Assembly (NCBI RefSeq): GCF_900177405.1
Contig: NZ_LT840185.1
Span: 2,223,501-2,287,500 of the forward strand
From: Allosphingosinicella indica
Lineage (GTDB): Bacteria; Pseudomonadota; Alphaproteobacteria; Sphingomonadales; Sphingomonadaceae
Reading direction: 5' to 3'
Length of the DNA stretch: 64,000 nt
Shown: in pieces, positions 1-64,000 of the stretch
Layout: each line of letters opens with the position of its first letter
Position numbering within the stretch: position 1 is the first letter of the stretch
Translations under genes and position numbers: made by a program
The notes under the pieces: generated by a model
Database searches by the model: none
What the model was told of the DNA's origin: nothing
The model's input: the letters and a program-made list of their open reading frames with translations, nothing else

Positions 1-875
1 TGGGCCGCCAGGCCGGCGACCGCCGTGCCTATCTCTCCGCTCGATCCGCCCTCGTGCGCATCTTGCGACAGCAATGCGTCGAGCGTCATCGCCTCGATCT
101 CTCCAGCATCCAGGCCCAACGCGCGGGCGAAGCGCGGAGAAACGTTGCGGAAGCGGAGATCGGCGTCGGTTTCCCACAGCCAGTCGGCATCGCTGCTCTC
201 ATATTCCTTGAGAAGCAGGCTGATCGTGTCGGAGCGCTCCTCCAGCGCGAGATCGACCATCCGTCGCCGCATGAAGGCGCGCCCATTGCCGAGCACCGCG
301 AACAGCAGCCCGACCGTGTAGATCGGCCCGAGCGTCAGCAGCAACGTCGATTCGGTGTAGCCGAGCATCTTGGTCGTCGCGGCGCCCATCACCAGGATAT
401 AGCCGGCCGCCGCGGCGGGGGTGGCGGTGAAGACGAAGGCAGCGCCCGCCATCATGCTCGCGGTGACCAGGCAGATCGCGAGCTGATCGTGCGGCAGCGC
501 GGCGGGAAAGAAGATAAAGGCGGGCACCGCCCAGGCGAAGCCGTAGAGAACGCTGATATGGCTCGCGCGGTCGAGCGCCTGCCGCGATGCCGCAGGCGTG
601 TCGGCGATGCGCCGCCGGCCCACGAGCGCGCCGGTCAGGATGAGAAAGCCGAGGCCGAGCAGCCACAGGGTCAACTGGATGGAGGGCACCGAGCCGCGCA
701 AGACGATTGCGAGCAGCACCGCATTCAATGTCTGCCCGATCGCAGCGACCTTGAGCGCCCGCCGAAGCTCGCGAAGCTGGGCCACGCGCACCCGGTCCCA
801 GCCGGCATGTCCGGCGGGGCTGGCGCGGTTCAGCACCACTTGCCAATCCAGCGTGGGGAGACGTGCGTTGCTCAT
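1..875 (-). CDS. Membrane-anchored PAS-domain sensor protein, 3' end outside window
   Basis: Open from an ATG at 873-875 (GGAAGA just upstream) to the window edge, 291 codons with no stop. About six hydrophobic helices lie between residues 38 and 196. After a short helical linker, a segment around residues 213-265 reads like a PAS domain (DADWLWETDADLRFRNVSPRF). This layout (membrane sensor then PAS) is common in sphingomonad GGDEF/EAL proteins and hybrid kinases, but the output domain lies outside the window, so the activity is unknown. The divergent-frame ORFs in this region are shadows of it. Confidence 0.75.
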   Translation of the reverse strand, partial: MSNARLPTLDWQVVLNRASPAGHAGWDRVRVAQLRELRRALKVAAIGQTLNAVLLAIVLRGSVPSIQLTLWLLGLGFLILTGALVGRRRIADTPAASRQALDRASHISVLYGFAWAVPAFIFFPAALPHDQLAICLVTASMMAGAAFVFTATPAAAAGYILVMGAATTKMLGYTESTLLLTLGPIYTVGLLFAVLGNGRAFMRRRMVDLALEERSDTISLLLKEYESSDADWLWETDADLRFRNVSPRFARALGLDAGEIEAMTLDALLSQDAHEGGSSGEIGTAVAGLAA

Positions 876-950
876 GGGTCTTCCGACCGCGAGCGTTAGC
901 CGCCAACCGTTATTTATTGATTAGGGGCGGGCGCGGGAACCACCCGCACG

Positions 951-2747
951 TCAGGCAGCGATGTCGTAGGGCTGGATTTCGCCGGATAGATAGAGATTGC
1001 GCGCCTTTGCCCGGCTGAGCTTGCCCGACGAGGTGCGCGGCAGCGTGCGCGGCGGGACGAGCTCGATGACGCAGTTCATGCCCGTGATCGAGCGGACGCG
1101 CTCGCGGATCTCGGTGCGCAGCTTCTCGCGCTCTTCGGGATCGCTGGTGCGGCACTGGACGAGCACCGCGGGCGTTTCCTCACCGCCAGGCGTCGTGATC
1201 GCGAAGGCGGCGATGTCGCCCGACTTGAAGCCGGGGAGCTGCTCCACCGCCCACTCGATATCCTGCGGCCAGTGGTTTTTGCCGTTGATGATGATCATGT
1301 CCTTGGCGCGGCCGACGATATAGATGTAGCTATCGGACATGTAGCCCATGTCGCCGGTGTCGAGCCAACCGTCGGCGTCGAGGCAGGCGCGGGTCGATTC
1401 TTCGTCGCGGAAATAGCCGATCATGATCGAAGGGCCGCGGGCGTAGACCTTGCCGATCGCGCGGTCGGGCAGGGGATTTCCGTCTTCGTCGCGGACGGCG
1501 ATCTCCATGTCCTTCACCGCCTTGCCGCAATTGACGATTGCGCGGTAGCGCTGCGGCCGGTCGATCCCGGCCTCGCCGCCACCGGCAAGCAACGTCTCCT
1601 CGACCAGCTCGACGACAATACCCTCGCCTGGCGGCATGATCGAGACGGCGAGCGTCGCCTCGGCAAGGCCGTAGCTCGGCGTGAACGCATGGGCGTCGAA
1701 ACCGGCATCGGCGAAGGCATCGACGAAGGCCTGCATGACGTCGGGCCGGATCATATCCGCGCCATTCCCCGCGACCCGCCAGCGCGACAGATCGAACCGG
1801 TCCGACGCCTTCATTTGCGACGACATGCGCCGGGAGCAGATGTCATAGCCGAAGGTCGGGGAGTAGGAGAGGGTCGTGCCCTGGTTGCGGCTGATGAGAT
1901 CAAGCCAGGCGAGCGGGCGGCGCGCGAAATCCTCGGTCTTCAGATAATCGGTCGAGACCTGGTTGGCGACGACCGAGAGGAAGCAGCCGACCAGCCCCAT
2001 GTCGTGATACCAGGGCAGCCACGAAACGCAGCGATCCTGATCGCTGACCCGCATCCCATGCGAGTGCGCGGAAAGATTGTTGAGCAGCGCGTGATGCGTG
2101 ACGGCGACGCCGTGCGGAAAGCGCGTCGAGCCGCTGGAATATTGGAGATAGCAGATATCGTCCGATTGCGCCGTCGGCAGTGCGACGTCGGGCGCCTCAC
2201 GGTCGGCAAACTCCTCCCACGCGAGGCCTTCGACGCCGGTCTGGGCTGCGGCGGCGCCCGCCATCTCGCCGAGCTCGGCCGGGAAGAAGAGGATGCGCGG
2301 ATCGGAGCTTTTGAGCTGCACCGCAAGCTGGTCGATATAGCTGTCCTTGCCGCCGAACGAGGTCGGCAGCGGCAGCGGCACCGGCCAGGCGCCGGCATAG
2401 ACCGCGCCGAAGAAGAGCGCTGCGAAATCCGGTCCCGTCTCCGCAACCAGCGCCACGCGATCGCCCGGGGCGATGCCGAGCGCGATCAGCCGCCGCGCCG
2501 CCATGAGCGCATCGTCGCGCAGCTCGGAGAAGGGATAGGCGCGTTTCAGTTGGCCACGGTGATCGTGGAAATTGAGCCCGCGGCGGCCACGCGCGGCATA
2601 ATCCAGCGCATCGCCGAGCGTCGCGAAATCGGAGAAGCGCCGCTCCAGATCGTCCTCGGTAGGCGTGGGCGCGAGCGCGGCTGCGGCGGGGGGAGTGGCA
2701 GCCGGGCGGTCACTGGTCTGGAGCACTCTGGACGAATCCTTCATCAT
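951..2747 (-). CDS. Fatty acyl-AMP ligase (FAAL/FadD32-like adenylating enzyme)
   Basis: 598-residue member of the ANL (acyl/adenylate-forming) superfamily, expected to convert a fatty acid and ATP to acyl-adenylate. Visible motifs are the P-loop YSSGSTRFPHGVAVTH (about residue 205), WLPWYHDMGLVG, PSYGLAEATLAVS, the hinge-side WLDTGDMGYM and the C-terminal TSSGKLSR lysine motif. YHDMGL and YGLAEATL are typical of the FAAL branch, which hands acyl-AMP to a carrier protein instead of CoA. The first 35 residues are Ala/Pro-rich. No PKS, NRPS or acyl carrier protein is nearby, so the acceptor is unknown. Divergent from recX across about 90 bp. Confidence 0.88.
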   Translation of the reverse strand: MMKDSSRVLQTSDRPAATPPAAAALAPTPTEDDLERRFSDFATLGDALDYAARGRRGLNFHDHRGQLKRAYPFSELRDDALMAARRLIALGIAPGDRVALVAETGPDFAALFFGAVYAGAWPVPLPLPTSFGGKDSYIDQLAVQLKSSDPRILFFPAELGEMAGAAAAQTGVEGLAWEEFADREAPDVALPTAQSDDICYLQYSSGSTRFPHGVAVTHHALLNNLSAHSHGMRVSDQDRCVSWLPWYHDMGLVGCFLSVVANQVSTDYLKTEDFARRPLAWLDLISRNQGTTLSYSPTFGYDICSRRMSSQMKASDRFDLSRWRVAGNGADMIRPDVMQAFVDAFADAGFDAHAFTPSYGLAEATLAVSIMPPGEGIVVELVEETLLAGGGEAGIDRPQRYRAIVNCGKAVKDMEIAVRDEDGNPLPDRAIGKVYARGPSIMIGYFRDEESTRACLDADGWLDTGDMGYMSDSYIYIVGRAKDMIIINGKNHWPQDIEWAVEQLPGFKSGDIAAFAITTPGGEETPAVLVQCRTSDPEEREKLRTEIRERVRSITGMNCVIELVPPRTLPRTSSGKLSRAKARNLYLSGEIQPYDIAA

Positions 2748-2834
2748 AACGTGCGGCGGTTACGCATTTGCGACCCGCCTTAGGATGCAAGGCGCGTTCA
2801 TATTCCGGCCCGACTGTGGCACAAACATGGCGCT

Positions 2835-3371
2835 TTGGCATACACTAGGGACAGGAAAGCGCGGCCGCCACTGGACCGCGACAGTCTGGAGCGGCTGGCG
2901 ATCGCCTATGTCGGCCGTTACGCGACGACACGGGCCAAGCTCAATGCCTATCTTTTGCGAAAACTCAAGGAGCGCGGCTGGTCGGGCGAGGGGCCGGCGG
3001 AGACCGATGCTCTCTGTGACAAGTGTGTGCGACTGGGCTTCATCGACGACGCGGCCTTCGCCGCGGCGCGTGCGACTGCGTTGGGTCGACGGGGCTATGG
3101 CGCGCGGCGGGTGGATATCGCGTTGCGCGCGGCCGGCGTGGGCGAAGCGGATGGGAGCGAGGCGCGCGCCATCGCGGATGACGGCGCGCTGGCCGCAGCG
3201 ATGCGTTTTGCAGAGCGGAAGCGGATCGGTCCCTATGCCAGCGCGCCGCCGGACGACGCCGCGCGCCGCCGCCAGTTCGCCGCCATGATGCGGGCCGGGC
3301 ATCCCTATGATCTGGTTCGAAAGGTGCTGCGAGCCAGTCCCGACGAACTCGAAGACGAGGATCTGCGATAA
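2835..3371 (+). CDS. recX: RecX family regulator of RecA
   Basis: 178 residues. RecX binds RecA filaments and modulates recombination and SOS. The N-terminal part (DRDSLERLAIAYVGRYATTR, LLRKLKERGW) and the following CVRLGFIDDAAFAAARA are the tandem three-helix RecX repeats. The apparent start is TTG at 2835 with no clear ribosome-binding site; GGGACAGGAAAG a few codons inside suggests the true start could be slightly downstream. Length is ordinary for the alphaproteobacterial family. No recA in the window. Confidence 0.85.
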   Translation: MAYTRDRKARPPLDRDSLERLAIAYVGRYATTRAKLNAYLLRKLKERGWSGEGPAETDALCDKCVRLGFIDDAAFAAARATALGRRGYGARRVDIALRAAGVGEADGSEARAIADDGALAAAMRFAERKRIGPYASAPPDDAARRRQFAAMMRAGHPYDLVRKVLRASPDELEDEDLR

Positions 3372-3407
3372 TTTTATTTCGGCATGGTTCCCATTCGGGA
3401 GGAAGCC

Positions 3408-3452
3408 ATGATAATCGACAGCCGGGTTAATAACGGTGCGCTGATCGCATGA
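3408..3452 (+). CDS. Possible 14-residue leader peptide coupled to the cold-shock gene
   Basis: A strong ribosome-binding site (GGGAGGAA, 3398-3405) precedes ATG at 3408. The frame reads [14 protein letters not shown] and stops at TGA 3450-3452, which overlaps the ATG (3449-3451) of the downstream cold-shock gene in the ATGA arrangement. The cold-shock start itself has no Shine-Dalgarno sequence. That fits translational coupling, but coding of the peptide is inferred from sequence layout only. Confidence 0.45.
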
Positions 3453-4039
3453 CCTCACGTGGGGAAATGTCTGCGAGTGATCCATCCTCGGGCGGGGAGG
3501 AGAATGCGCGTCCCGACGCCAGCGAGAAACTGACCCAAATTACCGGCCGGATGAAGTGGTTCGACGCGACCCGCGGCTTCGGATTTCTGGTCAGCGACGA
3601 TGTGCCGGGCGATGTGCTGATCCATTTCAGCATTTTGAAGGAGCATGACCGGCGCAGCCTGCCCGAGGGCGCGATCGTCGAATGCCTCGTTGCCGAGCAG
3701 GAGCGGGGCTTCCAGGCACGGCAGATCCTGTCGATTGATCTCAGCGAGGCTCTGATCCCTGAGCCTGCGCGCCCGTCCGCGCCGCGTGCCGAGCGGGTCG
3801 ATCCGACCGAGCTCAAGGACGAAGCCGGCGATTACGAGCCGGTGCGCGTCAAATGGTTCAACCGGCTGAAGGGCTATGGCTTCCTCAACCGCGAGGTCGA
3901 CGATGGCGAGGATATCTTCGTCCATATGGAGACGGTGCGCCGGGGCGGCATGGCGGACCTGCTGCCCGATCAGCCGATTCGCGCCCGCATCGCGTTCGGC
4001 CGCAAGGGGCCGCTGGCCGTGGAAGTGGAGTCGGAATGA
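3449..4039 (+). CDS. Cold-shock protein with two CSD domains
   Basis: 196 residues with two cold-shock domains. The first starts near residue 31 ([15 protein letters not shown]...DVLIHFSIL) and the second near residue 131 ([16 protein letters not shown]...DIFVHMETV). Both keep the RNP1-like KGxGF/RGFGF and RNP2-like VLIHF/IFVHM nucleic-acid-binding motifs. Such two-domain Csp proteins are typical of alphaproteobacteria and act as single-stranded RNA/DNA chaperones. The stop overlaps the next start (ATGA at 4036-4039), so it is co-translated with the DUF192 gene. A good ribosome-binding site is absent at 3449 (see the 3408 leader ORF). Confidence 0.9.
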
Positions 4040-4572
4040 GGGTTTCGAAGATGTTCGTGGGCGCTGCGCTGGCGCTCGCGCTGCTCGGCTGCCGGGCGCA
4101 GACCGAAGCGACCGCCAATCCTCCCGCGGCACAGGCACCTGCGGCGGAAGCGATGCCACCGGCGGAACTCGATGGCCCGCAGACGGGGCTGGAGACCGTC
4201 CCGCTCACCATCAAGGCCGCCGGCAAAACGCACCGTCTGACCGTCGAGGTCGCGCGCACCGCCGACCAGCAGGCGACAGGCATGATGTTCCGCGAGAGCA
4301 TCGCCGATGATCGTGGCATGCTCTTCCCCTTCGAGCGGCCGAAACCGGCGAGCTTCTGGATGCGCAACACATTGATCCCGCTGGATCTCGTCTTCGTGCG
4401 CCTTGACGGCACTGTCGCCCGGGTCGCGGCCAATGCGGTGCCGCTGTCGCTCGCCGCGATCGAGTCCGGCGAGCCGGTCATCGCCGTGCTGGAGATCGGC
4501 GGCGGGCGCGCCGCGGCGCTCGGCATCGACGAGACGGCGCGCGTCTCCTGGCCCGGTGGCCCGCGCGGCTAG
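4036..4572 (+). CDS. DUF192 family lipoprotein
   Basis: 178 residues. The lipobox LALALLGC at about residues 12-19 indicates an exported lipoprotein. The DUF192 domain (pfam02643) covers about residues 50-175: [35 protein letters not shown] and a C-terminal VLEIGGG. The biochemical function of the family is not established. The ATG at 4036 overlaps the upstream stop by 4 bases. The linkage to a Csp gene is common in alphaproteobacteria. Confidence 0.85.
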
Positions 4573-4628
4573 CGGCAGGCGCGCGCCGGGCTTGCGCTTC
4601 GCTCGGCAATCTGGCTAGGCGGGCGGCG

Positions 4629-5009
4629 ATGGGCCTTCTGAAACAAATCTTCACCTGGTGGGACGGCGCGACGATCGGAACGTCGCTATTCACGCGCCGC
4701 TATGGCAAGCGCGTCGGCAGCGACGATGCGGGCAACGTCTATTTCCAGGCGAAGAAGGGCAGCCGGCGCTGGGTGATCTACAAAGGCGGCAATGATTCGA
4801 GCCGTATCCCGCCGGAATGGTTTTCTTGGCTTCACCACCAGATCGACGATCTGCCCGATGCGGCGCTGCCGCCGGTCCGCAGCTTCGAGAAGGCGCCGAC
4901 CGGCAATCTGACCGGTTCGCCCGCCGCATACCGGCCCTCGGGCGCGCTGGAGCGCGGCGGCCATCGCGCGGCCGCGACGGGCGATTACCAGGCCTGGGCG
5001 CCCGAGTGA
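4629..5009 (+). CDS. NADH:ubiquinone oxidoreductase NDUFA12-type accessory subunit
   Basis: 126 residues. The N-terminal half (IFTWWDGATIGTSLFTRRYGKRVGSD..GNVYFQ, RRWVIYKG, SRIPPEWFSWLHH) matches the NDUFA12/B17.2 family, a peripheral-arm accessory subunit of complex I found in alphaproteobacteria and mitochondria. The C-terminal half is Pro/Gly/Arg-rich and ends GDYQAWAPE, also typical. It precedes mlaD and a DUF2155 gene, a conserved alphaproteobacterial neighbourhood. Confidence 0.92.
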   Translation: MGLLKQIFTWWDGATIGTSLFTRRYGKRVGSDDAGNVYFQAKKGSRRWVIYKGGNDSSRIPPEWFSWLHHQIDDLPDAALPPVRSFEKAPTGNLTGSPAAYRPSGALERGGHRAAATGDYQAWAPE

Positions 5010-5013
5010 TCTG

Positions 5014-5532
5014 ATGCGCGGGCTTTTCCGGGACAATCTTTTCGAGGCGCTCGTCGGCCTGTTGGTGGTGCTGCTTGCCGCCTGGTTCGTGTTCTTCGCC
5101 TGGCAGCGCACCGGGGGCAGCTTCCACAAGCGCATCCAGGTGACCGCGCTATTCCCTGCCGCCAACGGCATTTCGACCGGCACCGACGTGCGCGTCGCTG
5201 GCCTCAAGGTCGGCACCGTCACCGGGCAGAAGCTCGATCCGCAAAGCTATCAGGCGGAGGTCACGCTCTCGCTCGACAGCGACGTCAAGATGCCGAGCGA
5301 TTCCAGCGCGGCGATCACCAGCGAGGGGCTGCTCGGCGGCACTTATGTCGCGCTCGTTCCCGGCGGATCGGACCAGCCGCTCAAGAATGGCGACATGATC
5401 CTCGATACGCAGGGATCGATCGACATGATGGGTCTGATCGGCTCGCTCATCAACAACAGCGGCGGCGGCTCCGGCGGGAATGCGGACGCCAAGGCTGGCA
5501 GCACGATGATGGAAGAGAGCCCGGCCCAGTGA
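5014..5532 (+). CDS. mlaD: MlaD family protein (MCE domain)
   Basis: 172 residues: one N-terminal transmembrane helix (about residues 10-29) followed by an MCE domain (about 40-118) with the conserved VRVAGLKVGTV. MlaD is the substrate-binding hexamer of the inner-membrane MlaFEDB complex, which moves phospholipids to or from the outer membrane. The other mla genes are not in the window. The C-terminus is Ser/Gly-rich. The stop overlaps the next GTG start by 4 bases. Confidence 0.88.
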   Translation: MRGLFRDNLFEALVGLLVVLLAAWFVFFAWQRTGGSFHKRIQVTALFPAANGISTGTDVRVAGLKVGTVTGQKLDPQSYQAEVTLSLDSDVKMPSDSSAAITSEGLLGGTYVALVPGGSDQPLKNGDMILDTQGSIDMMGLIGSLINNSGGGSGGNADAKAGSTMMEESPAQ

Positions 5533-6176
5533 AGCCCGGACGCCTCTCCGCGCTGCTGGCAGCGGCGCTGCTCGCGGCATCGTGCGGCGGGCCTGATGTG
5601 CCGGAGGCGCAGAAGGCGAAAGGCAAGGCGGAGCCCGAGCCCGAGACGGTCGACATTCCACAGACGGTGACCAGCCTCGCGCCGGGGACGACGCCCATGG
5701 CCGAGCGCGTCGCGGTTCTCGGTCTGCTCAACAAGCGCAACGGCATCTCGCAAGATCTTGAGCTCAAGCCGGGCCAGGCGGTTCGCATGGGCGACGTCAT
5801 CGTCCGGTTGCGGGCCTGCGAGACGACGGCGCCGTGGGAAATCCAGCAGCTCACCGGCGCGTTCGTCCAACTTGACGTGCGCAACACGCGGAACCAGTTC
5901 CAGCGCGCCTTCTCGGGCTGGCTCTACAAGGAATCGCCCTCGCTCAACGTGGTGGAACATCCGGTCTGGGACGTATGGCCCAAGAGCTGCAAGATGACGC
6001 ACCCCGATGCCGCGGCATCGCCGGCCACGCCGTCGGCTTCGAGCAGCAGGTCGAGCGCGCCGAATTCCGCTCCGGCGACGCCAGCGCCCGCTGCCGCCCC
6101 TACGCCGGCACCGGCCGCACCAGCGCCCGAACCCGCGGCGCCGGAGCCCAAGGCGGACGACAGCAACGACATGTAA
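5529..6176 (+). CDS. DUF2155 domain lipoprotein
   Basis: 215 residues from a GTG start overlapping the mlaD stop. The lipobox LAASC lies at about residues 15-19. The DUF2155 domain spans about 45-155 (VAVLGLLNKRNGISQDLELKPGQ, CETTAPWEIQQLTGAFVQL, FSGWLYKESPSLNVVEHPVWDVWPKSC) and contains two conserved Cys. The last 55 residues are Ala/Pro/Ser low complexity; this tail and part of the domain lie opposite the 3' part of aat. The role of DUF2155 is not known; linkage with NDUFA12 and aat is recurrent in alphaproteobacteria. Confidence 0.85.
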   Translation: MKPGRLSALLAAALLAASCGGPDVPEAQKAKGKAEPEPETVDIPQTVTSLAPGTTPMAERVAVLGLLNKRNGISQDLELKPGQAVRMGDVIVRLRACETTAPWEIQQLTGAFVQLDVRNTRNQFQRAFSGWLYKESPSLNVVEHPVWDVWPKSCKMTHPDAAASPATPSASSSRSSAPNSAPATPAPAAAPTPAPAAPAPEPAAPEPKADDSNDM

Positions 6177-6709
6177 TCCGATTGGGCGATCTCCACGGCG
6201 CCCAAGCTGCGGAGATGCTCTGTCATGAATTGGCAGTCGAGCAGCCGGAAGCCGCCCACGCGCATCCGCGCCACCAGCCAGGCAAGCGCGACCTTCGACG
6301 CATCGCGCCGCACCGAGAACATGCTCTCACCGAAGAAAGCGGCGCCGAGCCGCACGCCGTAGAGGCCGCCGACGAGCTCGTCCTTGTGCCAGCATTCGAT
6401 TGAATGGGCATGGCCGGCCTCGTGCAGCCGATTATAGCCCGCCTCGATCTGCGCGTTGATCCACGTCTCGCGGCGCGATCCGCACCGCTCCAATACTTCG
6501 GGGAAAGCGCGGTCACGCGTCACGCTGAACTCGCCAGAACGGATCGTCTGGCGCAGGCTGCGTGAGGCGTGAAATGCGTCCAGCGGCAGGATCGCACGCC
6601 GCTTGGGCTCGACCCAGAAGATCTCGCGCGCATCGCGGCTGTCGGCCATCGGGAAGACGCCGATGGCATAAGCGCGGAGCAGGAGATCGGGATCGATCGT
6701 GTCGGTCAC
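5924..6709 (-). CDS. aat: Leucyl/phenylalanyl-tRNA--protein transferase with extended C-terminus
   Basis: 261 residues from a GTG start. Transfers Leu/Phe from aminoacyl-tRNA to N-terminal Arg/Lys, creating N-degrons for ClpAP. Family motifs: LLLRAYAIGVFPMA, FWVEPKRRAILPLD, THxS-equivalent region AGHAHSIECW, GGLYGVRLGAAFFGESMFS and LLDCQFMTEHLRSLGA. The recognisable domain ends near residue 190; the remaining ~70 residues are Gly/Ala-rich and overlap the opposing DUF2155 gene by 253 nt, so the native stop may have been lost. Confidence 0.88.
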   Translation of the reverse strand: MTDTIDPDLLLRAYAIGVFPMADSRDAREIFWVEPKRRAILPLDAFHASRSLRQTIRSGEFSVTRDRAFPEVLERCGSRRETWINAQIEAGYNRLHEAGHAHSIECWHKDELVGGLYGVRLGAAFFGESMFSVRRDASKVALAWLVARMRVGGFRLLDCQFMTEHLRSLGAVEIAQSDYMSLLSSALGSGAAGSGAGAAGAGVGAAAGAGVAGAEFGALDLLLEADGVAGDAAASGCVILQLLGHTSQTGCSTTLSEGDSL

Positions 6710-6739
6710 CCGGCAAGCCTAGGAGGCTTGCCGCCCGCG

Positions 6740-7075
6740 TCAAAGCACTTCGCGCACCTTGTCAGCCGGGCGGGCGAGCACCACGCCCTTTTCGGTCTTC
6801 ACGATCGGCCGTTCGATCAGGATCGGGTCGGCGGCCATCGCATCGAGGATGGCGTCGTCCGGGGCGCCGGCGAGCGCGGCTGCAGCCGGCTCCTTGACGC
6901 GCAGACCTTGGCGCGGTGTGATACCCGCCTTCGCATAGAGCCGCGCCAGCGTTTCGCGGCTAGGCGGCGTCTTGAGATATTCTACGATCGTGACGACGGC
7001 ACCGGCTTCCTCGAGGATCGCCAGCGCGTTGCGTGACGTGCCGCAACGCGGATTGTGATAGATGGTCGCTTTCAT
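6740..7075 (-). CDS. arsC: ArsC/Spx-family arsenate reductase-like protein
   Basis: 111 residues starting at the ATG at 7073-7075 (MKATIYHNPRCGTSRN); a longer in-frame start at 7111 adds residues not expected for the family. The HNPRCGTSR active-site loop and the C-terminal PILIERPIV segment match glutathione/glutaredoxin-dependent ArsC (R773 type). It is not linked to the arsenic operon at 42.5-43.8 kb, so it may be a housekeeping paralog with another substrate. Confidence 0.85.
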   Translation of the reverse strand: MKATIYHNPRCGTSRNALAILEEAGAVVTIVEYLKTPPSRETLARLYAKAGITPRQGLRVKEPAAAALAGAPDDAILDAMAADPILIERPIVKTEKGVVLARPADKVREVL

Positions 7076-7180
7076 GCCGGCCCGGATACCGCGTTCAACC
7101 TTCACCGTCATCCCGTCCCGATCGGGAACGGCGGCAGTGCGGGGCTAGGCAGGGGGCGCGCCCGGAGGAATAAGACGCGC

Positions 7181-7930
7181 ATGGATCGAATGCGCACCGT
7201 CCTCGCCCTGATCGGCACCTGCCTGCTCGCAGCCTGCTCTGCCGAATCGCAGGCGGACGCAGACCAGGCGCCTCCGCCTGCGCTGGTCTTGCCCGTAGTG
7301 AAGGCCGCTGCGACCGTGCCGCAACCGCTCGTCGATCTCAGCGGCGGCGCGCAGCCGGGCTTCGCAGTGACGACGATCCTCTCGCTCGACGCCGGAATGG
7401 GCGCCGGCACCTACGCGTGGAATGCAGAAGGCGTGGCGCCCGGCCCGATGAAGATCGTCGTCGATCTCGCCGCCCAGCGATTGTACGCCTATCGCAACGG
7501 GGTCGAAATCGGTCGGTCGTCGATCCTGTACGGCGCCGACGACAAGCCGACCCCGACGGGCGTGTTCCCGATCCTTCAGAAGAAGCGCCACCACATCTCC
7601 AACCTCTACGGCGCGCCGATGCCCTTCATGATGCGGCTGACGTGGGATGGCGTGGCGCTCCACGCCAGCACAGTTGCCGACGGCTTCGCCACGCATGGCT
7701 GCGTCGGCCTGCCCGACGAATTCGCGGCGCTGCTCTTCGCCGAGGCGCAGCTCGGCGACGAGGTGCTGGTCACCAACGGCTGGATGAAGCCCATCTACTG
7801 GCGCGCGGCGCCGCTGACGGCGGAGGCCGAGCCGGTCCCCGACGGCCTCGCGCCGATCGATCCCTACGATTTCGCCGGAGACGAAGCGGTCAGCTCTCCT
7901 GACGCGCCAGCCACTCTTCCAACCATTTGA
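7181..7930 (+). CDS. L,D-transpeptidase family lipoprotein (YkuD domain)
   Basis: 249 residues with a strong GGAGGAA site 10 bp before ATG. Lipobox CLLAAC (about 14-19). The YkuD catalytic domain covers about residues 88-205 ([31 protein letters not shown]) and ends with the catalytic motif [18 protein letters not shown], containing the nucleophilic Cys. Such enzymes cross-link or anchor peptidoglycan in the periplasm. The 3' end overlaps the convergent accC by 41 nt. Confidence 0.9.
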
Positions 7931-9242
7931 TCGTATAATCGCCCTGCTGGAAATCCGGGTCGTCGAGCAGCGCCTGGTGGAGCGGGATGGTGGTCGTCAC
8001 GCCTTCGATCACGAACTCCTCCAGCGCGCGGCGGAGGCGGCGGAGCGCGCCGTTGCGCGTGGTGCCATAGACGATCAGCTTGGCGATCATGCTGTCGTAA
8101 TAAGGGGGCACGCGATAGCCGGCGTAGAGCCCGCTATCGACGCGCACGTTCATCCCCCCCGGCGCATGATAGCCTTTCACAAGACCGGGTGAGGGCGCGA
8201 AGGTGCGCGGATTTTCCGCATTGATGCGGCATTCGATCGCATGGCCGCGGAAGACGACGTCTTCCTGACGCAGCGTCAGCGGATGCCCTTCGGCGATGCG
8301 GATCTGCTCACGGACGAGATCGAGGCCGGTGATCGCCTCGGTCACCGGATGCTCGACCTGCAGCCGGGTGTTCATCTCGATGAAGTAGAATTTGCCGTCC
8401 TCGTAGAGGAATTCGATCGTGCCGGCGCCGCGATAGCCCATCTCGGCCATCGCCTCGGCGACCAGACCGCCCATACGCTCGCGCTCGCCGGGGCTGATGA
8501 CGGGGGACGGCGCTTCCTCCAGCACCTTCTGGTGGCGCCGCTGCAGCGAACAGTCGCGCTCGCCGAGATGGATCGCATTGCCGTTGCCGTCGCCGAAGAT
8601 CTGGAACTCGATATGACGCGGATCGGCGAGATATTTTTCCATATAGACGGTGGCATCGCCGAACGCCGCCTTCGCTTCCGATCCCGCCTGGCTCATCAGC
8701 GTTTCGAGCTGGCTATCGTCCGGCACAACCTTCATGCCGCGCCCGCCGCCGCCCGATGCCGCCTTGATCAGCACCGGATAGCCGATCTCGGCGGCGACGC
8801 GCTTCGCCTCTTCGACCGATTCCAGCGGCCCGTCGGAGCCCGGAACGAGCGGCAGGCCGAGCTTGGCAGCTGTCACCTTCGCCTCGATCTTGTCGCCCAT
8901 CGTCCGGATATGTTCGGGCTTGGGGCCGACCCAGATGATGTCGTGCCGCTCGACGATGTCGGCGAAGCGCGCATTCTCGCTCAGAAAACCGTAGCCGGGA
9001 TGAATCGCATCCGCGTGGCTGATCTCGGCCGCCGAGATGATGTTGGGGATGTTGAGATAGGAATCGCCCGCGGGCGGCGGGCCAATGCAGACCGCTTCGT
9101 CGGCGAGGCGGACATGCATTGCGTCCGCGTCGGCGGTCGAGTGGACCGCCACCGTCTTGATCCCCATCTCGTGCGCGGCGCGGTGGATGCGGAGCGCGAT
9201 CTCGCCGCGGTTGGCGATGAGGAGCTTCTTGATCTCCGGCAT
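7890..9242 (-). CDS. accC: Acetyl-CoA carboxylase, biotin carboxylase subunit
   Basis: 450 residues, the usual length. N-terminal [18 protein letters not shown], the ATP-grasp glycine loop [14 protein letters not shown], and [13 protein letters not shown] with the catalytic Glu/Arg are all present. It carboxylates biotin on AccB with bicarbonate and ATP, the first half-reaction of fatty-acid synthesis. Its ATG overlaps the accB stop by one base, giving the operon aroQ-accB-accC. Confidence 0.98.
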
Positions 9243-9730
9243 CAGTCGATGATCACCAGCGGCTGATCGAACTCGACCGGCTGGGCGTTCTCGACGAGGA
9301 TCTGGCGCACCGTTCCGGCCTTGGGCGCGGTGATCGGGTTCATCACCTTCATCGCCTCGACGATCAGCAGCGTATCGCCCCCGCTGACCTTGTCACCGAC
9401 GGCGACGAACGTCTTTCCGCCCGGCTCGGCAGAAAGGTAGCAGGTGCCGACCATCGGCGATTTGACCGCGCCGGCGTGATCGGCGCCGGGAGCAGCCTCG
9501 GCGGCGGGCGCGAGCGAAGGCGTGGGCGCCGCGGCGGCAGGCATTGGCTGCGGCGCGGCGGGCGCCATCGCCACCGCCTGCACCGCCAGCTTGCGCTTCA
9601 CCACGATCTTGCGATCGCCGTCCTGCACTTCGATCTCGCTGAGGTCGCCCTCGCTCAGTAGCTCCGCGAGCTTCTGCACCAGATCGGTATCGACCTGCAT
9701 CGCCCCCGCGTTGCCGTTCTTGTCGGTCAT
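9242..9730 (-). CDS. accB: Acetyl-CoA carboxylase biotin carboxyl carrier protein
   Basis: 162 residues: an N-terminal helix-rich part ([29 protein letters not shown]), an Ala/Pro linker (about 50-85), and a C-terminal biotinyl domain with the biotinylation motif EAMKVMNPI about 35 residues from the end. Carries biotin between AccC and the carboxyltransferase AccAD. Confidence 0.97.
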
Positions 9731-9765
9731 CGCAACAATATCCCCATTTGAAGCCCGCGCGTCTG

Positions 9766-10206
9766 TCAGAGACGGGCGGCTGCGTCCAGTGCCAGCATAT
9801 AGCCTTGGGCGCCGAAGCCGCAGATGCTGCCCCTGGCAGCGGCTGCGATAAGGCTGACGCTACGGAAAGCTTCCCGCGCCTGCGGATTGCTGAGGTGCAC
9901 CTCGATCACCGGCACGTCGATCGCCTTTACGGCATCGTGCAGCGCCACGGAGGTGTGCGTATAGCCCCCCGCGTTCAGGATCGCGGCTTTCGCGCTGCGC
10001 GCCTGCGCCTCATGCAGCCAGTCGATCAGATGGCCTTCATGATTGGACTGGCGCATATCGATCGTAACGCCGAGCTCCTCGGCACGCGCCTCCATCGCCT
10101 GCGCGATTTCATCGAGCGTGTCGGCGCCGTAGATTTCGGGCTCGCGCGTGCCGAGCAGATTGAGGTTCGGCCCGTTGAGCACGAAGATGAGCGGTGGCGT
10201 CGCCAT
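9766..10206 (-). CDS. aroQ: Type II 3-dehydroquinate dehydratase
   Basis: 146 residues. Type II signature [20 protein letters not shown] with the catalytic Tyr, [31 protein letters not shown] and the C-terminal [16 protein letters not shown]. Third step of the shikimate pathway. First gene of the leftward aroQ-accB-accC operon, as in many alphaproteobacteria; only 48 bp separate it from the divergent thiS. Confidence 0.96.
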
Positions 10207-10254
10207 GCGGGCACCCTATATGGCGGACCGGGCACAAGCGCAAAGAAGGCTTTC

Positions 10255-10476
10255 ATGGCACATGACGACGGCACGCTCTCGGTCAAGGTGAATGGCGAGC
10301 ATCGCCGGGTGCGCGACGGCATGACGGTCGCCGATCTCGCGCTGGAACTGGGGCTGGAGCCCGCCAAGGTTGCGGTCGAGCGTAATCTGGAAATCGTGCC
10401 GCGCTCGACGCTCGGCGAGGTCAGGATCGAGGACGGCGACGATTTCGAGATCGTCACCTTCGTGGGAGGCGGTTGA
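10255..10476 (+). CDS. thiS: Sulfur carrier protein ThiS
   Basis: 73 residues with a beta-grasp pattern ([41 protein letters not shown]) and the C-terminal Gly-Gly tail (VTFVGGG) that is adenylated and thiocarboxylated to supply sulfur for the thiazole ring of thiamine. AAAGAAGG precedes the ATG. Immediately upstream of thiG. No TPP-riboswitch-like structure fits in the 48-bp leader. Confidence 0.93.
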
Positions 10477-10477
10477 A

Positions 10478-11248
10478 TTGACGGATCAATGGACGGTTGC
10501 CGGGCGCAGCTTCACCTCGCGCCTGATCGTCGGCACCGGCAAATATAAGAGCTTCGAGCAGAATGCGGCGGCGGTCGAGGCCTCGGGCGCGGAGATCGTC
10601 ACCGTCGCCGTGCGCCGGGTGAATGTCTCGGATCCCAGCGCGCCAATGCTGACGGATTTCATCGATCCGAAGAAGACCACTTATCTCCCGAATACCGCTG
10701 GCTGCTTTACCGCAGAAGATGCGATCCGCACGCTGCGGCTGGCGCGTGAGGCCGGCGGCTGGACGCTGGTGAAGCTCGAGGTGTTGGGCGAAGCGAAGAC
10801 GCTCTACCCCGATATGGTCGAGACGCTGCGCGCGACCGAGATCCTCGCCAAGGAAGGCTTCGAGCCGATGGTCTATTGCGCGGACGATCCCATCGCCGCC
10901 AAGAAGCTGGAGGATGTCGGCGCAGTCGCGATCATGCCGCTCGGTGCGCCGATAGGATCGGGGCTCGGCCTTCAGAACCAGGTGATGATCCGGCTGATCG
11001 TCGAGCAGGCGAAGGTGCCGGTGTTGGTCGATGCCGGCGTCGGTACCGCATCCGACGCGGCGGTCGCGATGGAATTGGGTTGCGACGGCGTGCTGATGAA
11101 CACCGCGATCGCCGAGGCGAAGGAGCCGCTGCTGATGGCACGCGCAATGAAGCTGGCGGTCGAATCCGGCCGCCTCGCCTATCGTGCCGGCCGCATGGGC
11201 AAGCGCCGCTACGCCGATCCCTCGAGCCCGCTCGCCGGACTGATCTGA
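10478..11248 (+). CDS. thiG: Thiazole synthase ThiG
   Basis: 256 residues from TTG at 10478, one base after the thiS stop, with GGGAGGCGG as ribosome-binding site. Motifs: [25 protein letters not shown], the Schiff-base Lys in [10 protein letters not shown] and [14 protein letters not shown]. Condenses DXP, dehydroglycine and ThiS-thiocarboxylate to the thiazole phosphate. thiO/thiE/thiC are not in the window. Confidence 0.95.
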
Positions 11249-11282
11249 CGGAACGGCGCTCTGCCGGACCCGTTCGGTCGGC

Positions 11283-11915
11283 ATGACCGATTTCGATGCG
11301 CGGCGTGCCGCGATGGTGGAACGGCAGATCGCGGGCAGGGGGATCATCGATCCCGCCTTGCTGGCCGCGATGCGCGTCGTCCCGCGCGAGGCGTTCGTGC
11401 CGGACGAATTTCGCACTTTTGCCTATGAAGATGGGCCGCTCCCGATCGGCGCCGGTCAGACCATATCGCAGCCCTATATTGTCGCGCTGATGATGGAAGC
11501 GGCGCGGGTCGGCGCCGACGATCGCATTCTCGAGATCGGCGCAGGCTCGGGATATGCCGCGGCCGTGATGGGTCGCATCGCGGCGCATGTGGTGGCGGTC
11601 GAGCGGCTTGCCGAACTGGCGCATGCCGCGCGCGACCGTCTCGCGCGGCTGGAATATCGCAACGTCCGGATCGAGGCGGCCGACGGCAGCACCGGATGGC
11701 CGGCCGAAGCGCCCTACGACGCAATCATCGTGTCGGCCGCCGCGACGGAAATCCCACGGGCGCTCGTCGATCAAATCGCCAAGGAAGGGCGGCTAATCGT
11801 CCCGGTCGGACCGCACGACGGCATCCAGCGGCTGCTGCGTGTGACGCGCCAGGAGCAGGGGCTACGCACCGACGATCTCGGCGCCGTCCGCTTCGTTCCG
11901 TTCGTCGCAGATTGA
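11283..11915 (+). CDS. pcm: Protein-L-isoaspartate O-methyltransferase
   Basis: 210 residues. N-terminal MVERQIAGRGI and VPREAFVP, the GAGQTISQPYIVALM substrate loop, and the SAM motif I ILEIGAGSGYAAAV are diagnostic for PIMT. Methylates isoaspartyl residues so damaged proteins can be repaired. Although a ToIC linkage is common elsewhere, here thiG and csbD flank it. Confidence 0.93.
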   Translation: MTDFDARRAAMVERQIAGRGIIDPALLAAMRVVPREAFVPDEFRTFAYEDGPLPIGAGQTISQPYIVALMMEAARVGADDRILEIGAGSGYAAAVMGRIAAHVVAVERLAELAHAARDRLARLEYRNVRIEAADGSTGWPAEAPYDAIIVSAAATEIPRALVDQIAKEGRLIVPVGPHDGIQRLLRVTRQEQGLRTDDLGAVRFVPFVAD

Positions 11916-12011
11916 TCTGGATTTGGAACTTCGCACCGCGGCAAAGTGTTGATGCTGCACAGGGGAAAGGCGGACCGTTTCGGGCCGCACCCGCGAAGAA
12001 GGAGTATTCTC

Positions 12012-12182
12012 ATGGGCGAGCTCGTCGACAAGATCAAAGGCAACACCAACGAAGCGATCGGCAAGATCAAGCAAGAATCGAAGAACCCCGAAACGCGCGA
12101 CGAAGGCCGTGCGCAGGAAGCCAAGGGCAAGGCCCAGCAGCTCTCCGGCGAAGTCAAAGGCGCGTTGGGCAACGACATCTGA
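12012..12182 (+). CDS. CsbD family stress protein
   Basis: 56 residues, highly charged, MGELVDKIKGNTNEAIGKIKQ... with KGKAQQLSGEVKGA, the classic CsbD repeat. AAGAAGGAG lies 8 bp upstream of ATG. CsbD-like proteins are general stress-induced; the molecular role is not known. Followed closely by a rho-independent terminator. Confidence 0.9.
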   Translation: MGELVDKIKGNTNEAIGKIKQESKNPETRDEGRAQEAKGKAQQLSGEVKGALGNDI

Positions 12183-12203
12183 TCGATCACAGAGCGTTTG
12201 AGA

Positions 12204-12244
12204 AAGGGCCGTTCCGGACATCCCGGAGCGGCCCTTTTCGTTTT
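12204..12244 (+). terminator. Rho-independent terminator after csbD
   Basis: A 14-bp stem (12204-12217 pairing with 12223-12236, around AAGGGCCG/CGGCCCTT, one mismatch) with a short ACATC loop is followed by TTTTCGTTTT. It also lies at the 3' side of the convergent TPP-enzyme gene and could serve both. Confidence 0.85.
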
Positions 12245-12308
12245 GCCGTCAGAAGTTCGCGCGTGTTTCCCAAACGGACCCTGAAACGAGTTCGGGAGGA
12301 CGGACGAC

Positions 12309-13967
12309 TTAGCGTTGCCGCGCTCGGATCTTCGCGATCGTCGTTCCATTGGTGATCTGCTCGACGTCGGTCTTGAGGTGGAGAAAACGGACGCCGCGCG
12401 TGGCCATCGCACGATCCAGCGCGGGTCGGAAATCCTCGGTGCGCTCTACACTCTCCGACCAGGCGCCGAAGGCTTTGGCGAATTGCGCGAAGTCGGGATT
12501 GACCAAGCCGGTGCCGACCACGCGCTCGGGGTATTCGCGCTCCTGATGCATCCGGATGGTGCCGTAGCTCGCATTGTCGATGACCAGCACCAGCATGTCG
12601 GTATCGTGCCGCATTGCCGTAGCCAGTTCCTGCCCGTTCATCAGGAAATCGCCGTCGCCGGCCACCGCGACCACCGTGCGATCGGGGAAGCGCAGCGCAG
12701 CAGCGACCGCGGCGGGCGGGCCGTAGCCCATCGATCCGTTGGTCGGCGCGAGCTGACTGGGCAGCGCCGCATAGGGCCAGAAGCGATGCCACCAGCCCGA
12801 GAAATTGCCCGCGCCGTTGCAGATGATCGTGTCGGCCGGCAGCGCGTCGCGCATCGCCTCGACCACCAGCCCGAGATCGAGCGGGCCGCCGGTCGCGCGC
12901 GGCATCGACCATTCCAGCCATTCGCGATGCGCTTCGGCGCCCGCGTCGAAGGAAATGACCTCCTGCTCCTCCCAGTCGGCGACCAGCTCGGCGAATTCGC
13001 GCATGTCGGCGCAGATCGGCAGGTCGGTGCGATAGACGCTGCCGAGCTCGTTGGGATCGGGATGGACGTGGACCAGCGTCTGGCCCGGATGGTCGGGCGC
13101 AATCAGCGTGTAGCCGTCGGTCGTCGCTTCGCCGAGTCTTGCGCCGACCACCAGCAGCAGGTCGGCATTCTTCACCCGCTCGACGAGCTTGGGGTTGGGG
13201 CCGTAGCCGAGGTTTCCGGCATAGACCGGGCTGTCCGCACCGATCGCGTCCTGCCGGCGGAAGGCGGTAGCGACGGGGAGGCCAATCCGCTCAGCGAAGT
13301 CGCGGAAATAATGGCCGGCGCCGGAGCACCATCCGCCGCCGCCCACGATGGCCAGCGGTGCGCACGCATCCTGCAGGAGTGTCATCAGGCTGCCGACCGC
13401 AAGCGGGTCAGCTGCCTGCGCGATGCACGGGTTGGCGGGGCGGTCGACCGCCTCCACCTCATCGCGCAGCATGTCCTCCGGCAGGACCAGCACGACGGGG
13501 CCGGGCCGCCCCGCGGTGGCCGTGCGCCAGGCGCGCGCGACATATTCGGGGATGCGCCGCGCGTCCTCGATGCGCGCGACCCATTTGGCGAGCGGCGCGA
13601 ACATGGTCAGGAAATCGACCTCCTGGAAGCCTTCGCGATCGCGGTCGCCCCGCGCGACGTCGCCGATCAGCAGCACCATCGGCGTCGAATCCTGCCGCGC
13701 GACATGGACGCCGACGCTGGCGTTGGTCGCGCCCGGGCCGCGGGTGACGAAGGCGACGCCGGGCCGTCCGGTCATCTTGCCGTCCGCCTCGGCCATATAG
13801 GCGACGCCGCCCTCCTGCCGGCACACCACCAGATCGATCGCCGGCGTATCGTGCAGCGCATCGAGCGCGGCGAGATAGGATTCGCCCGGCACGCAGAAGA
13901 TGCGGTCGCACCCCTGCGCGAGGAGGTTGTCGATCAGGATGCGGCCGCCGGTGCGAAGCTGGGTCAT
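12309..13967 (-). CDS. Thiamine-pyrophosphate-dependent enzyme (acetolactate synthase-like)
   Basis: 552 residues from ATG at 13965-13967; an upstream in-frame extension to 14153 would cover the SCP2 promoter and is unlikely. Three-domain TPP enzyme: PYR domain with the catalytic Glu in VVCRQEGGVAYMAE, a central domain, and the PP domain with the TPP motif VAGDGDFLMNGQELATA...NASYGTI. Related to IlvB-type synthases, oxalyl-CoA decarboxylase and similar enzymes; no small regulatory subunit is adjacent, so a catabolic or uncharacterised role is more likely than branched-chain synthesis. Confidence 0.85.
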   Translation of the reverse strand: MTQLRTGGRILIDNLLAQGCDRIFCVPGESYLAALDALHDTPAIDLVVCRQEGGVAYMAEADGKMTGRPGVAFVTRGPGATNASVGVHVARQDSTPMVLLIGDVARGDRDREGFQEVDFLTMFAPLAKWVARIEDARRIPEYVARAWRTATAGRPGPVVLVLPEDMLRDEVEAVDRPANPCIAQAADPLAVGSLMTLLQDACAPLAIVGGGGWCSGAGHYFRDFAERIGLPVATAFRRQDAIGADSPVYAGNLGYGPNPKLVERVKNADLLLVVGARLGEATTDGYTLIAPDHPGQTLVHVHPDPNELGSVYRTDLPICADMREFAELVADWEEQEVISFDAGAEAHREWLEWSMPRATGGPLDLGLVVEAMRDALPADTIICNGAGNFSGWWHRFWPYAALPSQLAPTNGSMGYGPPAAVAAALRFPDRTVVAVAGDGDFLMNGQELATAMRHDTDMLVLVIDNASYGTIRMHQEREYPERVVGTGLVNPDFAQFAKAFGAWSESVERTEDFRPALDRAMATRGVRFLHLKTDVEQITNGTTIAKIRARQR

Positions 13968-14094
13968 GGCTCTGCCGGTAGAACGGGGCGGCGCGCATTT
14001 CAAACGGCTTTCCGCGCATACTGACACGCTTGTCAGCCTTGACTTGACGTTCGCGTAAACTAGGGTGGAGACAACCCCCTTGATGGAGACGACG

Positions 14095-14394
14095 ATGACC
14101 AAGAGCGAACTGGCCGCGAAGATGGGTGAAAACCAGGCGTGGCTTCCCGGCAAGCGCGTGAAGCTCGACTTCGGCGATCAGGGCGTGGTGATGCTCGACG
14201 GTCAGGCCAATCAGGTTACCGAGGAAGACGGCGCCGCCGACACCACTGTAAAGGTGGCCTGGGACGATTGGCAGCAGATGGCCGCCGGCCAGCTCGACGG
14301 CATGACCGCCTTCATGCAGGGCAAGCTCAAGGTCGAAGGCGACATGGGCAACGCCATGCAGCTCCAGGGCGTCCTCGCCAAACTGAAGGGCTGA
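14095..14394 (+). CDS. SCP2 sterol-binding domain protein
   Basis: 99 residues. VKLDFGDQGVVMLDGQANQV...TTVKVAWDDWQQMAAGQLDGMTAFMQGKLKVEGDMGNAMQL is the SCP-2 fold pattern; such small proteins bind hydrophobic ligands. ATG at 14095 is preceded by GGAG; two earlier in-frame ATGs (14065, 14083) are possible. Divergent from the TPP-enzyme gene. Confidence 0.9.
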   Translation: MTKSELAAKMGENQAWLPGKRVKLDFGDQGVVMLDGQANQVTEEDGAADTTVKVAWDDWQQMAAGQLDGMTAFMQGKLKVEGDMGNAMQLQGVLAKLKG

Positions 14395-14409
14395 CGACCA
14401 CTCCTCTTC

Positions 14410-14490
14410 GTCATTGCGAGCGTAGCGTGGCAATCCAGTACGGCGCCGCGCCGTTGGATTGCCGCGTCGCTATTGCTCCTCGCAATGACG
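14410..14490. repeat. Palindromic intergenic repeat (family A)
   Basis: Starts GTCATTGCGAGCGTAGCG and ends CTCGCAATGACG, with inner CAATCCAG / TGGATTG arms, forming an imperfect ~80-bp inverted repeat between the SCP2 gene and scoA. This resembles short interspersed palindromes common in proteobacterial intergenic regions. Only one copy seen in the window. Confidence 0.75.
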
Positions 14491-14578
14491 ACCGGATGCT
14501 CGGGAAATTGCTCCGCTTGCTTGACCGCAGCAGAAACCGCTGACTATCGCGAGGCTCCAGTCTGAAGGGAGCCGCGTG

Positions 14579-15286
14579 ATGCAGAAAATCTATTCCGATG
14601 CCGATGCAGCGCTCGAAGGACTGCTGTTCGACGGCATGACGATCTGCGCGGGCGGCTTCGGCCTCTGCGGTATTCCCGAGCGGCTGATCGACGCGATCCA
14701 GCGGAGCGGCGTCAAGGATCTCACCATCGCGTCCAACAATGCCGGGATCGACAATGAAGGGCTCGGCAAGCTTCTTCGCACGCGCCAGATCAAGAAGATG
14801 ATCTCCTCCTATGTCGGCGAGAACAAGGAGTTCGAGCGGCAGTATCTCTCCGGCGAGCTCGAAGTGGAATTCTGCCCGCAAGGAACGCTCGCCGAGCGGT
14901 GCCGCGCTGGCGGTGCAGGCATTCCCGGCTTCTACACCAAGACGGGGGTCGGCACGCTGGTCGCCGAGGGCAAGGAAGTGAAGAGCTTCGACGGCGAGGA
15001 TTATATCCTCGAGCGCGGCATCCGTGCCGATCTTGCGATCATCAAGGGCTGGAAGGCGGACGAGAGCGGCAACCTCGTCTTCCGCAAGACTGCGCGCAAC
15101 TTCAACCAGCCGATGGCGACAGCGGGCAAGGTCTGCGTCGCCGAGGTGGAAGAGATCGTGCCGGTCGGCAGTCTCGACGCCGACGCCATCCATCTGCCCA
15201 GCATCTATGTGAAGCGGATGATCGTCGGCGCGCCCTATGAGAAGAAGATCGAGTTCCGCATGACCCGCGAGCGCGCCGCGGCCTGA
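14579..15286 (+). CDS. scoA: 3-oxoacid CoA-transferase subunit A
   Basis: 235 residues. [37 protein letters not shown] and [20 protein letters not shown] are the class I CoA-transferase alpha pattern. Transfers CoA from succinyl-CoA to a 3-oxoacid together with subunit B. Starts GTG-ATG; ATG 14579 has GAAGGGA at good spacing. The partner subunit is 1.8 kb downstream, not adjacent. Confidence 0.93.
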
Positions 15287-15747
15287 TGCTGCGAAACGGC
15301 TGGCTGCTGGCCGGTGGCTGGATGAGCGCCGCCGCCGCGCTGCTGCATCTCGCCTGCATCGCCGGTGGCCCGGACTGGTATCGTTTCTTCGGCGCCGGCG
15401 AAGGCGTCGCGCGCGCGGCCGAGCAAGGGAGTTGGACGCCGGCGCTGATGACGGCCGGCATCGCCGCCATCCTCGCGCTATGGGTCATTTATGCCTTTGC
15501 CGGCGCAGGCGTGATCCGGCGTCTGCCGCTCATGCGCACCGCGCTCGTGCTGATCAGCGCCATCTACCTGGCGCGCGGTTTGCTCGTACTGCACCCGCCG
15601 GCTTTCAATCGTCCCGATCTTTCGCCGGCCTTCATCCTCTGGTCTTCGCTGATCGTGCTCGTGTTCGGGGTAATCTATGCGATCGGCACCTGGCGTGCGT
15701 GGCCGATGCTGTCGTGCACCGACCGGGCCGTTTCGCAGGGAGAATAA
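15286..15747 (+). CDS. Hypothetical four-helix membrane protein
   Basis: 153 residues with hydrophobic segments near 5-25, 51-73, 83-103 and 113-135. The ATG overlaps the scoA stop (TGATG), so translation is coupled to scoA. No family recognised; could be DUF-type integral membrane protein. Lies between the two CoA-transferase subunits. Confidence 0.75.
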   Translation: MLRNGWLLAGGWMSAAAALLHLACIAGGPDWYRFFGAGEGVARAAEQGSWTPALMTAGIAAILALWVIYAFAGAGVIRRLPLMRTALVLISAIYLARGLLVLHPPAFNRPDLSPAFILWSSLIVLVFGVIYAIGTWRAWPMLSCTDRAVSQGE

Positions 15748-15788
15748 TCTGGCTTCGTTCGTTCTCGGGATAGCGAACGGAGGACAGC

Positions 15789-17021
15789 ATGGCGGATGGT
15801 GGCAAGGGGCGGCTCGGACAAGTTCGCCGCCATGTGGGATTGGCGCTCTTCGCATCGACCGCGCTCCTCCTCTCCTCCTGCGGCGGCAACGGTTCCGGCA
15901 CCGTGACGCCCGCGCCTTCACCGACGCCTTCGCCGACGCCTTCTCCGTCACCGACTCCCACCCCGACGCCTTCGCCCACGCCGACCCCCACCACGTCGGT
16001 CACCGCGAGCGTCATCGCCACGCTCGACAATCCGTGGGCGATGGTCTTCCTGCCGGACGGCCGGATGCTCGTCACCGAGCGGCCCGGGCGGCTGCGGGTG
16101 ATCACGCAAGGCGGCGCGGTCGGCGCGCCCATTTCCGGCACCCCCGCGGTTCAGGCGACGGGGCAGGGCGGCCTGCTCGATGTCGCGCTCGATCCCGCTT
16201 ATGCGAGCAACCGGCGCATCTATCTCAGCTATGCCGAAGCCGGATCGGGCGGCGCGGGGACGGCGGTGGCACGCGGGACGCTGACCATCGATCCCAACGG
16301 CAACGGGTCGCTTGCCGACGTGACAGTCATCTGGCGCCAGACCCCCAAGATTTCCGGCGACACGCGCCACTATGGCGGACGGATGGCCTTCTCGCCCGAC
16401 GGCTTCCTCTTCGTCACGGCCGGTGAGCGCCACCAGGGCGCACCCGCACAGGATCTAAGTGGCACGCTCGGCAAGATCATCCGCATCCGCCCCGACGGCA
16501 GCGTGCCCAACGACAATCCTTTCGTCGCCACTCCGAATGCACGCCCGGAGATTTGGACGCTCGGCCACCGCAATCCCTACGGCCTCGTCTTCGCCGAGGA
16601 CGGACGCTTGTTCGCCAGCGAGCATGGGCCGGAGGGCGGCGACGAGTTCAACCTCATCACCCGCGGGGCCAATTACGGCTGGCGGATCGTCTCGGAAGGC
16701 AATGACGGCGAAGTGCTGCCGCGCCACTCCACCCGCCCCGAATTCGCCGCGCCGCTCGTGGTGTGGACGCCATCGGTCGCGCCGGGCGGAATGATCCAGT
16801 ATCGCGGAACGCGCTTCGTCGGCTGGGACGGCGATTTCATCCTCGCCGGGCTCCAGTCGCAAGGTCTCATTCGTGTGCGGGTGACCCAGAACGGCTCGGG
16901 CGAGATCGGCCGCATTCCGCTCAACCGCCGCATCCGCGAAGTCGAGCAGGGCGCGGACGGCGCCATCTGGGTGCTGGAGGACGGCGCCCGCGGTCGCCTG
17001 GTCAAGCTCGTGCCGCAATAG
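15789..17021 (+). CDS. PQQ-dependent sugar dehydrogenase family lipoprotein (YliI/Asd-like)
   Basis: 410 residues. Lipobox LLLSSC (about 28-33), then a 27-residue Pro-Thr/Pro-Ser linker (15907-15990), then a six-bladed propeller domain: MVFLPDGRMLVTERPGRL, GQGGLLDVALDP, YGGRMAFSPDGFLFV, EIWTLGHRNPYGLVF, SEHGPEGGDEFN. These match soluble aldose sugar dehydrogenases using PQQ. The flexible linker would hold the propeller away from the membrane. No PQQ synthesis genes in the window. Confidence 0.88.
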   Translation: MADGGKGRLGQVRRHVGLALFASTALLLSSCGGNGSGTVTPAPSPTPSPTPSPSPTPTPTPSPTPTPTTSVTASVIATLDNPWAMVFLPDGRMLVTERPGRLRVITQGGAVGAPISGTPAVQATGQGGLLDVALDPAYASNRRIYLSYAEAGSGGAGTAVARGTLTIDPNGNGSLADVTVIWRQTPKISGDTRHYGGRMAFSPDGFLFVTAGERHQGAPAQDLSGTLGKIIRIRPDGSVPNDNPFVATPNARPEIWTLGHRNPYGLVFAEDGRLFASEHGPEGGDEFNLITRGANYGWRIVSEGNDGEVLPRHSTRPEFAAPLVVWTPSVAPGGMIQYRGTRFVGWDGDFILAGLQSQGLIRVRVTQNGSGEIGRIPLNRRIREVEQGADGAIWVLEDGARGRLVKLVPQ

Positions 17022-17111
17022 CGCTGCTGGGCCGCTCCCCGCGAAAAGCCATTTGACGATGCGGCCATCCTCCGCTTGGAGGGACGCGCCTAATCGCCGG
17101 GAGAAGAATCG

Positions 17112-17747
17112 ATGCCTTGGGACCGCAACCAGATGGCCGCCCGCGCCGCCAAGGAGCTGCGCGACGGCTATTACGTCAATCTGGGCATCGGCATCCCCAC
17201 GCTCGTCGCGAACAACATTCCGGAGGGGATGACGGTCACGCTCCAGTCGGAGAACGGGATGCTCGGGATCGGGCCGTTCCCCTATGACGACGAGGTCGAT
17301 CCCGACCTCATCAACGCCGGCAAGCAGACGATCAGCCAGCTCCCCTCGTCATCCTATTTCGGCTCGGAACAGAGCTTCGCGATGATCCGCGGCGGGCATA
17401 TCGACCTGACCGTGCTCGGCGCGATGGAGGTGGCCCAGAACGGCGACATCGCCAACTGGATGATCCCCGGCAAGATGATCAAGGGCATGGGCGGCGCGAT
17501 GGACCTGGTCGCGGGCGTCAAGAAGATCATCGTCGTGATGGAGCATGTTTCCAAGAACGGCGATCCCAAGTTCATTCCGGAATGCACACTGCCGCTGACC
17601 GGCAAGAATGTCGTCGACATGATCGTCACCGACCTTTGCGTCTTCCACCGCCCAGATCACGACAGCCCGTTCAAGCTCATCGAACTGGCCCCCGGCGTCA
17701 CCGCCGAAGAAGTCGCAGCGAAGACCACGGCGAACTATGTGAGCTGA
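17112..17747 (+). CDS. scoB: 3-oxoacid CoA-transferase subunit B
   Basis: 211 residues. NQMAARAAKELRDGYYVNLGIGIPTLVANN and the catalytic Glu in LQSENGMLGIGPFP identify the beta subunit. AIGRAGRNDPV-like shadows on other frames are not coding. Preceded by GGGAGAAG. Works with ScoA at 14579; two unrelated genes sit between them. Confidence 0.94.
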   Translation: MPWDRNQMAARAAKELRDGYYVNLGIGIPTLVANNIPEGMTVTLQSENGMLGIGPFPYDDEVDPDLINAGKQTISQLPSSSYFGSEQSFAMIRGGHIDLTVLGAMEVAQNGDIANWMIPGKMIKGMGGAMDLVAGVKKIIVVMEHVSKNGDPKFIPECTLPLTGKNVVDMIVTDLCVFHRPDHDSPFKLIELAPGVTAEEVAAKTTANYVS

Positions 17748-17832
17748 CCGCCTGTTGGTCCGAAGCGTAACGTCTTGACCGCCCGGCGTTGGCCGGTCGA
17801 TCATGGCGCGCGATCGAGACAGGGGAAAGATT

Positions 17833-18645
17833 ATGCGCGTGGGGATGATAGCGGCTGCTACGGCAGCGTGGTTGGCGCTTGCTGGCATGCAGGCGCCGCC
17901 CAAGACGGCAGCACCTCTCGAACTCTACCGCCTCGATTGCGGATCGATCGCGATCAAGGATCTCGACACCTTCTCCGACACCTATCTCTACCCCGGCCAG
18001 AAGAAGACGCTGACGGCGAGCTGTTATCTGATCCGCAGCGGCGATCGGCTGCTGCTGTGGGACACGGGTCTCAAGAAATCGGCCGAGGATGATTTCGGTA
18101 CGATGACGCTGAAGCAGCGGATCGTGCCGCAGCTCGCGCGGATCGGCGTCAAGCCCGATGCGATCACGCATGTCGGCATCAGCCATTATCATTTCGATCA
18201 TATCGGCCAGGCGGCGGACTTCCCGAAGGCCACCCTGCTGATCGGCAAGAAGGATTATGCCGTCGCCAAGGCCTATCCGCCGATCACCAAGCTGCTTGGC
18301 CCCTGGACCAGCGGCGGCGGCAAGGTCGAGGAAGTGGAAGGCGACAAGGACGTGTTCGGCGACGGCCGCGTCACCATCCTCAGCATGCCGGGCCATACCG
18401 AGGGGCATCAGGCGCTGCTCGTCCGCCTCGCCAGCGGGCCGGTGCTGCTCTCGGGCGATCAATATCATTTCACCGAGCAGGTCGCGAACCGCGGCGTGCC
18501 CTCGTTCAACACCGATCGCAGCCAGACGCTCGCCTCGATGGACCGGTTCGACCGGGTCGCCAAGAACCTCAAGGCGAAGGTCGTCATCCAGCACGAACCC
18601 GCCGACATCGCCAAGCTCCCGGCCTTTCCCCAGCCGGCGAAATGA
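17833..18645 (+). CDS. Exported MBL-fold metallo-hydrolase (AHL-lactonase-like)
   Basis: 270 residues from ATG 17833 (AGGGGAAAG upstream); an earlier ATG at 17803 lacks a site and would bury the signal peptide. Signal sequence at 1-20. Metal-binding SHYHFDHIG (HxHxDH), the later His in MPGHTEGH and Asp in LLSGDQYHF are present. Closest in type to N-acyl homoserine lactonase family hydrolases, but no quorum-sensing genes are nearby, so substrate is open. Confidence 0.88.
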   Translation: MRVGMIAAATAAWLALAGMQAPPKTAAPLELYRLDCGSIAIKDLDTFSDTYLYPGQKKTLTASCYLIRSGDRLLLWDTGLKKSAEDDFGTMTLKQRIVPQLARIGVKPDAITHVGISHYHFDHIGQAADFPKATLLIGKKDYAVAKAYPPITKLLGPWTSGGGKVEEVEGDKDVFGDGRVTILSMPGHTEGHQALLVRLASGPVLLSGDQYHFTEQVANRGVPSFNTDRSQTLASMDRFDRVAKNLKAKVVIQHEPADIAKLPAFPQPAK

Positions 18646-18679
18646 TCTCTACTTCGCGCGAAATTTGCGGAGGAATGCG

Positions 18680-19678
18680 ATGAAGGCCCTGTTGTCCGAA
18701 GCCGTCGGCGGACCCGAGACTCTGGCGCTCCGCGAAGTGCCCGATCCGTCGCCGGGCCCGGGGCAGTTGCAAGTCCGCGTCCGCGCCTGCGCGATCAACT
18801 ATCCCGACGTGCTGATCATCGAGGACAAATATCAGTTCAAGCCTCCGCGCCCCTTCGCGCCCGGCGGCGAGATCGCGGGTGAGGTCGAGGCGGTGGGCGA
18901 GGGGGTGACCGGCTGGAAGCCGGGCGACCGGCTGATCGCGATGGTCGGCCACGGCGGCCTCGCCGAGCGCATCCTCGTCGATGCGAAGATGGCGATGCCG
19001 CTGCCGCCGGGCCGCGATTTCGTCGAGGGCTCGGCGCTGATCCTGACCTACGCCACGTCGATCCATGCCCTTCTCGATCGCGGCAAGCTTCAGGCCGGGC
19101 AGACGCTGCTCGTCCTCGGCGCGGCCGGCGGCGTCGGCCTCGCGGCGGTCGAGCTCGGCAAGGCCTATGGCGCGCGCGTCATCGGCGCGGTGTCGTCGGA
19201 GGAAAAAGCGGCGGCGGTGCGCGAGGCGGGCGCCGACGACGTGATCGTCTATGCGCGCGGGCCGTTCGATCGCGATGCCGCGAAGGCGCTGGCGCAGCAA
19301 TTCAAGGATGCGGTGGGGCCGAGTGGCGCGGACGTCATCTATGATCCCGTCGGCGGCGATTATGCGGAAGCGGCGCTGCGCGCGATCGCTTGGGAAGGCC
19401 GCTATCTCGTCGTCGGCTTTCCCGCCGGCATCCCGAAGCTGCCGCTCAACCTCACCCTGCTCAAGAGCTGCGACGTCTGCGGCGTCTTCTGGGGCGCCTT
19501 CGCGGCGCGCGATCCCAAGGCGAATGCCGCGCATCTCCAGACGCTGTTCCGCCTCTGGGACGAGGGCAAGATCGCGCCCAAGGTCAGCGGCACCTGGCCT
19601 CTGGAGCGCGGCGGCGATGCGATCGCGCACATGGCGGCGCGCAAAGCGGTCGGCAAACTCGTGGTGACGATGGACTGA
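18680..19678 (+). CDS. NADPH:quinone oxidoreductase family protein (MDR superfamily)
   Basis: 332 residues with GGAGGAATGCG before ATG. QVRVRACAINYPDVLIIEDKYQ, PGGEIAGEVEAVGEGV, and the Rossmann motif LVLGAAGGVGLAAVELGKAYGARV match zinc-independent QOR-type medium-chain reductases. Likely substrate quinone or enone; not determinable. A small membrane ORF follows 6 bp after its stop. Confidence 0.9.
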   Translation: MKALLSEAVGGPETLALREVPDPSPGPGQLQVRVRACAINYPDVLIIEDKYQFKPPRPFAPGGEIAGEVEAVGEGVTGWKPGDRLIAMVGHGGLAERILVDAKMAMPLPPGRDFVEGSALILTYATSIHALLDRGKLQAGQTLLVLGAAGGVGLAAVELGKAYGARVIGAVSSEEKAAAVREAGADDVIVYARGPFDRDAAKALAQQFKDAVGPSGADVIYDPVGGDYAEAALRAIAWEGRYLVVGFPAGIPKLPLNLTLLKSCDVCGVFWGAFAARDPKANAAHLQTLFRLWDEGKIAPKVSGTWPLERGGDAIAHMAARKAVGKLVVTMD

Positions 19679-19684
19679 CGCCGC

Positions 19685-19846
19685 GTGCAGTGGGCGGGCC
19701 TTCTGGTCGCCGTCGTACTGGCCTTCCTCGGGCTTGCCTGGCGGTTCGACAATCGCAGCGGAACGCTCTTCGTGCTCGCAATCCTCTTCCTGTTCGTTCT
19801 GGCGGTACCGGTGCTGCTTCTGACGCTGATGGCGGTGATGCTGTGA
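19685..19846 (+). CDS. Small membrane protein, 53 residues
   Basis: GTG at 19685, six bases after the oxidoreductase stop, opens a frame to TGA at 19844. The product has two hydrophobic segments (LLVAVVLAFLGLAW and LFVLAILFLFVLAVPVLLL) flanking a polar FDNRSGT turn, i.e. a hairpin membrane protein. Too short for standard ORF thresholds. No family recognised. The clean two-helix pattern and tight spacing support coding. Confidence 0.6.
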   Translation: MQWAGLLVAVVLAFLGLAWRFDNRSGTLFVLAILFLFVLAVPVLLLTLMAVML

Positions 19847-19911
19847 TCGCGCCGTTGCACGCCCGCACCTGCCCGCCTATCTGACAGGCGAGGAACAACC
19901 GAAGGACCGCC

Positions 19912-20238
19912 ATGACCACGTTCGACGACCGCGAAAAGGCATTCGAAAATATGTATGCCCGCGATCAGGAGATGCAGTTCAAGATCACCGCGCGCCGCAA
20001 CCGGCTGCTCGGCGAGTGGGCGGCGGGGCTGATGGGACTCTCCGAGGTCGAGCGCGAGGCTTATGCCAAGGATGTGATCCGTGCCGATTTCGAAGAAGCG
20101 GGCGACGGCGATGTGGTGCGCAAGCTCTTGGGCGATCTCACCTCCGCCGGGGTCGAGATCGACGAGGCGCGCATCCAGAAGGAACTCGCCAACAAGACGG
20201 TCGACGCGCGCCGTCATTTCATCGAGGCGCAAGGCTGA
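19912..20238 (+). CDS. DUF1476 / F1-ATPase zeta-subunit inhibitor family protein
   Basis: 108 residues. FDDREKAFENMYARDQEMQFKITARRNRLLGEWAAGLMG is the DUF1476 signature; in Paracoccus the family member zeta inhibits the F1-ATPase in its hydrolytic direction. Helical throughout. Adjacent bolA and grxD are a recurrent alphaproteobacterial cluster. Confidence 0.92.
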   Translation: MTTFDDREKAFENMYARDQEMQFKITARRNRLLGEWAAGLMGLSEVEREAYAKDVIRADFEEAGDGDVVRKLLGDLTSAGVEIDEARIQKELANKTVDARRHFIEAQG

Positions 20239-20245
20239 CCGCACC

Positions 20246-20479
20246 ATGCCGATGGCCGCAGAAGAGATCAAGACGCTGATCCGCGCCGGCATTCCCGATG
20301 CGGCGGTGGAGATCACCGATCTGGCGGGCGACGGCGATCATTATGCCGCGCGGGTGGTGGCGGAGAGCTTCCGCGGCCTGCCGCGCGTCAAGCAGCACCA
20401 GCGCGTGTACGAGGCGCTGGGCGGGCGGATGGGCGGCGTGCTCCACGCGCTCCAGCTCACCACCGCCATCCCCGATTAG
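20246..20479 (+). CDS. bolA: BolA family protein
   Basis: 77 residues. Class II KH-like BolA pattern with VVAESFRGLPRVKQHQRVYEALGGRMGGVLHALQL, including the conserved His and RVYEAL helix. BolA proteins pair with CGFS monothiol glutaredoxins to hold or traffic [2Fe-2S] clusters; the next gene is such a glutaredoxin, 10 bp downstream. Confidence 0.94.
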   Translation: MPMAAEEIKTLIRAGIPDAAVEITDLAGDGDHYAARVVAESFRGLPRVKQHQRVYEALGGRMGGVLHALQLTTAIPD

Positions 20480-20489
20480 GAGTTCGACT

Positions 20490-20819
20490 ATGACCGACGC
20501 CCGCACCCGCATCGACGAGATCGTCAACGGCAGCGATGTCGTGCTCTTCATGAAGGGCACCGCGCTCTTCCCGCAATGCGGTTTCTCGAGCCGCGCGATC
20601 GCGATCCTCGACCACACCGGCGTCAAGTTCGACACCATCGACGTGCTCCAGGACGCGGAAATCCGCCAGGGGATCAAGGAATATTCCGACTGGCCGACCA
20701 TTCCGCAGCTCTATGTGAAGGGCGAGTTCGTTGGCGGATCGGACATCATGATGGAGATGTTCGAGGCGGGCGAGCTGCAGCAGATGTTCACCGAACAGCA
20801 GGTCGCCAAGGCGGAGTAA
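20490..20819 (+). CDS. grxD: Grx4-type monothiol glutaredoxin
   Basis: 109 residues. VVLFMKGTALFPQCGFSSRAIAIL carries the CGFS active site, followed by WPTIPQLYVKGEFVGGSDIM. Family members bind [2Fe-2S] clusters and partner with BolA. Preceded by AGGAG 7-11 bp before the ATG. Confidence 0.96.
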   Translation: MTDARTRIDEIVNGSDVVLFMKGTALFPQCGFSSRAIAILDHTGVKFDTIDVLQDAEIRQGIKEYSDWPTIPQLYVKGEFVGGSDIMMEMFEAGELQQMFTEQQVAKAE

Positions 20820-20854
20820 GCCGCGAGGGCGTCACCATCCCTTCCACCCAATCG

Positions 20855-20936
20855 TCACCCCGGACGTGATCCGGGGTCTCTCTTCTTTCCACGGCCGCGA
20901 AGAAAAGTGAGATGCCGGATCAGGTCCGGCATGACG
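20855..20936. repeat. Double-hairpin intergenic repeat (family B, copy 1)
   Basis: Two hairpins, ACCCCGGA...TCCGGGGT (20857-20877) and ATGCCGGA...TCCGGCAT (20912-20932), each around a GTGATC/TCAGG-type core and in opposite orientation, flanked by GTCA and TGAC. Related copies are at 41382 and 44649. The stems vary but stay self-complementary. Confidence 0.8.
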
Positions 20937-20962
20937 GAGGTTTGGTGAATGTTGTGCGCGAT

Positions 20963-20998
20963 AAGGCGGGGCGGTCCAGGACGGACGCCCCGCCTTTC
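20963..20998. terminator. Bidirectional rho-independent terminator
   Basis: Arms AAGGCGGGGCG (20963-20973) and CGCCCCGCCTT (20986-20996) with a 12-nt loop, between grxD and the convergent membrane protein. T-rich ends are short, so strength is uncertain. Confidence 0.6.
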
Positions 20999-21002
20999 CG
21001 AT

Positions 21003-21395
21003 TTAGGCGCGGGCGGCCGCGGGCGTCATCCGCTTCAGCCCGACATATTCGAGCGCGGCGAGCCCCGCGACGACCAGCGCCTGCGCCGCCACGAAGGCCG
21101 CGCCCAGCGTCGTCGGGCCGAACTGGCCGATCACGATGAAGCTCTCGACCGCCCAGACGACATTGCCGAGGATCACCGCCCAGACGAGCAGTCGCGGCGG
21201 CTGCGTACGCGTGGCGAGAAAGGCCATGAACAGCCCGATCGGGACGAGAGCGATACCCGCGCCGCTCACCAGCGCCTGCGGCAGGTCGAACAGGCCGGCG
21301 AGCGGCGCGGCCGCCAGCGCAAGCAGGGTGCCGGTGATGATGCAGGTGGCGGCATCGAGCGCGAGAATGCGGCGGAGAAAAGTGGCGTTGGACAT
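21003..21395 (-). CDS. Hypothetical four-helix membrane protein
   Basis: 130 residues from the ATG at 21393-21395 (a start at 21437 is possible but lacks support). Four hydrophobic helices: about 10-30, 40-62, 68-88 and 95-115, ending in RMTPAAARA. No family recognised. Divergent from the XRE regulator at 21534, which may control it. Confidence 0.75.
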   Translation of the reverse strand: MSNATFLRRILALDAATCIITGTLLALAAAPLAGLFDLPQALVSGAGIALVPIGLFMAFLATRTQPPRLLVWAVILGNVVWAVESFIVIGQFGPTTLGAAFVAAQALVVAGLAALEYVGLKRMTPAAARA

Positions 21396-21533
21396 AATCG
21401 CATTTCTTTCTGGTCGTGGTTTCGATGCCCTGATCATCGCCGGTCCGCGTCATGCGGTCGATTACGCCGGAGGTAATGGCGTTTCGTCGCCCGCGGCCTA
21501 AACCCGTCTCGTTGGAGACCAGGGAGAGACGCG

Positions 21534-22322
21534 ATGATCGAGTCCGCAGCCACATCAGTGGGCGCGCAGCTCAAAGCCTGGCGCGCGCGCAGACGGCTCA
21601 GCCAGCTCGATCTTGCGCTCGAAGCCGAGATATCGTCGCGCCACCTGAGCTTCGTCGAGACGGGCCGCTCGCAGCCGAGCCGCGCGATGCTGCTGCGCCT
21701 CGCCGATTCGCTCGCCGTGCCGGCGCGCGAGCGCAACCGCCTGCTCGTTGCGGCGGGCTACGCGCCGGCGCAGCCCGAACGGTCGCTCGACGATCCCGCG
21801 CTCGCCACCGCCCGCGCTGCGGTCGAGCTGGTGCTAAAGGCGCACGAGCCCTTTCCCGCACTTGCGGTCGATCGGCTCTGGAACCTGATATCGTCCAACG
21901 CGGGCGTCGCGGCGTTTCTGGCGGGCATCCCGGCTGCGCTGCTCGCCCCGCCCCTGAACGTGCTGCGGCTCAGCCTCCACCCCGACGGCCTCGCGCCGCG
22001 GATCGCCAACCTGCCCGAGTGGCGTGCGCACATCTTCCACCGGCTCGAGCAGCAGATCGACGCGAGCGGCGATTCGCGGCTAGCTGATCTCCTCGCCGAG
22101 CTTCGCGCTTATCCCGGCGGCATCGCGCAGGGCGGGGACGCGTTCGGCGGGGTCGCCGTGCCGTTGGTATTGCGCACGTCGGGCGGCGACCTGTCGTTCC
22201 TCAGCACGACGACCGTGTTCGGTACGCCGATCGACATCAGCCTTTCGGAGCTTGCGATCGAGACCTTCCTTCCGGCCAATCCGGAAACCGCGCGCGCTCT
22301 GGCAGACATCGCCGGTGGCTGA
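21534..22322 (+). CDS. XRE-family transcriptional regulator with MmyB-like ligand domain
   Basis: 262 residues. The HTH covers about residues 8-66 (LKAWRARRRLSQLDLALEAEISSRHLSFVETGRSQPSRAMLLRLADSL) and the C-terminal half (ALAVDRLWNLISSNAG, LRLSLHPDGLAPRIANLPEW) matches the MmyB/PAS-like ligand-binding domain of many actinobacterial and proteobacterial regulators. GGGAGAGACGCG precedes ATG. Divergent from the membrane protein gene, a common target layout. Confidence 0.9.
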   Translation: MIESAATSVGAQLKAWRARRRLSQLDLALEAEISSRHLSFVETGRSQPSRAMLLRLADSLAVPARERNRLLVAAGYAPAQPERSLDDPALATARAAVELVLKAHEPFPALAVDRLWNLISSNAGVAAFLAGIPAALLAPPLNVLRLSLHPDGLAPRIANLPEWRAHIFHRLEQQIDASGDSRLADLLAELRAYPGGIAQGGDAFGGVAVPLVLRTSGGDLSFLSTTTVFGTPIDISLSELAIETFLPANPETARALADIAGG

Positions 22323-22612
22323 AAAGGGAAGGGCGGGTAGCGACCGGTAAGAGCTGCCCGCCCGAGCGGAAAACCAGGATTGCAGTACTTAACGCACACC
22401 ACGTGCCAGCGGCAAAAACCTTCGTCGGGGCGCGGATCACGGTGTTTTACGACCGCTCCACACTTTCTGGCATTGTCAGGATTATCGACACTTTCACGAG
22501 ATGCGGATGCGTGTTATCCGCATAACACACGAGCCGCCTTAATCGCGGGTTCAGGTTGACGACTACAGGTGTAGGCGTAATAACTACACGCGTAATCGCG
22601 AGGGAGAGAGCG
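22323..22612 (+). promoter_or_regulatory. Intergenic region with candidate operators for the BlaI-like regulator
   Basis: 290 bp without a gene. A hairpin without a T-tract follows the XRE stop (22331-22363). Two overlapping perfect dyads occur: ATGCGGAT-N7-ATCCGCAT (22501-22523) and GTGTTAT-CCGC-ATAACAC (22511-22528). Nearer the start codon is CTACA-GG-TGTAG (22563-22574) followed by ACTACACGCGTAAT, resembling the TACA/TGTA dyads bound by BlaI/MecI proteins. Probable autoregulatory operator; inference. Confidence 0.55.
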
Positions 22613-22981
22613 ATGGCCGAGCGTATTTCGGAAGCCGAGCACCAGCTTATGGAGGTCCTTTGGCAGGAGGCTCCGCTCGGTGCCGCCGAGGTCGCCAGCC
22701 GCGTCGATCCTGCCCGCGACTGGAGCATCCAGACGGTCAAGACCATGCTCTCGCGGCTTCTCGCCAAGGGGGCGCTGGCGCATCAGGAAGACGGCCGCCG
22801 CTTCCTCTATCGGCCGCTGATCAGCCGCGAAGACGTGGTCACGCGGGAATCGCACCGGCTGCTCGATCGCATGTTCGGTGGAAGGTTGACCCCGCTGGTC
22901 GCGCATCTCGCCGAGCGCGACATGCTCGATGCCAAGGATATCGCCGAGATCGAAGCTCTCCTTAAGGAGCTGAAGCAATGA
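22613..22981 (+). CDS. BlaI/MecI/CopY family transcriptional repressor
   Basis: 122 residues, winged-helix: ISEAEHQLMEVLWQEAPLGAAEVASRV, WSIQTVKTMLSRLLAKGALAHQEDGRRFLYRPL and a dimerising C-terminal helix. Such repressors are inactivated by proteolysis triggered by a BlaR1-type sensor, encoded next with a 4-base overlap. The family cleavage site cannot be located confidently. Upstream dyads are candidate operators. Confidence 0.92.
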   Translation: MAERISEAEHQLMEVLWQEAPLGAAEVASRVDPARDWSIQTVKTMLSRLLAKGALAHQEDGRRFLYRPLISREDVVTRESHRLLDRMFGGRLTPLVAHLAERDMLDAKDIAEIEALLKELKQ

Positions 22982-24747
22982 CCGCCTGGCTCGTCGACAC
23001 GCTCATCTCGCTCACCATCCTGCTCGCGCTGGTCCTTGCGGCGCGCGAACCCGTGGCGCGGCTGTTCGGCGCGGGTTGGGCCTATGCGCTCTGGCTGCTC
23101 CCCCTCGCGCGGCTGGTGATGCCGCCCGTCGATTTCGGACTGATGGACCTGTTCCCGTCCGCCCCCGCGGTGATGATCCTCGTGCCCGAAGCGACGCAGG
23201 GCTTCGTGCCCCAGGCCGCTGCCGAGCCATCGGGCACCGGCATCGGCGCAATGCTGCTGGCTGTCTGGTTCGGCGGCGCGGTGATGTTCGCGCTCTGGCA
23301 GCAGTCGGCCTATGGCGCCTTCACATTGAGCATCGGCGATGCGCCGCGTGCCGCCGATCCGCCAAGCCACGGCGGATTGCCCGTGGTCGAAAGCGGCGCG
23401 GTCGACGGGCCGATCGCCGTCGGCTTCGTCAAGCGCCGCATCGTCGTGCCGACCGATTTCGCGACCCGCTATTCGGCCGACGAGCGCGCGCTTGCGCTGG
23501 AGCATGAGCTCATCCACCACCGCCGCGGCGATATCTGGTGGAACCTCGCGGCGCTCGCCATGCTCGGGCTCCTCTGGTTCCACCCGCTCGCCTGGTTCGC
23601 CTATCGCGCCTTCCGCAGCGATCAGGAGCTCGCCTGCGACAGCGCGGTCGCCGCGCGGATCGCGCAGGGCGGGCGCCATACTTACGCTCGCGCGCTGGTC
23701 AAATCGGCGACGCGGCCCGGCCAGATCGTCGCCTGTCCGCTCAACCGCGCCGACCAGCTCAAGCGCCGGCTCAAGATGATGAAGCAGCACCGCTCCAGCC
23801 GTGCACGGACGCTGGGCGGCGGCGTCGCGCTCGCCGCGCTCGCCGGTGGTGGGCTGCTCATCGCCAGCCCGGGCATCGCCCAACGCGAGCCCAACTCTGA
23901 AGTGATCGTCGCGCTCCCGGCGCTGCCGCATCCGATCATCAGCAAGGCCGACATGGCGGTGCTCGCCGAGCGCTGCACTGGCCTGCCGCGCGGCAGCTTC
24001 AACGGCTCCGGCGTGCAATGTTCGGAGCAGGACGCAAGGGATCCGCAGGTCCGCCGCATCCTCGATCGGACGCGCGATCGCGCCGATGCCTATGCGCGCC
24101 ATGCGGCGGCGCAGGCGGAACGCGCCTTGCAGGCGGCGTTTCATGCCGAAGGCGAGGCGACCGCCGCAATCGCAGCCGCGGATGCGGTCGCTCCGGCCGA
24201 CGAGATCGCCGAAATCGCCGAGGCGCGGGCCGAAGCCGCGCGTGAGCGGGCGGAAGCGATCGCGGATGCGCGCCGCGACCGCGTCGAGGCTCTGGCCGAC
24301 GCGCGGGCCGCCATCGCCGAAGCCAATGCCGAAGCCGCCGCCGCCCGCAACGAGGCGCGCGCCGCAGCCCGTCAGGCGCATGCCGAAGCCCGCACCGCAA
24401 TGCGTCAGGCGCATATGGCGATGCGCCAGGTCCACGCTGTTCGCATCACCCGCGTCCCGGACCCGGTCGCCCCCCCGGCGCCCCCAGCCCCGCCGGCGCC
24501 GTTTGCCGACGTGCCGGAGCCGCCCGCGGCTCCCGCGAAGGTCTATGGCCTCAGCCACGCCGAAATCGCCCGCATCCACGCTGCGGCGACCGCCGCCGCC
24601 GAAGCCGATGTCCGCGCGCAACAGGCGGTTATGCAGGTCCGCCTTACCAAGCTCGACCGGGAGCTGGAGAGCAAATTGGCGAATCTCGGCCCGCGCATCG
24701 AGCGCGACGTGAAGGACGCGCTCCGCGCCGCCGGCATAGAGGATTGA
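22978..24747 (+). CDS. BlaR1-type M56 membrane metallopeptidase with coiled-coil C-terminus
   Basis: 589 residues. Hydrophobic N-terminal helices (about 5-22, 32-50, 88-108) and the peptidase domain with zinc motif HELIHH (about 176-181) plus downstream SDQELACDSAVAAR. A further helix at about 280-300 leads to the outer part. Instead of the penicillin-binding sensor of BlaR1/MecR1, residues ~350-495 are Ala/Glu/Arg-rich coiled coil, then a Pro-rich spacer (around residue 500), then another helical segment to the end. It should cleave, or trigger cleavage of, the BlaI-like repressor in response to an unknown cell-envelope signal. Confidence 0.9.
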   Translation: MTAWLVDTLISLTILLALVLAAREPVARLFGAGWAYALWLLPLARLVMPPVDFGLMDLFPSAPAVMILVPEATQGFVPQAAAEPSGTGIGAMLLAVWFGGAVMFALWQQSAYGAFTLSIGDAPRAADPPSHGGLPVVESGAVDGPIAVGFVKRRIVVPTDFATRYSADERALALEHELIHHRRGDIWWNLAALAMLGLLWFHPLAWFAYRAFRSDQELACDSAVAARIAQGGRHTYARALVKSATRPGQIVACPLNRADQLKRRLKMMKQHRSSRARTLGGGVALAALAGGGLLIASPGIAQREPNSEVIVALPALPHPIISKADMAVLAERCTGLPRGSFNGSGVQCSEQDARDPQVRRILDRTRDRADAYARHAAAQAERALQAAFHAEGEATAAIAAADAVAPADEIAEIAEARAEAARERAEAIADARRDRVEALADARAAIAEANAEAAAARNEARAAARQAHAEARTAMRQAHMAMRQVHAVRITRVPDPVAPPAPPAPPAPFADVPEPPAAPAKVYGLSHAEIARIHAAATAAAEADVRAQQAVMQVRLTKLDRELESKLANLGPRIERDVKDALRAAGIED

Positions 24748-24829
24748 GCGCCTCTGAGGGCGCGGCGCCACGGCCGCTCCCGCCGCCATCTGGAAATGGC
24801 CCCGCATCCGTGCAAAGGCGCGATGCGAT

Positions 24830-26221
24830 ATGGACCCCGTGACCGACATCCCAGGCGCCGCCCGCCCGCTCGCTGCGATCATCCTTGCCGCGGGCAAGGG
24901 CACGCGCATGAAATCGGACCTGCACAAGGTCCTCCATCCGCTCGCCGGCAAGCCGATGATCGATCATCTGTTCGACAGCGTGGCCGAACTCGCGCCCGCA
25001 CGACAGGTGGTCGTGGTCGGGGCAGGCCGCGAGCAGCTTGAACCCGTCGCGGCGCAGCGCGGCGCCAGCGTCGCGGTGCAGGAACCGCAGGAGGGCACCG
25101 CCCACGCCGTGCTCCAGGCCAAGGCCGACCTCGCGGGTTTCGACGGCGATGTCCTGATTCTCTACGGCGATACCCCGCTCGTCAGCGTCGAGACGATGCG
25201 AAAAATGCGCGCGCGGCTTCATGCGAACGATGTTCCCATCACCGTGGTGCTCGCCTCCCGCCCCGACGATCCCCAGCATTACGGCCGCATCCTCGCCGAT
25301 GCCGATGGCAACATCGTCAAGATGGTCGAATATAGGGATGCGACGGCTGAGGAGCGCGCGGTAAACCTTTGCAATTCCGGCCTAATGGCTATCCGGGCCA
25401 CCGATCTCTGGCCACTACTCGAAGCGGTCGGCAACGACAATGCGGCGGGCGAATATTACTTGCCGGACATCGTTCAGATCGCGTCTGGACAAGGGCGGCG
25501 GTCGGCGGTGGTCGAGACCGATCCGGCCGAAGTGGCCGGGATCAACAGCCGCGGCGAGCTCGCGGCGGTCGAGGAGGCTTGGCAGCAAGCCCGGCGGCGG
25601 CAGGCGATGGTCGATGGCGTTACGCTGATCGCGCCCGCTACGGTCTGGTTCAGCCACGATACGGCGATCGGCCGCGACACAATCGTAGAGCCCAATGTCG
25701 TCTTCCTGCCCGGCGTGACCATCGGGCAAGGCGTCCGCATCCGCGGGTTCAGCCATCTGGAAGGGGCGACTGTCGCGGACGGCGCGGAGATCGGGCCTTA
25801 CGCGCGGCTCCGGCCTGGCGCCGACATCGGCCCCGTCGCCAAGGTCGGCAATTTCGTCGAGGTGAAGAAGGCGCGGCTCGCGAAGGGGGCCAAGGCCAAT
25901 CACCTCTCCTATATCGGCGATGCCGATGTGGGCGAGGGCGCGAACATCGGGGCTGGAACGATTACATGCAATTACGACGGTTATTTCAAGTACGACACGA
26001 AGATCGGAGCGGGGGCTTTCATCGGCTCCAACAGCGCGCTCGTGGCGCCGGTGTCGATCGGCGACGGCGCGATCGTCGGCGCGGGATCCGTGGTGACCGC
26101 CGATGTTCCGGCCGATGCTCTGGCGCTGGCCCGCGGCAAGCAGGAGGCGCGGCCGGGCTGGGCGGCGCGGTTCCGCGCGATGATGGCGGCCCGCAAGTCC
26201 GGCGGCTCCAAGAAGATATAA
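24830..26221 (+). CDS. glmU: Bifunctional UDP-GlcNAc pyrophosphorylase / GlcN-1-P acetyltransferase
   Basis: 463 residues. Nucleotidyltransferase motif AAIILAAGKGTRMKS at about 16-30, then GTAHAVLQA and YGDTPLV; the C-terminal half is a left-handed beta-helix of hexapeptide repeats with YARLRPG and NHLSYIGDADVGEGANIGAGTITCNYDG. Makes UDP-GlcNAc for peptidoglycan and glycans. glmS follows after 14 bp, a coherent hexosamine operon. Confidence 0.98.
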   Translation: MDPVTDIPGAARPLAAIILAAGKGTRMKSDLHKVLHPLAGKPMIDHLFDSVAELAPARQVVVVGAGREQLEPVAAQRGASVAVQEPQEGTAHAVLQAKADLAGFDGDVLILYGDTPLVSVETMRKMRARLHANDVPITVVLASRPDDPQHYGRILADADGNIVKMVEYRDATAEERAVNLCNSGLMAIRATDLWPLLEAVGNDNAAGEYYLPDIVQIASGQGRRSAVVETDPAEVAGINSRGELAAVEEAWQQARRRQAMVDGVTLIAPATVWFSHDTAIGRDTIVEPNVVFLPGVTIGQGVRIRGFSHLEGATVADGAEIGPYARLRPGADIGPVAKVGNFVEVKKARLAKGAKANHLSYIGDADVGEGANIGAGTITCNYDGYFKYDTKIGAGAFIGSNSALVAPVSIGDGAIVGAGSVVTADVPADALALARGKQEARPGWAARFRAMMAARKSGGSKKI

Positions 26222-26235
26222 GAAAGACGTCCTAA

Positions 26236-28056
26236 ATGTGCGGAATTATCGGCATTCTTGGAAATGATACGGTCTCGGATCGCTTGATCGCAGGCCTTCG
26301 GCGGCTGGAATATCGTGGTTACGATTCCGCCGGGCTCTGCACCATCGTCGATGGCCGGCTGGAGCGCCGCCGCGCCGAGGGCAAGCTCGACAATCTCGCA
26401 CGCGAGGTCGCCGAACATCCGTTGCGGGGCGAGGTCGGCATCGCGCACACCCGCTGGGCGACGCACGGCGCGCCGACCCGCGACAATGCCCATCCGCATG
26501 CCACCGACGAGGTTGCACTCGTCCACAACGGCATCATCGAGAATTTCCGGCCGCTACGTGCCGAGCTGGAGGCGGAGGGACGCAGCTTCGAGAGCCAGAC
26601 CGATACCGAGGTGGTCGCCCACCTCGTCAGCCGCGAGATCGAGCAGGGCGCCGAGCCGAAGGACGCGGTCGGCCGCGTACTGAAGCGTCTCCATGGCGCC
26701 TTCGCGCTCGCCATTCTCTGCAAGCGCTGGCCGGACATGCTGATCGGCGCGCGGCTCGGCTCTCCGCTGGTCGTCGGCTATGGCGAGGGCGAGACCTATC
26801 TCGGCTCGGATGCCCTTGCTTTGGCGCCACTTACGCAGCGTATCTCCTATCTCGAAGAAGGCGATTGGGTCGTCATCACCCGCGACGGCACACAGATTTA
26901 CGACGCGAACGACAATCCGGTCGAGCGGCCGATCACCACGTCGGGCGCCAGCGCCGCCGCGATCGAGAAGGGCAATTACCGGCACTTCATGCAGAAGGAG
27001 ATCCACGAGCAGCCGATCGTGGTCGCGCAGACGCTGCAATCCTATCTGCGCCCGCTGGAGCAGAAGGTCGCGCTGCCGGACATGGACTTCAGCTTCGCCG
27101 ACGTGCCGCGGATCACCATCGTCGCGTGCGGCACCAGCTTCTACGCCGGGATGGTCGCCAAATATTGGCTCGAGCGGTTTGCCCGCGTACCGGTCGAGCT
27201 CGATATCGCCTCGGAATTCCGCTACCGCGCGCCGGTGCTCGAAAAGGGCGGCATGGCGCTCTTCATCTCGCAATCGGGCGAGACCGCCGACACGCTCGCG
27301 GCGCTGCGCCATGCGCGGTCCGAGGGCCAGAAGATCGCCGTCGTGGTCAATGTGCCGACCAGCAGCATGGCGCGCGAGGCGGACCTGCTGCTGCCGACCC
27401 ATGCCGGCCCCGAGATCGGCGTCGCCTCGACCAAGGCCTTCACCTGCCAGCTCGCGGTGCTCGCAGCGCTCGCCACCAAGGTCGCGCGCGACAAGGGCGT
27501 CCTGACCGAGGCGGAGGAGCGGGAGATCGTCGGGCATCTCACCGAGGCGCCAGCGGCGATGAACGCCGCTTTGGGACAGGACGAGGCGATCGAGGCGATC
27601 GTCCCGCTTGTCGCCAAGGCGCGCGACGTCCTCTATCTCGGCCGCGGCCCGGATTATCCGATGGCGCTGGAAGGCGCGTTGAAACTAAAAGAAATCAGCT
27701 ACATCCACGCCGAAGGTTATGCGGCGGGTGAAATGAAGCATGGGCCGATCGCGCTGATCGACGAGAATGTGCCCGTCATCGTCATAGCGCCTTCGGGGCC
27801 GCTGTTCGAGAAGACCGTCTCCAACATGCACGAGGTGCAGGCGCGCGGCGGGCAGGTGCTGCTCATCTCGGACGGGCCCGGGCTGGCCGAGGCGGGGGAC
27901 GTCGTTGCGCGGATCGAAATGCCCACGGTGCATCCGCTCATCGCTCCGCTCGTCTATGCGGTGCCGGTGCAACTCCTCGCCTATCATGTCGCGGTCGCGA
28001 AAGGCACCGACGTGGATCAGCCGCGCAATCTTGCCAAATCGGTCACCGTCGAATGA
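26236..28056 (+). CDS. glmS: Glutamine--fructose-6-phosphate aminotransferase (isomerizing)
   Basis: 606 residues. N-terminal nucleophile Cys2 (MCGIIGILG), the glutaminase HTRWATHGAPTRDNAHPH, and two SIS domains with ISQSGETADTLAAL and CGTSFYAGMVAKYW; C-terminus PRNLAKSVTVE as in all GlmS. Catalyses the first step of UDP-GlcNAc synthesis. Confidence 0.98.
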   Translation: MCGIIGILGNDTVSDRLIAGLRRLEYRGYDSAGLCTIVDGRLERRRAEGKLDNLAREVAEHPLRGEVGIAHTRWATHGAPTRDNAHPHATDEVALVHNGIIENFRPLRAELEAEGRSFESQTDTEVVAHLVSREIEQGAEPKDAVGRVLKRLHGAFALAILCKRWPDMLIGARLGSPLVVGYGEGETYLGSDALALAPLTQRISYLEEGDWVVITRDGTQIYDANDNPVERPITTSGASAAAIEKGNYRHFMQKEIHEQPIVVAQTLQSYLRPLEQKVALPDMDFSFADVPRITIVACGTSFYAGMVAKYWLERFARVPVELDIASEFRYRAPVLEKGGMALFISQSGETADTLAALRHARSEGQKIAVVVNVPTSSMAREADLLLPTHAGPEIGVASTKAFTCQLAVLAALATKVARDKGVLTEAEEREIVGHLTEAPAAMNAALGQDEAIEAIVPLVAKARDVLYLGRGPDYPMALEGALKLKEISYIHAEGYAAGEMKHGPIALIDENVPVIVIAPSGPLFEKTVSNMHEVQARGGQVLLISDGPGLAEAGDVVARIEMPTVHPLIAPLVYAVPVQLLAYHVAVAKGTDVDQPRNLAKSVTVE

Positions 28057-28067
28057 CGTCTTGACGC

Positions 28068-28170
28068 CGTTCGGATCGAAACGCTACGCGATCCGAACGA
28101 TGTTCAAGAAGAATCGCGGATAATATGAACGATGTTCCGCCCGACCGCCCTGTCGATCCGAACGCTGTTC
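28068..28170 (+). promoter_or_regulatory. Phased GAACGnTGTTC dyads at the TetR start (candidate operator)
   Basis: GAACGATGTTC at 28095-28105 and 28127-28137 and GAACGCTGTTC at 28160-28170, starts spaced 32 and 33 bp (about three helical turns). The second contains the start codon region of the TetR gene. In addition CGTTCGGATC (28068-28077) and GATCCGAACG (28090-28099) form a perfect 10-bp inverted repeat with a 12-bp spacer, and GATCCGAACG recurs at 28155. Probable autoregulatory site; inferred. Confidence 0.6.
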
Positions 28171-28769
28171 CGGCGTCCAAACCCGATCGCGGCTATCATC
28201 ATGGCGCCCTCCGCCCTGCGTTGATCGCCGCTGCGCGTGCTTTGGTGATCGAGCGCGGGCCGGACGGTTTCAGCCTGCGTGAGACCGCGCGGCGCGCGCA
28301 GGTATCGCCATCGGCGCCGGCGCATCATTTCGGCGGGATGAAGGGGCTGCTGACTGCGGTGGCCGCGGAAGGGATAGTGCTTCTGGCAGAACAGCTTGAG
28401 GCCGTTCCTGACGAAGACTTCTCAGCGCGTATCACCGCGCAGGCCAATGCTTATGTCCAGTTCGCGCATGAGCAGCGCGCGTTGTTCGATCTGATGTGGC
28501 GCCGCGGCGCGATCGACACCGCCGATCCCGCCCATGCCGCCGCCGTCACGCGCATCTTGACGGCGTTCGACCGGACAATTCGTGGTGCCGAGGCGCCCGC
28601 CGCCTCCGGCCCGCAGGATCCTCTGCTCGCGCCGACGCATGCCGCCTGGTCGATGATCCACGGTTTCGCCGCGCTGGCCGCCGCGGGCGCTTATGGCAAC
28701 GAGCCCTGGTCGGCCGAACGCGCCCGCGCTGCGCTGCTTTCGAAGGTGCTCTCGCGCCTCGTTCTTTGA
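28125..28769 (+). CDS. TetR/AcrR family transcriptional regulator
   Basis: 214 residues. A disordered N-terminus, then HTH at about 30-75 (ALIAAARALVIERGPDGFSLRETARRAQVSPSAPAHHFGGMKGLLTAVA) with the usual TetR recognition helix; the C-terminal part (residues 110-195) resembles the WHG-type ligand domain. Likely represses itself and perhaps the MFS-phosphatase pair downstream (60 bp away). Confidence 0.92.
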   Translation: MNDVPPDRPVDPNAVPASKPDRGYHHGALRPALIAAARALVIERGPDGFSLRETARRAQVSPSAPAHHFGGMKGLLTAVAAEGIVLLAEQLEAVPDEDFSARITAQANAYVQFAHEQRALFDLMWRRGAIDTADPAHAAAVTRILTAFDRTIRGAEAPAASGPQDPLLAPTHAAWSMIHGFAALAAAGAYGNEPWSAERARAALLSKVLSRLVL

Positions 28770-28829
28770 TCGCTTGCGGGCGCGCGCCGCGCTGCTACGG
28801 TCCGGCGCAAAACAGGGGAGGAGGCTCGC

Positions 28830-30422
28830 ATGAGCATGGGGGCCGCGGCGCATCAGCCGTCGAAGAAGGAAATCCGGCTCGTCATCACCGCATCCTCGCT
28901 GGGGACGGTGTTCGAATGGTATGATTTCTTCATCTACGGCACGCTCGCCGCGATCATCGGCCGCACCTTCTTCCCGGCCGAGAGCGAGATCGCACAGCTT
29001 CTGCTCGCGCTCGCCGGGTTCGCCGTCGGCTTCGGCGTCCGCCCGATCGGTGCGGTGCTGTTCGGCTATCTGGGCGACCGGCTCGGGCGGAAATACACCT
29101 TCCTCGTCACCATCACTCTGATGGGCCTCGCCACCGCGGCGATCGGCTTCGTGCCGTCCGCCGCCAGCATTGGCTTCGCCGCGCCGGTGATCATCATCCT
29201 GCTGCGCGTGCTGCAGGGCCTCGCGCTCGGCGGCGAATATGGCGGCGCGGCGATCTACGTCGCCGAGCATGCGCCCGCCGGCAAGCGCGGCTTCTACACC
29301 AGCTTCATCCAGGCTAGTGTCGCCGGCGGCTTCATCCTCAGCCTCGGCGTCGTCCTCGCAACCCAGGCGATCGTCGGTGCCGAGGCATGGGCGGAGTGGG
29401 GCTGGCGCATCCCTTTCATCTTCTCGCTCGCGCTGCTCGCCATTTCGCTCTGGATGCGGTTGAAGCTCTCCGAAAGCCCAGTGTTCCGCGCGATGAAGGA
29501 GGCGGGCGAGATTGCGGCCAATCCGCTCAAGGAAAGCTTCACCTATCCGGGCAACGCCAAGCGCATCCTGGTCGCGCTGTTCGGCATCGCGGCGGGGCTG
29601 ACGGTGATCTGGTACACCGCGATGTTCCAGGTGCTCTACTTCCTGCAGAATGCGCTGAAGGTGGATGACACGACCGCGCAAACGCTGGTCGGCATCGGCG
29701 CCGCGACCGGGCTCATCTGGTTCGTCCTGTTCGGCTGGCTCTCGGACAAGGTGGGGCGCAAGAAGCCGATCGTTATCGGCTATGTGCTGACGCTCCTGCT
29801 GCTATTTCCGCTGTTCAAGATGATCGGCGATGCAGGAAACCCGGAGCTCTCGGCCGCCGCCGAGCGCGCGCCGGTGGTCGTCTCCGGACCGGCCTGCGGC
29901 TACGATCCCTTCGCCAAGACGCAGAAGGGCGAGTGCGGGCGGCTGCTCGACTATTTCTCCAAGAAGGGCGTGGCTTATTCGACCGCGGAGGCACCGCAGG
30001 CTGGCGTCACCATCGGTGGTGCACCTGTGGCCGATACGAGCCCCGCGGCGCTCGATACGGCGCTGTCCGCCGCTGGCTACGATCTCGCCAAGGTTCATCC
30101 GGACGGATGGCGGATCGCGGTGATCCTCGTCGGCGTGCTGGCGCTCTCGGCGCTGTCGGGGGCGACTTTCGGGCCGGTCGCGGCGCTGCTCGCGGAGATG
30201 TTCCCGGCCAGGATTCGCTACAGCTCGATGTCGATTCCCTATCATATCGGCACCGGCTATTTCGGCGGATTCCTGCCGGTCATCAGCCAGTATATCATCG
30301 CGCGGACGGGCGATCCCTATTCGGGCCTCTGGTACACCTTCGCGGTGGTGCTGATGGCATTGATCGTTACCGTCCTCTGGCTCCCCGAGACGGTGAACCG
30401 CAAGGTCGAACAGGCGGCATGA
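28830..30422 (+). CDS. MFS transporter, metabolite:H+ symporter type
   Basis: 530 residues with 12 predicted helices. MHS-family signatures: VFEWYDFFIYGTLAA, RPIGAVLFGYLGDRLGRKYTF, GLALGGEYGGAAIYVAEHAP. Between helices 9 and 10 there is an unusually long polar insertion of about 100 residues (about 338-425, with CGYDPF and GECGRLLDYF, two Cys) facing outside. Substrate probably an organic acid or similar metabolite. GGGGAGGAGG upstream of ATG. Overlaps the next gene by 4 bases. Confidence 0.9.
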   Translation: MSMGAAAHQPSKKEIRLVITASSLGTVFEWYDFFIYGTLAAIIGRTFFPAESEIAQLLLALAGFAVGFGVRPIGAVLFGYLGDRLGRKYTFLVTITLMGLATAAIGFVPSAASIGFAAPVIIILLRVLQGLALGGEYGGAAIYVAEHAPAGKRGFYTSFIQASVAGGFILSLGVVLATQAIVGAEAWAEWGWRIPFIFSLALLAISLWMRLKLSESPVFRAMKEAGEIAANPLKESFTYPGNAKRILVALFGIAAGLTVIWYTAMFQVLYFLQNALKVDDTTAQTLVGIGAATGLIWFVLFGWLSDKVGRKKPIVIGYVLTLLLLFPLFKMIGDAGNPELSAAAERAPVVVSGPACGYDPFAKTQKGECGRLLDYFSKKGVAYSTAEAPQAGVTIGGAPVADTSPAALDTALSAAGYDLAKVHPDGWRIAVILVGVLALSALSGATFGPVAALLAEMFPARIRYSSMSIPYHIGTGYFGGFLPVISQYIIARTGDPYSGLWYTFAVVLMALIVTVLWLPETVNRKVEQAA

Positions 30423-31270
30423 TGCGGCTTCCCAACGGACTGATCGAAGATGCCGGCGCCGTCCTCCGCGAGGCGGCGGCGACCGCGATCCTCCCACGCT
30501 ATCGCGCGCTCGCGGCTAGCGAGATCGAGGAGAAGAGTCCGGGCGAGCTGGTCACCGTCGCCGATCGCGAGGCCGAAGCGATCCTGACGCGGGGACTTGC
30601 GGCGCTGCTGCCCGGATCGCGCGTCATCGGCGAGGAGGCCTGCGCCGCCGACCCATCGCTGATCGACGCGGCCGGGGAGGGGCTCGTCTGGCTCGTCGAT
30701 CCGCTCGACGGCACCGCCAATTTCGCAGCGGGCGAGCCGGTCTTTGCCGTCATGGCGGCGCTGCTCCGCGACGGCGAGACGATCGGCGCCTGGATCCTCG
30801 ATCCGCTGGAAGACACCCTGTGTTCGGCGGAGCTTGGCGCAGGTGCCCAAGTTCCCCGGCGAAAGCCGGCGCCCATTCGCACGTCGGATGCTGGGCCCCG
30901 CCTTTCGCCGGGAAACATGAAAGGCTCGATCGGCCGCTTCATGCCGCCCGATATCGCTGGGGCAGTCGCGAAGCGGGCGGAAGCGTTCGGCGCCCTGCTA
31001 CCCAACATGAAATGCGCCGGCGCCGAATATCCCGCCATCGCCGCCGGCGAGCGTGATTTCGCTTTCTACTGGCGGACGCTGGCCTGGGATCATGCCGCGG
31101 GCGTGCTGCTGCTCAACGAGGCCGGCGGCAAGGCGGCGCGGCCCGACGGATCGCCCTACCGGCCGGGCTGTGCCGGGAGCGGCCTCCTCGCGGCGCATAG
31201 CCCGGAGGCGTGGGAGATGGTTCAGGCCGCGCTGGCGGCGGGCGATTTGGCGAGCCGGTCGAACGCCTGA
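30419..31270 (+). CDS. Inositol monophosphatase family protein containing an in-frame palindromic element
   Basis: 283 residues from ATG 30419 (or the next codon, also ATG). Mg-binding motifs are intact: GEEA (about 76), [11 protein letters not shown] (about 97-107) and [15 protein letters not shown] (about 222-236). It could be a phosphatase for inositol phosphate, a nucleotide bisphosphate or another sugar phosphate. Codons 145-166 are formed by a 66-bp palindrome (30851-30916), which adds a basic, Pro-rich segment (VPRRKPAP...SPGN). The 3' end overlaps convergent kdsA by 49 nt. Confidence 0.88.
30851..30916. repeat. REP-like palindrome inside the phosphatase gene (family D)
   Basis: Arms 30851-30874 (GTTCCCCGGCGAAAGCCGG...) and 30893-30916 (...CTTTCGCCGGGAAAC) pair at 21 of 24 positions around an 18-nt centre. 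This is the form of a sphingomonad-type intergenic palindrome with GGCGAAAGCC stem. Length 66 is divisible by 3 and it begins on a codon boundary of the host gene, keeping the reading frame. Confidence 0.8.
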
Positions 31271-32067
31271 AGCTGCGCCAGCAGCGCGGGCATATCGGCC
31301 AGCGGCACCATGTTCGGCCCGTCGCTCGGCGCCCGCTCGGGCGCCTCGTGTGTCTCGATGAACAATGCCGCGACGCCTACCGCCACCGCGGCCCGCGCCA
31401 GCACCGGCACATATTCGCGCTGCCCGCCCGAGCTGGTGCCTTGGCCGCCCGGCTGCTGCACCGAATGGGTGGCGTCGAACACCACCGGGAAGCCGGTCTC
31501 CGCCAGCACCGGCAGCGCACGCATGTCGCTGACCAACGTATTGTAGCCGAAGCTCGCGCCGCGCTCGGTGAGCATCACGCGATCGTTGCCGGCGGCGACG
31601 AGCTTGGCGGCGACGTTCTTCATGTCCCAGGGCGCAAGAAACTGGCCCTTCTTGACGTTGACCACCCGCCCGGTCCGCGCCGCGGCGACCAGCAGGTCGG
31701 TCTGGCGGCAGAGGAAGGCGGGGATCTGGAGCACGTCGACCACTTCGGCGACGGCCGCGCATTGCGTCGCCTCGTGCACGTCGGTTACCACCGGGCAGCC
31801 GAACCGTTCCTTGATCTCGGCGAAGACGGCGAGCGCCGTGTCGAGCCCGATCCCGCGCGCGGCGTCGATCGACGTGCGGTTCGCCTTGTCGAACGAGGAT
31901 TTGTAGATGAGGCCGATGCCCAGCGCGCGGCACATGGCCGTGAGCGCGTCGGCGGTTTCGATCGCATGATCGCGGCTCTCCATCGCGCAGGGGCCGGCGA
32001 GCAGCACGAACGGACGGTCGTTGGCGATCGAGAGGTCGCCGATGGTGATGGTGCGCGGCGTCGTCAT
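31222..32067 (-). CDS. kdsA: 3-deoxy-8-phosphooctulonate synthase (KdsA), metal-dependent type
   Basis: 281 residues from ATG 32067, two bases after the upstream stop, with GGAGCC as ribosome-binding site (a start at 32085 would overlap the upstream gene). Condenses arabinose-5-phosphate with [15 protein letters not shown] has Cys where metal-independent KdsA has Asn, so it is the metal-dependent class. Also [20 protein letters not shown] and [22 protein letters not shown]. Last gene of a four-gene leftward operon. Confidence 0.95.
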
Positions 32068-32069
32068 GG

Positions 32070-33389
32070 TCAGAAGGCTCCGCAATCGTCGAGGATTTCG
32101 CCCACCGGGCGTCCGCGCGCGGCGAACATGCGGATGCGCGATTCATTGGTCAGCACGTCCCAGGCCTCGGTCTCGACCGCCGGCCAGTGCGCTTCGGGGA
32201 TGACGACCACGCCATCTTCGTCGGCGAAGACGTAATCGCCGTTCGCCACCGGCACGCCGCCGATCAGCACAGGCGCGTTCATCGCCGCCAGCGTGCCTTC
32301 ATACTTGATGTCGTCGCAATAAGAGCCGCGCGCGTAGACGGGGAGGCCGAGCGCGCGCACGTCCGCCGTATCGCGCGTGAAGCCGTCGATCACCGCGCCG
32401 ACCGCGCCGGCGCGGATGGCGAGATTGGCGTTGAGATCGCCAAAATAGGCGCGATTGGGCACCTTGGTCGAGACCATGATGACGTCGCCCGGCCGGATGA
32501 AGCTGTAGGAATCGAGCGCGCGGTAGATGCCCTTCCAGGCATCGGAGCGGCGCGCTTCTTCGTCGAGCGCGGCCAGCTCCAGCGTCTTGGCGCGGCCGAG
32601 AATCTTGCCGCCGCTGGTCGGGCGTATCGCGGCCGGCAGCACCGCCTTCAGTCCGCGCTCCTTGGCGATATCGGCGAGGACGGGGGAGGACAGGTGCGAT
32701 CGCATCGCGCGCAGCCGCCCGGTCTCGACCGCCCGGTGGCCCGCGGCGACGGCTTCGGCCAGCTCCAGATCGGCGGGCACGTTGACGTCGATCTGCTCTT
32801 CCGGCGTGAGATCGAACAGGATCGGCTTCGCGCCGAAGCGCCGGGTAGGGGCGGGATCGCCCTCGCGGCGGCGCACGATGTAGAGGCTCATCGCTTCCAC
32901 CACCGTCGGCGGCAGATCGACGCTGTTGGGAATTCGCCCGCGTCCGTAGAGCGGGTCGGCGCCGTCCCAGCAATATTGCTTGGCGCGCGAGACGCCGACC
33001 AGGCTGTCCGCCTCGGGATCGGCGAGTAGCGCCTCGATCGCGCGCGTCAGCGTCGCAGCGGAAACGAAAGGCGCGGTGCAGAGGCACTGGATGTAGAGAT
33101 CGGCGGGCGGCACCGCGGAACATTCATAAGCGAACATCTCATGGCCGTCGGCGGCGTTGCTCGCCAGCTCGCGCGGGCGCCGCAGCCGCTCGACCGACAG
33201 ATCGGCGGCAAGATCAGCGAGATCGTCGGACTCGGTGTCGAGATAGACGGTATCGATCCGCGGGCAGGCCAGCACCTGCCGGAGCTTGCGTTTGAAGAGG
33301 TGCTCGCCGTCGAGAATGCGCAGGTTCTTGCCCGCGATCCGCTCGCTGCTGCCCTTGGCGGGGACGAAAGCGACGATCCGCGGCGTCAT
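32070..33389 (-). CDS. Fusion: acylneuraminate-type cytidylyltransferase + RraA-like aldolase domain
   Basis: 439 residues. Residues 1-225 are a CMP-sugar synthetase of the NeuA type ([17 protein letters not shown] at about 8-24, [25 protein letters not shown]), not the KdsB type. From about 235 the chain is RraA-like: [67 protein letters not shown] with the conserved Arg-Asp pair, [18 protein letters not shown]. RraA-like proteins include class II pyruvate aldolases (HMG/CHA aldolase). The start overlaps the kpsF stop by 4 bases. Joins sugar activation with a 2-keto acid-type domain; the second activity is not known. Confidence 0.9.
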
Positions 33390-34384
33390 GCCTGCACCAG
33401 ATCGTAAGTGTGGATCATGCCCTCGAGTACGCCGGCTTCGTTGACCACCGGCAGCACCAGAAAGCGGCCGCCGCTGTCCTGCATCAGCACCAGCGCGTCG
33501 GCGACGTTCGCCTCGGCAGGCAGGGTCACCGGATCGGCGCCCATGATCGCCTCGGCGCGAGTTTCGTAGAGATCCTGGCGGGACTGGATGAGGCGGCGGA
33601 TGTCGCCGTCGACGATGAGGCCCAGGAAACGTCCGTCGTGATCGACGACGGAGGCGGCGCCAAGACGCTTCGCCGACATGACGCCGATCAGCTCGGCGAC
33701 CGAGGCGTGCGGCAGCACCGTCGGCATGTCCTCACCGCTCCGCATCAGGTGGCGGATGGGAATCATGTGGCGGCCGAGCAGCCCGGCCGGGTGGTGGCGG
33801 AGGAAATCGTCGCGGGTGAAGCCGCGAAGCCGGCTGACCGCGACCGCGAGCGCATCGCCCACAGCCATCTGCAGCGTGGTCGATGCGGTCGGCGCCATGC
33901 CGATATGGTCGGCCTCGCGCGCGATCTCGGTCAGGATGAGATGGTCGGCGGCGCGCGCCAGCGGCGATTCCGCCCTGCCGACGATGCCGATGAGCAGGCA
34001 GCCGCGCGCCTTCAGCAGCGGCAGAATGCGCAATATCTCGTCGGTCGCGCCGCTGTTCGAGAAGAGGATGACGACATTACCGGTCTGCACCGCGCCGAGA
34101 TCGCCATGCGCGGCTTCCGCGGCGTTGAGGAACAGCGCGGGCGTGCCGAGGCTGGAGAAGGTGGCGGCGAGCTTGGCGGCGACGAGCCCCGACTTGCCGA
34201 CGCCGGTGCAGACGATTGGCCGCTCCTGCCCGGCGATCAGCGCGACGGCGTCGGTGACGTCGGCCTGGTCGCTGGCGATGAACGCTGTGATCGCGTCGCG
34301 CTCGGTCTCGAGCACTTGGCGGAACCACTGGTCCGGCCCATCGACGACGGCGGCGCCGTCTATGCGGAAGGGAAGCGCGGTCAT
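33386..34384 (-). CDS. kpsF: D-arabinose-5-phosphate isomerase (KpsF/GutQ/KdsD family)
   Basis: 332 residues. SIS domain with VCTGVGKSGLVAAKLAATFSSLGTPALFLNAAEAAHGDLG and FSNSGATDEILRILP, then GMAPTASTTLQMAVGDALAV, then two CBS domains (about 210-265 and 275-330). Converts ribulose-5-phosphate to arabinose-5-phosphate, the KdsA substrate. Overlaps both neighbours by 4 bases. Presence beside kdsA defines a 3-deoxy-octulosonate pathway. Confidence 0.95.
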   Translation of the reverse strand: MTALPFRIDGAAVVDGPDQWFRQVLETERDAITAFIASDQADVTDAVALIAGQERPIVCTGVGKSGLVAAKLAATFSSLGTPALFLNAAEAAHGDLGAVQTGNVVILFSNSGATDEILRILPLLKARGCLLIGIVGRAESPLARAADHLILTEIAREADHIGMAPTASTTLQMAVGDALAVAVSRLRGFTRDDFLRHHPAGLLGRHMIPIRHLMRSGEDMPTVLPHASVAELIGVMSAKRLGAASVVDHDGRFLGLIVDGDIRRLIQSRQDLYETRAEAIMGADPVTLPAEANVADALVLMQDSGGRFLVLPVVNEAGVLEGMIHTYDLVQA

Positions 34385-35553
34385 TGGAAAAGCTCCGGCT
34401 TGAACGCGCGATAGCGGGCCATGCCCAGTTCCCAGCGGCCGGGATCGAAGGGCGTCAGCGTCCGCGCGATCAGTTCGTCGGCGGATACCTCGGGGTCGCG
34501 GGGGTCGAAGGCGTTGTTGGCGATGTGATAACCAAACCAGGTCTTGGCATCGGCGGGATCGGCGATGTCCGCGTTGCCGTCCTGCAGACCGGCCGCGAAG
34601 CGATCAAGGCAACTATAGACGCGTGTCCATTCGCCGCTGGCGAAGGTTGACCGGCGGACAACGGATTTGCCGTAGAAAGCACCAGAAGTCAGCGTCTTGC
34701 CATTCTCGACGAAGATCCCGTCGCAATGCATGTTGATGAGCCGCGTCGCCGATCCGCGCTCGCCCTCATCGGCGATCAGGCGCGCGCGATCGGGCATTGC
34801 AGCGATCGTCCGCTCCAATGCGCGATTGTCGACGTGGAGCACGTTCAGCGGATGGTTGCTCACCGCGAGGAAAATTTCGTCGCCGAGTGTTTCCGCGAGC
34901 TCGGCGACAAGATCGGCGTTGCGCTGGTGGCTGCTGTGGATGCGGAAGAAATTCTCGCGATGCTCATATTCCAGCGGCACCGCGACGATGATCTTGTCGG
35001 AAGGCAGGCCGTAGCGCTCGCACATGGCCGCGCGGCCGATCGCCTGGCGTTCCGCGTCGCGGCGCAACGCGTCCCAGGCGGGAGCGATCGCGGCGTCGAT
35101 CCAGTCGCGCTGGCTGGCGCTGAGCTCTGGAATTTCGGCGGTCGCGAACGGGCTGTCCTTCAGATGCAACTCGTAGCCGGCAACAGGGAAGGGCGAGGCG
35201 CCGCCCTCCATCAGATGCTTGACGACGCCGGGGAAGGCGGCGGGTGTATCGAGATCGGCGCTGCGGCAGAAGCTGATGTCCGGCGCGATTGCGCGCACCA
35301 GATCGACGATTTCCGCGCGATCCGCCTCTCCGGTGCGGAGCAGCGGATGATCTTCGCCGTCGAGGATGTGCCAGGCGACATGATCGAGATCGGCGCAATT
35401 GGCGAGTTGGTCGGGTCCGATGCCCGTCCCGCTCCACAGCGGCGGCACCATGACATGCACTTCATGCTCGCGGGCGAGCGCGCGGATCGGGTGGATGACG
35501 ATATTGTCGAACCACCAAGGCGTCACCACCGGCAGGTAGAATAGGATCCGCAT
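34381..35553 (-). CDS. Putative glycosyltransferase of the Kdo-type operon
   Basis: 390 residues, first gene of the operon, ATG at 35551-35553 preceded by GGGGGC. N-terminal MRILFYLPVVTPWWFDNIVIHPIRALAREHEVHVMVPPLW resembles the Rossmann-like start of GT-B enzymes. LEYEHRENFFRIHSSHQRNADLVAEL, AVSNHPLNVLHVD and INMHCDGIFVENGKTLTSGAFYGKSVVR look like the donor half of capsule-type transferases (compare KpsC/KpsS), where a late Asn/Glu-Gly motif binds CMP-Kdo. I do not recognise a named family; transferase of the CMP-activated sugar is inferred from position. Confidence 0.6.
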   Translation of the reverse strand: MRILFYLPVVTPWWFDNIVIHPIRALAREHEVHVMVPPLWSGTGIGPDQLANCADLDHVAWHILDGEDHPLLRTGEADRAEIVDLVRAIAPDISFCRSADLDTPAAFPGVVKHLMEGGASPFPVAGYELHLKDSPFATAEIPELSASQRDWIDAAIAPAWDALRRDAERQAIGRAAMCERYGLPSDKIIVAVPLEYEHRENFFRIHSSHQRNADLVAELAETLGDEIFLAVSNHPLNVLHVDNRALERTIAAMPDRARLIADEGERGSATRLINMHCDGIFVENGKTLTSGAFYGKSVVRRSTFASGEWTRVYSCLDRFAAGLQDGNADIADPADAKTWFGYHIANNAFDPRDPEVSADELIARTLTPFDPGRWELGMARYRAFKPELFQ

Positions 35554-35569
35554 GCGCCCCCGAAACCAA

Positions 35570-35588
35570 GGCGCATGGTTGATGCGCC
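35570..35588 (-). promoter_or_regulatory. Perfect hairpin upstream of the Kdo-type operon
   Basis: GGCGCAT-GGTTG-ATGCGCC, a 7-bp perfect inverted repeat 16 bp upstream of the first gene of the operon in its likely 5' leader. Could be an operator or mRNA hairpin. The 123-bp gap also holds the promoter for the divergent FMN reductase; no clear -35/-10 boxes could be named. Confidence 0.35.
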
Positions 35589-35676
35589 GGTAACGCTTAT
35601 TGAGGGCAAAGGTTAAATTTCCCTTCCGCAGCCGCTGCGGTGGCGGTTAACCGATCCGATCGAACGGAGGGATGCG

Positions 35677-36222
35677 ATGGTAAATCTGGTCGGCGTTGCG
35701 GGAAGCCTCAGGCGCCACTCCTACAACCGCGGGCTGCTGCGCGCGGCGGCGGAGGTCATGCCGGAAGGGTCCGAGCTCGACATCGCGTCGATCGACGGCA
35801 TTCCGCTCTACGATGCCGATGTCGAGCGCGAAGGCATGCCCGAGGCGGTGGCGGCTCTGAAGGATGCGATCGCGGCGGCGGACGGACTGCTGATGGTCAC
35901 CCCCGAGTATAACAATGGCGTCCCCGGCGTGTTCAAGAATGCGATCGATTGGGCCTCGCGCCCGCCTGCCGATGCGGCGCGGGTGTTTGCGGGGAAGCCG
36001 GTGGCGGTGATCGGCGCGTCGCCCGGCGGGTTCGGCACCGTGCTCGCGCAGAGCGGCTGGCTGCCGGTGCTGCGCACGCTCGGCACGCGGCCTTGGTTCG
36101 GCGATCGGCTGCTGGTAGCGCGCGCGGGCGACGCGTTCGACGACGAAGGCAATCTCGTCGACGAGAAGGTGCGTGGGCGGCTGCGCAAATTCCTCGCCGG
36201 TTTCGTCGCGGAGATCGGCTGA
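35677..36222 (+). CDS. NADPH-dependent FMN reductase family protein
   Basis: 181 residues. Flavodoxin-like: VGVAGSLRRHSYNRGLLRAA (phosphate loop), DGLLMVTPEYNNGVPGVFKNAIDWASRP (classic NQO/ChrR motif) and VIGASPGGFGTV. Reduces quinones, azo dyes or FMN in the cytosol. ACGGAGG upstream of ATG. Its stop overlaps an ATG (TGATG) that begins the next gene's original frame. Confidence 0.93.
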   Translation: MVNLVGVAGSLRRHSYNRGLLRAAAEVMPEGSELDIASIDGIPLYDADVEREGMPEAVAALKDAIAAADGLLMVTPEYNNGVPGVFKNAIDWASRPPADAARVFAGKPVAVIGASPGGFGTVLAQSGWLPVLRTLGTRPWFGDRLLVARAGDAFDDEGNLVDEKVRGRLRKFLAGFVAEIG

Positions 36223-36248
36223 TGGAGGGTGGCTGAACCTGTGACGCG
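36222..36248 (+). other. Original 5' end of the GFA gene with in-frame TGA at a zinc Cys codon
   Basis: ATG at 36222 reads M-E-G-G-[TGA]-T-C-D-A-V and is in frame with the downstream gene. GFA family members start with Gly-Cys-x-Cys-Gly-Ala-Val; the TGA (36234-36236) sits exactly at the first zinc-ligand Cys. Either a nonsense mutation, a sequencing error, or recoding. A CGGCTG-CAG-CAGCCG hairpin lies at 36258-36272, 21 bases after the TGA. Confidence 0.7.
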
Positions 36249-36677
36249 GTGCGCTACCGGCTGCAGCAGCCGCCGATGATCGTCCATTGCTGCCACTGCA
36301 CCTGGTGCCAGCGCGAAACGGGCAGCGCGTTCGCGGTCAATGCGATGATCGAAGCGGATGCGCTGGCGGTGGACGGCGCGGTCGATCACGTCATGACGCC
36401 ATCGGAAAGCGGCAAAGGGCAGGAGATCGCCCGCTGCCCCAAATGCTGTGTCGCGCTCTGGAGCCATTATGCCAGCGCCGGCCGGCTGATCGCCTTCGTG
36501 CGGGTCGGCACGCTCGACGATCCCTCCGCCGCCCGGCCCGATATCCACATCTTTACCCGCTCGACGCAGCCATGGGTAGTTCTGCCCGATGGCGTGCCCG
36601 CGTTCGACATCTTCTACGAGCGCGAACAACTGTGGCCGCCCGAAGCGCTGGCGCCCCGCGCTGCAGCCCTGAGTTAA
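36249..36677 (+). CDS. GFA family (DUF636) zinc protein, N-terminally affected
   Basis: 142 residues if started at GTG 36249, which has no ribosome-binding site. HCCHCTWCQRETGSAFA (second zinc cluster), CPKCC (late Cys pair), and IHIFTRSTQPWVVLPDGVPAF match GFA-domain proteins related to glutathione-dependent formaldehyde-activating enzyme. The start codon falls after the CxC motif needed for the structural zinc, because the natural start at 36222 is followed by an in-frame TGA. Could be a decaying gene, or expressed through readthrough. Confidence 0.75.
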   Translation: MRYRLQQPPMIVHCCHCTWCQRETGSAFAVNAMIEADALAVDGAVDHVMTPSESGKGQEIARCPKCCVALWSHYASAGRLIAFVRVGTLDDPSAARPDIHIFTRSTQPWVVLPDGVPAFDIFYEREQLWPPEALAPRAAALS

Positions 36678-36863
36678 GCGATTCGCCGACGAAGCGCGTC
36701 TAACCTACATCAATTCTTCGGTTCGCCGCTCAAATGGCTCGCTTCATCCGTCTGCTGGCCGAGCTGACTCGCCTTTTGCAGCAGGAGCAGGCGGATTGTC
36801 GGATTGGGGTAGCCGGTGTCGCGACGGATTTGTCCGGAGCGGCGGTCGCGGCCGGAGGAATGC
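36678..36863. other. Intergenic stretch, nothing recognised
   Basis: 186 bp between the GFA gene and a small ORF. No hairpin, promoter or coding signal stands out; longer ORFs here are out-of-frame overlaps. Confidence 0.4.
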
Positions 36864-37025
36864 GTGGAATCCAACCGTCTCTATTATGCGCGGCGGGCGC
36901 AGCAGGAGCAGCGTGCGGCGCAGCGCGCGATCACGCCGCAGGCGCGGGCGTGGCACCACCAGCTAGCCGAGGATTTCGCCAAGCGCGCGCAGGACTTTGC
37001 CGGGATCACTGCCGAAGCGGTCTGA
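36864..37025 (+). CDS. Small conserved-looking cytosolic protein, 53 residues
   Basis: GTG 36864 with a strong GGAGGAA five bases upstream. Charged, helical: ESNRLYYARRAQQEQRAAQRAI, then AWHHQLAEDFAKRAQDFA. The pattern (NRLYYARRAxxEQ) resembles small proteins of sphingomonads of unknown role. A rho-independent terminator follows 22 bp after the stop, supporting a real transcript. Confidence 0.65.
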   Translation: MESNRLYYARRAQQEQRAAQRAITPQARAWHHQLAEDFAKRAQDFAGITAEAV

Positions 37026-37046
37026 GCTTCGTTTACCGTCCATAGC

Positions 37047-37080
37047 AAAAAGGCCCCGGATCGCTCCGGGGCCTTTTCGT
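37047..37080 (+). terminator. Rho-independent terminator
   Basis: AAAAGGCCCCGGA / TCCGGGGCCTTTT stem (37048-37060 and 37065-37077) with a TCGC loop followed by CGTTT. Symmetric A/T flanks allow use in both directions; the next gene (37098, leftward) converges. Confidence 0.85.
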
Positions 37081-37097
37081 TTCAGCCTATGGCCGGC

Positions 37098-37538
37098 TCA
37101 GCAGCTCCGGCCGACCTCGCGGCCGAGCAGCGCGCCGGCGACACCGCCGACGATCGCGCCGGTCGTTCCGTCGCCGCGGCGGTAGTAGCGGCCGCTGCCG
37201 CGATCGATCTCGCGGCCGAGCAGCGCGCCCGCAGCGCCGCCGACGATCGCGCCGGTCGTGCCGCTGCCGCAGCGGCGGCCATAATAGCCGCGACGGTCAT
37301 AATAGCGGCCACGGTTGTAATAATTGCGGCCGCGATAGCCGCGGCGGTCGTAATAGCCGCGGTCGTAGTTGCGGTAGTAGCGATCGCCCCGATAGGCGCG
37401 CCGGTCGTAATAGCCGGATTGATAATAGCCGCCGCCATAATAGCGATCGCCATAATAGCCCTGCGCCTGCGCGGCGGCGGGGAGAGCGGTGAAGGTGGCG
37501 GCAAACGCTGCGCCGCCGATCAACAGACTTCTCAACAT
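37098..37538 (-). CDS. Exported Tyr/Arg/Gly-rich glycine-zipper protein
   Basis: 146 residues. Signal peptide 1-25 (ending AQAQ). Residues 27-85 are repeats of YYDRR/YRGRNYY type, about one third Tyr. Two near-identical glycine-zipper segments follow: TTGAIVGGAAGALLGREIDR (about 94-113) and TTGAIVGGVAGALLGREVGR (about 125-144). Glycine zipper 2TM proteins sit in the cell envelope; the internal duplication suggests unit expansion. Function not established. Confidence 0.8.
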   Translation of the reverse strand: MLRSLLIGGAAFAATFTALPAAAQAQGYYGDRYYGGGYYQSGYYDRRAYRGDRYYRNYDRGYYDRRGYRGRNYYNRGRYYDRRGYYGRRCGSGTTGAIVGGAAGALLGREIDRGSGRYYRRGDGTTGAIVGGVAGALLGREVGRSC

Positions 37539-37646
37539 GATATTTCTCCCAAGTACAACGGGATCAAGACGGGATAAACAACCCGCCGGTGGGCATATTG
37601 TTCACCATCCTCGCTGTCGCCGGAATGAACGGCCCGTTGTGGAGCC

Positions 37647-38252
37647 TCAATCGCGCGGCAGGGCGCTTTCGTGGCCGGGAGCGCGGAACGGCGGCATCCG
37701 GCCGGCGACGCGCGAGCGATCGACGAACTGATGCTTGAGCGCCGCGAGCACATGGATGGCGAGCAGGATCAGCGTGCCGGTGACGAGCAATTCATGGAAA
37801 TCGCCCATCGCATCGCCGAAATCCTCGCTGAGCCCGGGGATCAGCGGGAAGGGGATGCCGCCGACGAGACCGGTAGTCGAATCCTCCGCGCCGCCCGAGA
37901 TCGCGGCGAGGCCGGTCAGCGGCAGGATGATGATGATGGCGTAGAAGAGGCGGTGATTCCACGTCGCCGCCAGCCGCTCCCAGCGCGGCAGCTGTTCCGG
38001 ATAGGGCGGCGGCTTGTGGCCGAGGCGCCAGGCGAGGCGGACGAGCGCGAGGAGGAGGATCAGCACGCCCAGCGTCTTGTGCCAGGTGAAGACCTCCATC
38101 CGCTCCGGCCCCCGCTCCATGCCGTGGAAGGTGAAGCCGACCCAGATCTGGGTGAGCAGCAGCACCGCGGTGATCCAGTGCAGCGCGACGGCGCCATTGT
38201 CGTAGCGGAGCAGCGCGCGCTGCTGCGGGGTCGCCTCGGGAACAGTCGCCAT
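37647..38252 (-). CDS. Cytochrome b561 family protein
   Basis: 201 residues, four transmembrane helices with heme-ligand His in [48 protein letters not shown] and [30 protein letters not shown]. Di-heme membrane electron carrier, likely accepting electrons from quinol. Ends in DRD. Confidence 0.92.
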
Positions 38253-38316
38253 CGGTGCAATCTCCTTACAACAGCGTAACGAGTCAGAGCCGAAGCGGTT
38301 GCGCGGAAGCGCTCCG

Positions 38317-40374
38317 TCAGCGCGAAAGCTTCTCCCCGGCCTCGGCCTTTTTGACGAGCAGATCGGAGAGCTTGAAGTCGGCGCCGAGCCGGTCCTGCTG
38401 GCGCTTCAGCCCCTCGACGATCTTGGGCAGGCCCTCGGTGTCCGCCCAGAACATCGGCCCGCCGCGATAGACCGGCCAGCCGTAGCCATAGACCCAGACG
38501 ACGTCGATGTCGGACGCGCGCTGGGCGAAGCCGCCCTCGAGGATGAGCGCGCCCTCGTTGACCATCGTGTAAAGCGTCCGCTCGATGATCTCCTGGTCCG
38601 AGATGTCGCGCTTCTCGACGCCGGCCTTGGCACGAAACTCCTCGATCACATCGGCGACGACGGGCGAGGGGGAGGGGCGGCGCTTGTCGTCATAATCGTA
38701 GAAGCCCGCGCCCTTCTTCTGGCCCCAGCGGTCCATCGCGCAGAGCTTGTCGCGGATATTCTCGATGCGGTTCGGATCGCGATGCCAGCCGATATCGACG
38801 CCGGCGAGATCGGCCATCTGGAACGGCCCCATCGGCATGCCGAACTCGACATGGACGCGGTCGATCTGCTCGGGCGTCGCGCCTTCCAGCAGCAGGTTCA
38901 TCGCCTGAGTCTGGCGCGGGATCAGCATGCGGTTGCCGATGAAACCGTAGCAGACGCCCGCCACCACCGCGACCTTGCGGATGCGCTTGGCGAGCGCCAT
39001 CGCCGTCACCAGCACGTCGTCCGCCGTCTTGGCGCCGCGCACGACCTCCAGCAGCTTCATGACGTTGGCGGGCGAGAAGAAGTGGAGGCCGACGACATCC
39101 TGCGGCCGCCCCGTGCTCGCCGCGATCTCGTCGACGTTGAGGTAGGAGGTGTTCGAGGCGAGGATCGCGCCTTGCTTGACGATGCCGTCGAGCTTGCCGA
39201 ACACCTCCTTCTTCACCTCCATATTCTCGAACACCGCCTCGATCACGAGATCGCAATCGGCGAGATCGTCGAGGCTGAGGCTGGGGGTGAGCAGGCCCAT
39301 CGCTTTTTCGACCTGATCGGCGGTCATCCGCCCCTTGGCCGCGGTCGCCTCGTAATTCTTGCGGATGAGCGCGGTGCCGCGATCGAGCGCGTCCTGCGCG
39401 GTCTCGACGATCGTCACCGGAATGCCCGCCGACAGGAAGTTCATCGAGATGCCGCCGCCCATCGTGCCGGCGCCGATGACGCCGACCTTGCGGATATCGC
39501 GCGGGCGGACGTCCTCGCCCACGCCCTCGATTTTCGAGGCTTTGCGCTCGGCGAAGAAGAAATATTGCTGCGCGCGCGCCTGGGTGCCGCTCATCAGCTC
39601 CATGAACAGCCGCCGCTCGTCCTGCACGCCTTCGGCATAGGGTTTGGAAAGCGCCGCCTCGATCGCCTTGATATTGGCCTCGGGCGCGTCGAAGCCCTTC
39701 ATCTTGCGGGCATTGGCCTTGCGGAAATCGTCGAACAGGCCGGGGTTGGCGCGCGCCGCGGCGAGCTTGTCGTCGCGCTCGCTGGCCTTGGGGAGCGGGC
39801 GGATTTCGCGCACTTCCTCGGCGAAGGCGACGGCATGCTGCTCCAGATCGCCCTCGACGATGCGATCGACGAGGCCAATCTCGGCGGCGCGCTTGGCGCC
39901 GATCGGGTTACCGGTCGCCGCCATCTCAAGCGCGGTCTCGACGCCGGCGACGCGCGGCAGGCGCTGGGTGCCGCCGGCGCCGGGGAGCAGGCCGAGCTTC
40001 ACTTCGGGCACGCCGAGCTTCGCGTCCGGCACGGCGACGCGATAATGGCAGGAGAGCGCGACCTCGAGCCCGCCGCCGAGCGCGGTGCCGTGGATCGCGG
40101 CGACCACCGGCTTTGTGCACGCCTCGATCCGGTCCACCACCTGCGGCAGCATCGGCATCTGCATGGGCTTGCCGAATTCGGTGATGTCGGCGCCGGCGAA
40201 GAAGGTGTTGCCATCGCAGCGGATGACGACCGCCTTCACAGCATCGTCGCCGTCGGCCTCCTCGATCGCCTTCACCAGCCCCTCGCGCACCGCGATGCCG
40301 AGCGCGTTGACCGGCGGATTGTTCGAGGTGACGATCAGCACGTCGCCATGACGCCGGGTGGTGATGGGGCTCAT
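38317..40374 (-). CDS. 3-hydroxyacyl-CoA dehydrogenase / enoyl-CoA hydratase (FadJ-like)
   Basis: 685 residues from ATG 40374 (GGAGACG upstream). N-terminal crotonase domain (about 1-185: [37 protein letters not shown]) and C-terminal HAD (about 290-580: [70 protein letters not shown]). Catalyses two beta-oxidation steps. Thiolase is not next to it. A full-length antisense ORF is a shadow. Confidence 0.96.
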
Positions 40375-40838
40375 CGTCTCGTCTCCGTGATGCGGGATGT
40401 CCGCACCGGCCATAAGGGGCGGCTTACGTTCGCGTCAACCGGCGGGACGAAATGAGGCGAGGGCGCGGATGCGCGCGGACGGCCGGGGAAGTTGAATCAC
40501 AGTACAAGTTCGCGAGTCGATGCGGAAACCACATGCGAAAACCCGCCCAAATCGCCGGTTCGAGGCGGTTGCGGCGTTATCGGCGCGATCCAGATCGACG
40601 CATTTCCGCGCCTTTGCGCCGATTTGATTCACTTGCTTCACAGGGTCGTGCACTTTTCCCCTCCCTCGCCGAAATCCAAGACACGGCTTTCCGGCGACGA
40701 AGGTAGCAAGGGGTGCGGGGTGTAGGACAGGGGTGTGCAATTCGCCGATTGTCAGCAACCGTCGCGCTCTGGCGCCGGCCACCAATACGCGAAGGGCGGC
40801 CGAGCCGGAAGCGCCGCGAGCGTCGCTTCGCTCACCCG
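40375..40838. other. 464-bp intergenic region with no gene recognised
   Basis: Local composition is more AT-rich than the flanks, with isolated short ORFs that lack family features. No tRNA cloverleaf or clear terminator found. Confidence 0.4.
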
Positions 40839-41237
40839 CTAAATGGTCACCATTGGGAGCCGGCGTTTGAGGTAGGCTCTGCAATTGATGAGATTTCCCT
40901 GACTAGCCTCATACTTCCATTGCGGTGAGTTGGTCAGAAGCGCCAGCTGGTGCGTACAGAAGTGCCTGAGATATCGCCGATCCGCATCATGAGCTCCTTC
41001 AAGCTCTTTCCTCAAGATTGCAAACGCCTGATGCGCTTCCTCCAATCGCGTTGCCCGAAGGAGCAGGTTCGCGCGATACACACACTCGGCCGCGGTCAAC
41101 GGGAACACGGCAGCTGCCTGGTCGAGATGCCGAAGCGCGTCGTCGAACGCGCCGCGTCCCTCTGCACGGAACGCTTTCCATAGCATTTGAGCGTAGCGGA
41201 CACGCTGCACGAACGTTGGTCGGGTCACTTGGCTCAT
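40839..41237 (-). CDS. TPR-like hypothetical protein, compositionally distinct
   Basis: 132 residues from ATG 41237 (a start three codons earlier is possible). Helical-repeat pattern: FRAEGRGAFDDALRHLDQAAAVFPLTAAECVYRANLLLRATRLEEAHQAFAILRKEL, consistent with two to three TPR-like hairpins, then QWKYEASQGNLINC. Uses rare codons for this window (CTA, AGG, TTG), suggesting transfer. No neighbours of related function. Confidence 0.6.
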   Translation of the reverse strand: MSQVTRPTFVQRVRYAQMLWKAFRAEGRGAFDDALRHLDQAAAVFPLTAAECVYRANLLLRATRLEEAHQAFAILRKELEGAHDADRRYLRHFCTHQLALLTNSPQWKYEASQGNLINCRAYLKRRLPMVTI

Positions 41238-41318
41238 CCGCGCCATACCAAAATCAATGGGACATATGGGTCAAGCTGGCAGGGCTGAAGCCGGCTTGTT
41301 TTTTACCAGATATTGGCG

Positions 41319-41328
41319 CCCCCCCCCC
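41319..41328. repeat. Run of ten cytosines
   Basis: A 10-C homopolymer in the intergenic region left of acr3. May be a slippage-prone tract or sequencing artefact; no gene reads through it. Confidence 0.7.
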
Positions 41329-41381
41329 ATTTGATCGGTAGTCAGGGACTACTGCATGCGATTGCGCGACGATGAAGATGG

Positions 41382-41402
41382 ATGCCGGATCAAGTCCGGC
41401 AT
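41382..41402. repeat. Single hairpin of repeat family B
   Basis: ATGCCGGA-TCAAG-TCCGGCAT followed by GACG, identical in design to one half of the double elements at 20855 and 44649. No second half was found close by, so this is a solo unit. Confidence 0.75.
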
Positions 41403-41539
41403 GACGCTAGGGCAAATCGTCGTCTACCTACGTCAGCCGGCATTCGTGACCTCGAACACCCGCCGTCGCACGTTGAGCGATGGCCAGGCCGGTGCGGGGG
41501 GAGGTGGTTTCCCGGCGAGCGATGACACTGCCCTATCGC

Positions 41540-42601
41540 CTAGGCCGTCGCCTCGCGCCGTTCGTACCAGCCCCGCGTGCGCTTCACGATGGCGACGACG
41601 GACAGCATGACGGGCACCTCCACCAGCACGCCAACCACCGTCGCCAACGCCGCGCCGGAATCGATGCCGAACAGCGCAATGGCTGCGGCGACGGCGAGCT
41701 CGAAGAAGTTGGAGGCGCCGATCAGCGCGGCAGGCGCCGCGACGCACCAGGCGACGCCGAACTTGCGGCTGAGCCAGTAAGCGAGGCCCGCGTTGAAATA
41801 GACCTGGATGAGGATCGGCACCGCAAGGAGCAGGATCACCAGCGGCCGCGCGAGGATCTGCTCGCCTTGGAAGCCGAATAGCAACACGAGCGTGGTCAAC
41901 AGCGCGACGAGTGAAACCGGACCCAGCGCTCGCAGCACGCGATCGAGCGCCGGTTGACCGCCGTGGGCGAGGACGCGCATCCGCAGCAATTGTGCGATGA
42001 CGACCGGGATCAGGATGTAGAGAAGCACCGACAGGAGCAACGTGTCCCACGGTACGGTGATCGAGGCTACGCCCAGCAACAGGCCGACAATGGGCGCGAA
42101 GGCGAACAGCATAATGATGTCGTTCAGCGCCACCTGGCTCAGCGTATAATTGGGCTCCCCCTCGCACAGGTTCGACCAGACGAAGACCATCGCCGTGCAG
42201 GGCGCCGCGGCAAGAATGATGAGCCCGGCGATATAGGAGGAAATCTCGCCGGCGGGCAGCAATGGCGCGAACAGCCAGCCGATGAAGAAGGTGCCTAAGG
42301 CGGCCATCGAAAAGGGCTTAACCGCCCAGTTGATGAACAAGGTGACGCCGACGCCCTTCCAATGCTGGCGGACCGATCCGAGGGCTCCGAAGTCGATCTT
42401 GAGCAGCATCGGGATGATCATCAGCCAGATCAAAGCCGCGATCGGAAGGTTGACCCGCGCGACCTCGGCAGCGGCGATCGCGGCGAAGGCGCCGGGCGCC
42501 GCGGCACCGAGCGCGACGCCGGCGACGATGCACAAGGCCACCCACAGCGAAAGATAGCGCTCGAACGCCGACATCGCCGGCCGCGCCGCCGCCTCAGCCA
42601 T
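41540..42601 (-). CDS. acr3: ACR3 family arsenite efflux transporter
   Basis: 353 residues from ATG 42601 (42610 also possible). Ten hydrophobic helices; ACR3 motifs LIWLMIIPMLLKIDFG, AAAPCTAMVFVWSNLCEGEPNYTLSQVALNDIIML with the conserved Cys, and AALIGASNFFELAVA. Exports As(III) with proton exchange. Its start overlaps arsC, so it is the last gene of arsR-arsI-arsC-acr3. Confidence 0.96.
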   Translation of the reverse strand: MAEAAARPAMSAFERYLSLWVALCIVAGVALGAAAPGAFAAIAAAEVARVNLPIAALIWLMIIPMLLKIDFGALGSVRQHWKGVGVTLFINWAVKPFSMAALGTFFIGWLFAPLLPAGEISSYIAGLIILAAAPCTAMVFVWSNLCEGEPNYTLSQVALNDIIMLFAFAPIVGLLLGVASITVPWDTLLLSVLLYILIPVVIAQLLRMRVLAHGGQPALDRVLRALGPVSLVALLTTLVLLFGFQGEQILARPLVILLLAVPILIQVYFNAGLAYWLSRKFGVAWCVAAPAALIGASNFFELAVAAAIALFGIDSGAALATVVGVLVEVPVMLSVVAIVKRTRGWYERREATA

Positions 42602-43001
42602 TGGCGGCAACCACTTCGCCGTCTTCCTTGACGAAATCGGAGCGCAGCGGCCGGTCCAGAACCGAGAGAACCGTTTCGGACGGGCGGCACAGCTTCACCC
42701 CATTCGGCCCGGCGACGATCGGCCGGTTGATGAGGATGGGGTGCGCCATCATCGCATCGACGATCTGCTCCTCGCCGAGCGATTCATCGTCGAGCCCGAG
42801 ATCGGCATAAGGCGTGCCTTTCTGGCGCAGGAGATCGCGCGCGCCGATGCCCAGCCGCTGGATGAGCGAGACCAGCGCATCGCGCGCGGGCGGCGTCTCC
42901 AGATAATGGATCACATCCGGCTCCGTGCCGGTGGCGCGGATCAGCGCCAAGGTGTTGCGCGAGGTCGCGCAGGCCGGGTTGTGATAAATGGTGACGCTCA
43001 T
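42594..43001 (-). CDS. arsC: Arsenate reductase (glutaredoxin-type)
   Basis: 135 residues. TIYHNPACATSRNTLALIRATG with the catalytic Cys, PPARDALVSLIQRLGI, and PILINRPIV. Reduces arsenate to arsenite for ACR3 export. Overlaps arsI by 4 and acr3 by 8 bases. Confidence 0.95.
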   Translation of the reverse strand: MSVTIYHNPACATSRNTLALIRATGTEPDVIHYLETPPARDALVSLIQRLGIGARDLLRQKGTPYADLGLDDESLGEEQIVDAMMAHPILINRPIVAGPNGVKLCRPSETVLSVLDRPLRSDFVKEDGEVVAANG

Positions 43002-43468
43002 CCGCAGCAGCCTTCGGCCGCTTTCGGAAGGGCGGGGACGCAACAGGCGTTTTCGGCGGCATTGACGGAAAGTGCGCCAAGCTGGGGGCTGTCGCCGTAT
43101 ATGGTGGCCTCGCCGTTGGTGAAGAACGCCTCCCAGACGACACCGTCGGGATCGGCGATCCAGCTCTTTTCCGACTGGGCGTAGCAGCAGGTGGTGGCGC
43201 CCTCCTCGAGCACCGGCCGGTCGGCGGCCTTCAGCCGGCCGTAGACCTCCTGCAACTCCGGCCCGTCTTCGACCTGGATGCCCAGATGCTCGATGCCGTT
43301 GGCGGCATGATTGCCCGAGGAGATCGCGAAGTTCACCCGCGGATCCTCGACCATCCATTTCGCATAGTCGGCCTTGCGCACCGTCGGGCCGGTCCCGAAG
43401 AGGGCGGAATAGAAATGGATCGAACGATCGAGATCGGCGACGCCGACGTGGACGTGAAGGCGCTTCAT
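42998..43468 (-). CDS. arsI: ArsI/CadI family VOC protein (C-As lyase type)
   Basis: 156 residues from ATG 43468 (AAGGAAA upstream). Vicinal oxygen chelate fold: KRLHVHVGVADLDRSIHFYSALFG, NGIEHLGIQVE, DPDGVVWEAFF. The TTCCYAQSEKSW loop has the paired Cys used by ArsI to bind trivalent organoarsenicals, whose C-As bond it cleaves with O2. The C-terminal tail has further Cys (NACCVP...EGCCG). Suggests organoarsenical resistance in addition to inorganic. Confidence 0.92.
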   Translation of the reverse strand: MKRLHVHVGVADLDRSIHFYSALFGTGPTVRKADYAKWMVEDPRVNFAISSGNHAANGIEHLGIQVEDGPELQEVYGRLKAADRPVLEEGATTCCYAQSEKSWIADPDGVVWEAFFTNGEATIYGDSPQLGALSVNAAENACCVPALPKAAEGCCG

Positions 43469-43812
43469 GCGGATTTCCTTTGGGCTTGGGGCGGGGGGCA
43501 ATCGGCAGCCTGGCCGCAGTCGGCGCCGGCGCAGCAGTTTTCGAGCAGGTAGGCGACCAGCGCGTTCATCGCCGGATAGTCCGCCGTGTAGACGCGCGAG
43601 CGGCCGTCGCGCCGCTGCCGGATCAGCCCCGCGCGGGTGAGATGCGCGAGATGGAACGACAGCGACGAATTGGGAACGCCAAGCTTTTCGGCGATCGCGC
43701 CCGCGGCAAGGCCGTCATCGCCCGCCTGAACGAGCAGACGGAACAGCGCGAGCCGATGCTCCTGCGCAAGCGCGGCAAGCGCCTCAACCGCGGCGGGTGA
43801 ACCCATTTCCAT
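43465..43812 (-). CDS. arsR: ArsR family metalloregulator
   Basis: 115 residues from ATG 43812 (a TTG 12 codons earlier is possible but would place the operator within coding DNA). Winged helix: AALAQEHRLALFRLLVQAGDDGLAAGAIAEKLGVPNSSLSFHLAHLTRAGLIRQRRDGRSRVY. Cys residues are C-terminal (ENCCAGADCGQAADC), the site type used by many proteobacterial As(III) sensors. Overlaps arsI by 4. Confidence 0.94.
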   Translation of the reverse strand: MEMGSPAAVEALAALAQEHRLALFRLLVQAGDDGLAAGAIAEKLGVPNSSLSFHLAHLTRAGLIRQRRDGRSRVYTADYPAMNALVAYLLENCCAGADCGQAADCPPPQAQRKSA

Positions 43813-43814
43813 AA

Positions 43815-43873
43815 ATATCGAAATATCTCCGGCCGCGATGTCTTGCAATGATAATTTCGACTTATATCGAAAT
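43815..43873 (-). promoter_or_regulatory. ars operator/promoter with repeated ATATCGAAAT
   Basis: The 10-mer ATATCGAAAT occurs at 43815-43824 and 43864-43873, and the latter forms the dyad ATTTCGA-N6-TCGAAAT (43854-43873). The near copy abuts the arsR start, fitting ArsR autorepression of the arsR-arsI-arsC-acr3 operon. Confidence 0.65.
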
Positions 43874-43878
43874 AACCG

Positions 43879-44541
43879 CTAATCGGCCTCGGCGCTTTGG
43901 TCGCGGCCCTCAAACACCGCCAATTGATCCGCAAACGCGCGCTGATAGGTGGGCCGTGCTTCGCCGCGGGCGACATAGGCCAGCAGGTTGGGATGGGCGG
44001 CAAGCAGGTTTGAGCCTTCGAGGCGGCGGAGGACGGTGATCATCAATATGTCCGCGGCGCTGAATGCGCCGTCGATCCATTCGGCCTCCCCAAGATGCGC
44101 AGCGAGCTGGGCGAGGCGGGTGGCGATGCGCGCCTCGACGATCGGCATACGCTCGGCGTGCCAGGGCTTGTCCCCCTCCAGATAGCCTGCCGCCTCATGC
44201 TCGACGATGGGCGGCTCGACGGTGTTGAGCGCGGCGAACATCCAGGCGATCGCGCGCGCCTTGGCATGCGGATCGGCGGGGAGCAGGCCGGGGTGGCGGC
44301 CGGCGATGTGGAGCAGGATCGCGCCCGTCTCGAACAGCGCGAGGCCATCCTCCTCATAGGTCGGGATCTGGCCGAAGGGGTGGAGTGCGAGATGCTCGGG
44401 CGCCTTCATCTCGGCGAAGGTGACGAGGCGCACGTCATAGGCCGCGCCGACCTCCTCCAGCGCCCACCGCACCCGCATGTCGCGCGCCTGACCCTGCCCC
44501 TCGTCCGGCGAATTGGCGAAGGCGGTGATCGTGGGGGTCAT
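43879..44541 (-). CDS. Glutathione S-transferase family protein
   Basis: 220 residues from ATG 44541 (longer ORF start upstream lies in a repeat). Thioredoxin-like N-terminus with ARDMRVRWALEEVGAAYDVRLV, HPFGQIPTYEEDGLALFETGAIL, and an all-helical C-terminus ending SAADILMITVLRRLEGS. Ends 67 bp upstream of arsR in the same direction, but the ars operator lies between, so it is probably separately expressed. Confidence 0.92.
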   Translation of the reverse strand: MTPTITAFANSPDEGQGQARDMRVRWALEEVGAAYDVRLVTFAEMKAPEHLALHPFGQIPTYEEDGLALFETGAILLHIAGRHPGLLPADPHAKARAIAWMFAALNTVEPPIVEHEAAGYLEGDKPWHAERMPIVEARIATRLAQLAAHLGEAEWIDGAFSAADILMITVLRRLEGSNLLAAHPNLLAYVARGEARPTYQRAFADQLAVFEGRDQSAEAD

Positions 44542-44648
44542 GGCGGGCGCTCCGGGGGTCGGCGGGAGCGTATCGGGGCGGGGAGCGGGGCTCAAGCGGG
44601 CAAGGGGTTGTTCGCGCAGAAACGCAGAGACGCAGAGACCAGCTTCAT

Positions 44649-44738
44649 TGTCATTCCGGACTTGATCCGGAATCCATCTTTCTTCGATCTGGCGACGTCC
44701 GGAAGAAGGTGGACCCCGGATCAAGTCCGGGGTGACAG
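44649..44738. repeat. Double-hairpin intergenic repeat (family B, copy 2)
   Basis: ATTCCGGA...TCCGGAAT (44653-44673) and ACCCCGGA...TCCGGGGT (44713-44733), flanked by GTCA and TGAC, with a ~40-nt middle. Same architecture as 20855-20936 but with different stem bases, all compensated. Confidence 0.8.
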
Positions 44739-44800
44739 AGAAAGAGGCGGCGCGGCGCGCGCTTAGGGGTTTCGCAAGCCCGGGCGGATAGAGGGGCGCG

Positions 44801-46747
44801 ATGCGGATCTTGCGCGCCCTTGCCCTGCCGGCCATCGCCTTCGCGCTGCTGACCCTGTTCGAGGCGGCGCTGGCGGAGCGGAAATACGGGCTGTTCGGCG
44901 GCGGGTTCGGCGCGATGCATGTCGTCGATACGGCGGCGGAGGCGGCGCTGGTGCTCGCCGGGGTGGCGCTGGCGCAGGGGGCGCTGATCGGGGCTTTGTT
45001 CCTGCTGATCCGCGCGCTGCACGGGCGGCGGCGGGACAGCGCGCTGGCGCGGTTCAACTTCCTGTTCTTCACGCTCGGTATCGGCGCGGCGCTGCTGCTG
45101 CTCAAATATGAAGTCCTCTCCTATTTCAGCGACGCGATCGGCTTCGAGCTGATGAAGAACCTTGGCGGCGGGAGCATCGGCGATGCCTTGCTCTATGTCG
45201 CGGACGAGGCGGGGCTGGCGGCCGCGGTGATCGCCGGGGCGGGCGCGGCGTGGTGGATCGGCTGGCGGCTGGTGCGGCGCCATGCGGCGGACGAGGCCGC
45301 GCCGCCGCCGTTCGGCTGGCGGCATTTGCTGTGGCTGGCGCTGCCGCTGGTGGCGGTGCTGTTCTTCGCGCGGCAGGTGCCCGATGCGCGCTATGCGCTG
45401 ATGCGGTTCAACGCGCCCGCGGCTGCCAATGCGGTGCTTTCCGAACTCACCGATTTCGACCGCGACGGGTTCAGCTGGTTCAGCGCGCAGGTCGATCGCC
45501 ATCCGTTTGACGGCGCGCGCCATCCCTTCGCGCTCGACGTGCCGGGGAATGGCGTCGACGAGGACGGGCTAGGGGGCGATTTCACCTTCGACAGCGATGC
45601 CGAGACGCTGCCGACGCCGCGGCTGCCGGAGAAGCCGCCGCATCTCGTGCTGATCGTGCTCGAAAGCATGCGTGCCGACGTGCTCGGCAAGCGCGCCGGC
45701 GGACGCGAGGTGGCGCCGGTGCTGAACGCGCTCGCCCGCACCGGCAGCGCCGCGCCCGCCGCCTACAGCCATGTCGGCTTCACCACCGCGTCGCTCAAGA
45801 GCCTGTTCTCGGGCGCGCTCGATCCGGCGGCGGGGACGGGATCTTTGTTTCGCGACCTCAAGGCCAACGGCTATCGCATCGGGGTCTTCTCCGGCCAACC
45901 CGAGAGCTTCGGCGACATTTCCGAAGTGGTCGGCATGAAGGAGAATGCCGACGTCTTCGTCGATGCCGAGACGCTGAAGGACGAGCGCGCGTTCGGCTTC
46001 GCGGCCAAGGGATCGCTGCTGATCGACGGCAAGAAGCTGCTCGGCGCGTTCGACCGTGCGTTCGGCGATCCGGCGGGATGGCGGCAGCCAACCTTCGTCT
46101 ACTGGAACGTGCAGGAGGCGCATTTCCCCTATCACCATCCGGGGATGCCGCAGATCTTGCCCGGCACGCCGATCCCGCGCGGCGAGATCAGCCTTGCCAA
46201 CCGCGACCGGGTGGAAGCAACCTATTGGAATGCGGCGGCTTATGGCGACCGGCTGATCGGCGCAATGATCGCGCGGCTGAAGGCGATGGGCGTGTGGGGC
46301 GACGTGCTGCTGGTCGTCACCGCCGATCATGGCGAGTCGCTGTTCGACGACGCGTTTCTCGGCCATGGCCATGTCATCAACCGGCAGCAGACCGCGATCC
46401 CGCTGGTGATCAACCGACCGGGCCTCGCGCCGGAGCGGCCGGTGGGGCTTTCCGACTATCGCCGCATCCTGCTGCGCGCGCTCGGTGCCGAGGTGGGGGA
46501 GGGCAAGCCGCGGCCGGTGTTCCAGCATATCGGCGGGCTCGACTGGCCGGCGGAGATCGGCATGGTCGAGCCCGACGGGCGGCGGACGGTGATGAACATG
46601 ACCGAAGAGACGGTGCGCTTCGACGACGGCGCGCTGCGGCGGCTGGCCGATCTGTCGGGCGCGGACGCGGCCCGGGCGAAGCGCCTCACCGACGAATGGG
46701 CGCGGCAGCGGTGGATCGCGCATCTGCGGCGCGAGAAGGCTAGATAG
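44801..46747 (+). CDS. Membrane sulfatase-family hydrolase/transferase (LTA synthase-like)
   Basis: 648 residues. Four to five transmembrane helices in the first ~195 residues, then an extracytoplasmic alkaline-phosphatase-superfamily domain: [14 protein letters not shown] with metal ligand, [17 protein letters not shown] with the putative Thr nucleophile, [33 protein letters not shown]. Between the membrane part and the domain, FDRDGFSW and [13 protein letters not shown] resemble Asp-rich calcium loops (about 222-265). Probably a phosphoglycerol/phosphoethanolamine-type transferase or sulfatase of envelope glycans. Confidence 0.88.
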
Positions 46748-47531
46748 CCGTCCGTCCGTAATCCTGGCGGTTGAAAGGGTGGGAGGAGGAGAGGCCGCCG
46801 TCGACGACCAGCGCGTGGCCGTTGACGTAGCTCGCCTCGTCCGAGGCGAGGAAGAGGGCGGCGCGGGCGATTTCTTCCGGCTCGCCACCGCGGCGCAAGG
46901 GGTTGAGGTGGCCGAGCCTGTCGCCTTGCCCCTTGGCGCGGGCGCGCTCGTAGACGAATTCGGTCATGCCGGTTTCGATCAGGCCCGGGCAGATGGCGTT
47001 AACGCGGATGTTGCTGCCCGAAAGCTGCTGCGCGCCGGTCTTGACTAGGCTGATGACGCCCGCCTTGGACGCCGAATAGGCGGCCCCGCCCGCGCCGGAG
47101 CGGAGACCCGCGACGCTCGCGGTGCAGATGATCGACCCGCCGCCGCGCGGGCGCATCAGCGGCGCGGCATGCTTGATCGCCATCGCCGGGCCGATGAGGT
47201 TGATCCGCAGGATCTCCGCCCAGTCCGCTTCGCTCTGCTCGAGGATCGAAGGGAGACCGCCCGACACGCCGGCATTGGCGAAGAAGATGTCGAGCCCGCC
47301 GAAGCGCGCGGCGGCGGTACGGACGAGCGCCGCGACATCCGCTTCGCGGCCCGCGTCGCAGCGCATCGCCACGGCAGCGGGGCCGATTGCGGCGGCGGCT
47401 GCGTCGATCGCCTCGCTGACGTCAGAGACGATGACGAACGCGCCCTCTGCGGCGAACAAGGTGGCGGTGGCGCGGCCGATGCCCGACGCCGCGCCGGTGA
47501 CGATCGCGACCTTGCCGGCGAGCCGCGCCAC
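46740..47531 (-). CDS. SDR family oxidoreductase
   Basis: 263 residues from GTG 47531 (a TTG at 47540 would overlap the upstream stop). Cofactor motif [25 protein letters not shown], catalytic Ser/Tyr/Lys in [21 protein letters not shown], and [13 protein letters not shown]-type C-terminus. NAD(P)-dependent dehydrogenase, substrate unknown. Converges on the sulfatase gene (8-nt overlap). Confidence 0.92.
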
Positions 47532-47536
47532 GGCGC

Positions 47537-48313
47537 TCAAAGCCCCGCGCCGAGCGTCGCGCCGCCGTCGATGACGATCGCCTGGCCGGTCATGAAGGTG
47601 CTGGCGGGTGCAGCGAGGAAGACGGCGGCGCCGGCGATTTCGTGCGGATCGCCGATCCGCCGCATCGGCGCGGCGCGGGTGACGGCCTTCAGCGTGTCCG
47701 GATCTTCCCACAGTGCGCGGGCGAAATCGGTCTTCACCAGTCCCGGCGCGATGCAGTTCACGCGGACGCCCCTCGCGCCATATTCGGCAGCGAGATTGCG
47801 CGCGAGCTGGAGGTCGGCCGCCTTGGTGATGCCATAGGCGCCGATCGTGGTGGAGGCCGACAAGCCGGCGACCGAGGAGATTATGATCACCGATCCCTCG
47901 CCGCGTTCGATCATCTCGGGCACCACCATGTTGATCAGCCAATGGTTGGCGACGACATTGTTGGTGAGGAGCTTGCCGAACTGCTCGTCGGTGATCCCCG
48001 CCATCGGGCCGTAATAGGGATTTGAGGCGGCGTTGCAGACGAGGATGTCGACGCGGCCATGCTGGCGGCGGGTCTCGTCAACCAGCGTCTGGAGCTCGTC
48101 TTTCGAGGAGATGTTGGCGGGGACGACGATCGCCGTGCCGTCGCCATGCTTGCCGTTGATCGCGGCAGCGGCTTCCTCGCAGGCGTCGGCCTTGCGGCTG
48201 GAGATGGTGACCTTGGCGCCGTGATCGGCCAGCGCCTCGGCGATCGCGCGCCCGATGCCGCGTGAGGAGCCGGTGACGATGGCGACTTTGCCGGTGAGAT
48301 CGAACAGGTTCAT
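47537..48313 (-). CDS. SDR family oxidoreductase
   Basis: 258 residues. [56 protein letters not shown] (catalytic Ser-Tyr-Lys), [25 protein letters not shown]. Followed with minimal spacing by a second SDR, so probably co-transcribed. With the neighbouring acyl-CoA dehydrogenases this suggests degradation of an alcohol- or acid-type substrate. Confidence 0.93.
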
Positions 48314-48334
48314 GCGGTGCCTTCCTTCATGCGC

Positions 48335-48452
48335 TCTCTCGACGGCGCGTCTCGGCTTCGCTCGACGCTGGCTCGAGATGAGCGGCTATCTATAACTACG
48401 TTCCGCTCATCTCGAGCAGCCGTCGAGCCCGTCGAGACGGCGGGTCGAGAGA
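48335..48452. repeat. Inverted repeat of ~50-bp units (family C, copy 1)
   Basis: A unit starting TCTCTCGAC and ending CTCGAGATGAGCGG is followed after 17 bp by its inverse (CCGCTCATCTCGAG...GGTCGAGAGA), giving a 118-bp palindrome between two leftward genes. The second copy at 57772 has the two units in the opposite order. Confidence 0.8.
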
Positions 48453-49691
48453 TCACGCCCCATGCCTGGCAAACTCCATCAGCGCGATGGCGCGGTTGTG
48501 GACTTCGTCAGGGCCGTCGGCGAGGCGGAGGGTGCGGATGCCGGCCCAACTCGACGCGAGGTTGAAATCCTGGCTGACGCCGGCGGCGCCGTGCGCCTGG
48601 ACGGCATCGTCGATGATGCGCAGCGCCATGCGCGGCGCGGCGACCTTGATCATTGCAATCTCGGCCTTCGCCGCCTTGTTGCCCGCCTTGTCCATCATGT
48701 CGGCGGCCTTGAGGCAGAGCAGGCGCGACATCTCGATGTCGATCCGCGCCTCGGCGATGCGCTGCTCCCAGACGCTGTGCTCGCTCAAGGCCTTGCCGAA
48801 GGCGACGCGGCTCTGCAGGCGTTTCGCCATCGCGGCGATCGCTTCCTCGGCCGCGCCGATGGTGCGCATGCAATGGTGGATGCGGCCCGGGCCGAGGCGG
48901 CCCTGCGCGATCTCGAACCCGCGGCCCTCGCCCAGCAGCATCGCCGAGGCGGGGATGCGGACGTTGTCGAGCTTCACTTCCATATGGCCGTGCGGTGCGT
49001 CGTCATAGCCGTAGACGGTGAGCGCGCGCTCGACCGTGACGCCCGGCGCATCGAGCGGCATGAGCACCATCGATTGCTGCTGGTGCTTCTTCGCGTCCGG
49101 ATCGGTCTTGCCCATCACGATCGCGACCTTGCAGCGCGGATCGCCGGCGCCCGACGACCACCATTTGCGCCCGTTGACGACATAATCATCGCCGTCGCGG
49201 CGGATCTCGCACTGGATGTTGGTCGCGTCCGAAGAGGCGACGCCCGGCTCGGTCATCAGGAAGGCGGAGCGGATCTCCCCGTTCATCAGCGGCGCGAGCC
49301 ATTCGTCCTTTTGTCTGCGGGTGCCGTAGCGGTGGAACACCTCCATGTTGCCGGTGTCGGGCGCCGAACAGTTGAACACTTCCGACGCCCAGACGATGCG
49401 GCCCATCTCCTCGGCACAGAGCGCATATTCGAGGTTGGTGAGCTGGGTGCCTTCGAAGGCGAAGCTCTCGTCGACATGGGCGAGCGCGGGGGCGGGGGGC
49501 ATGAAAAGGTTCCAGAGGCCGGCAGCCCTGGCCTTGGGCTTCAGCTCCTCGATCACCGGGACGGGCTGCCAACGATCGCCTTCCGCGACCTGCGATTTGT
49601 AATCCGGCATGCGCGGCCGGACGTGGGACTCGATGAAATCGCGCACCCGGTCGCGGTAATGCGCCTCGCGTTCGGTAAGGGAAAAGTCCAT
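48453..49691 (-). CDS. Acyl-CoA dehydrogenase family protein
   Basis: 412 residues. N-terminal helical domain ([24 protein letters not shown]), central [16 protein letters not shown] and [14 protein letters not shown]-binding [21 protein letters not shown] and [17 protein letters not shown]-terminus [38 protein letters not shown], where the usual EGT-type Glu motif is replaced by DGPDEVH as in ACAD10/11-like and related acyl-CoA dehydrogenases. FAD enzyme of acyl-CoA catabolism. Confidence 0.93.
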
Positions 49692-49798
49692 CGCGTCCGC
49701 AGCCCTCTTGTCGCCTGTCGCACCAACGAATGCCGGAACGCGTTGCTTTACGCTACCCTTGACCTTTGTGCAGCCGCGCGGTTTGGTCCGCGCCGCTC

Positions 49799-50503
49799 AT
49801 GCCGATGCTCGTCCAAGCCCGCTCGATCTGCGCCATTCTCGGCCTTGCCCTGCTCGGCGGCTGCGCGGGCAATATCGCCGATCATGTCGGCCCGCGCGAA
49901 GGCATCGTGACCGCGGAACTCACCCGCTACGGCCTCAACCTGCGCGAGACGCAATGTGTGGGCGCGCAGCTCGCCACCAGTCTGACGCCGCTGCAACTGC
50001 GCCGCCTGCAGCGCGCGGCGGCTTCGGTGCAGAAGGGCTATTACGACGCCGATCGGCTGACGCTGCGCGATCTGGAATATGTCGGCCGGACAGTCGAGCC
50101 GGAGGTGGGCACGGCCGTGAAGGCGGCCGCCGATGCATGCGCCGCCAAGGTCGAGGAACCGGAGGCCCCGCAACCGGAGGCGGAAGCGAAGCCGGCCGGG
50201 CCCAACTGGCTCAACCTCGGCAAGGCCGAATCGGGACAGAGCATGGCGATCGATGCGTCGACCATCGCGCGCGAAGAGAATATCCGCCGGGCGTGGTTCC
50301 GCATGACCGACGCCACCGGCAGCCAGACGGGCAACATCTATCTGCTGGAAGTCGATTGCCAGGCGAAGACGATCAACCCCCGCGAGCGCCGCAAGCTCGA
50401 CGCCGCGGGCGCCGTCGCCGAAAGCGAGACCTATCCGCCCAGCAAGCTCGCCGTCGAAGACGGCACGGTGATGGCGATCGCTTATCTGTCGCTCTGTTCG
50501 TGA
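49799..50503 (+). CDS. Hypothetical lipoprotein (surface-adhesin-E-like C-terminus)
   Basis: 234 residues from ATG 49799. Lipobox LALLGGC (about 15-21). Middle part helical (LRRLQRAAASVQKGYYDADRLTLRDLEYV), a Pro/Glu/Ala linker, then MAIDASTIAREENIRRAWFRMTDATG...YLLEVDCQAKTI, the pattern of domains resembling surface-adhesin protein E. Assignment is tentative; no partner genes. Confidence 0.7.
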   Translation: MPMLVQARSICAILGLALLGGCAGNIADHVGPREGIVTAELTRYGLNLRETQCVGAQLATSLTPLQLRRLQRAAASVQKGYYDADRLTLRDLEYVGRTVEPEVGTAVKAAADACAAKVEEPEAPQPEAEAKPAGPNWLNLGKAESGQSMAIDASTIAREENIRRAWFRMTDATGSQTGNIYLLEVDCQAKTINPRERRKLDAAGAVAESETYPPSKLAVEDGTVMAIAYLSLCS

Positions 50504-50565
50504 CCGCGACCGGTTGACGCCACTGCGCGATCTCTGCCACCTAACGTAAACGTAAAGGAGCGGCG

Positions 50566-51729
50566 ATGAGCGATCTCGACACGTTTCGCGCGGAGACGCG
50601 CGCATGGCTGGAGGCGAATTGCCCCGCGGAAATGCGCTTGCCGATGGAGGGCGAGGGCGACGCGGTGTGGGGCGGCCGCAACCCGGAGTTCAAATCGCCG
50701 CAGCAGAAACAATGGCTCGACGCCATGGCGGCACGCGGCTGGACTGTGCCGGACTGGCCGCGCGAATATGGCGGCGGTGGGCTCTCGCCCGAGGAAACCA
50801 AGATCCTGCGGCAGGAAATGGCGCGGATCGGCGCGCGCAGCCCGCTCTACAGCTTCGGCATCTCGATGCTCGGGCCGGCGCTGCTCAAATATGGCAGCGA
50901 AGAGCAGAAGCTGCGCTTCCTGCCCGAGATCGCGCGCGGCGAGATCCGCTGGTGTCAGGGCTATTCGGAGCCGGGCGCGGGGAGCGACCTCGCCAGCCTG
51001 CAGACGAAGTGCGAAGACAAGGGAGACCATTGGCTGGTCAACGGCCAGAAGGTCTGGACTTCCTATGCCGACAAGGCGGACTGGATCTTCTGCCTGGTGC
51101 GGACCGATCCGGCGGCGCCCAAGCACAAGGGGATCAGCTTCCTGCTGTTCGACATGGCCTCGCCAGGCGTGTCGACCAAGCCGATCCTGCTGATCTCCGG
51201 CTATTCGCCCTTCTGCGAGACCTTCTTCGACGATGTGAAGGTGCCCAAGGACCAGATCGTCGGCGAGCTCAACAAGGGCTGGGACGTCGCCAAATATCTG
51301 CTCGGCCACGAGCGCGAGATGATTTCGGGTATGGGGCTCGGCGGCGGCGGCGAGAGCCTCGGCGCGGCGCTGAAAAAGCGGCTGGCGGACGATCCGCTGC
51401 TTCGGGCGGAAGTCGCGCGGTTTGACGTCGATGCGCTCGCCTTCCGCGCGATGAGCGAGAAGTTCATCGACGAGCTGAAGGCGGGGCAAGCCCACCCCGC
51501 GCAGCCATCGATGATGAAATATGCCGGCACCGAGCTCAACAAGGCGCGCAGCGAGCTGCTGATGGCGGCGGGCGGTGCCGACGCGCTGGAATGGGAAAGC
51601 GAGCGATCGAAGGGCGGCCGCACGCCGCGCGAGTGGCTGCGCACCAAGGCCAATTCGATCGAGGGCGGCACCAGCGAAATCCAGCTCGGCATCATCGCCA
51701 AGCACATCCTGCAACTGCCGGGGGCTTGA
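50566..51729 (+). CDS. Acyl-CoA dehydrogenase, catalytic subunit-like
   Basis: 387 residues with AAAGGAG before ATG. GYSEPGAGSDLASLQT, VNGQKVWTSYADKADWIFCLVRT, and C-terminal NSIEGGTSEIQLGIIAKHIL with the catalytic Glu. Only 2 bp from the next ACAD, which lacks that motif, so the two likely form a heteromer. Confidence 0.94.
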   Translation: MSDLDTFRAETRAWLEANCPAEMRLPMEGEGDAVWGGRNPEFKSPQQKQWLDAMAARGWTVPDWPREYGGGGLSPEETKILRQEMARIGARSPLYSFGISMLGPALLKYGSEEQKLRFLPEIARGEIRWCQGYSEPGAGSDLASLQTKCEDKGDHWLVNGQKVWTSYADKADWIFCLVRTDPAAPKHKGISFLLFDMASPGVSTKPILLISGYSPFCETFFDDVKVPKDQIVGELNKGWDVAKYLLGHEREMISGMGLGGGGESLGAALKKRLADDPLLRAEVARFDVDALAFRAMSEKFIDELKAGQAHPAQPSMMKYAGTELNKARSELLMAAGGADALEWESERSKGGRTPREWLRTKANSIEGGTSEIQLGIIAKHILQLPGA

Positions 51730-51731
51730 TC

Positions 51732-52847
51732 GTGCCGCTGTACCTCACCGAAGACCAGGCCATGCTGCGCGATACTGCGCGGGCGTTCATGGCGGAGGAA
51801 GGCGCGATCGCGAAGCAGCTTCGCAAATATCGCGACATGAACTGCAAGGACGGCTTCGGCCATGCGCTGTGGAAGCAGTTCGGCGAGATGGGCTTCACCG
51901 GCATCCTCGCCGACGAGGCCGACGGCGGGCTGGGGCTCGGCCATGTCGAGGCGGGGATCGTGCTGGAGGAAGTGGGGCGCAACCTCACGCCTTCGCCGTT
52001 CCTGATCACCGCGATTGCTGCGGTGGAGGCGCTGAAAGGATCGGCGCTGCGCGAGCGCTGGCTGCCGGGCATCCTCGCCGGCGAGACGGTCGCGGCGCTG
52101 GCGGTGGACGAGGGTGCCAAGCACCGGCCGGAAGCGATCGCGATGCGTGCCGACCGGCAGGGCAATGGCTTCACGCTTTCGGGCGCCAAGCAGTTCGTGG
52201 TGCAGGGCGCATCCGCGGATGTGATTTTCGTGGCAGCGCAAGCGGATGAGGGCCTTACCTTATTCGCAGTCGAGAAGGATGCGAAGGGGCTCGATGTCGA
52301 GGGCGTGCGGCTGGCAGACGCGAGCATCGGCGCGCGGATGACGTTCGACGGCGTCGCGGTGGATGCCGATGCGGTGGTGGGCGAGATCGGCGGCGGCGAG
52401 GCGGTGCTGGGCCGCGTGCTTGGCGCGGCGCGCGCGGGCGCGGCTTCGGAAATGGTCGGTGTAGCCTCGGGCGCGATGGAGCGGACGGTGGAATATCTGC
52501 GCGATCGCAAGCAGTTCGGCCGCGCGATCGGCGAGTTTCAGGCGCTGCAGCACCGCGCCGCGCACCTTTATTCGGAGCTGGAGATCGCCCGCGCGGCGGC
52601 GATCAAGGCGCAGCAATTGCTCGACGAGGGGTCGGCCAAGGCTGACGCCATGGTGTCGGTGGCCAAGGCCAAGGCGGGCTGGACGGCGCGGCTGGCGGTG
52701 CAGGAGGGCGTCCAGATGCACGGCGGCATCGGCATGACCGACGAGCATGACATCGGCCTCTACATGAAGCGCGAGCGGGTGCTGGACGAACTGTTCGGCG
52801 ACGCCAATTACCACGCCGACCGGCTGGCGCGGCTGAACGGCTACTGA
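51732..52847 (+). CDS. Acyl-CoA dehydrogenase, partner subunit
   Basis: 371 residues from GTG 51732. LTEDQAMLRDTARAFMAEE, LYSELEIARAAAIKAQQLL and HGGIGMTDEHDIGLYMKRERVLDELFGDANYH; the C-terminal position that carries EGGTSEIQ in active subunits reads LFGDANY here, so the catalytic base seems absent. Heterotetrameric ACADs with one degenerate subunit are known for steroid and other bulky acyl-CoAs. Ends in a 7-nt overlap with the convergent thioesterase. Confidence 0.92.
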   Translation: MPLYLTEDQAMLRDTARAFMAEEGAIAKQLRKYRDMNCKDGFGHALWKQFGEMGFTGILADEADGGLGLGHVEAGIVLEEVGRNLTPSPFLITAIAAVEALKGSALRERWLPGILAGETVAALAVDEGAKHRPEAIAMRADRQGNGFTLSGAKQFVVQGASADVIFVAAQADEGLTLFAVEKDAKGLDVEGVRLADASIGARMTFDGVAVDADAVVGEIGGGEAVLGRVLGAARAGAASEMVGVASGAMERTVEYLRDRKQFGRAIGEFQALQHRAAHLYSELEIARAAAIKAQQLLDEGSAKADAMVSVAKAKAGWTARLAVQEGVQMHGGIGMTDEHDIGLYMKRERVLDELFGDANYHADRLARLNGY

Positions 52848-53227
52848 CGCTTCAGCAGCACGTTCATCTGCGCCGAGGCGATCGGCTTCGCGCGATCCTG
52901 CTGCCAGGCGTGCGCCTCGACATTGGCCACGCGCTGGCCGAGGCGGGTGATCGCGGCGGAAGCGAAGGTGTCGTGGATCACGCCGCCGCGCATGAAGGTG
53001 ACGGTGACGTTGATCGGCTTGAGCGCGATCCCCGCGGTCTCGCCGAGCGCATCTGCGAGCGAGCCGAGCGCGGCGAATTCGAGCAGACCCGCGATCGCGC
53101 CGCCCTGCAGATAGCCGGGACGGCCGACGACATGATCGGCGAAGGGCATCAGCCAGGTGAGCGCACCGTCTTCGGCGCGGAGTGTCTGGAGGCCGAGGAA
53201 TTGCGCATAGGGCGGGAGCGACTGCAT
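52841..53227 (-). CDS. PaaI-type hotdog thioesterase
   Basis: 128 residues. YLQGGAIAGLLEFAALGSLADAL with the catalytic Gly-Gly-Ala-type motif, VTFMRGG and AAITRLGQRVANVEAHAWQQD. Hydrolyses acyl- or phenylacyl-CoA-type thioesters. Linked to the ACAD pair, so may recycle CoA in the same route. Confidence 0.9.
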   Translation of the reverse strand: MQSLPPYAQFLGLQTLRAEDGALTWLMPFADHVVGRPGYLQGGAIAGLLEFAALGSLADALGETAGIALKPINVTVTFMRGGVIHDTFASAAITRLGQRVANVEAHAWQQDRAKPIASAQMNVLLKRQ

Positions 53228-53306
53228 GTGCGCTCCATGTCATCTCCGCCGCAGTAGGGAAAGCCAAGGATTCCCGCTTTCGCGCTAAGGCGGCTAGGCT
53301 GCCCGG

Positions 53307-53987
53307 ATGCGGCAGCGGGTGAAGCGCGGAGCGATCGGGACGGCGGCGGCGCTCGTGCTGCTGCCTCTGCTCTATTTCCTCGCCGTGCTGGCGGGGAGCG
53401 TCATCCCCGCGAACGCGGGCTGGACTCCGCCGGCGGCGGGAATTCCGGTCTTCATCCGCACCAACGGCGTCCACACCTGGATCCTGGTCCCGACGGTCAA
53501 TGCCGAGATGGACTGGCGGCCCTACGCGCCGATGCACGACGTGCGCGATCCCGGCGGCGCGGACGATTATGTCGCGATGGGCTTCGGCAATCGCGAATTC
53601 TATCTGGAGACGCCGACCTGGGCGGATCTCCGCCTCTCGACAGCGCTCAAGGCCGGAATCGGGCTTGGCACCGGGCTCGTCCATGTCGAGCACGAGCCGC
53701 CGCCACGCGTGGACCGCGATCATCGCCGCATCCTGGTGCGGCCGGAGGAATATCGCCGCCTTGCCGCCTTCCTCCGCGCGAGCTTCGTGGTGCGGAAGGG
53801 GCGGACAGTGCCGCTCACCGGCCGCGGCTATGGCGCGAATGATGTCTTTTACGAAGGGCAGGGGCGCTATGACGTCTTCCGCACCTGCAACGAGTGGACA
53901 GGGGCCGCGCTCCGCCATGCCGGTATCAAGACCGGAATCTGGACCCCGCTCGAATGGAGCGTGATGCGCTGGCTAACGCCCTCTTAA
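53307..53987 (+). CDS. DUF2459 / TIGR02117 family membrane-anchored protein
   Basis: 226 residues: one N-terminal helix (about 10-30), then FIRTNGVHTWILVPTVN, DYVAMGFGNREFYLETPTWADL, FYEGQGRYDVFRTCNEWTGAALRHAGIKTGIWTPLEWSV with a conserved TCNxW. Predicted NlpC/P60-like fold with Cys nucleophile, exported. Function unknown. Confidence 0.88.
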   Translation: MRQRVKRGAIGTAAALVLLPLLYFLAVLAGSVIPANAGWTPPAAGIPVFIRTNGVHTWILVPTVNAEMDWRPYAPMHDVRDPGGADDYVAMGFGNREFYLETPTWADLRLSTALKAGIGLGTGLVHVEHEPPPRVDRDHRRILVRPEEYRRLAAFLRASFVVRKGRTVPLTGRGYGANDVFYEGQGRYDVFRTCNEWTGAALRHAGIKTGIWTPLEWSVMRWLTPS

Positions 53988-54033
53988 CCATTTGCGCCCA
54001 TCTTCGGCGCCGCAACGGAGAGGAGCGCGGACG

Positions 54034-54291
54034 ATGGCGCTGCGATGCGGGCTCGGGCTGCATGAAGCGGCGCCGCGCCAGGTGTGGAACGACACTTTCT
54101 ATTTCTCGCACTGCACGCGGTGCAATTGCCAGCTCATCCGCCGCTCCGGCCTGTGGAAGCCGGTGCCGCGCGGCTATCGCGTCGTCTGGAAAGACCGCAG
54201 CGCCGACGCGTTCGACGTCTCGCCTTGGGCGGGCGGTTGCGCGCCGTACGACGCCGAAATCGCCACGCTCAAGGGCCGCAACTGGGCCTGA
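54034..54291 (+). CDS. Small hypothetical Cys-containing protein
   Basis: 85 residues from ATG 54034 (GGAGAGGAG upstream). FYFSHCTRCNCQLIRRSGLWKPVPRGYRVVWK resembles a zinc-ribbon-like CxxC pair. No family recognised. Divergent/convergent context: ends 3 bp before the argG stop from the other strand. Confidence 0.65.
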   Translation: MALRCGLGLHEAAPRQVWNDTFYFSHCTRCNCQLIRRSGLWKPVPRGYRVVWKDRSADAFDVSPWAGGCAPYDAEIATLKGRNWA

Positions 54292-54294
54292 GCC

Positions 54295-55542
54295 TCAGCC
54301 GCGCGCCTTCTGCTTGGCGAGCAGCCGCAGACGGAGCGCGTTGAGGCGGATGAAGCCCGCCGCGTCGGCCTGGCTGTAGCCGGACGATCCTTCCTCGAAC
54401 GTCACCAGATCCTGATCGTAGAGGCTGTTCGCGCTTTCCCGGCCGATCACCGTGGCATTGCCCTTGTAGAGCTTGACGGTGACGCGGCCGGAGACGCGCT
54501 CCTGACTCCGGTCGATCAGCGCTTGCAGCATCTCGCGCTCGGGCGAGAACCAGAAGCCGTTGTAGATGAGGCTCGCGTAGCGCGGCATCAGCTCGTCTTT
54601 GAGGTGCATCGCGCCGCCATCGAGGGTGATGCTCTCGATCCCGCGGTGCGCGGCGAGGAGGATGGTGCCGCCCGGCGTCTCGTAGACGCCGCGCGATTTC
54701 ATGCCGACGAAGCGGTTCTCGACGAGATCGAGCCGGCCGATGCCATTGTCGTGGCCAAGCTGGTTGAGTTTGGTGAGCAGCGCCGCGGGCGAGAGCGGCG
54801 CGCCGTCGATGGCGACCGGATCGCCCTTCTCGAAATCGATGGTGATGACCGTCGGCGTGTCGGGCGCATCCTCGGGCGAGATGGTGCGCTGGTGGACATA
54901 TTCGGGCGCCTCGACCGCCGGATCCTCCAGCACCTTTCCTTCGGACGAGGAGTGGAGGAGGTTGGCGTCGATCGAGAAGGGCGCATCGCCGCGCTTGTCC
55001 TTGGCGATCGGGATCTGGTGCGCCTCGGCGAAGGCGATGAGCTGCTCGCGGCTGGCGAACTCCCACTCGCGCCAGGGCGCGATGACGCGGATTTCGGGCT
55101 CTAGCGCATAATAGCCGAGCTCGAAGCGGACCTGATCGTTGCCCTTGCCGGTGGCGCCATGACACACGGCGTCGGCGCCGACCGCCCTCGCGATCTCGAT
55201 CTGGCGCTTGGCGATCAGCGGCCGCGCAATCGAGGTGCCGAGCAGATACTGGCCTTCATAGACCGTGTTGGCGCGGAACATAGGGAAGACGTAATCGCGC
55301 ACGAACTCCTCGCGCAGATCGTCGATGAAGATGTTCTCCGGCTTGATGCCGAGCAGCTCGGCCTTGCGGCGCGCAGGCTCGACCTCCTCGCCCTGGCCGA
55401 GATCGGCGGTGAAGGTGACGACCTCCGCGCCATATTCGGTTTGCAGCCATTTGAGGATGATCGAGGTGTCGAGGCCGCCCGAATAAGCGAGCACCACCTT
55501 CTTGGGCCGTTCGGCTCCGCTCAGGACAGGCTTGTCGGTCAT
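54295..55542 (-). CDS. argG: Argininosuccinate synthase
   Basis: 415 residues from ATG 55542. PP-loop [74 protein letters not shown]-dependent condensation of citrulline and aspartate. Last gene of the leftward arginine cluster; argH is not in the window. Confidence 0.97.
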
Positions 55543-55568
55543 TTTAGATCCTTGAACGTGAGGGTTCG

Positions 55569-56033
55569 TCAGCTTTCGATCATGTCCTGGAAACGCGCGG
55601 CGACGGTATCGACCGTGACGCCCTCGCGCACCGCCAGGAACAAAGTGTCGTCGCCCGCGATGGTGCCGGCGACTTCGGGCAGCTTGGCCTGATCGACCGC
55701 GAGCGCGACGATATGCGCGGTGGCGGGCGGGGTGCGCAGCACGATGAGATTGCCCGCCGCCTCGACCGCGATCACCCATTCGGCGATGATCCGATCGAGC
55801 CGCGCGCCGGCCCAGTCGCTCTCGCCGATTTGATCGGGAAGCGCATAGGAGATGACGCCGCCGCGCCGCACCTTGACGGCGCCCATCTGATCGAGATCGC
55901 GCGATACGGTGGCCTGGGTGGCGCTGAGGCCGCGCTCGGCGAGCTTGGCGGTGACTTCCTCCTGGCTCGTCACCGGCTCGGTGCGGAGGATCGCGGCGAT
56001 GGCGCGCTGGCGCTGGGCGCGGGCGTCGGTCAT
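55569..56033 (-). CDS. argR: Arginine repressor ArgR
   Basis: 154 residues from ATG 56033. N-terminal winged helix [38 protein letters not shown] and C-terminal oligomerisation/arginine-binding part with [18 protein letters not shown]. Encoded between argF and argG with a 4-base overlap to argF; likely binds the site upstream of argC. Confidence 0.93.
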
Positions 56034-56893
56034 CGGCCGAGCGCCCATGCGATCGCACCGCGCGCGCTGCGCATCCGGTTCTCCGCCTGGCGCCAGACCG
56101 CGCTCCTGGGCGAGTCTATCACCGCATCGGTGACTTCGAGCCCGCGACGGGCGGGGAGGCAGTGGAGGAACCATGCGTCGTCCGAAACGGCCATCAATTC
56201 GCTTCCGACACGATAGGAGGTTAGTGCCATAAGGCGCTGGGTTTCCTCGTCATCCTGACCCATCGAGACCCACACGTCGGTATAGACGAACTGCGCGCCC
56301 TTCACAGCCTCCAGCGGATCGGCGGTCTGGCGGACGCCGTCGGGGGCGTCGCGCAGTGCATAGCCTTCGGGGCTGGCTAGGGTCAGATCGGCACCGAGCA
56401 GCACTGCCGCCTCGGCGAGCGAGCGGGCGACATTGTTGTCGGCATCACCGACATAGGCGATCTTCACACCCTCGATACGCCCGGCGAGCTGTTTGACCGT
56501 CAGCATGTCGGCGAGCGCCTGGAGCGGATGGTGCCGGTCGGACAGCATGTTGACGAGCGGCACATCGACCGCGGCGGCCATGCTCTCGAGCCAGCCATGA
56601 TCCTTCACCCGCGCAGCGATCAGGCCGTGATAGCAGGCGAGGGTGCGCGCCACGTCCTCCGGGCTCTCGCGGGTACCGAGGCCGACTTCCTCATTCTGGA
56701 TGTAGACCGGGTGGCCGCCGAGCTGGACGACTGCCATCTCCATCGAGTTCCGCGTCCTTGCGCTCGGCTTCTGGAAGAGAAGGGCGGCGCCCTGGCCTTC
56801 GAGCGGACGGCCGGCGTCCGGCGCCTCGGCGCGCGCCAGGATGTCGTTCAGCGCATCGGCGCCGAGCGACGCGATCGTCAGGATGTCGCTCAC
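56030..56893 (-). CDS. argF: Ornithine carbamoyltransferase
   Basis: 287 residues. [23 protein letters not shown] (carbamoyl phosphate motif SxRT), [33 protein letters not shown], and [13 protein letters not shown] (ornithine motif). Slightly shorter than average but complete. Makes citrulline. Confidence 0.97.
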
Positions 56894-57756
56894 CAGTCCT
56901 TCTCCATCTTGACCATCGTGCCGATGCCCTTGTCGGTGAGCAGTTCGATGAGCAGCGCGTGGGGGACGCGGCCGTCGATAATATGCGCGGTGCCGACGCC
57001 GCCCTCGACCGCTTCGGCGCAGGCGCGCAGCTTGGGGATCATGCCGGCGCTGATCGATTCATGGCCGATGCGATCGCGCAGCTCCGCCGCGGTGAGACGG
57101 GGGACGAGGCTGGAGGGATCGGCGACGTCTTCGAGCAGGCCGGGCGCTGCGGTGAGGTAAACGATCTTCTCCGCGGCCATGGCGACGGCGATCGCGCGCG
57201 CCGCCTCGTCGGCGTTGACGTTGAAGGGCTGGCCGGCGGCGTCGGCGCCGATCGTCGAGACGACGGGCGCGAGCCCTTCGTCGAGCAGCCGGTGGAGCAC
57301 CGAGGCGCGGACCTGCTGGACATCACCGACAAAGCCGAGCGCGGGATCGCGCTGGGTGACGGTGAGCAGACCCGCATCCTCGCCCGAGACGCCGACGGCG
57401 ACCGGCTCCTCAAGCGCCTCGCGATTGATCGTCGCCACGAGATCGCGGTTGATCTTGCCGGTCAGCACCATGCGGACGATCTCCAGCGTCTCGGCATCGG
57501 TGACGCGAAGGCCGTCGCGGAACTCTGGCGCCTTGCCCATCCGCTTCATCAGCGCATCGACCTGCGGCCCGCCGCCGTGGACGAGCACGCAGCGGACGCC
57601 GACGCTGCGCAGCAAGAGCACGTCCTGCGCCAGCGCGCGATCGAGTTCCTGGTCGATCGCCGCGCCGCCGAGCTTCACCACCACCGATTTGCCGGCGAAG
57701 CGGCGGATGTAGGGCAGCGCCTCGATGAGGATCGTGGCGGTTTGGGAGGGGGTCAT
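56890..57756 (-). CDS. argB: Acetylglutamate kinase
   Basis: 288 residues from ATG 57756. [44 protein letters not shown], then [26 protein letters not shown], ending [32 protein letters not shown]. Second step of arginine synthesis. Overlaps argF by 4. Confidence 0.97.
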
Positions 57757-57771
57757 CGCGCTGCTTTCTTT

Positions 57772-57874
57772 CCGCTCATCTCGAGCCAGCATCGAGCGAA
57801 GTCGAGATGCGCCGTCGAGAGACCGTCTCTCGACACGCCGTCTCGACAGGCTCGACGGCTGCTCGAGATGAGCG
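57772..57874. repeat. Inverted repeat of ~50-bp units (family C, copy 2)
   Basis: CCGCTCATCTCGAG...GTCGAGAGA then TCTCTCGAC...CTCGAGATGAGCG, i.e. the same units as at 48335 but abutting through their GTCGAGAGA ends instead of through the CTCGAGATGAGCG ends. Lies between argB and argJ. Confidence 0.8.
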
Positions 57875-57898
57875 CTGTTGCTGGAAAGGAATGAGCCG

Positions 57899-59059
57899 TC
57901 ATGACGTCACGCTATTCTCTTTGATGTAGCCGGGGCCGAGGTCGATGCCGATCACCTGCGCGCGGCCCCGGCCGAGGCCGAGTGCGACCTCGATCGCGAT
58001 TTCCTTGTGCTGCATGTGCGCGGCGACCTTGCCGGCGTCGTGATCCACGCCTTCGCCGCCGCGCGAGACGATTGTGCCACCGTAGGCGACAGTGGCGCTG
58101 TCCGCCTCGAAGCCGATCCCCGCCGATCCGGCGGCGGCGAGCAGGCGGCCCCAATAGGGGTCCGAGCCGTACCAAGAGCATTTGACGAGATTGTTCTCGG
58201 CGATCGCCTTGGCCGCGGCGCGCGCCTCGGCATCGCTGGCGGCGCCGGAGACGGTGAGGCGGACCATCTTGGTCATGCCTTCCGCGTCATGCGCCATCTG
58301 CAGCGTCAGATCCTCGCAGAGGCGGTGTACCGCATCGGCGAATTCCTCCGGGTCGGCGGGGCCGCGGCGGCCGCTGGTGAGCAGAAATGCGCTGTCGTTG
58401 GTCGATGTCGCGCCATCGACGTTGAGCGTGTTGAACGTGCGGTCGGACGCATCCGCCAGCACGCGCTGGAGCGTGTCGCGGTCGAGCGCGGCGTCGGTGG
58501 TGAGGAAGGCGAGCATCGTCGCCATGTTGGGCGCGATCATGCCGCAGCCCTTGGCCATGCCGCCGAGCGTAAAGGTCGATCCGCTGATCACCGCCTGCTT
58601 GGGCTTGCTGTCGGTGGTGAGGATGCCGCGCGCCGCATCCTGAGCGCCCTCGACCGAACGCTGGCGTGCGAGCTTGGGAATGGCGGGGGCGATCTTCTCC
58701 ATCGGCAGATGCGTGCCGATGATCCCGGTCGAGCAGACGAGCACGTCGTCGACCGCGATGCCGAGCGCAGCGGCAGTTTCGGTGCACATCGCATCGGCAT
58801 CGCGGCGGCCCTGAGCGCCCGTGCCGGCATTGGCATTGCCCGAATTGACGATGATCGCCGCCGCCCGGCCGCCGTTCGCCGCCAGCCGCTCGCGTGACAC
58901 GCCGACGGGCGGCGCGAAGAATTTGTTCTGGGTGAAGACGGCGGCGCAGGGCACCGGTTTGCCGTCTTCGGTGGCGAGAAGCGCCATGTCGGGGCGGCGC
59001 TGCTTGACGCCGGCGTGGAGGCCGGCCGCGACGAACCCTTCGGCTGCGGTAACGCTCAA
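57899..59059 (-). CDS. argJ: Bifunctional ornithine acetyltransferase / N-acetylglutamate synthase
   Basis: 386 residues from TTG 59059, overlapping the argC stop (TTGA). The autocleavage site GATSTND in [18 protein letters not shown] divides alpha and beta chains; Thr after Ala is the nucleophile. [21 protein letters not shown] and [13 protein letters not shown] are family motifs. Its presence implies the cyclic acetyl-ornithine route. Confidence 0.95.
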
Positions 59060-60057
59060 GGATAGACTCCCACTTTGGCAAGGCCCGCATCCTCGTCGAG
59101 GCCGAGCATGAGGTTGGCGCACTGGATCATCTGGCCGGCGGCGCCCTTCACCAGATTGTCGATCGCGGCGATAGCGACGACGCGGCCGGTCCGCGCGTCG
59201 TAACGCGCGGTGAGGTGCGCGGCGTTGGAGCCGAGCACCCATTTGGTCTGGGGCGACCGTTCCGAGACATGGGCGAAGGGTTCGCCGGCATAAGCCTCGG
59301 CGAGCGCGGCGAGCGGATCGCAAGGGCCCAGCGCCTTCGCGTAGCAGGTGGCGAGGATGCCGCGCGTCATCGGCGCCAGATGCGGCGTGAAGAGAATCGA
59401 GCCACCCAGCGCCATCTCCATCTCGGCGGTGTGGCGGTGCGAGAGCAGGCCGTAGGCGGCGAAATTGCCGTCGACGGTGCAGAAGGCGGTCTCTTCCTTC
59501 GCCGCGCGGCCGGCGCCGGTGACGCCCGAGGCGGCATCGACAGTGATCGTGCCGGGATCGATGAGGCCGAGCAGCGGCTTCAGCGCGAGGATGGCGGCGG
59601 TGGGATAGCAGCCGGCGGCCGCGACGGCCTTGGCGTCGCGGATGGCGTCACGATTGATCTCCGGTATGCCGTAGGCGAAGCGGCCGAGCAGATCGGGCGT
59701 GGCGTGCGGCTCGTTGTACCAACGCTCGTAAGACGCCGCATCGTCGAGGCGGAAATCGGCGCCGAGATCGACAAAGGGAATGCCGCGATCGAGAATATCG
59801 GCGGCGATCGCCTGCGAGTGGCCATGCGGCAGCGCCGCGAACACGAGATCGATGTCTTGAAGGGCTTCAGACGCGTAACGCTCGACGACCAAATCTGGAT
59901 AAGCGAGGGCGAGATGTGGATGAACGGCCGGAAGCGACGCACCGGCGTGGCTGTCGCCGAAGAGGCGCGCGGGCCAGATCGCCGAATGCGCGGCCGCGAG
60001 CCGGAGCAATTCCGCGCCCACGAAACCGGAGGCGCCAAGGATGGCAGTGCGAATCAT
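59056..60057 (-). CDS. argC: N-acetyl-gamma-glutamyl-phosphate reductase
   Basis: 333 residues from ATG 60057; a longer frame to 60078 would cover the upstream motif array, so the shorter start is preferred. [21 protein letters not shown] (NADP motif), [15 protein letters not shown] with the catalytic Cys, [14 protein letters not shown] and [19 protein letters not shown]. Third step of arginine synthesis; heads the argC-argJ-argB-argF-argR-argG run. Confidence 0.96.
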
Positions 60058-60065
60058 CGCCGCCA

Positions 60066-60092
60066 TATGCATAATCATGCATAACTATGCAA
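60066..60092 (-). promoter_or_regulatory. Candidate ArgR-binding array upstream of argC
   Basis: Three ATGCAT/ATGCAA motifs start at 60067, 60077 and 60087, exactly 10 bp apart. On the minus strand two of them form TATGCAT-GATT-ATGCATA, an 18-bp perfect dyad with the TGnAT-N4-ATnCA geometry of ARG boxes. Position directly upstream of the argC start supports an operator. Confidence 0.6.
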
Positions 60093-60112
60093 TGACGGCG
60101 ATGATTGGATTT

Positions 60113-60361
60113 TTACGGACTGACCGGCGAATTATCGTCGTCGTCGGCGATCGTATAGACGACCGCCACCAATACGGCGATGGCGCCGATCGCGCCGAAG
60201 ATCGCGCCGCTGGACAGGAAACCGCCGTCCAGATCGTTCTCGCCGCTCATCGCGGCGCTTGCGCGTGACGGCGACAGGCTGGCTGCCGATTGCGCCGCAA
60301 CCGGCGCGATGGCCAAGGTTGTGGCACTGGCAAAGATCAATGCCTTCATAGGGATACGCAT
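60113..60361 (-). CDS. Small exported single-helix protein with acidic tail (paralog 1)
   Basis: 82 residues. Signal peptide 1-23 (AQSAAS), then SLSPSRASAAMSGENDLDGG, one transmembrane helix (about 52-71), and a DDDDNSPVSP tail. Shares its design with the next gene. Family unknown; topology suggests inner-membrane or cell-envelope anchoring. TTAGGAACGAAT precedes ATG. Confidence 0.7.
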   Translation of the reverse strand: MRIPMKALIFASATTLAIAPVAAQSAASLSPSRASAAMSGENDLDGGFLSSGAIFGAIGAIAVLVAVVYTIADDDDNSPVSP

Positions 60362-60394
60362 ATTCGTTCCTAACAGAAAGGAGGTTGGCGGCGG

Positions 60395-60640
60395 TTACGG
60401 GCTGACCGGGTTGTCGTTGTCGTCGTTCATGAACTCGACGAGCCCATAGATGAAGGCGCCGGCGGCGAGCACGCCGAGGACGATGCCGAAGGTGTTGCCG
60501 CCCTCCAGATTGTTCTCGCCATCGACCGAGGCCGAAGCGCGCGAGACGCTGAGTGGCGCCGCTGCGCTCTGGGCGGATGCCGGGACGGCAAGCACCAACG
60601 TGGCCGCCGCGAGCGCGGCCGGCAGTTTACGCAAATACAC
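60395..60640 (-). CDS. Small exported single-helix protein with acidic tail (paralog 2)
   Basis: 81 residues from GTG 60640 (ATG at 60676 possible). Signal peptide, APLSVSRASASVDGENNLEGG, one helix and a NDDNDNPVSP tail. Clearly homologous to the gene at 60113 (SVSRASA, GEN-L-GG, NPVSP). Tandem duplication of a family I do not recognise. Confidence 0.7.
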   Translation of the reverse strand: MYLRKLPAALAAATLVLAVPASAQSAAAPLSVSRASASVDGENNLEGGNTFGIVLGVLAAGAFIYGLVEFMNDDNDNPVSP

Positions 60641-60809
60641 GGAAAATTCTCCCTCTTTAGGATGGAACGCCGTCAACGAGCGGGGCGGGGCCTACCGTTC
60701 CGCCTGCCTTCCGGTTGGTCCGCTCGAAGGCTCGCTCCGCCCCAGGGCGTGGCGGCGAAGGGACGAGTGGAGCCTTGTGTCGCACGCGCGGCTTTGCGAA
60801 CGAGGCGCC

Positions 60810-61403
60810 ATGACGTGCGCGTTCCGGCTCCGCGCGGCGCTGGCCGCCGCTTTCCTGTTGCTTCTCACGCTACCAGTGGCTGCCGAAGCCGCGCGGGTGC
60901 GCCTGGAGACGAGCGAGGGCGTGATCCTGATCGAGGTGGATACGAAGCGCGCGCCGATCACCGCCGCCAACTTCCTCCGCTACGTCGACGAGAAGCTGTT
61001 CGACGGCAAAACCTTCTACCGGGCTGCGCGCAACCGGACGGCGCCGACGCAGGGGCTGATCCAGGGCGGCATCAACAAATATGTCGTCGGCGCGCCGGCG
61101 CCGATTGCGCATGAGCCGACCAGCAGGACCGGCCTCCGGCACGGCAACGGGACGCTGTCGATGGCGCGCAACGCACCTGGCACGGCGATGGGCGATTTCT
61201 TCATCACCCTCGGGCCTTCCTCCTATCTCGACGCGCGCGACGGCAATCCCGGCTATGCCGCCTTCGGCCGAGTGGTGAGCGGAATGCCGGTGGTGCAGAA
61301 GATCTTGGCGAAGCCGACCTATCCCGGCGGCCGGTCGCAGAACACCATGGGGCAGTCGATCATGAAGCCGGTGAAGATCATCAGCGCGCGCCGCGTGAAG
61401 TGA
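60810..61403 (+). CDS. Exported cyclophilin-type peptidyl-prolyl isomerase
   Basis: 197 residues from ATG 60810 with a signal peptide (AALAAAFLLLLTLPVAAEAA). VRLETSEGVILIEVDTKRAPITAANFLRYV, FDGKTFYRAARN, HGNGTLSMARNAPGTAMGDFFITLG and AFGRVVSGMPVVQKI are the PpiA pattern. Helps periplasmic protein folding. Confidence 0.93.
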   Translation: MTCAFRLRAALAAAFLLLLTLPVAAEAARVRLETSEGVILIEVDTKRAPITAANFLRYVDEKLFDGKTFYRAARNRTAPTQGLIQGGINKYVVGAPAPIAHEPTSRTGLRHGNGTLSMARNAPGTAMGDFFITLGPSSYLDARDGNPGYAAFGRVVSGMPVVQKILAKPTYPGGRSQNTMGQSIMKPVKIISARRVK

Positions 61404-61421
61404 GCGGCGCCCTGCGCTGCG

Positions 61422-63095
61422 TCAGAAGCGCGTGCCGATGGTGAAGGAAAGGCGCGGATCGCGGTCGGCGCCGAACGCGCCGTCCTTCAGGGGAATGCCG
61501 AGCTCCAGCCCGGCCTCGACCGCCTTGCCCAGCCAGACACGGACGCCGCCGCCGGCCGAAGCCAGCGTGCCGCCGCCGCCTCCGCCGCGATAATTGCCGA
61601 CGCTGCCGACATCGCCGTAGAGATAGAGCTGCGCCTTGCTGAGCGGCTTAGGCATCTCGCCGAGATCGTAGCGGACCTCGGCCGACCCGGCGATTCCCTT
61701 GTCGCCCGAGAGCTCGCGATAGTCGTACCCGCGTAGGAAACTGCGGCCGCCAAGCCCCATCTCCTCCGAGGAGAGGAGCGGGCGGGTGGCGAGCTGCGCC
61801 TGCGCCTGGAGCTGCATCGTCACGCGCGGCGCGACGCGGCGGACATATTCGCCCCAGACGTCGATCTTGCCGAAGCGGCCGCTGGCGTCGTCGCGCGAGG
61901 CGAGCGGATCGCCCGGTTCGGTGGCGCCGAAGATGTCGAGCCCCTGTGAGATGGCAACGCGGCCGCGGACATAGCCATTGGTGAAGATGTCGAGCGCATA
62001 GATGCTCGCCTGCAGGATCGCGATCTGATCGGACCGGAGCGGTGCGCCGTCGATCGACTGCACCGATTCGCGCAGCGTAAAGCCGCTATAGGCCCAGACG
62101 CTCGTCTCGCGCGTGCGGAGCAAAGGATGGCTGAACTCGGCGCCGGCTTCGGCGCTGTGGCCGTCGAAATCGCGGCCCGACAGCACGCCGCCGGGGTGGG
62201 TATAGGCATAATAGCCGCCCAGCTTGACGTCGGTGCCGTTGGTGCCGAGCGGCATGGTGTATTCGGCGCTGACCAGCCCGAATTCGCGCGGCTCGAACGG
62301 GGTGATCGCCGCGCCGAGGCTCAGCCGGTCGTCGTCCGATCCGACGCCGCTGAGATCGACATTGGCCTGCGCGCGGACAGGGCCCACTTCGGCAGTGCCC
62401 CAATTGTCGAGCGAGGCGCGGCCGCGGACGCGATCGCGGTCGGTGGCGACCTTCAGGATGTTGCGACCGTCCTGCCGCTCGAGCCGCGCATTGCCGACGG
62501 TGACGCCGGCGATGTCGCCGGCGACGAGCAGGCGGCGTTCGAGCGCGCGGGTCGAGACCGGGCCGGTGCCGACGAGCGCGGCGAGATAGCGTTCGGCGAC
62601 CGAGGCGGCCTTGCCGCTCGCCTCGACGGCGTCGATGCGGCCCTCGTCGATCACCACGCGCAGCACACCGTTGCCGAGGCGTTGCGCCGGGATCCAGGCG
62701 GTGGCGAGGCCGTAGCCGGCGCGGCGCGCGACGTTTGCGACATCGGAGGCGAGCGCGGCGAGATCGGAAGAGGACAGTTCGCGGCCCGCATAGCGCTCGA
62801 TCACCGGCGCGAAGGCGGCGGGCTGCAGGATCGTGGCGCCCTCGACGCGGATCGCGCCTGCGACGATGCCGCCGCCGACATCGACAGTTGCGTCCGCATC
62901 GGGGGCAACGGTCGTGGGCAACGGCGTCTTGGGCTTGCTCGGCAACGTATCGGGGAGTTCTTCCTTCACCACTGCCGGGTCGGCGCGATCGAGAGGCGTC
63001 TGGGCCGCCCATGCCGGTGCCGTTGACGCGAACAGTGCGAGTGCGCCGACAGCGGTGGAAAGAAAGCGGTGCGGGGAGGGGGATACGCCGAACAT
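61422..63095 (-). CDS. ShlB/FhaC/HecB-type outer membrane transporter (TpsB)
   Basis: 557 residues. Signal peptide (ending AWAAQ), Pro/Asp-rich linker, POTRA domain (about 75-150: GAIRVEGATILQPAAFAPVIERYAGRELSSSDLAAL and GYGLATAWIPAQRLGNGVLRVVIDEGRIDAVE), then a beta-barrel ending LSFTIGTRF with C-terminal Phe. The VRGY/DRGR-type motif FLRGYDYRELSGDKG is present. Exports a TpsA protein. The divergent gene at 63257 is a FecR-domain protein; no TpsA is within the window. Confidence 0.93.
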   Translation of the reverse strand: MFGVSPSPHRFLSTAVGALALFASTAPAWAAQTPLDRADPAVVKEELPDTLPSKPKTPLPTTVAPDADATVDVGGGIVAGAIRVEGATILQPAAFAPVIERYAGRELSSSDLAALASDVANVARRAGYGLATAWIPAQRLGNGVLRVVIDEGRIDAVEASGKAASVAERYLAALVGTGPVSTRALERRLLVAGDIAGVTVGNARLERQDGRNILKVATDRDRVRGRASLDNWGTAEVGPVRAQANVDLSGVGSDDDRLSLGAAITPFEPREFGLVSAEYTMPLGTNGTDVKLGGYYAYTHPGGVLSGRDFDGHSAEAGAEFSHPLLRTRETSVWAYSGFTLRESVQSIDGAPLRSDQIAILQASIYALDIFTNGYVRGRVAISQGLDIFGATEPGDPLASRDDASGRFGKIDVWGEYVRRVAPRVTMQLQAQAQLATRPLLSSEEMGLGGRSFLRGYDYRELSGDKGIAGSAEVRYDLGEMPKPLSKAQLYLYGDVGSVGNYRGGGGGGTLASAGGGVRVWLGKAVEAGLELGIPLKDGAFGADRDPRLSFTIGTRF

Positions 63096-63256
63096 GCCGG
63101 TGGCTTAATCGGACGCAGCCTAATTTTTCGTTATACGACAAGAGATTGGCGCGCCGTTAACCCTGCCCCTTAGCACCCCGGAAATCACAGGGGTCTATTC
63201 GCCGCCACAGGAAAATCCATTCCGAGCGCCCGTCTGGCGCGGACCTGGAGGCTGTG

Positions 63257-64000
63257 ATGCGTAAGGCGATGATCTTTGCGGTGCCGATGATGATGGCGCT
63301 TGGCGGCGCCCCGGCGTTTGCCGCGACGCCCGACTGGGCGGTGAGCGAAGTGAGCGGCGATGTCCGCCTGACGCAGGGCGGCCAGTCCCGCGCCGCGGTG
63401 CGCGGTGCTCTGCTCAGCTCGGGTGCGGTGATCGCGACGGGAGCGCGCGCCCGCGCCGTACTGGTGCGCGGCGAAGAGTTCGTCGTCGTGTCGCCGAACA
63501 GCCAGCTTCGCGTCCCCGAAACGTCGGCGACCAATTCGATCGTCCAGATGATCGAGGATTTCGGAACCGCGCTCTTCAAGATCCAGAAGAAGAGCACGCC
63601 GCACTTCGGCGTTCAGACGCCGTATCTTGCCGCCGTGGTCAAGGGCACGACCTTCACGGTCAGCGTCGGCGCGGAAGGTGCGTCGGTGCAGGTGACCGAG
63701 GGGGCGGTTCAGGTCGAGACGCTCGACGGCGGCGCGTCCGATCTGGTGACGCCGGGTGCGATCGCGATGGTCGGCGCCAGCGATCTCTACAAGCTCACCA
63801 TCGACGGCGCGAACCAGCGCGAGATCCGATCGCCCAAGGCGCCGGCCGCCGCACCGGCGGCGACCGAAGGGGCGGCTGCGCAGCCGGCCGTCGCTGCGCC
63901 CAGCTATAGCGGCCCGGTCACCACGCCGGCCGCGATCGTCGCGCCGGTCGCGGAAAACCCGATGTCGCTGGCCGAGGCGACGGGCGGATTGGTGGAAGGG
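63257..64000 (+). CDS. FecR-domain protein, 3' end outside window
   Basis: Opens at ATG 63257 (CTGGAGG upstream) and runs to the window edge, 248 codons. Signal peptide to about residue 23 (AFAATPDWAVSEVSGDVRL), FecR domain about 25-165 (ATGARARAVLVRGEEFVVVSPNSQLRVPE, LFKIQKKSTPHFGVQTPYLAAVVKGTTFTVSV, VTEGAVQVET), then Ala/Pro-rich. FecR domains adjoin two-partner secretion genes in sphingomonads; with TpsB on the other strand this may be an exported-protein system. The remainder and a possible TpsA lie beyond the window. Confidence 0.85.
   Translation, partial: MRKAMIFAVPMMMALGGAPAFAATPDWAVSEVSGDVRLTQGGQSRAAVRGALLSSGAVIATGARARAVLVRGEEFVVVSPNSQLRVPETSATNSIVQMIEDFGTALFKIQKKSTPHFGVQTPYLAAVVKGTTFTVSVGAEGASVQVTEGAVQVETLDGGASDLVTPGAIAMVGASDLYKLTIDGANQREIRSPKAPAAAPAATEGAAAQPAVAAPSYSGPVTTPAAIVAPVAENPMSLAEATGGLVEG

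Follow-up and report, generated by a model that had tools for sequence, protein, structure and literature searches.

The window analysed here, a stretch of 64,000 nucleotides from Allosphingosinicella indica, carries on its minus strand a tightly packed four-gene operon which encodes, in this order, a glycosyltransferase (GT), an isomerase of the KdsD type, a fusion protein and KdsA (Table 1). In the fusion protein a NeuA-type cytidylyltransferase is joined to an RraA-like domain. The plus strand of the same interval is broken by a stop, and both peptides quoted in a preliminary description of this DNA lie inside one chain of 439 residues on the minus strand, with coordinates that were given correctly there. 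The kdsA reading frame as listed begins with TTG at 32085; the ATG at 32067, just past the stop of the fusion gene, is the likelier start. Convergent with kdsA lies a gene of the inositol monophosphatase (IMPase) family, whose start was chosen within a longer open reading frame. It adjoins kdsA in six loci (the window, L001, L004, L015, L016 and L068). Judged by its family, its product is a possible candidate for the Kdo-8-phosphate phosphatase in lineages without KdsC. Elsewhere in the window, a short open reading frame rich in Tyr, Gly and Arg with repeated YYDRRGY-like segments is located at 37098-37538 on the minus strand.

Table 1. Coordinates of the fusion gene, its neighbours and related gene groups. 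L numbers designate loci other than the window.
Feature	Position	Strand	Evidence and remarks
Fusion gene (439 aa) for a NeuA-type cytidylyltransferase with a predicted RraA-like lyase	32070..33389	-	ORF, Pfam, model, Foldseek
Residues 1-225 (N-terminal half) with the fold of NeuA-type CMP-ulosonate synthetases; motif PAKG.S.R...KN invariant	32715..33389	-	PF02348, Foldseek, 17-row alignment
Residues 232-439 (C-terminal half), predicted class II lyase domain of the RraA-like type; G317, R339, D340 and E416 invariant	32073..32696	-	PF03737, Foldseek
KdsD/KpsF-type arabinose-5-phosphate isomerase (SIS + CBS)	33386..34384	-	TIGR00393; 4-base overlap with fusion start
GT-B glycosyltransferase, candidate beta-Kdo-transferase-like enzyme, HP motif H234-P235 invariant	34381..35553	-	Model, Foldseek, alignment; 4-base overlap with kdsD
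KdsA, Kdo-8-phosphate synthase	31222..32085	-	TIGR01362, 407.3 bits, cut-off 314
IMPase-family protein, convergent with kdsA	30347..31270	+	PF00459, E 8.5e-41
GT + different NeuA-type gene + HAD phosphatase	L097:5838-8488		
GT + different NeuA-type gene + HAD phosphatase	L099:6376-9075		
GT + different NeuA-type gene + IMPase-family phosphatase	L098:10873-14880		

Domains of the fusion protein and fold of the neighbouring glycosyltransferase

The preliminary description had read the protein as a NeuA-type synthetase fused to an RraA-like domain and had proposed a HMMER search for both. In our hmmscan analysis against Pfam both families were recovered above their cut-offs. PF02348 matched residues 7-128 (53.2 bits with a cut-off of 22.6, E 4.4e-14) and PF03737 matched residues 238-396 (100.1 bits with a cut-off of 24.5, E 1.7e-28), by which the C-terminal half proves to be RraA-like. 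None of the NCBIfam cut-offs was reached by either half. This comprises PseF (TIGR03584, 40.9 bits, cut-off 205.7), the KdsB-type models PRK05450 and TIGR00466 (best 29.9, cut-off 193), the HMG/CHA aldolase equivalogs PRK09262 (77.0, cut-off 179) and TIGR02798 (70.3, cut-off 304.5) as well as the equivalog of the RNase E regulator RraA (PRK09372, 40.3, cut-off 136). An AlphaFold2 model calculated from a 17-row alignment (mean pLDDT 90.1, pTM 0.86) splits into a half with NeuA fold and a half with RraA fold. For the C-terminal half Foldseek returned the RraA-like proteins 3k4i, 5x15 and 3noj, the last being an HMG/CHA aldolase. For the N-terminal half the NeuA enzymes 6ifd, 9t4z (a CMP-Kdn synthetase) and 1qwj ranked above the KdsB-type structures 1h7e and 2y6p. 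The residues P10-A-K-G, R17 and K21-N22, which we take to be the nucleotide-binding motif, are invariant in the 17-row alignment.

By family and fold the N-terminal half is a NeuA-type cytidylyltransferase, and CMP transfer is predicted for it. As this half is closer to NeuA and CMP-Kdn synthetases than to KdsB, Kdo itself may not be the substrate. A 2-keto-3-deoxy sugar acid, as assumed in the preliminary description, is very probably activated, since genes of the KdsD and KdsA type flank the fusion. The isomerase exceeded the cut-off of the KpsF/GutQ subfamily model TIGR00393 (233.2 bits, cut-off 203.7) and stayed below that of the KdsD equivalog (235.5 bits, cut-off 505).

The GT had no match in Pfam or NCBIfam. 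Its model (pLDDT 91.9) matched many GT-B enzymes when Foldseek hits were sorted by E-value. Among the 50 chains listed, the WbbB-Kdo adduct 8csd had the best TM-score (0.51) but was only 18th by E-value. Next by TM-score came further WbbB chains and KpsC 6mgd (0.41/0.51), and no other listed chain exceeded 0.36. For WbbB the nucleophile Asp232, the base Glu158 and His265 of the HP motif have been described (PMC9587256). In the GT, H234-P235 and E116 are invariant in 16 rows; 33-34 residues ahead of the HP motif it has E200/N201 and not Asp, a comparison with WbbB by spacing alone. KrkA (GT140) has been presented as a further family of the WbbB/KpsC fold with negligible sequence similarity (PMC12887879). 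We treat the GT as a candidate beta-Kdo-transferase-like enzyme that may belong near GT99 and GT107 by its fold. When its profile was compared by hhalign with 11 proteins whose genes adjoin the fusion, or relatives of it, in other lineages, the Pseudomonas protein was a weak hit (probability 38%) and the other ten reached at most 1.1%, so that a sequence link was rejected.

Distribution of the fusion and of Kdo-pathway genes

A taxonomic survey of the architecture had also been proposed, and our scan of genome contigs yielded 36 related loci. Both halves were present in 35 of them, with matches from residue 1-5 to residue 433 or beyond and 54-76% identity in the best segment; L020 carries its match in two pieces. 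The remaining locus, L036, matches residues 4-72 only. According to record titles, the hosts are Sphingomonas, Novosphingobium, Erythrobacter and other sphingomonads, Parvularcula, Rhizobium, Agrobacterium vitis and Pseudomonas kuykendallii as well as aquatic Alphaproteobacteria MAGs, some of them titled Marinimicrobia. Since the peptide patterns of the scan favour close relatives, 36 loci are a lower bound.

Nevertheless, the full-length fusion is rare. Of 99 genomes sampled from the window's family, taken as Sphingomonadaceae by the titles of the nearest loci, two carry it, as do three of 298 in a larger draw. With at most four candidates scored per genome, the full-length form was further detected in 2 of 398 genomes of the phylum (the window's genome G000 and G140). 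In the class, three of the 385 genomes searched, namely G000, G538 and G742, have a fusion, full-length or not. The frame of the relative in G742 (L087:9167-10351, minus strand) stops at 394 residues, short of the E416 region. In six of six other genomes sampled from the same genus, neither the GT nor KdsA nor the fusion was matched at the thresholds used. An artefact or chance fusion was rejected given the 35 relatives and the fusions in G081, G140, G538 and G1022, some of which possibly belong to the same species as named loci. A mobile-element origin was also rejected, as phages gave no match and none of the 709 matching plasmid records covered 80% of the query in one place. Likewise, PADLOC reported no defence system for the fusion or the GT, and a role in defence was discarded. 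Foreign base composition was considered too, and the GC content over 31-36 kb (0.65-0.71, compared to 0.64-0.72 around it) was uninformative.

The order GT-KdsD-fusion was recovered by tblastn over the fetched loci in 19 of the 36 (L001-L018 and L020), and also in the window, L068 and L096. L001 and L003-L018 bear titles of sphingomonad type, L002 is titled Alphaproteobacteria and L020 Hyphomicrobiales. KdsA directly follows the fusion in 11 of these 19 loci and in the window, L068 and L096 (in two pieces in L096); in L009 its identity is only 47%, and L007 ends at the fusion. In the other 16 of the 35 full fusion loci (L019 and L021-L035) the available flanks contain no KdsD and no GT of this kind, and among them only L019 has a KdsA, which is divergent. 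In ten of the aquatic alphaproteobacterial loci two further clustered genes follow the fusion; in L024 these encode an NTP_transf_3 protein and a protein barely above the Glyphos_transf cut-off. The Pseudomonas fusion adjoins a multi-domain GT with a Capsule_synth segment and is surrounded by genes that are presumably flagellar. A large protein with no assigned function recurs beside the fusion across several lineages (L001:2980-5763, L004, L015, L032, L033 and L088). It contains a HAD domain in L032, and the member in L088 has no Pfam match.

Kdo-pathway genes were searched in 21 fusion genomes, namely those of 19 of the 36 loci, G000 and G081. One could imagine that the RraA half condenses pyruvate with a free aldose to give the ulosonate and that CMP activation draws this reaction forward, which would make KdsA dispensable. 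Such a route would fit the 16 loci whose flanks lack KdsD and this GT. However, KdsA was above its cut-off in all 21 genomes, in seven of which it may serve LPS as WaaA is also present, and its position directly behind the fusion in the 11 loci mentioned above likewise argues against this route, which we regard as very unlikely. WaaA (PF04413) was found in none of the 14 sphingomonads among the 21. KdsB (TIGR00466) was above the cut-off in six genomes, none of them a sphingomonad; six sphingomonad genomes have a weaker KdsB-like match of 104-142 bits (one partial), and some weak match exists in all 21. Therefore, the fusion is not simply the CMP-Kdo synthetase of its hosts. Capsule_synth was present in 12 of the 21 genomes.

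In the window's genome WaaA, Capsule_synth and KdsB above the cut-off were not detected. Its only match to TIGR00466 (26.6 bits) falls not in the fusion but in the reading frame at 24830-26221, presumably GlmU. By appearance, G000 thus has a self-contained Kdo pathway apart from LPS, in which the fusion is the sole candidate CMP-Kdo synthetase found; within the families searched, no candidate for a Kdo transferase other than the neighbouring GT turned up. The preliminary description therefore held in part. The domain identities and the probable substrate stood, whereas the operon, the Kdo-transferase-like neighbour and the failure to detect an LPS Kdo transferase, which together narrow the function of the fusion, were not mentioned there. 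Each of the three roles suggested there, removal of misformed ulosonates, channelling of pyruvate or assembly of a complex, may still apply.

In this sample of the family, fusion and KdsA go together. All three fusion genomes among the 298 of the family (G000, G081 and G1022) have a KdsA match, the one in G1022 being partial and below the cut-off, compared to 79 of the 298 overall (presence scored at E <= 1e-60). The GT occurs in six of these genomes, in the three just named and, without the fusion, in G857, G988 and G1024. The latter are outside the 79 KdsA genomes; the numbers are small and the genomes related. Behind the GT of G857, G988 (which has two GT copies) and G1024 lie a NeuA-type gene unlike that of the fusion and a phosphatase gene (Table 1). 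The same GT family thus seems to use another, second CMP-sugar where the fusion is missing. KdsA is present in 79 of 298 genomes, whereas WaaA was found in none of the 14 fusion-bearing sphingomonad genomes checked; many members of the family may thus use Kdo outside LPS.

KdsC was above its cut-off in only one of the 21 fusion genomes (Pseudomonas), with weak matches in four more. This would suit an RraA half that replaces the missing KdsC-type phosphatase and dephosphorylates Kdo-8-phosphate. So would the three genomes with the GT but no fusion, where a plain NeuA-type gene comes after the GT together with a phosphatase of the HAD type (L097, L099) or of the IMPase family (L098). In G008, G016 and G849, neighbouring NeuA and KdsC matches lie in a single open frame, with KdsC scores below the curated cut-offs, which for G008 and G016 fits this idea. 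Nonetheless, we consider it very unlikely. KdsC was above the cut-off in none of 99 family genomes, so that its absence is not specific to fusion genomes, and we know of no phosphatase activity for the RraA fold. Furthermore, in G849 a KdsC-type domain (best score 113.7 bits, cut-off 208) forms the C-terminal part of a NeuA gene, and a stand-alone RraA gene starts 2 bases on. RraA here accompanies a NeuA that already bears such a domain, a sign that the RraA half does more than substitute for KdsC.

The split pair was found in this one of 385 genomes of the class, and it is the strongest sign that the NeuA and RraA functions share one pathway. The G849 NeuA half groups with 14 sampled fusion NeuA halves (97/94), on a long branch that could fall inside the fusion group. 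In a 43-row RraA tree 11 sampled fusion rows group together (94/87) and join the stand-alone G849 protein (99/93; long branch). Upstream of the pair lie a gene of the DAHP-synthase type (TIGR01361, 318.6 bits, cut-off 267.75) and a gene for a ribulose-phosphate-3-epimerase-like barrel with a CBS region that matches KpsF/KdsD models as well (L086:11504-12514, minus strand). By appearance, this cluster serves the synthesis of a different CMP-ulosonate, possibly CMP-DAH.

Active-site residues of the RraA-like half

For HMG/CHA aldolase, the literature describes Arg-123 as stabilising the pyruvate enolate, Asp-124 and Glu-199 as metal-binding and Gly-101 as lining the pocket (PMC5065237). The equivalent residues G317, R339, D340 and E416 of the fusion were present in all 36 rows (the window and L001-L035); the equivalence of E416 to Glu-199 is taken from the MAFFT alignment and is shifted by two in the phmmer alignment. 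Position 318 is D in 34 rows, E in one and N in one. With 33 of 208 columns invariant in the RraA half of the 17-row alignment, four random columns would all be invariant with p ~5e-4. A set of ten 'active-site' residues (0/20000) had been chosen after the alignment was viewed; it was not counted and the four literature residues were used instead. Overall, variability is somewhat higher in the RraA half, which has a mean entropy of 1.22 versus 1.05 in the NeuA half, and 33/208 versus 51/211 invariant columns.

Arg, Asp and Glu are also kept in aligned RraA-like relatives and therefore indicate an RraA-type active site and not a specific reaction. In that alignment N320 is found in fusion rows only and T338 in fusion rows and the G849 protein only. 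At position 360 the fusion has Asp as in the rows with 'PLDSKGRG' and 'AQDQ', unlike the HMG/CHA rows ('GT-VKETLG'). No sequence feature of this half tells an epimerase from an aldolase, dehydratase or decarboxylase. Taken together, the RraA half is apparently a metal-dependent class II lyase whose active site, as far as can be predicted from its residues, is intact.

There are precedents for a domain of this kind that only sets the oligomer or regulates. In mammalian CMAS the HAD domain at the C-terminus probably determines oligomerisation only, and RraA, the fold of which is shared by this half according to Foldseek, is known as a non-catalytic regulator. RraA was described as binding the RNA degradosome (PMC5065237). 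Retention of the four residues in 36 of 36 rows speaks against such a structural or regulatory role, and we find it unlikely. Alternatively, the half could be a proofreading retro-aldolase that converts misformed or competing 2-keto-3-deoxy acids, and not the acid of the NeuA half, to pyruvate and aldose. KdsA is already stereospecific, however, so that a source of misformed acid is hard to see, and joining a destroying enzyme to an activating one would be unusual. Although the catalytic residues are intact and HMG/CHA aldolase canonically catalyses aldol cleavage (PMC5065237), we rate proofreading as unlikely.

Proposed function and comparison with known systems

We tentatively favour, at a little below an even chance, a bifunctional CMP-ulosonate synthetase of a non-LPS Kdo operon in which the RraA lyase half would act at C3-C4 before activation. 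Judging from the family matches, KdsD would make arabinose 5-phosphate and KdsA Kdo-8-phosphate, from which a phosphatase, possibly the convergent IMPase-family neighbour, would release Kdo. The RraA half would act on the same acid in its open-chain 2-keto-3-deoxy form. The ulosonate obtained would, in view of the family and neighbours of the NeuA half, be joined to CMP by that half, and the beta-Kdo-transferase-like GT of the operon would transfer it to a surface glycan. A CMP-sugar has no free keto group, and the lyase half should therefore act before activation. The class II lyase of the RraA fold works via the enolate of a 2-keto acid (PMC5065237). On a free 3-deoxy-2-ulosonate such chemistry could lead to C3-C4 retro-aldol cleavage, to C4 epimerisation on recombination or to C4 dehydration.

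Two options may be distinguished for the preferred reading: a reversible retro-aldol/aldol reaction that alters the configuration at C4, or a cleavage that sets the pool size. We lean to the former since fused enzymes usually catalyse consecutive steps. For the same reason, and because KdsB is above the cut-off in six of the 21 fusion genomes, a modified ulosonate is favoured as substrate of the NeuA half. The most specific version, in which RraA is a C4 epimerase and the fusion leads to an undescribed CMP-sugar (e.g. 4-epi-Kdo) for a new beta-Kdo-type GT branch in bacteria without LPS Kdo, is unlikely on present evidence.

The preliminary description knew of no described activity for this combination, and we also found no description of a fusion of RraA and a cytidylyltransferase in the open-access PMC literature. 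Searches of the same literature for RraA with CMP-Kdo or an RraA-like aldolase in polysaccharide biosynthesis, for acylneuraminate cytidylyltransferase with dimethylmenaquinone methyltransferase, and for the Kdo-8-phosphate phosphatase KdsC in Alphaproteobacteria returned nothing; the few papers found for Kdo in Sphingomonas look unrelated. A CMP-ulosonate synthetase with an RraA-like second domain is thus not found reported in the open-access literature searched. If the lyase half acts on the sugar that is activated by the NeuA half, the large and mostly uncharacterised RraA-like family would gain a biosynthetic role, and a new step would precede the activation of ulosonic acids with CMP. Such an activity would also point to a Kdo-type surface glycan in those sphingomonads in which no LPS Kdo transferase is detected. 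A C4 epimerase would be the first epimerase of RraA fold as far as known and would open a new route to CMP-ulosonic acids. Because split and fused forms exist, the lyase question can be tested with one or two proteins.

Several known systems resemble parts of this pathway. WbbB (GT99) and KpsC (GT107), retaining beta-Kdo transferases, gave the best TM-scores among the 50 chains listed and have an HP motif as in the GT, but they share no sequence-family match with it, and their nucleophile Asp is not evident in the GT. KdsB, the CMP-Kdo synthetase, probably has the same position in the pathway as the fusion, whose fold is nearer to NeuA. The HMG/CHA aldolase 3noj and the RraA-like class II pyruvate lyases have the fold and the catalytic Gly, Arg, Asp and Glu in common with the fusion. 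HMG/CHA aldolase differs by its Gly-144/Thr-145 loop, where the fusion has 'DIKYEGT', and the fusion in addition contains a sugar-nucleotide synthetase. FlDet, a member of the RraA family, dehydrates and decarboxylates 2-keto-3-deoxy-glucarate (PMC8563752). Unlike the fusion it is a stand-alone catabolic enzyme; acting on a 2-keto-3-deoxy sugar acid, it provides a precedent for the RraA half. The domain architecture itself recalls the NeuA-KdsC synthetases. These bifunctional CMP-ulosonate synthetases are of the CMP-Kdn type. Like the fusion, they extend a NeuA-type cytidylyltransferase by a C-terminal domain that belongs to its pathway; this second domain is a HAD phosphatase in them and RraA-like in the fusion.
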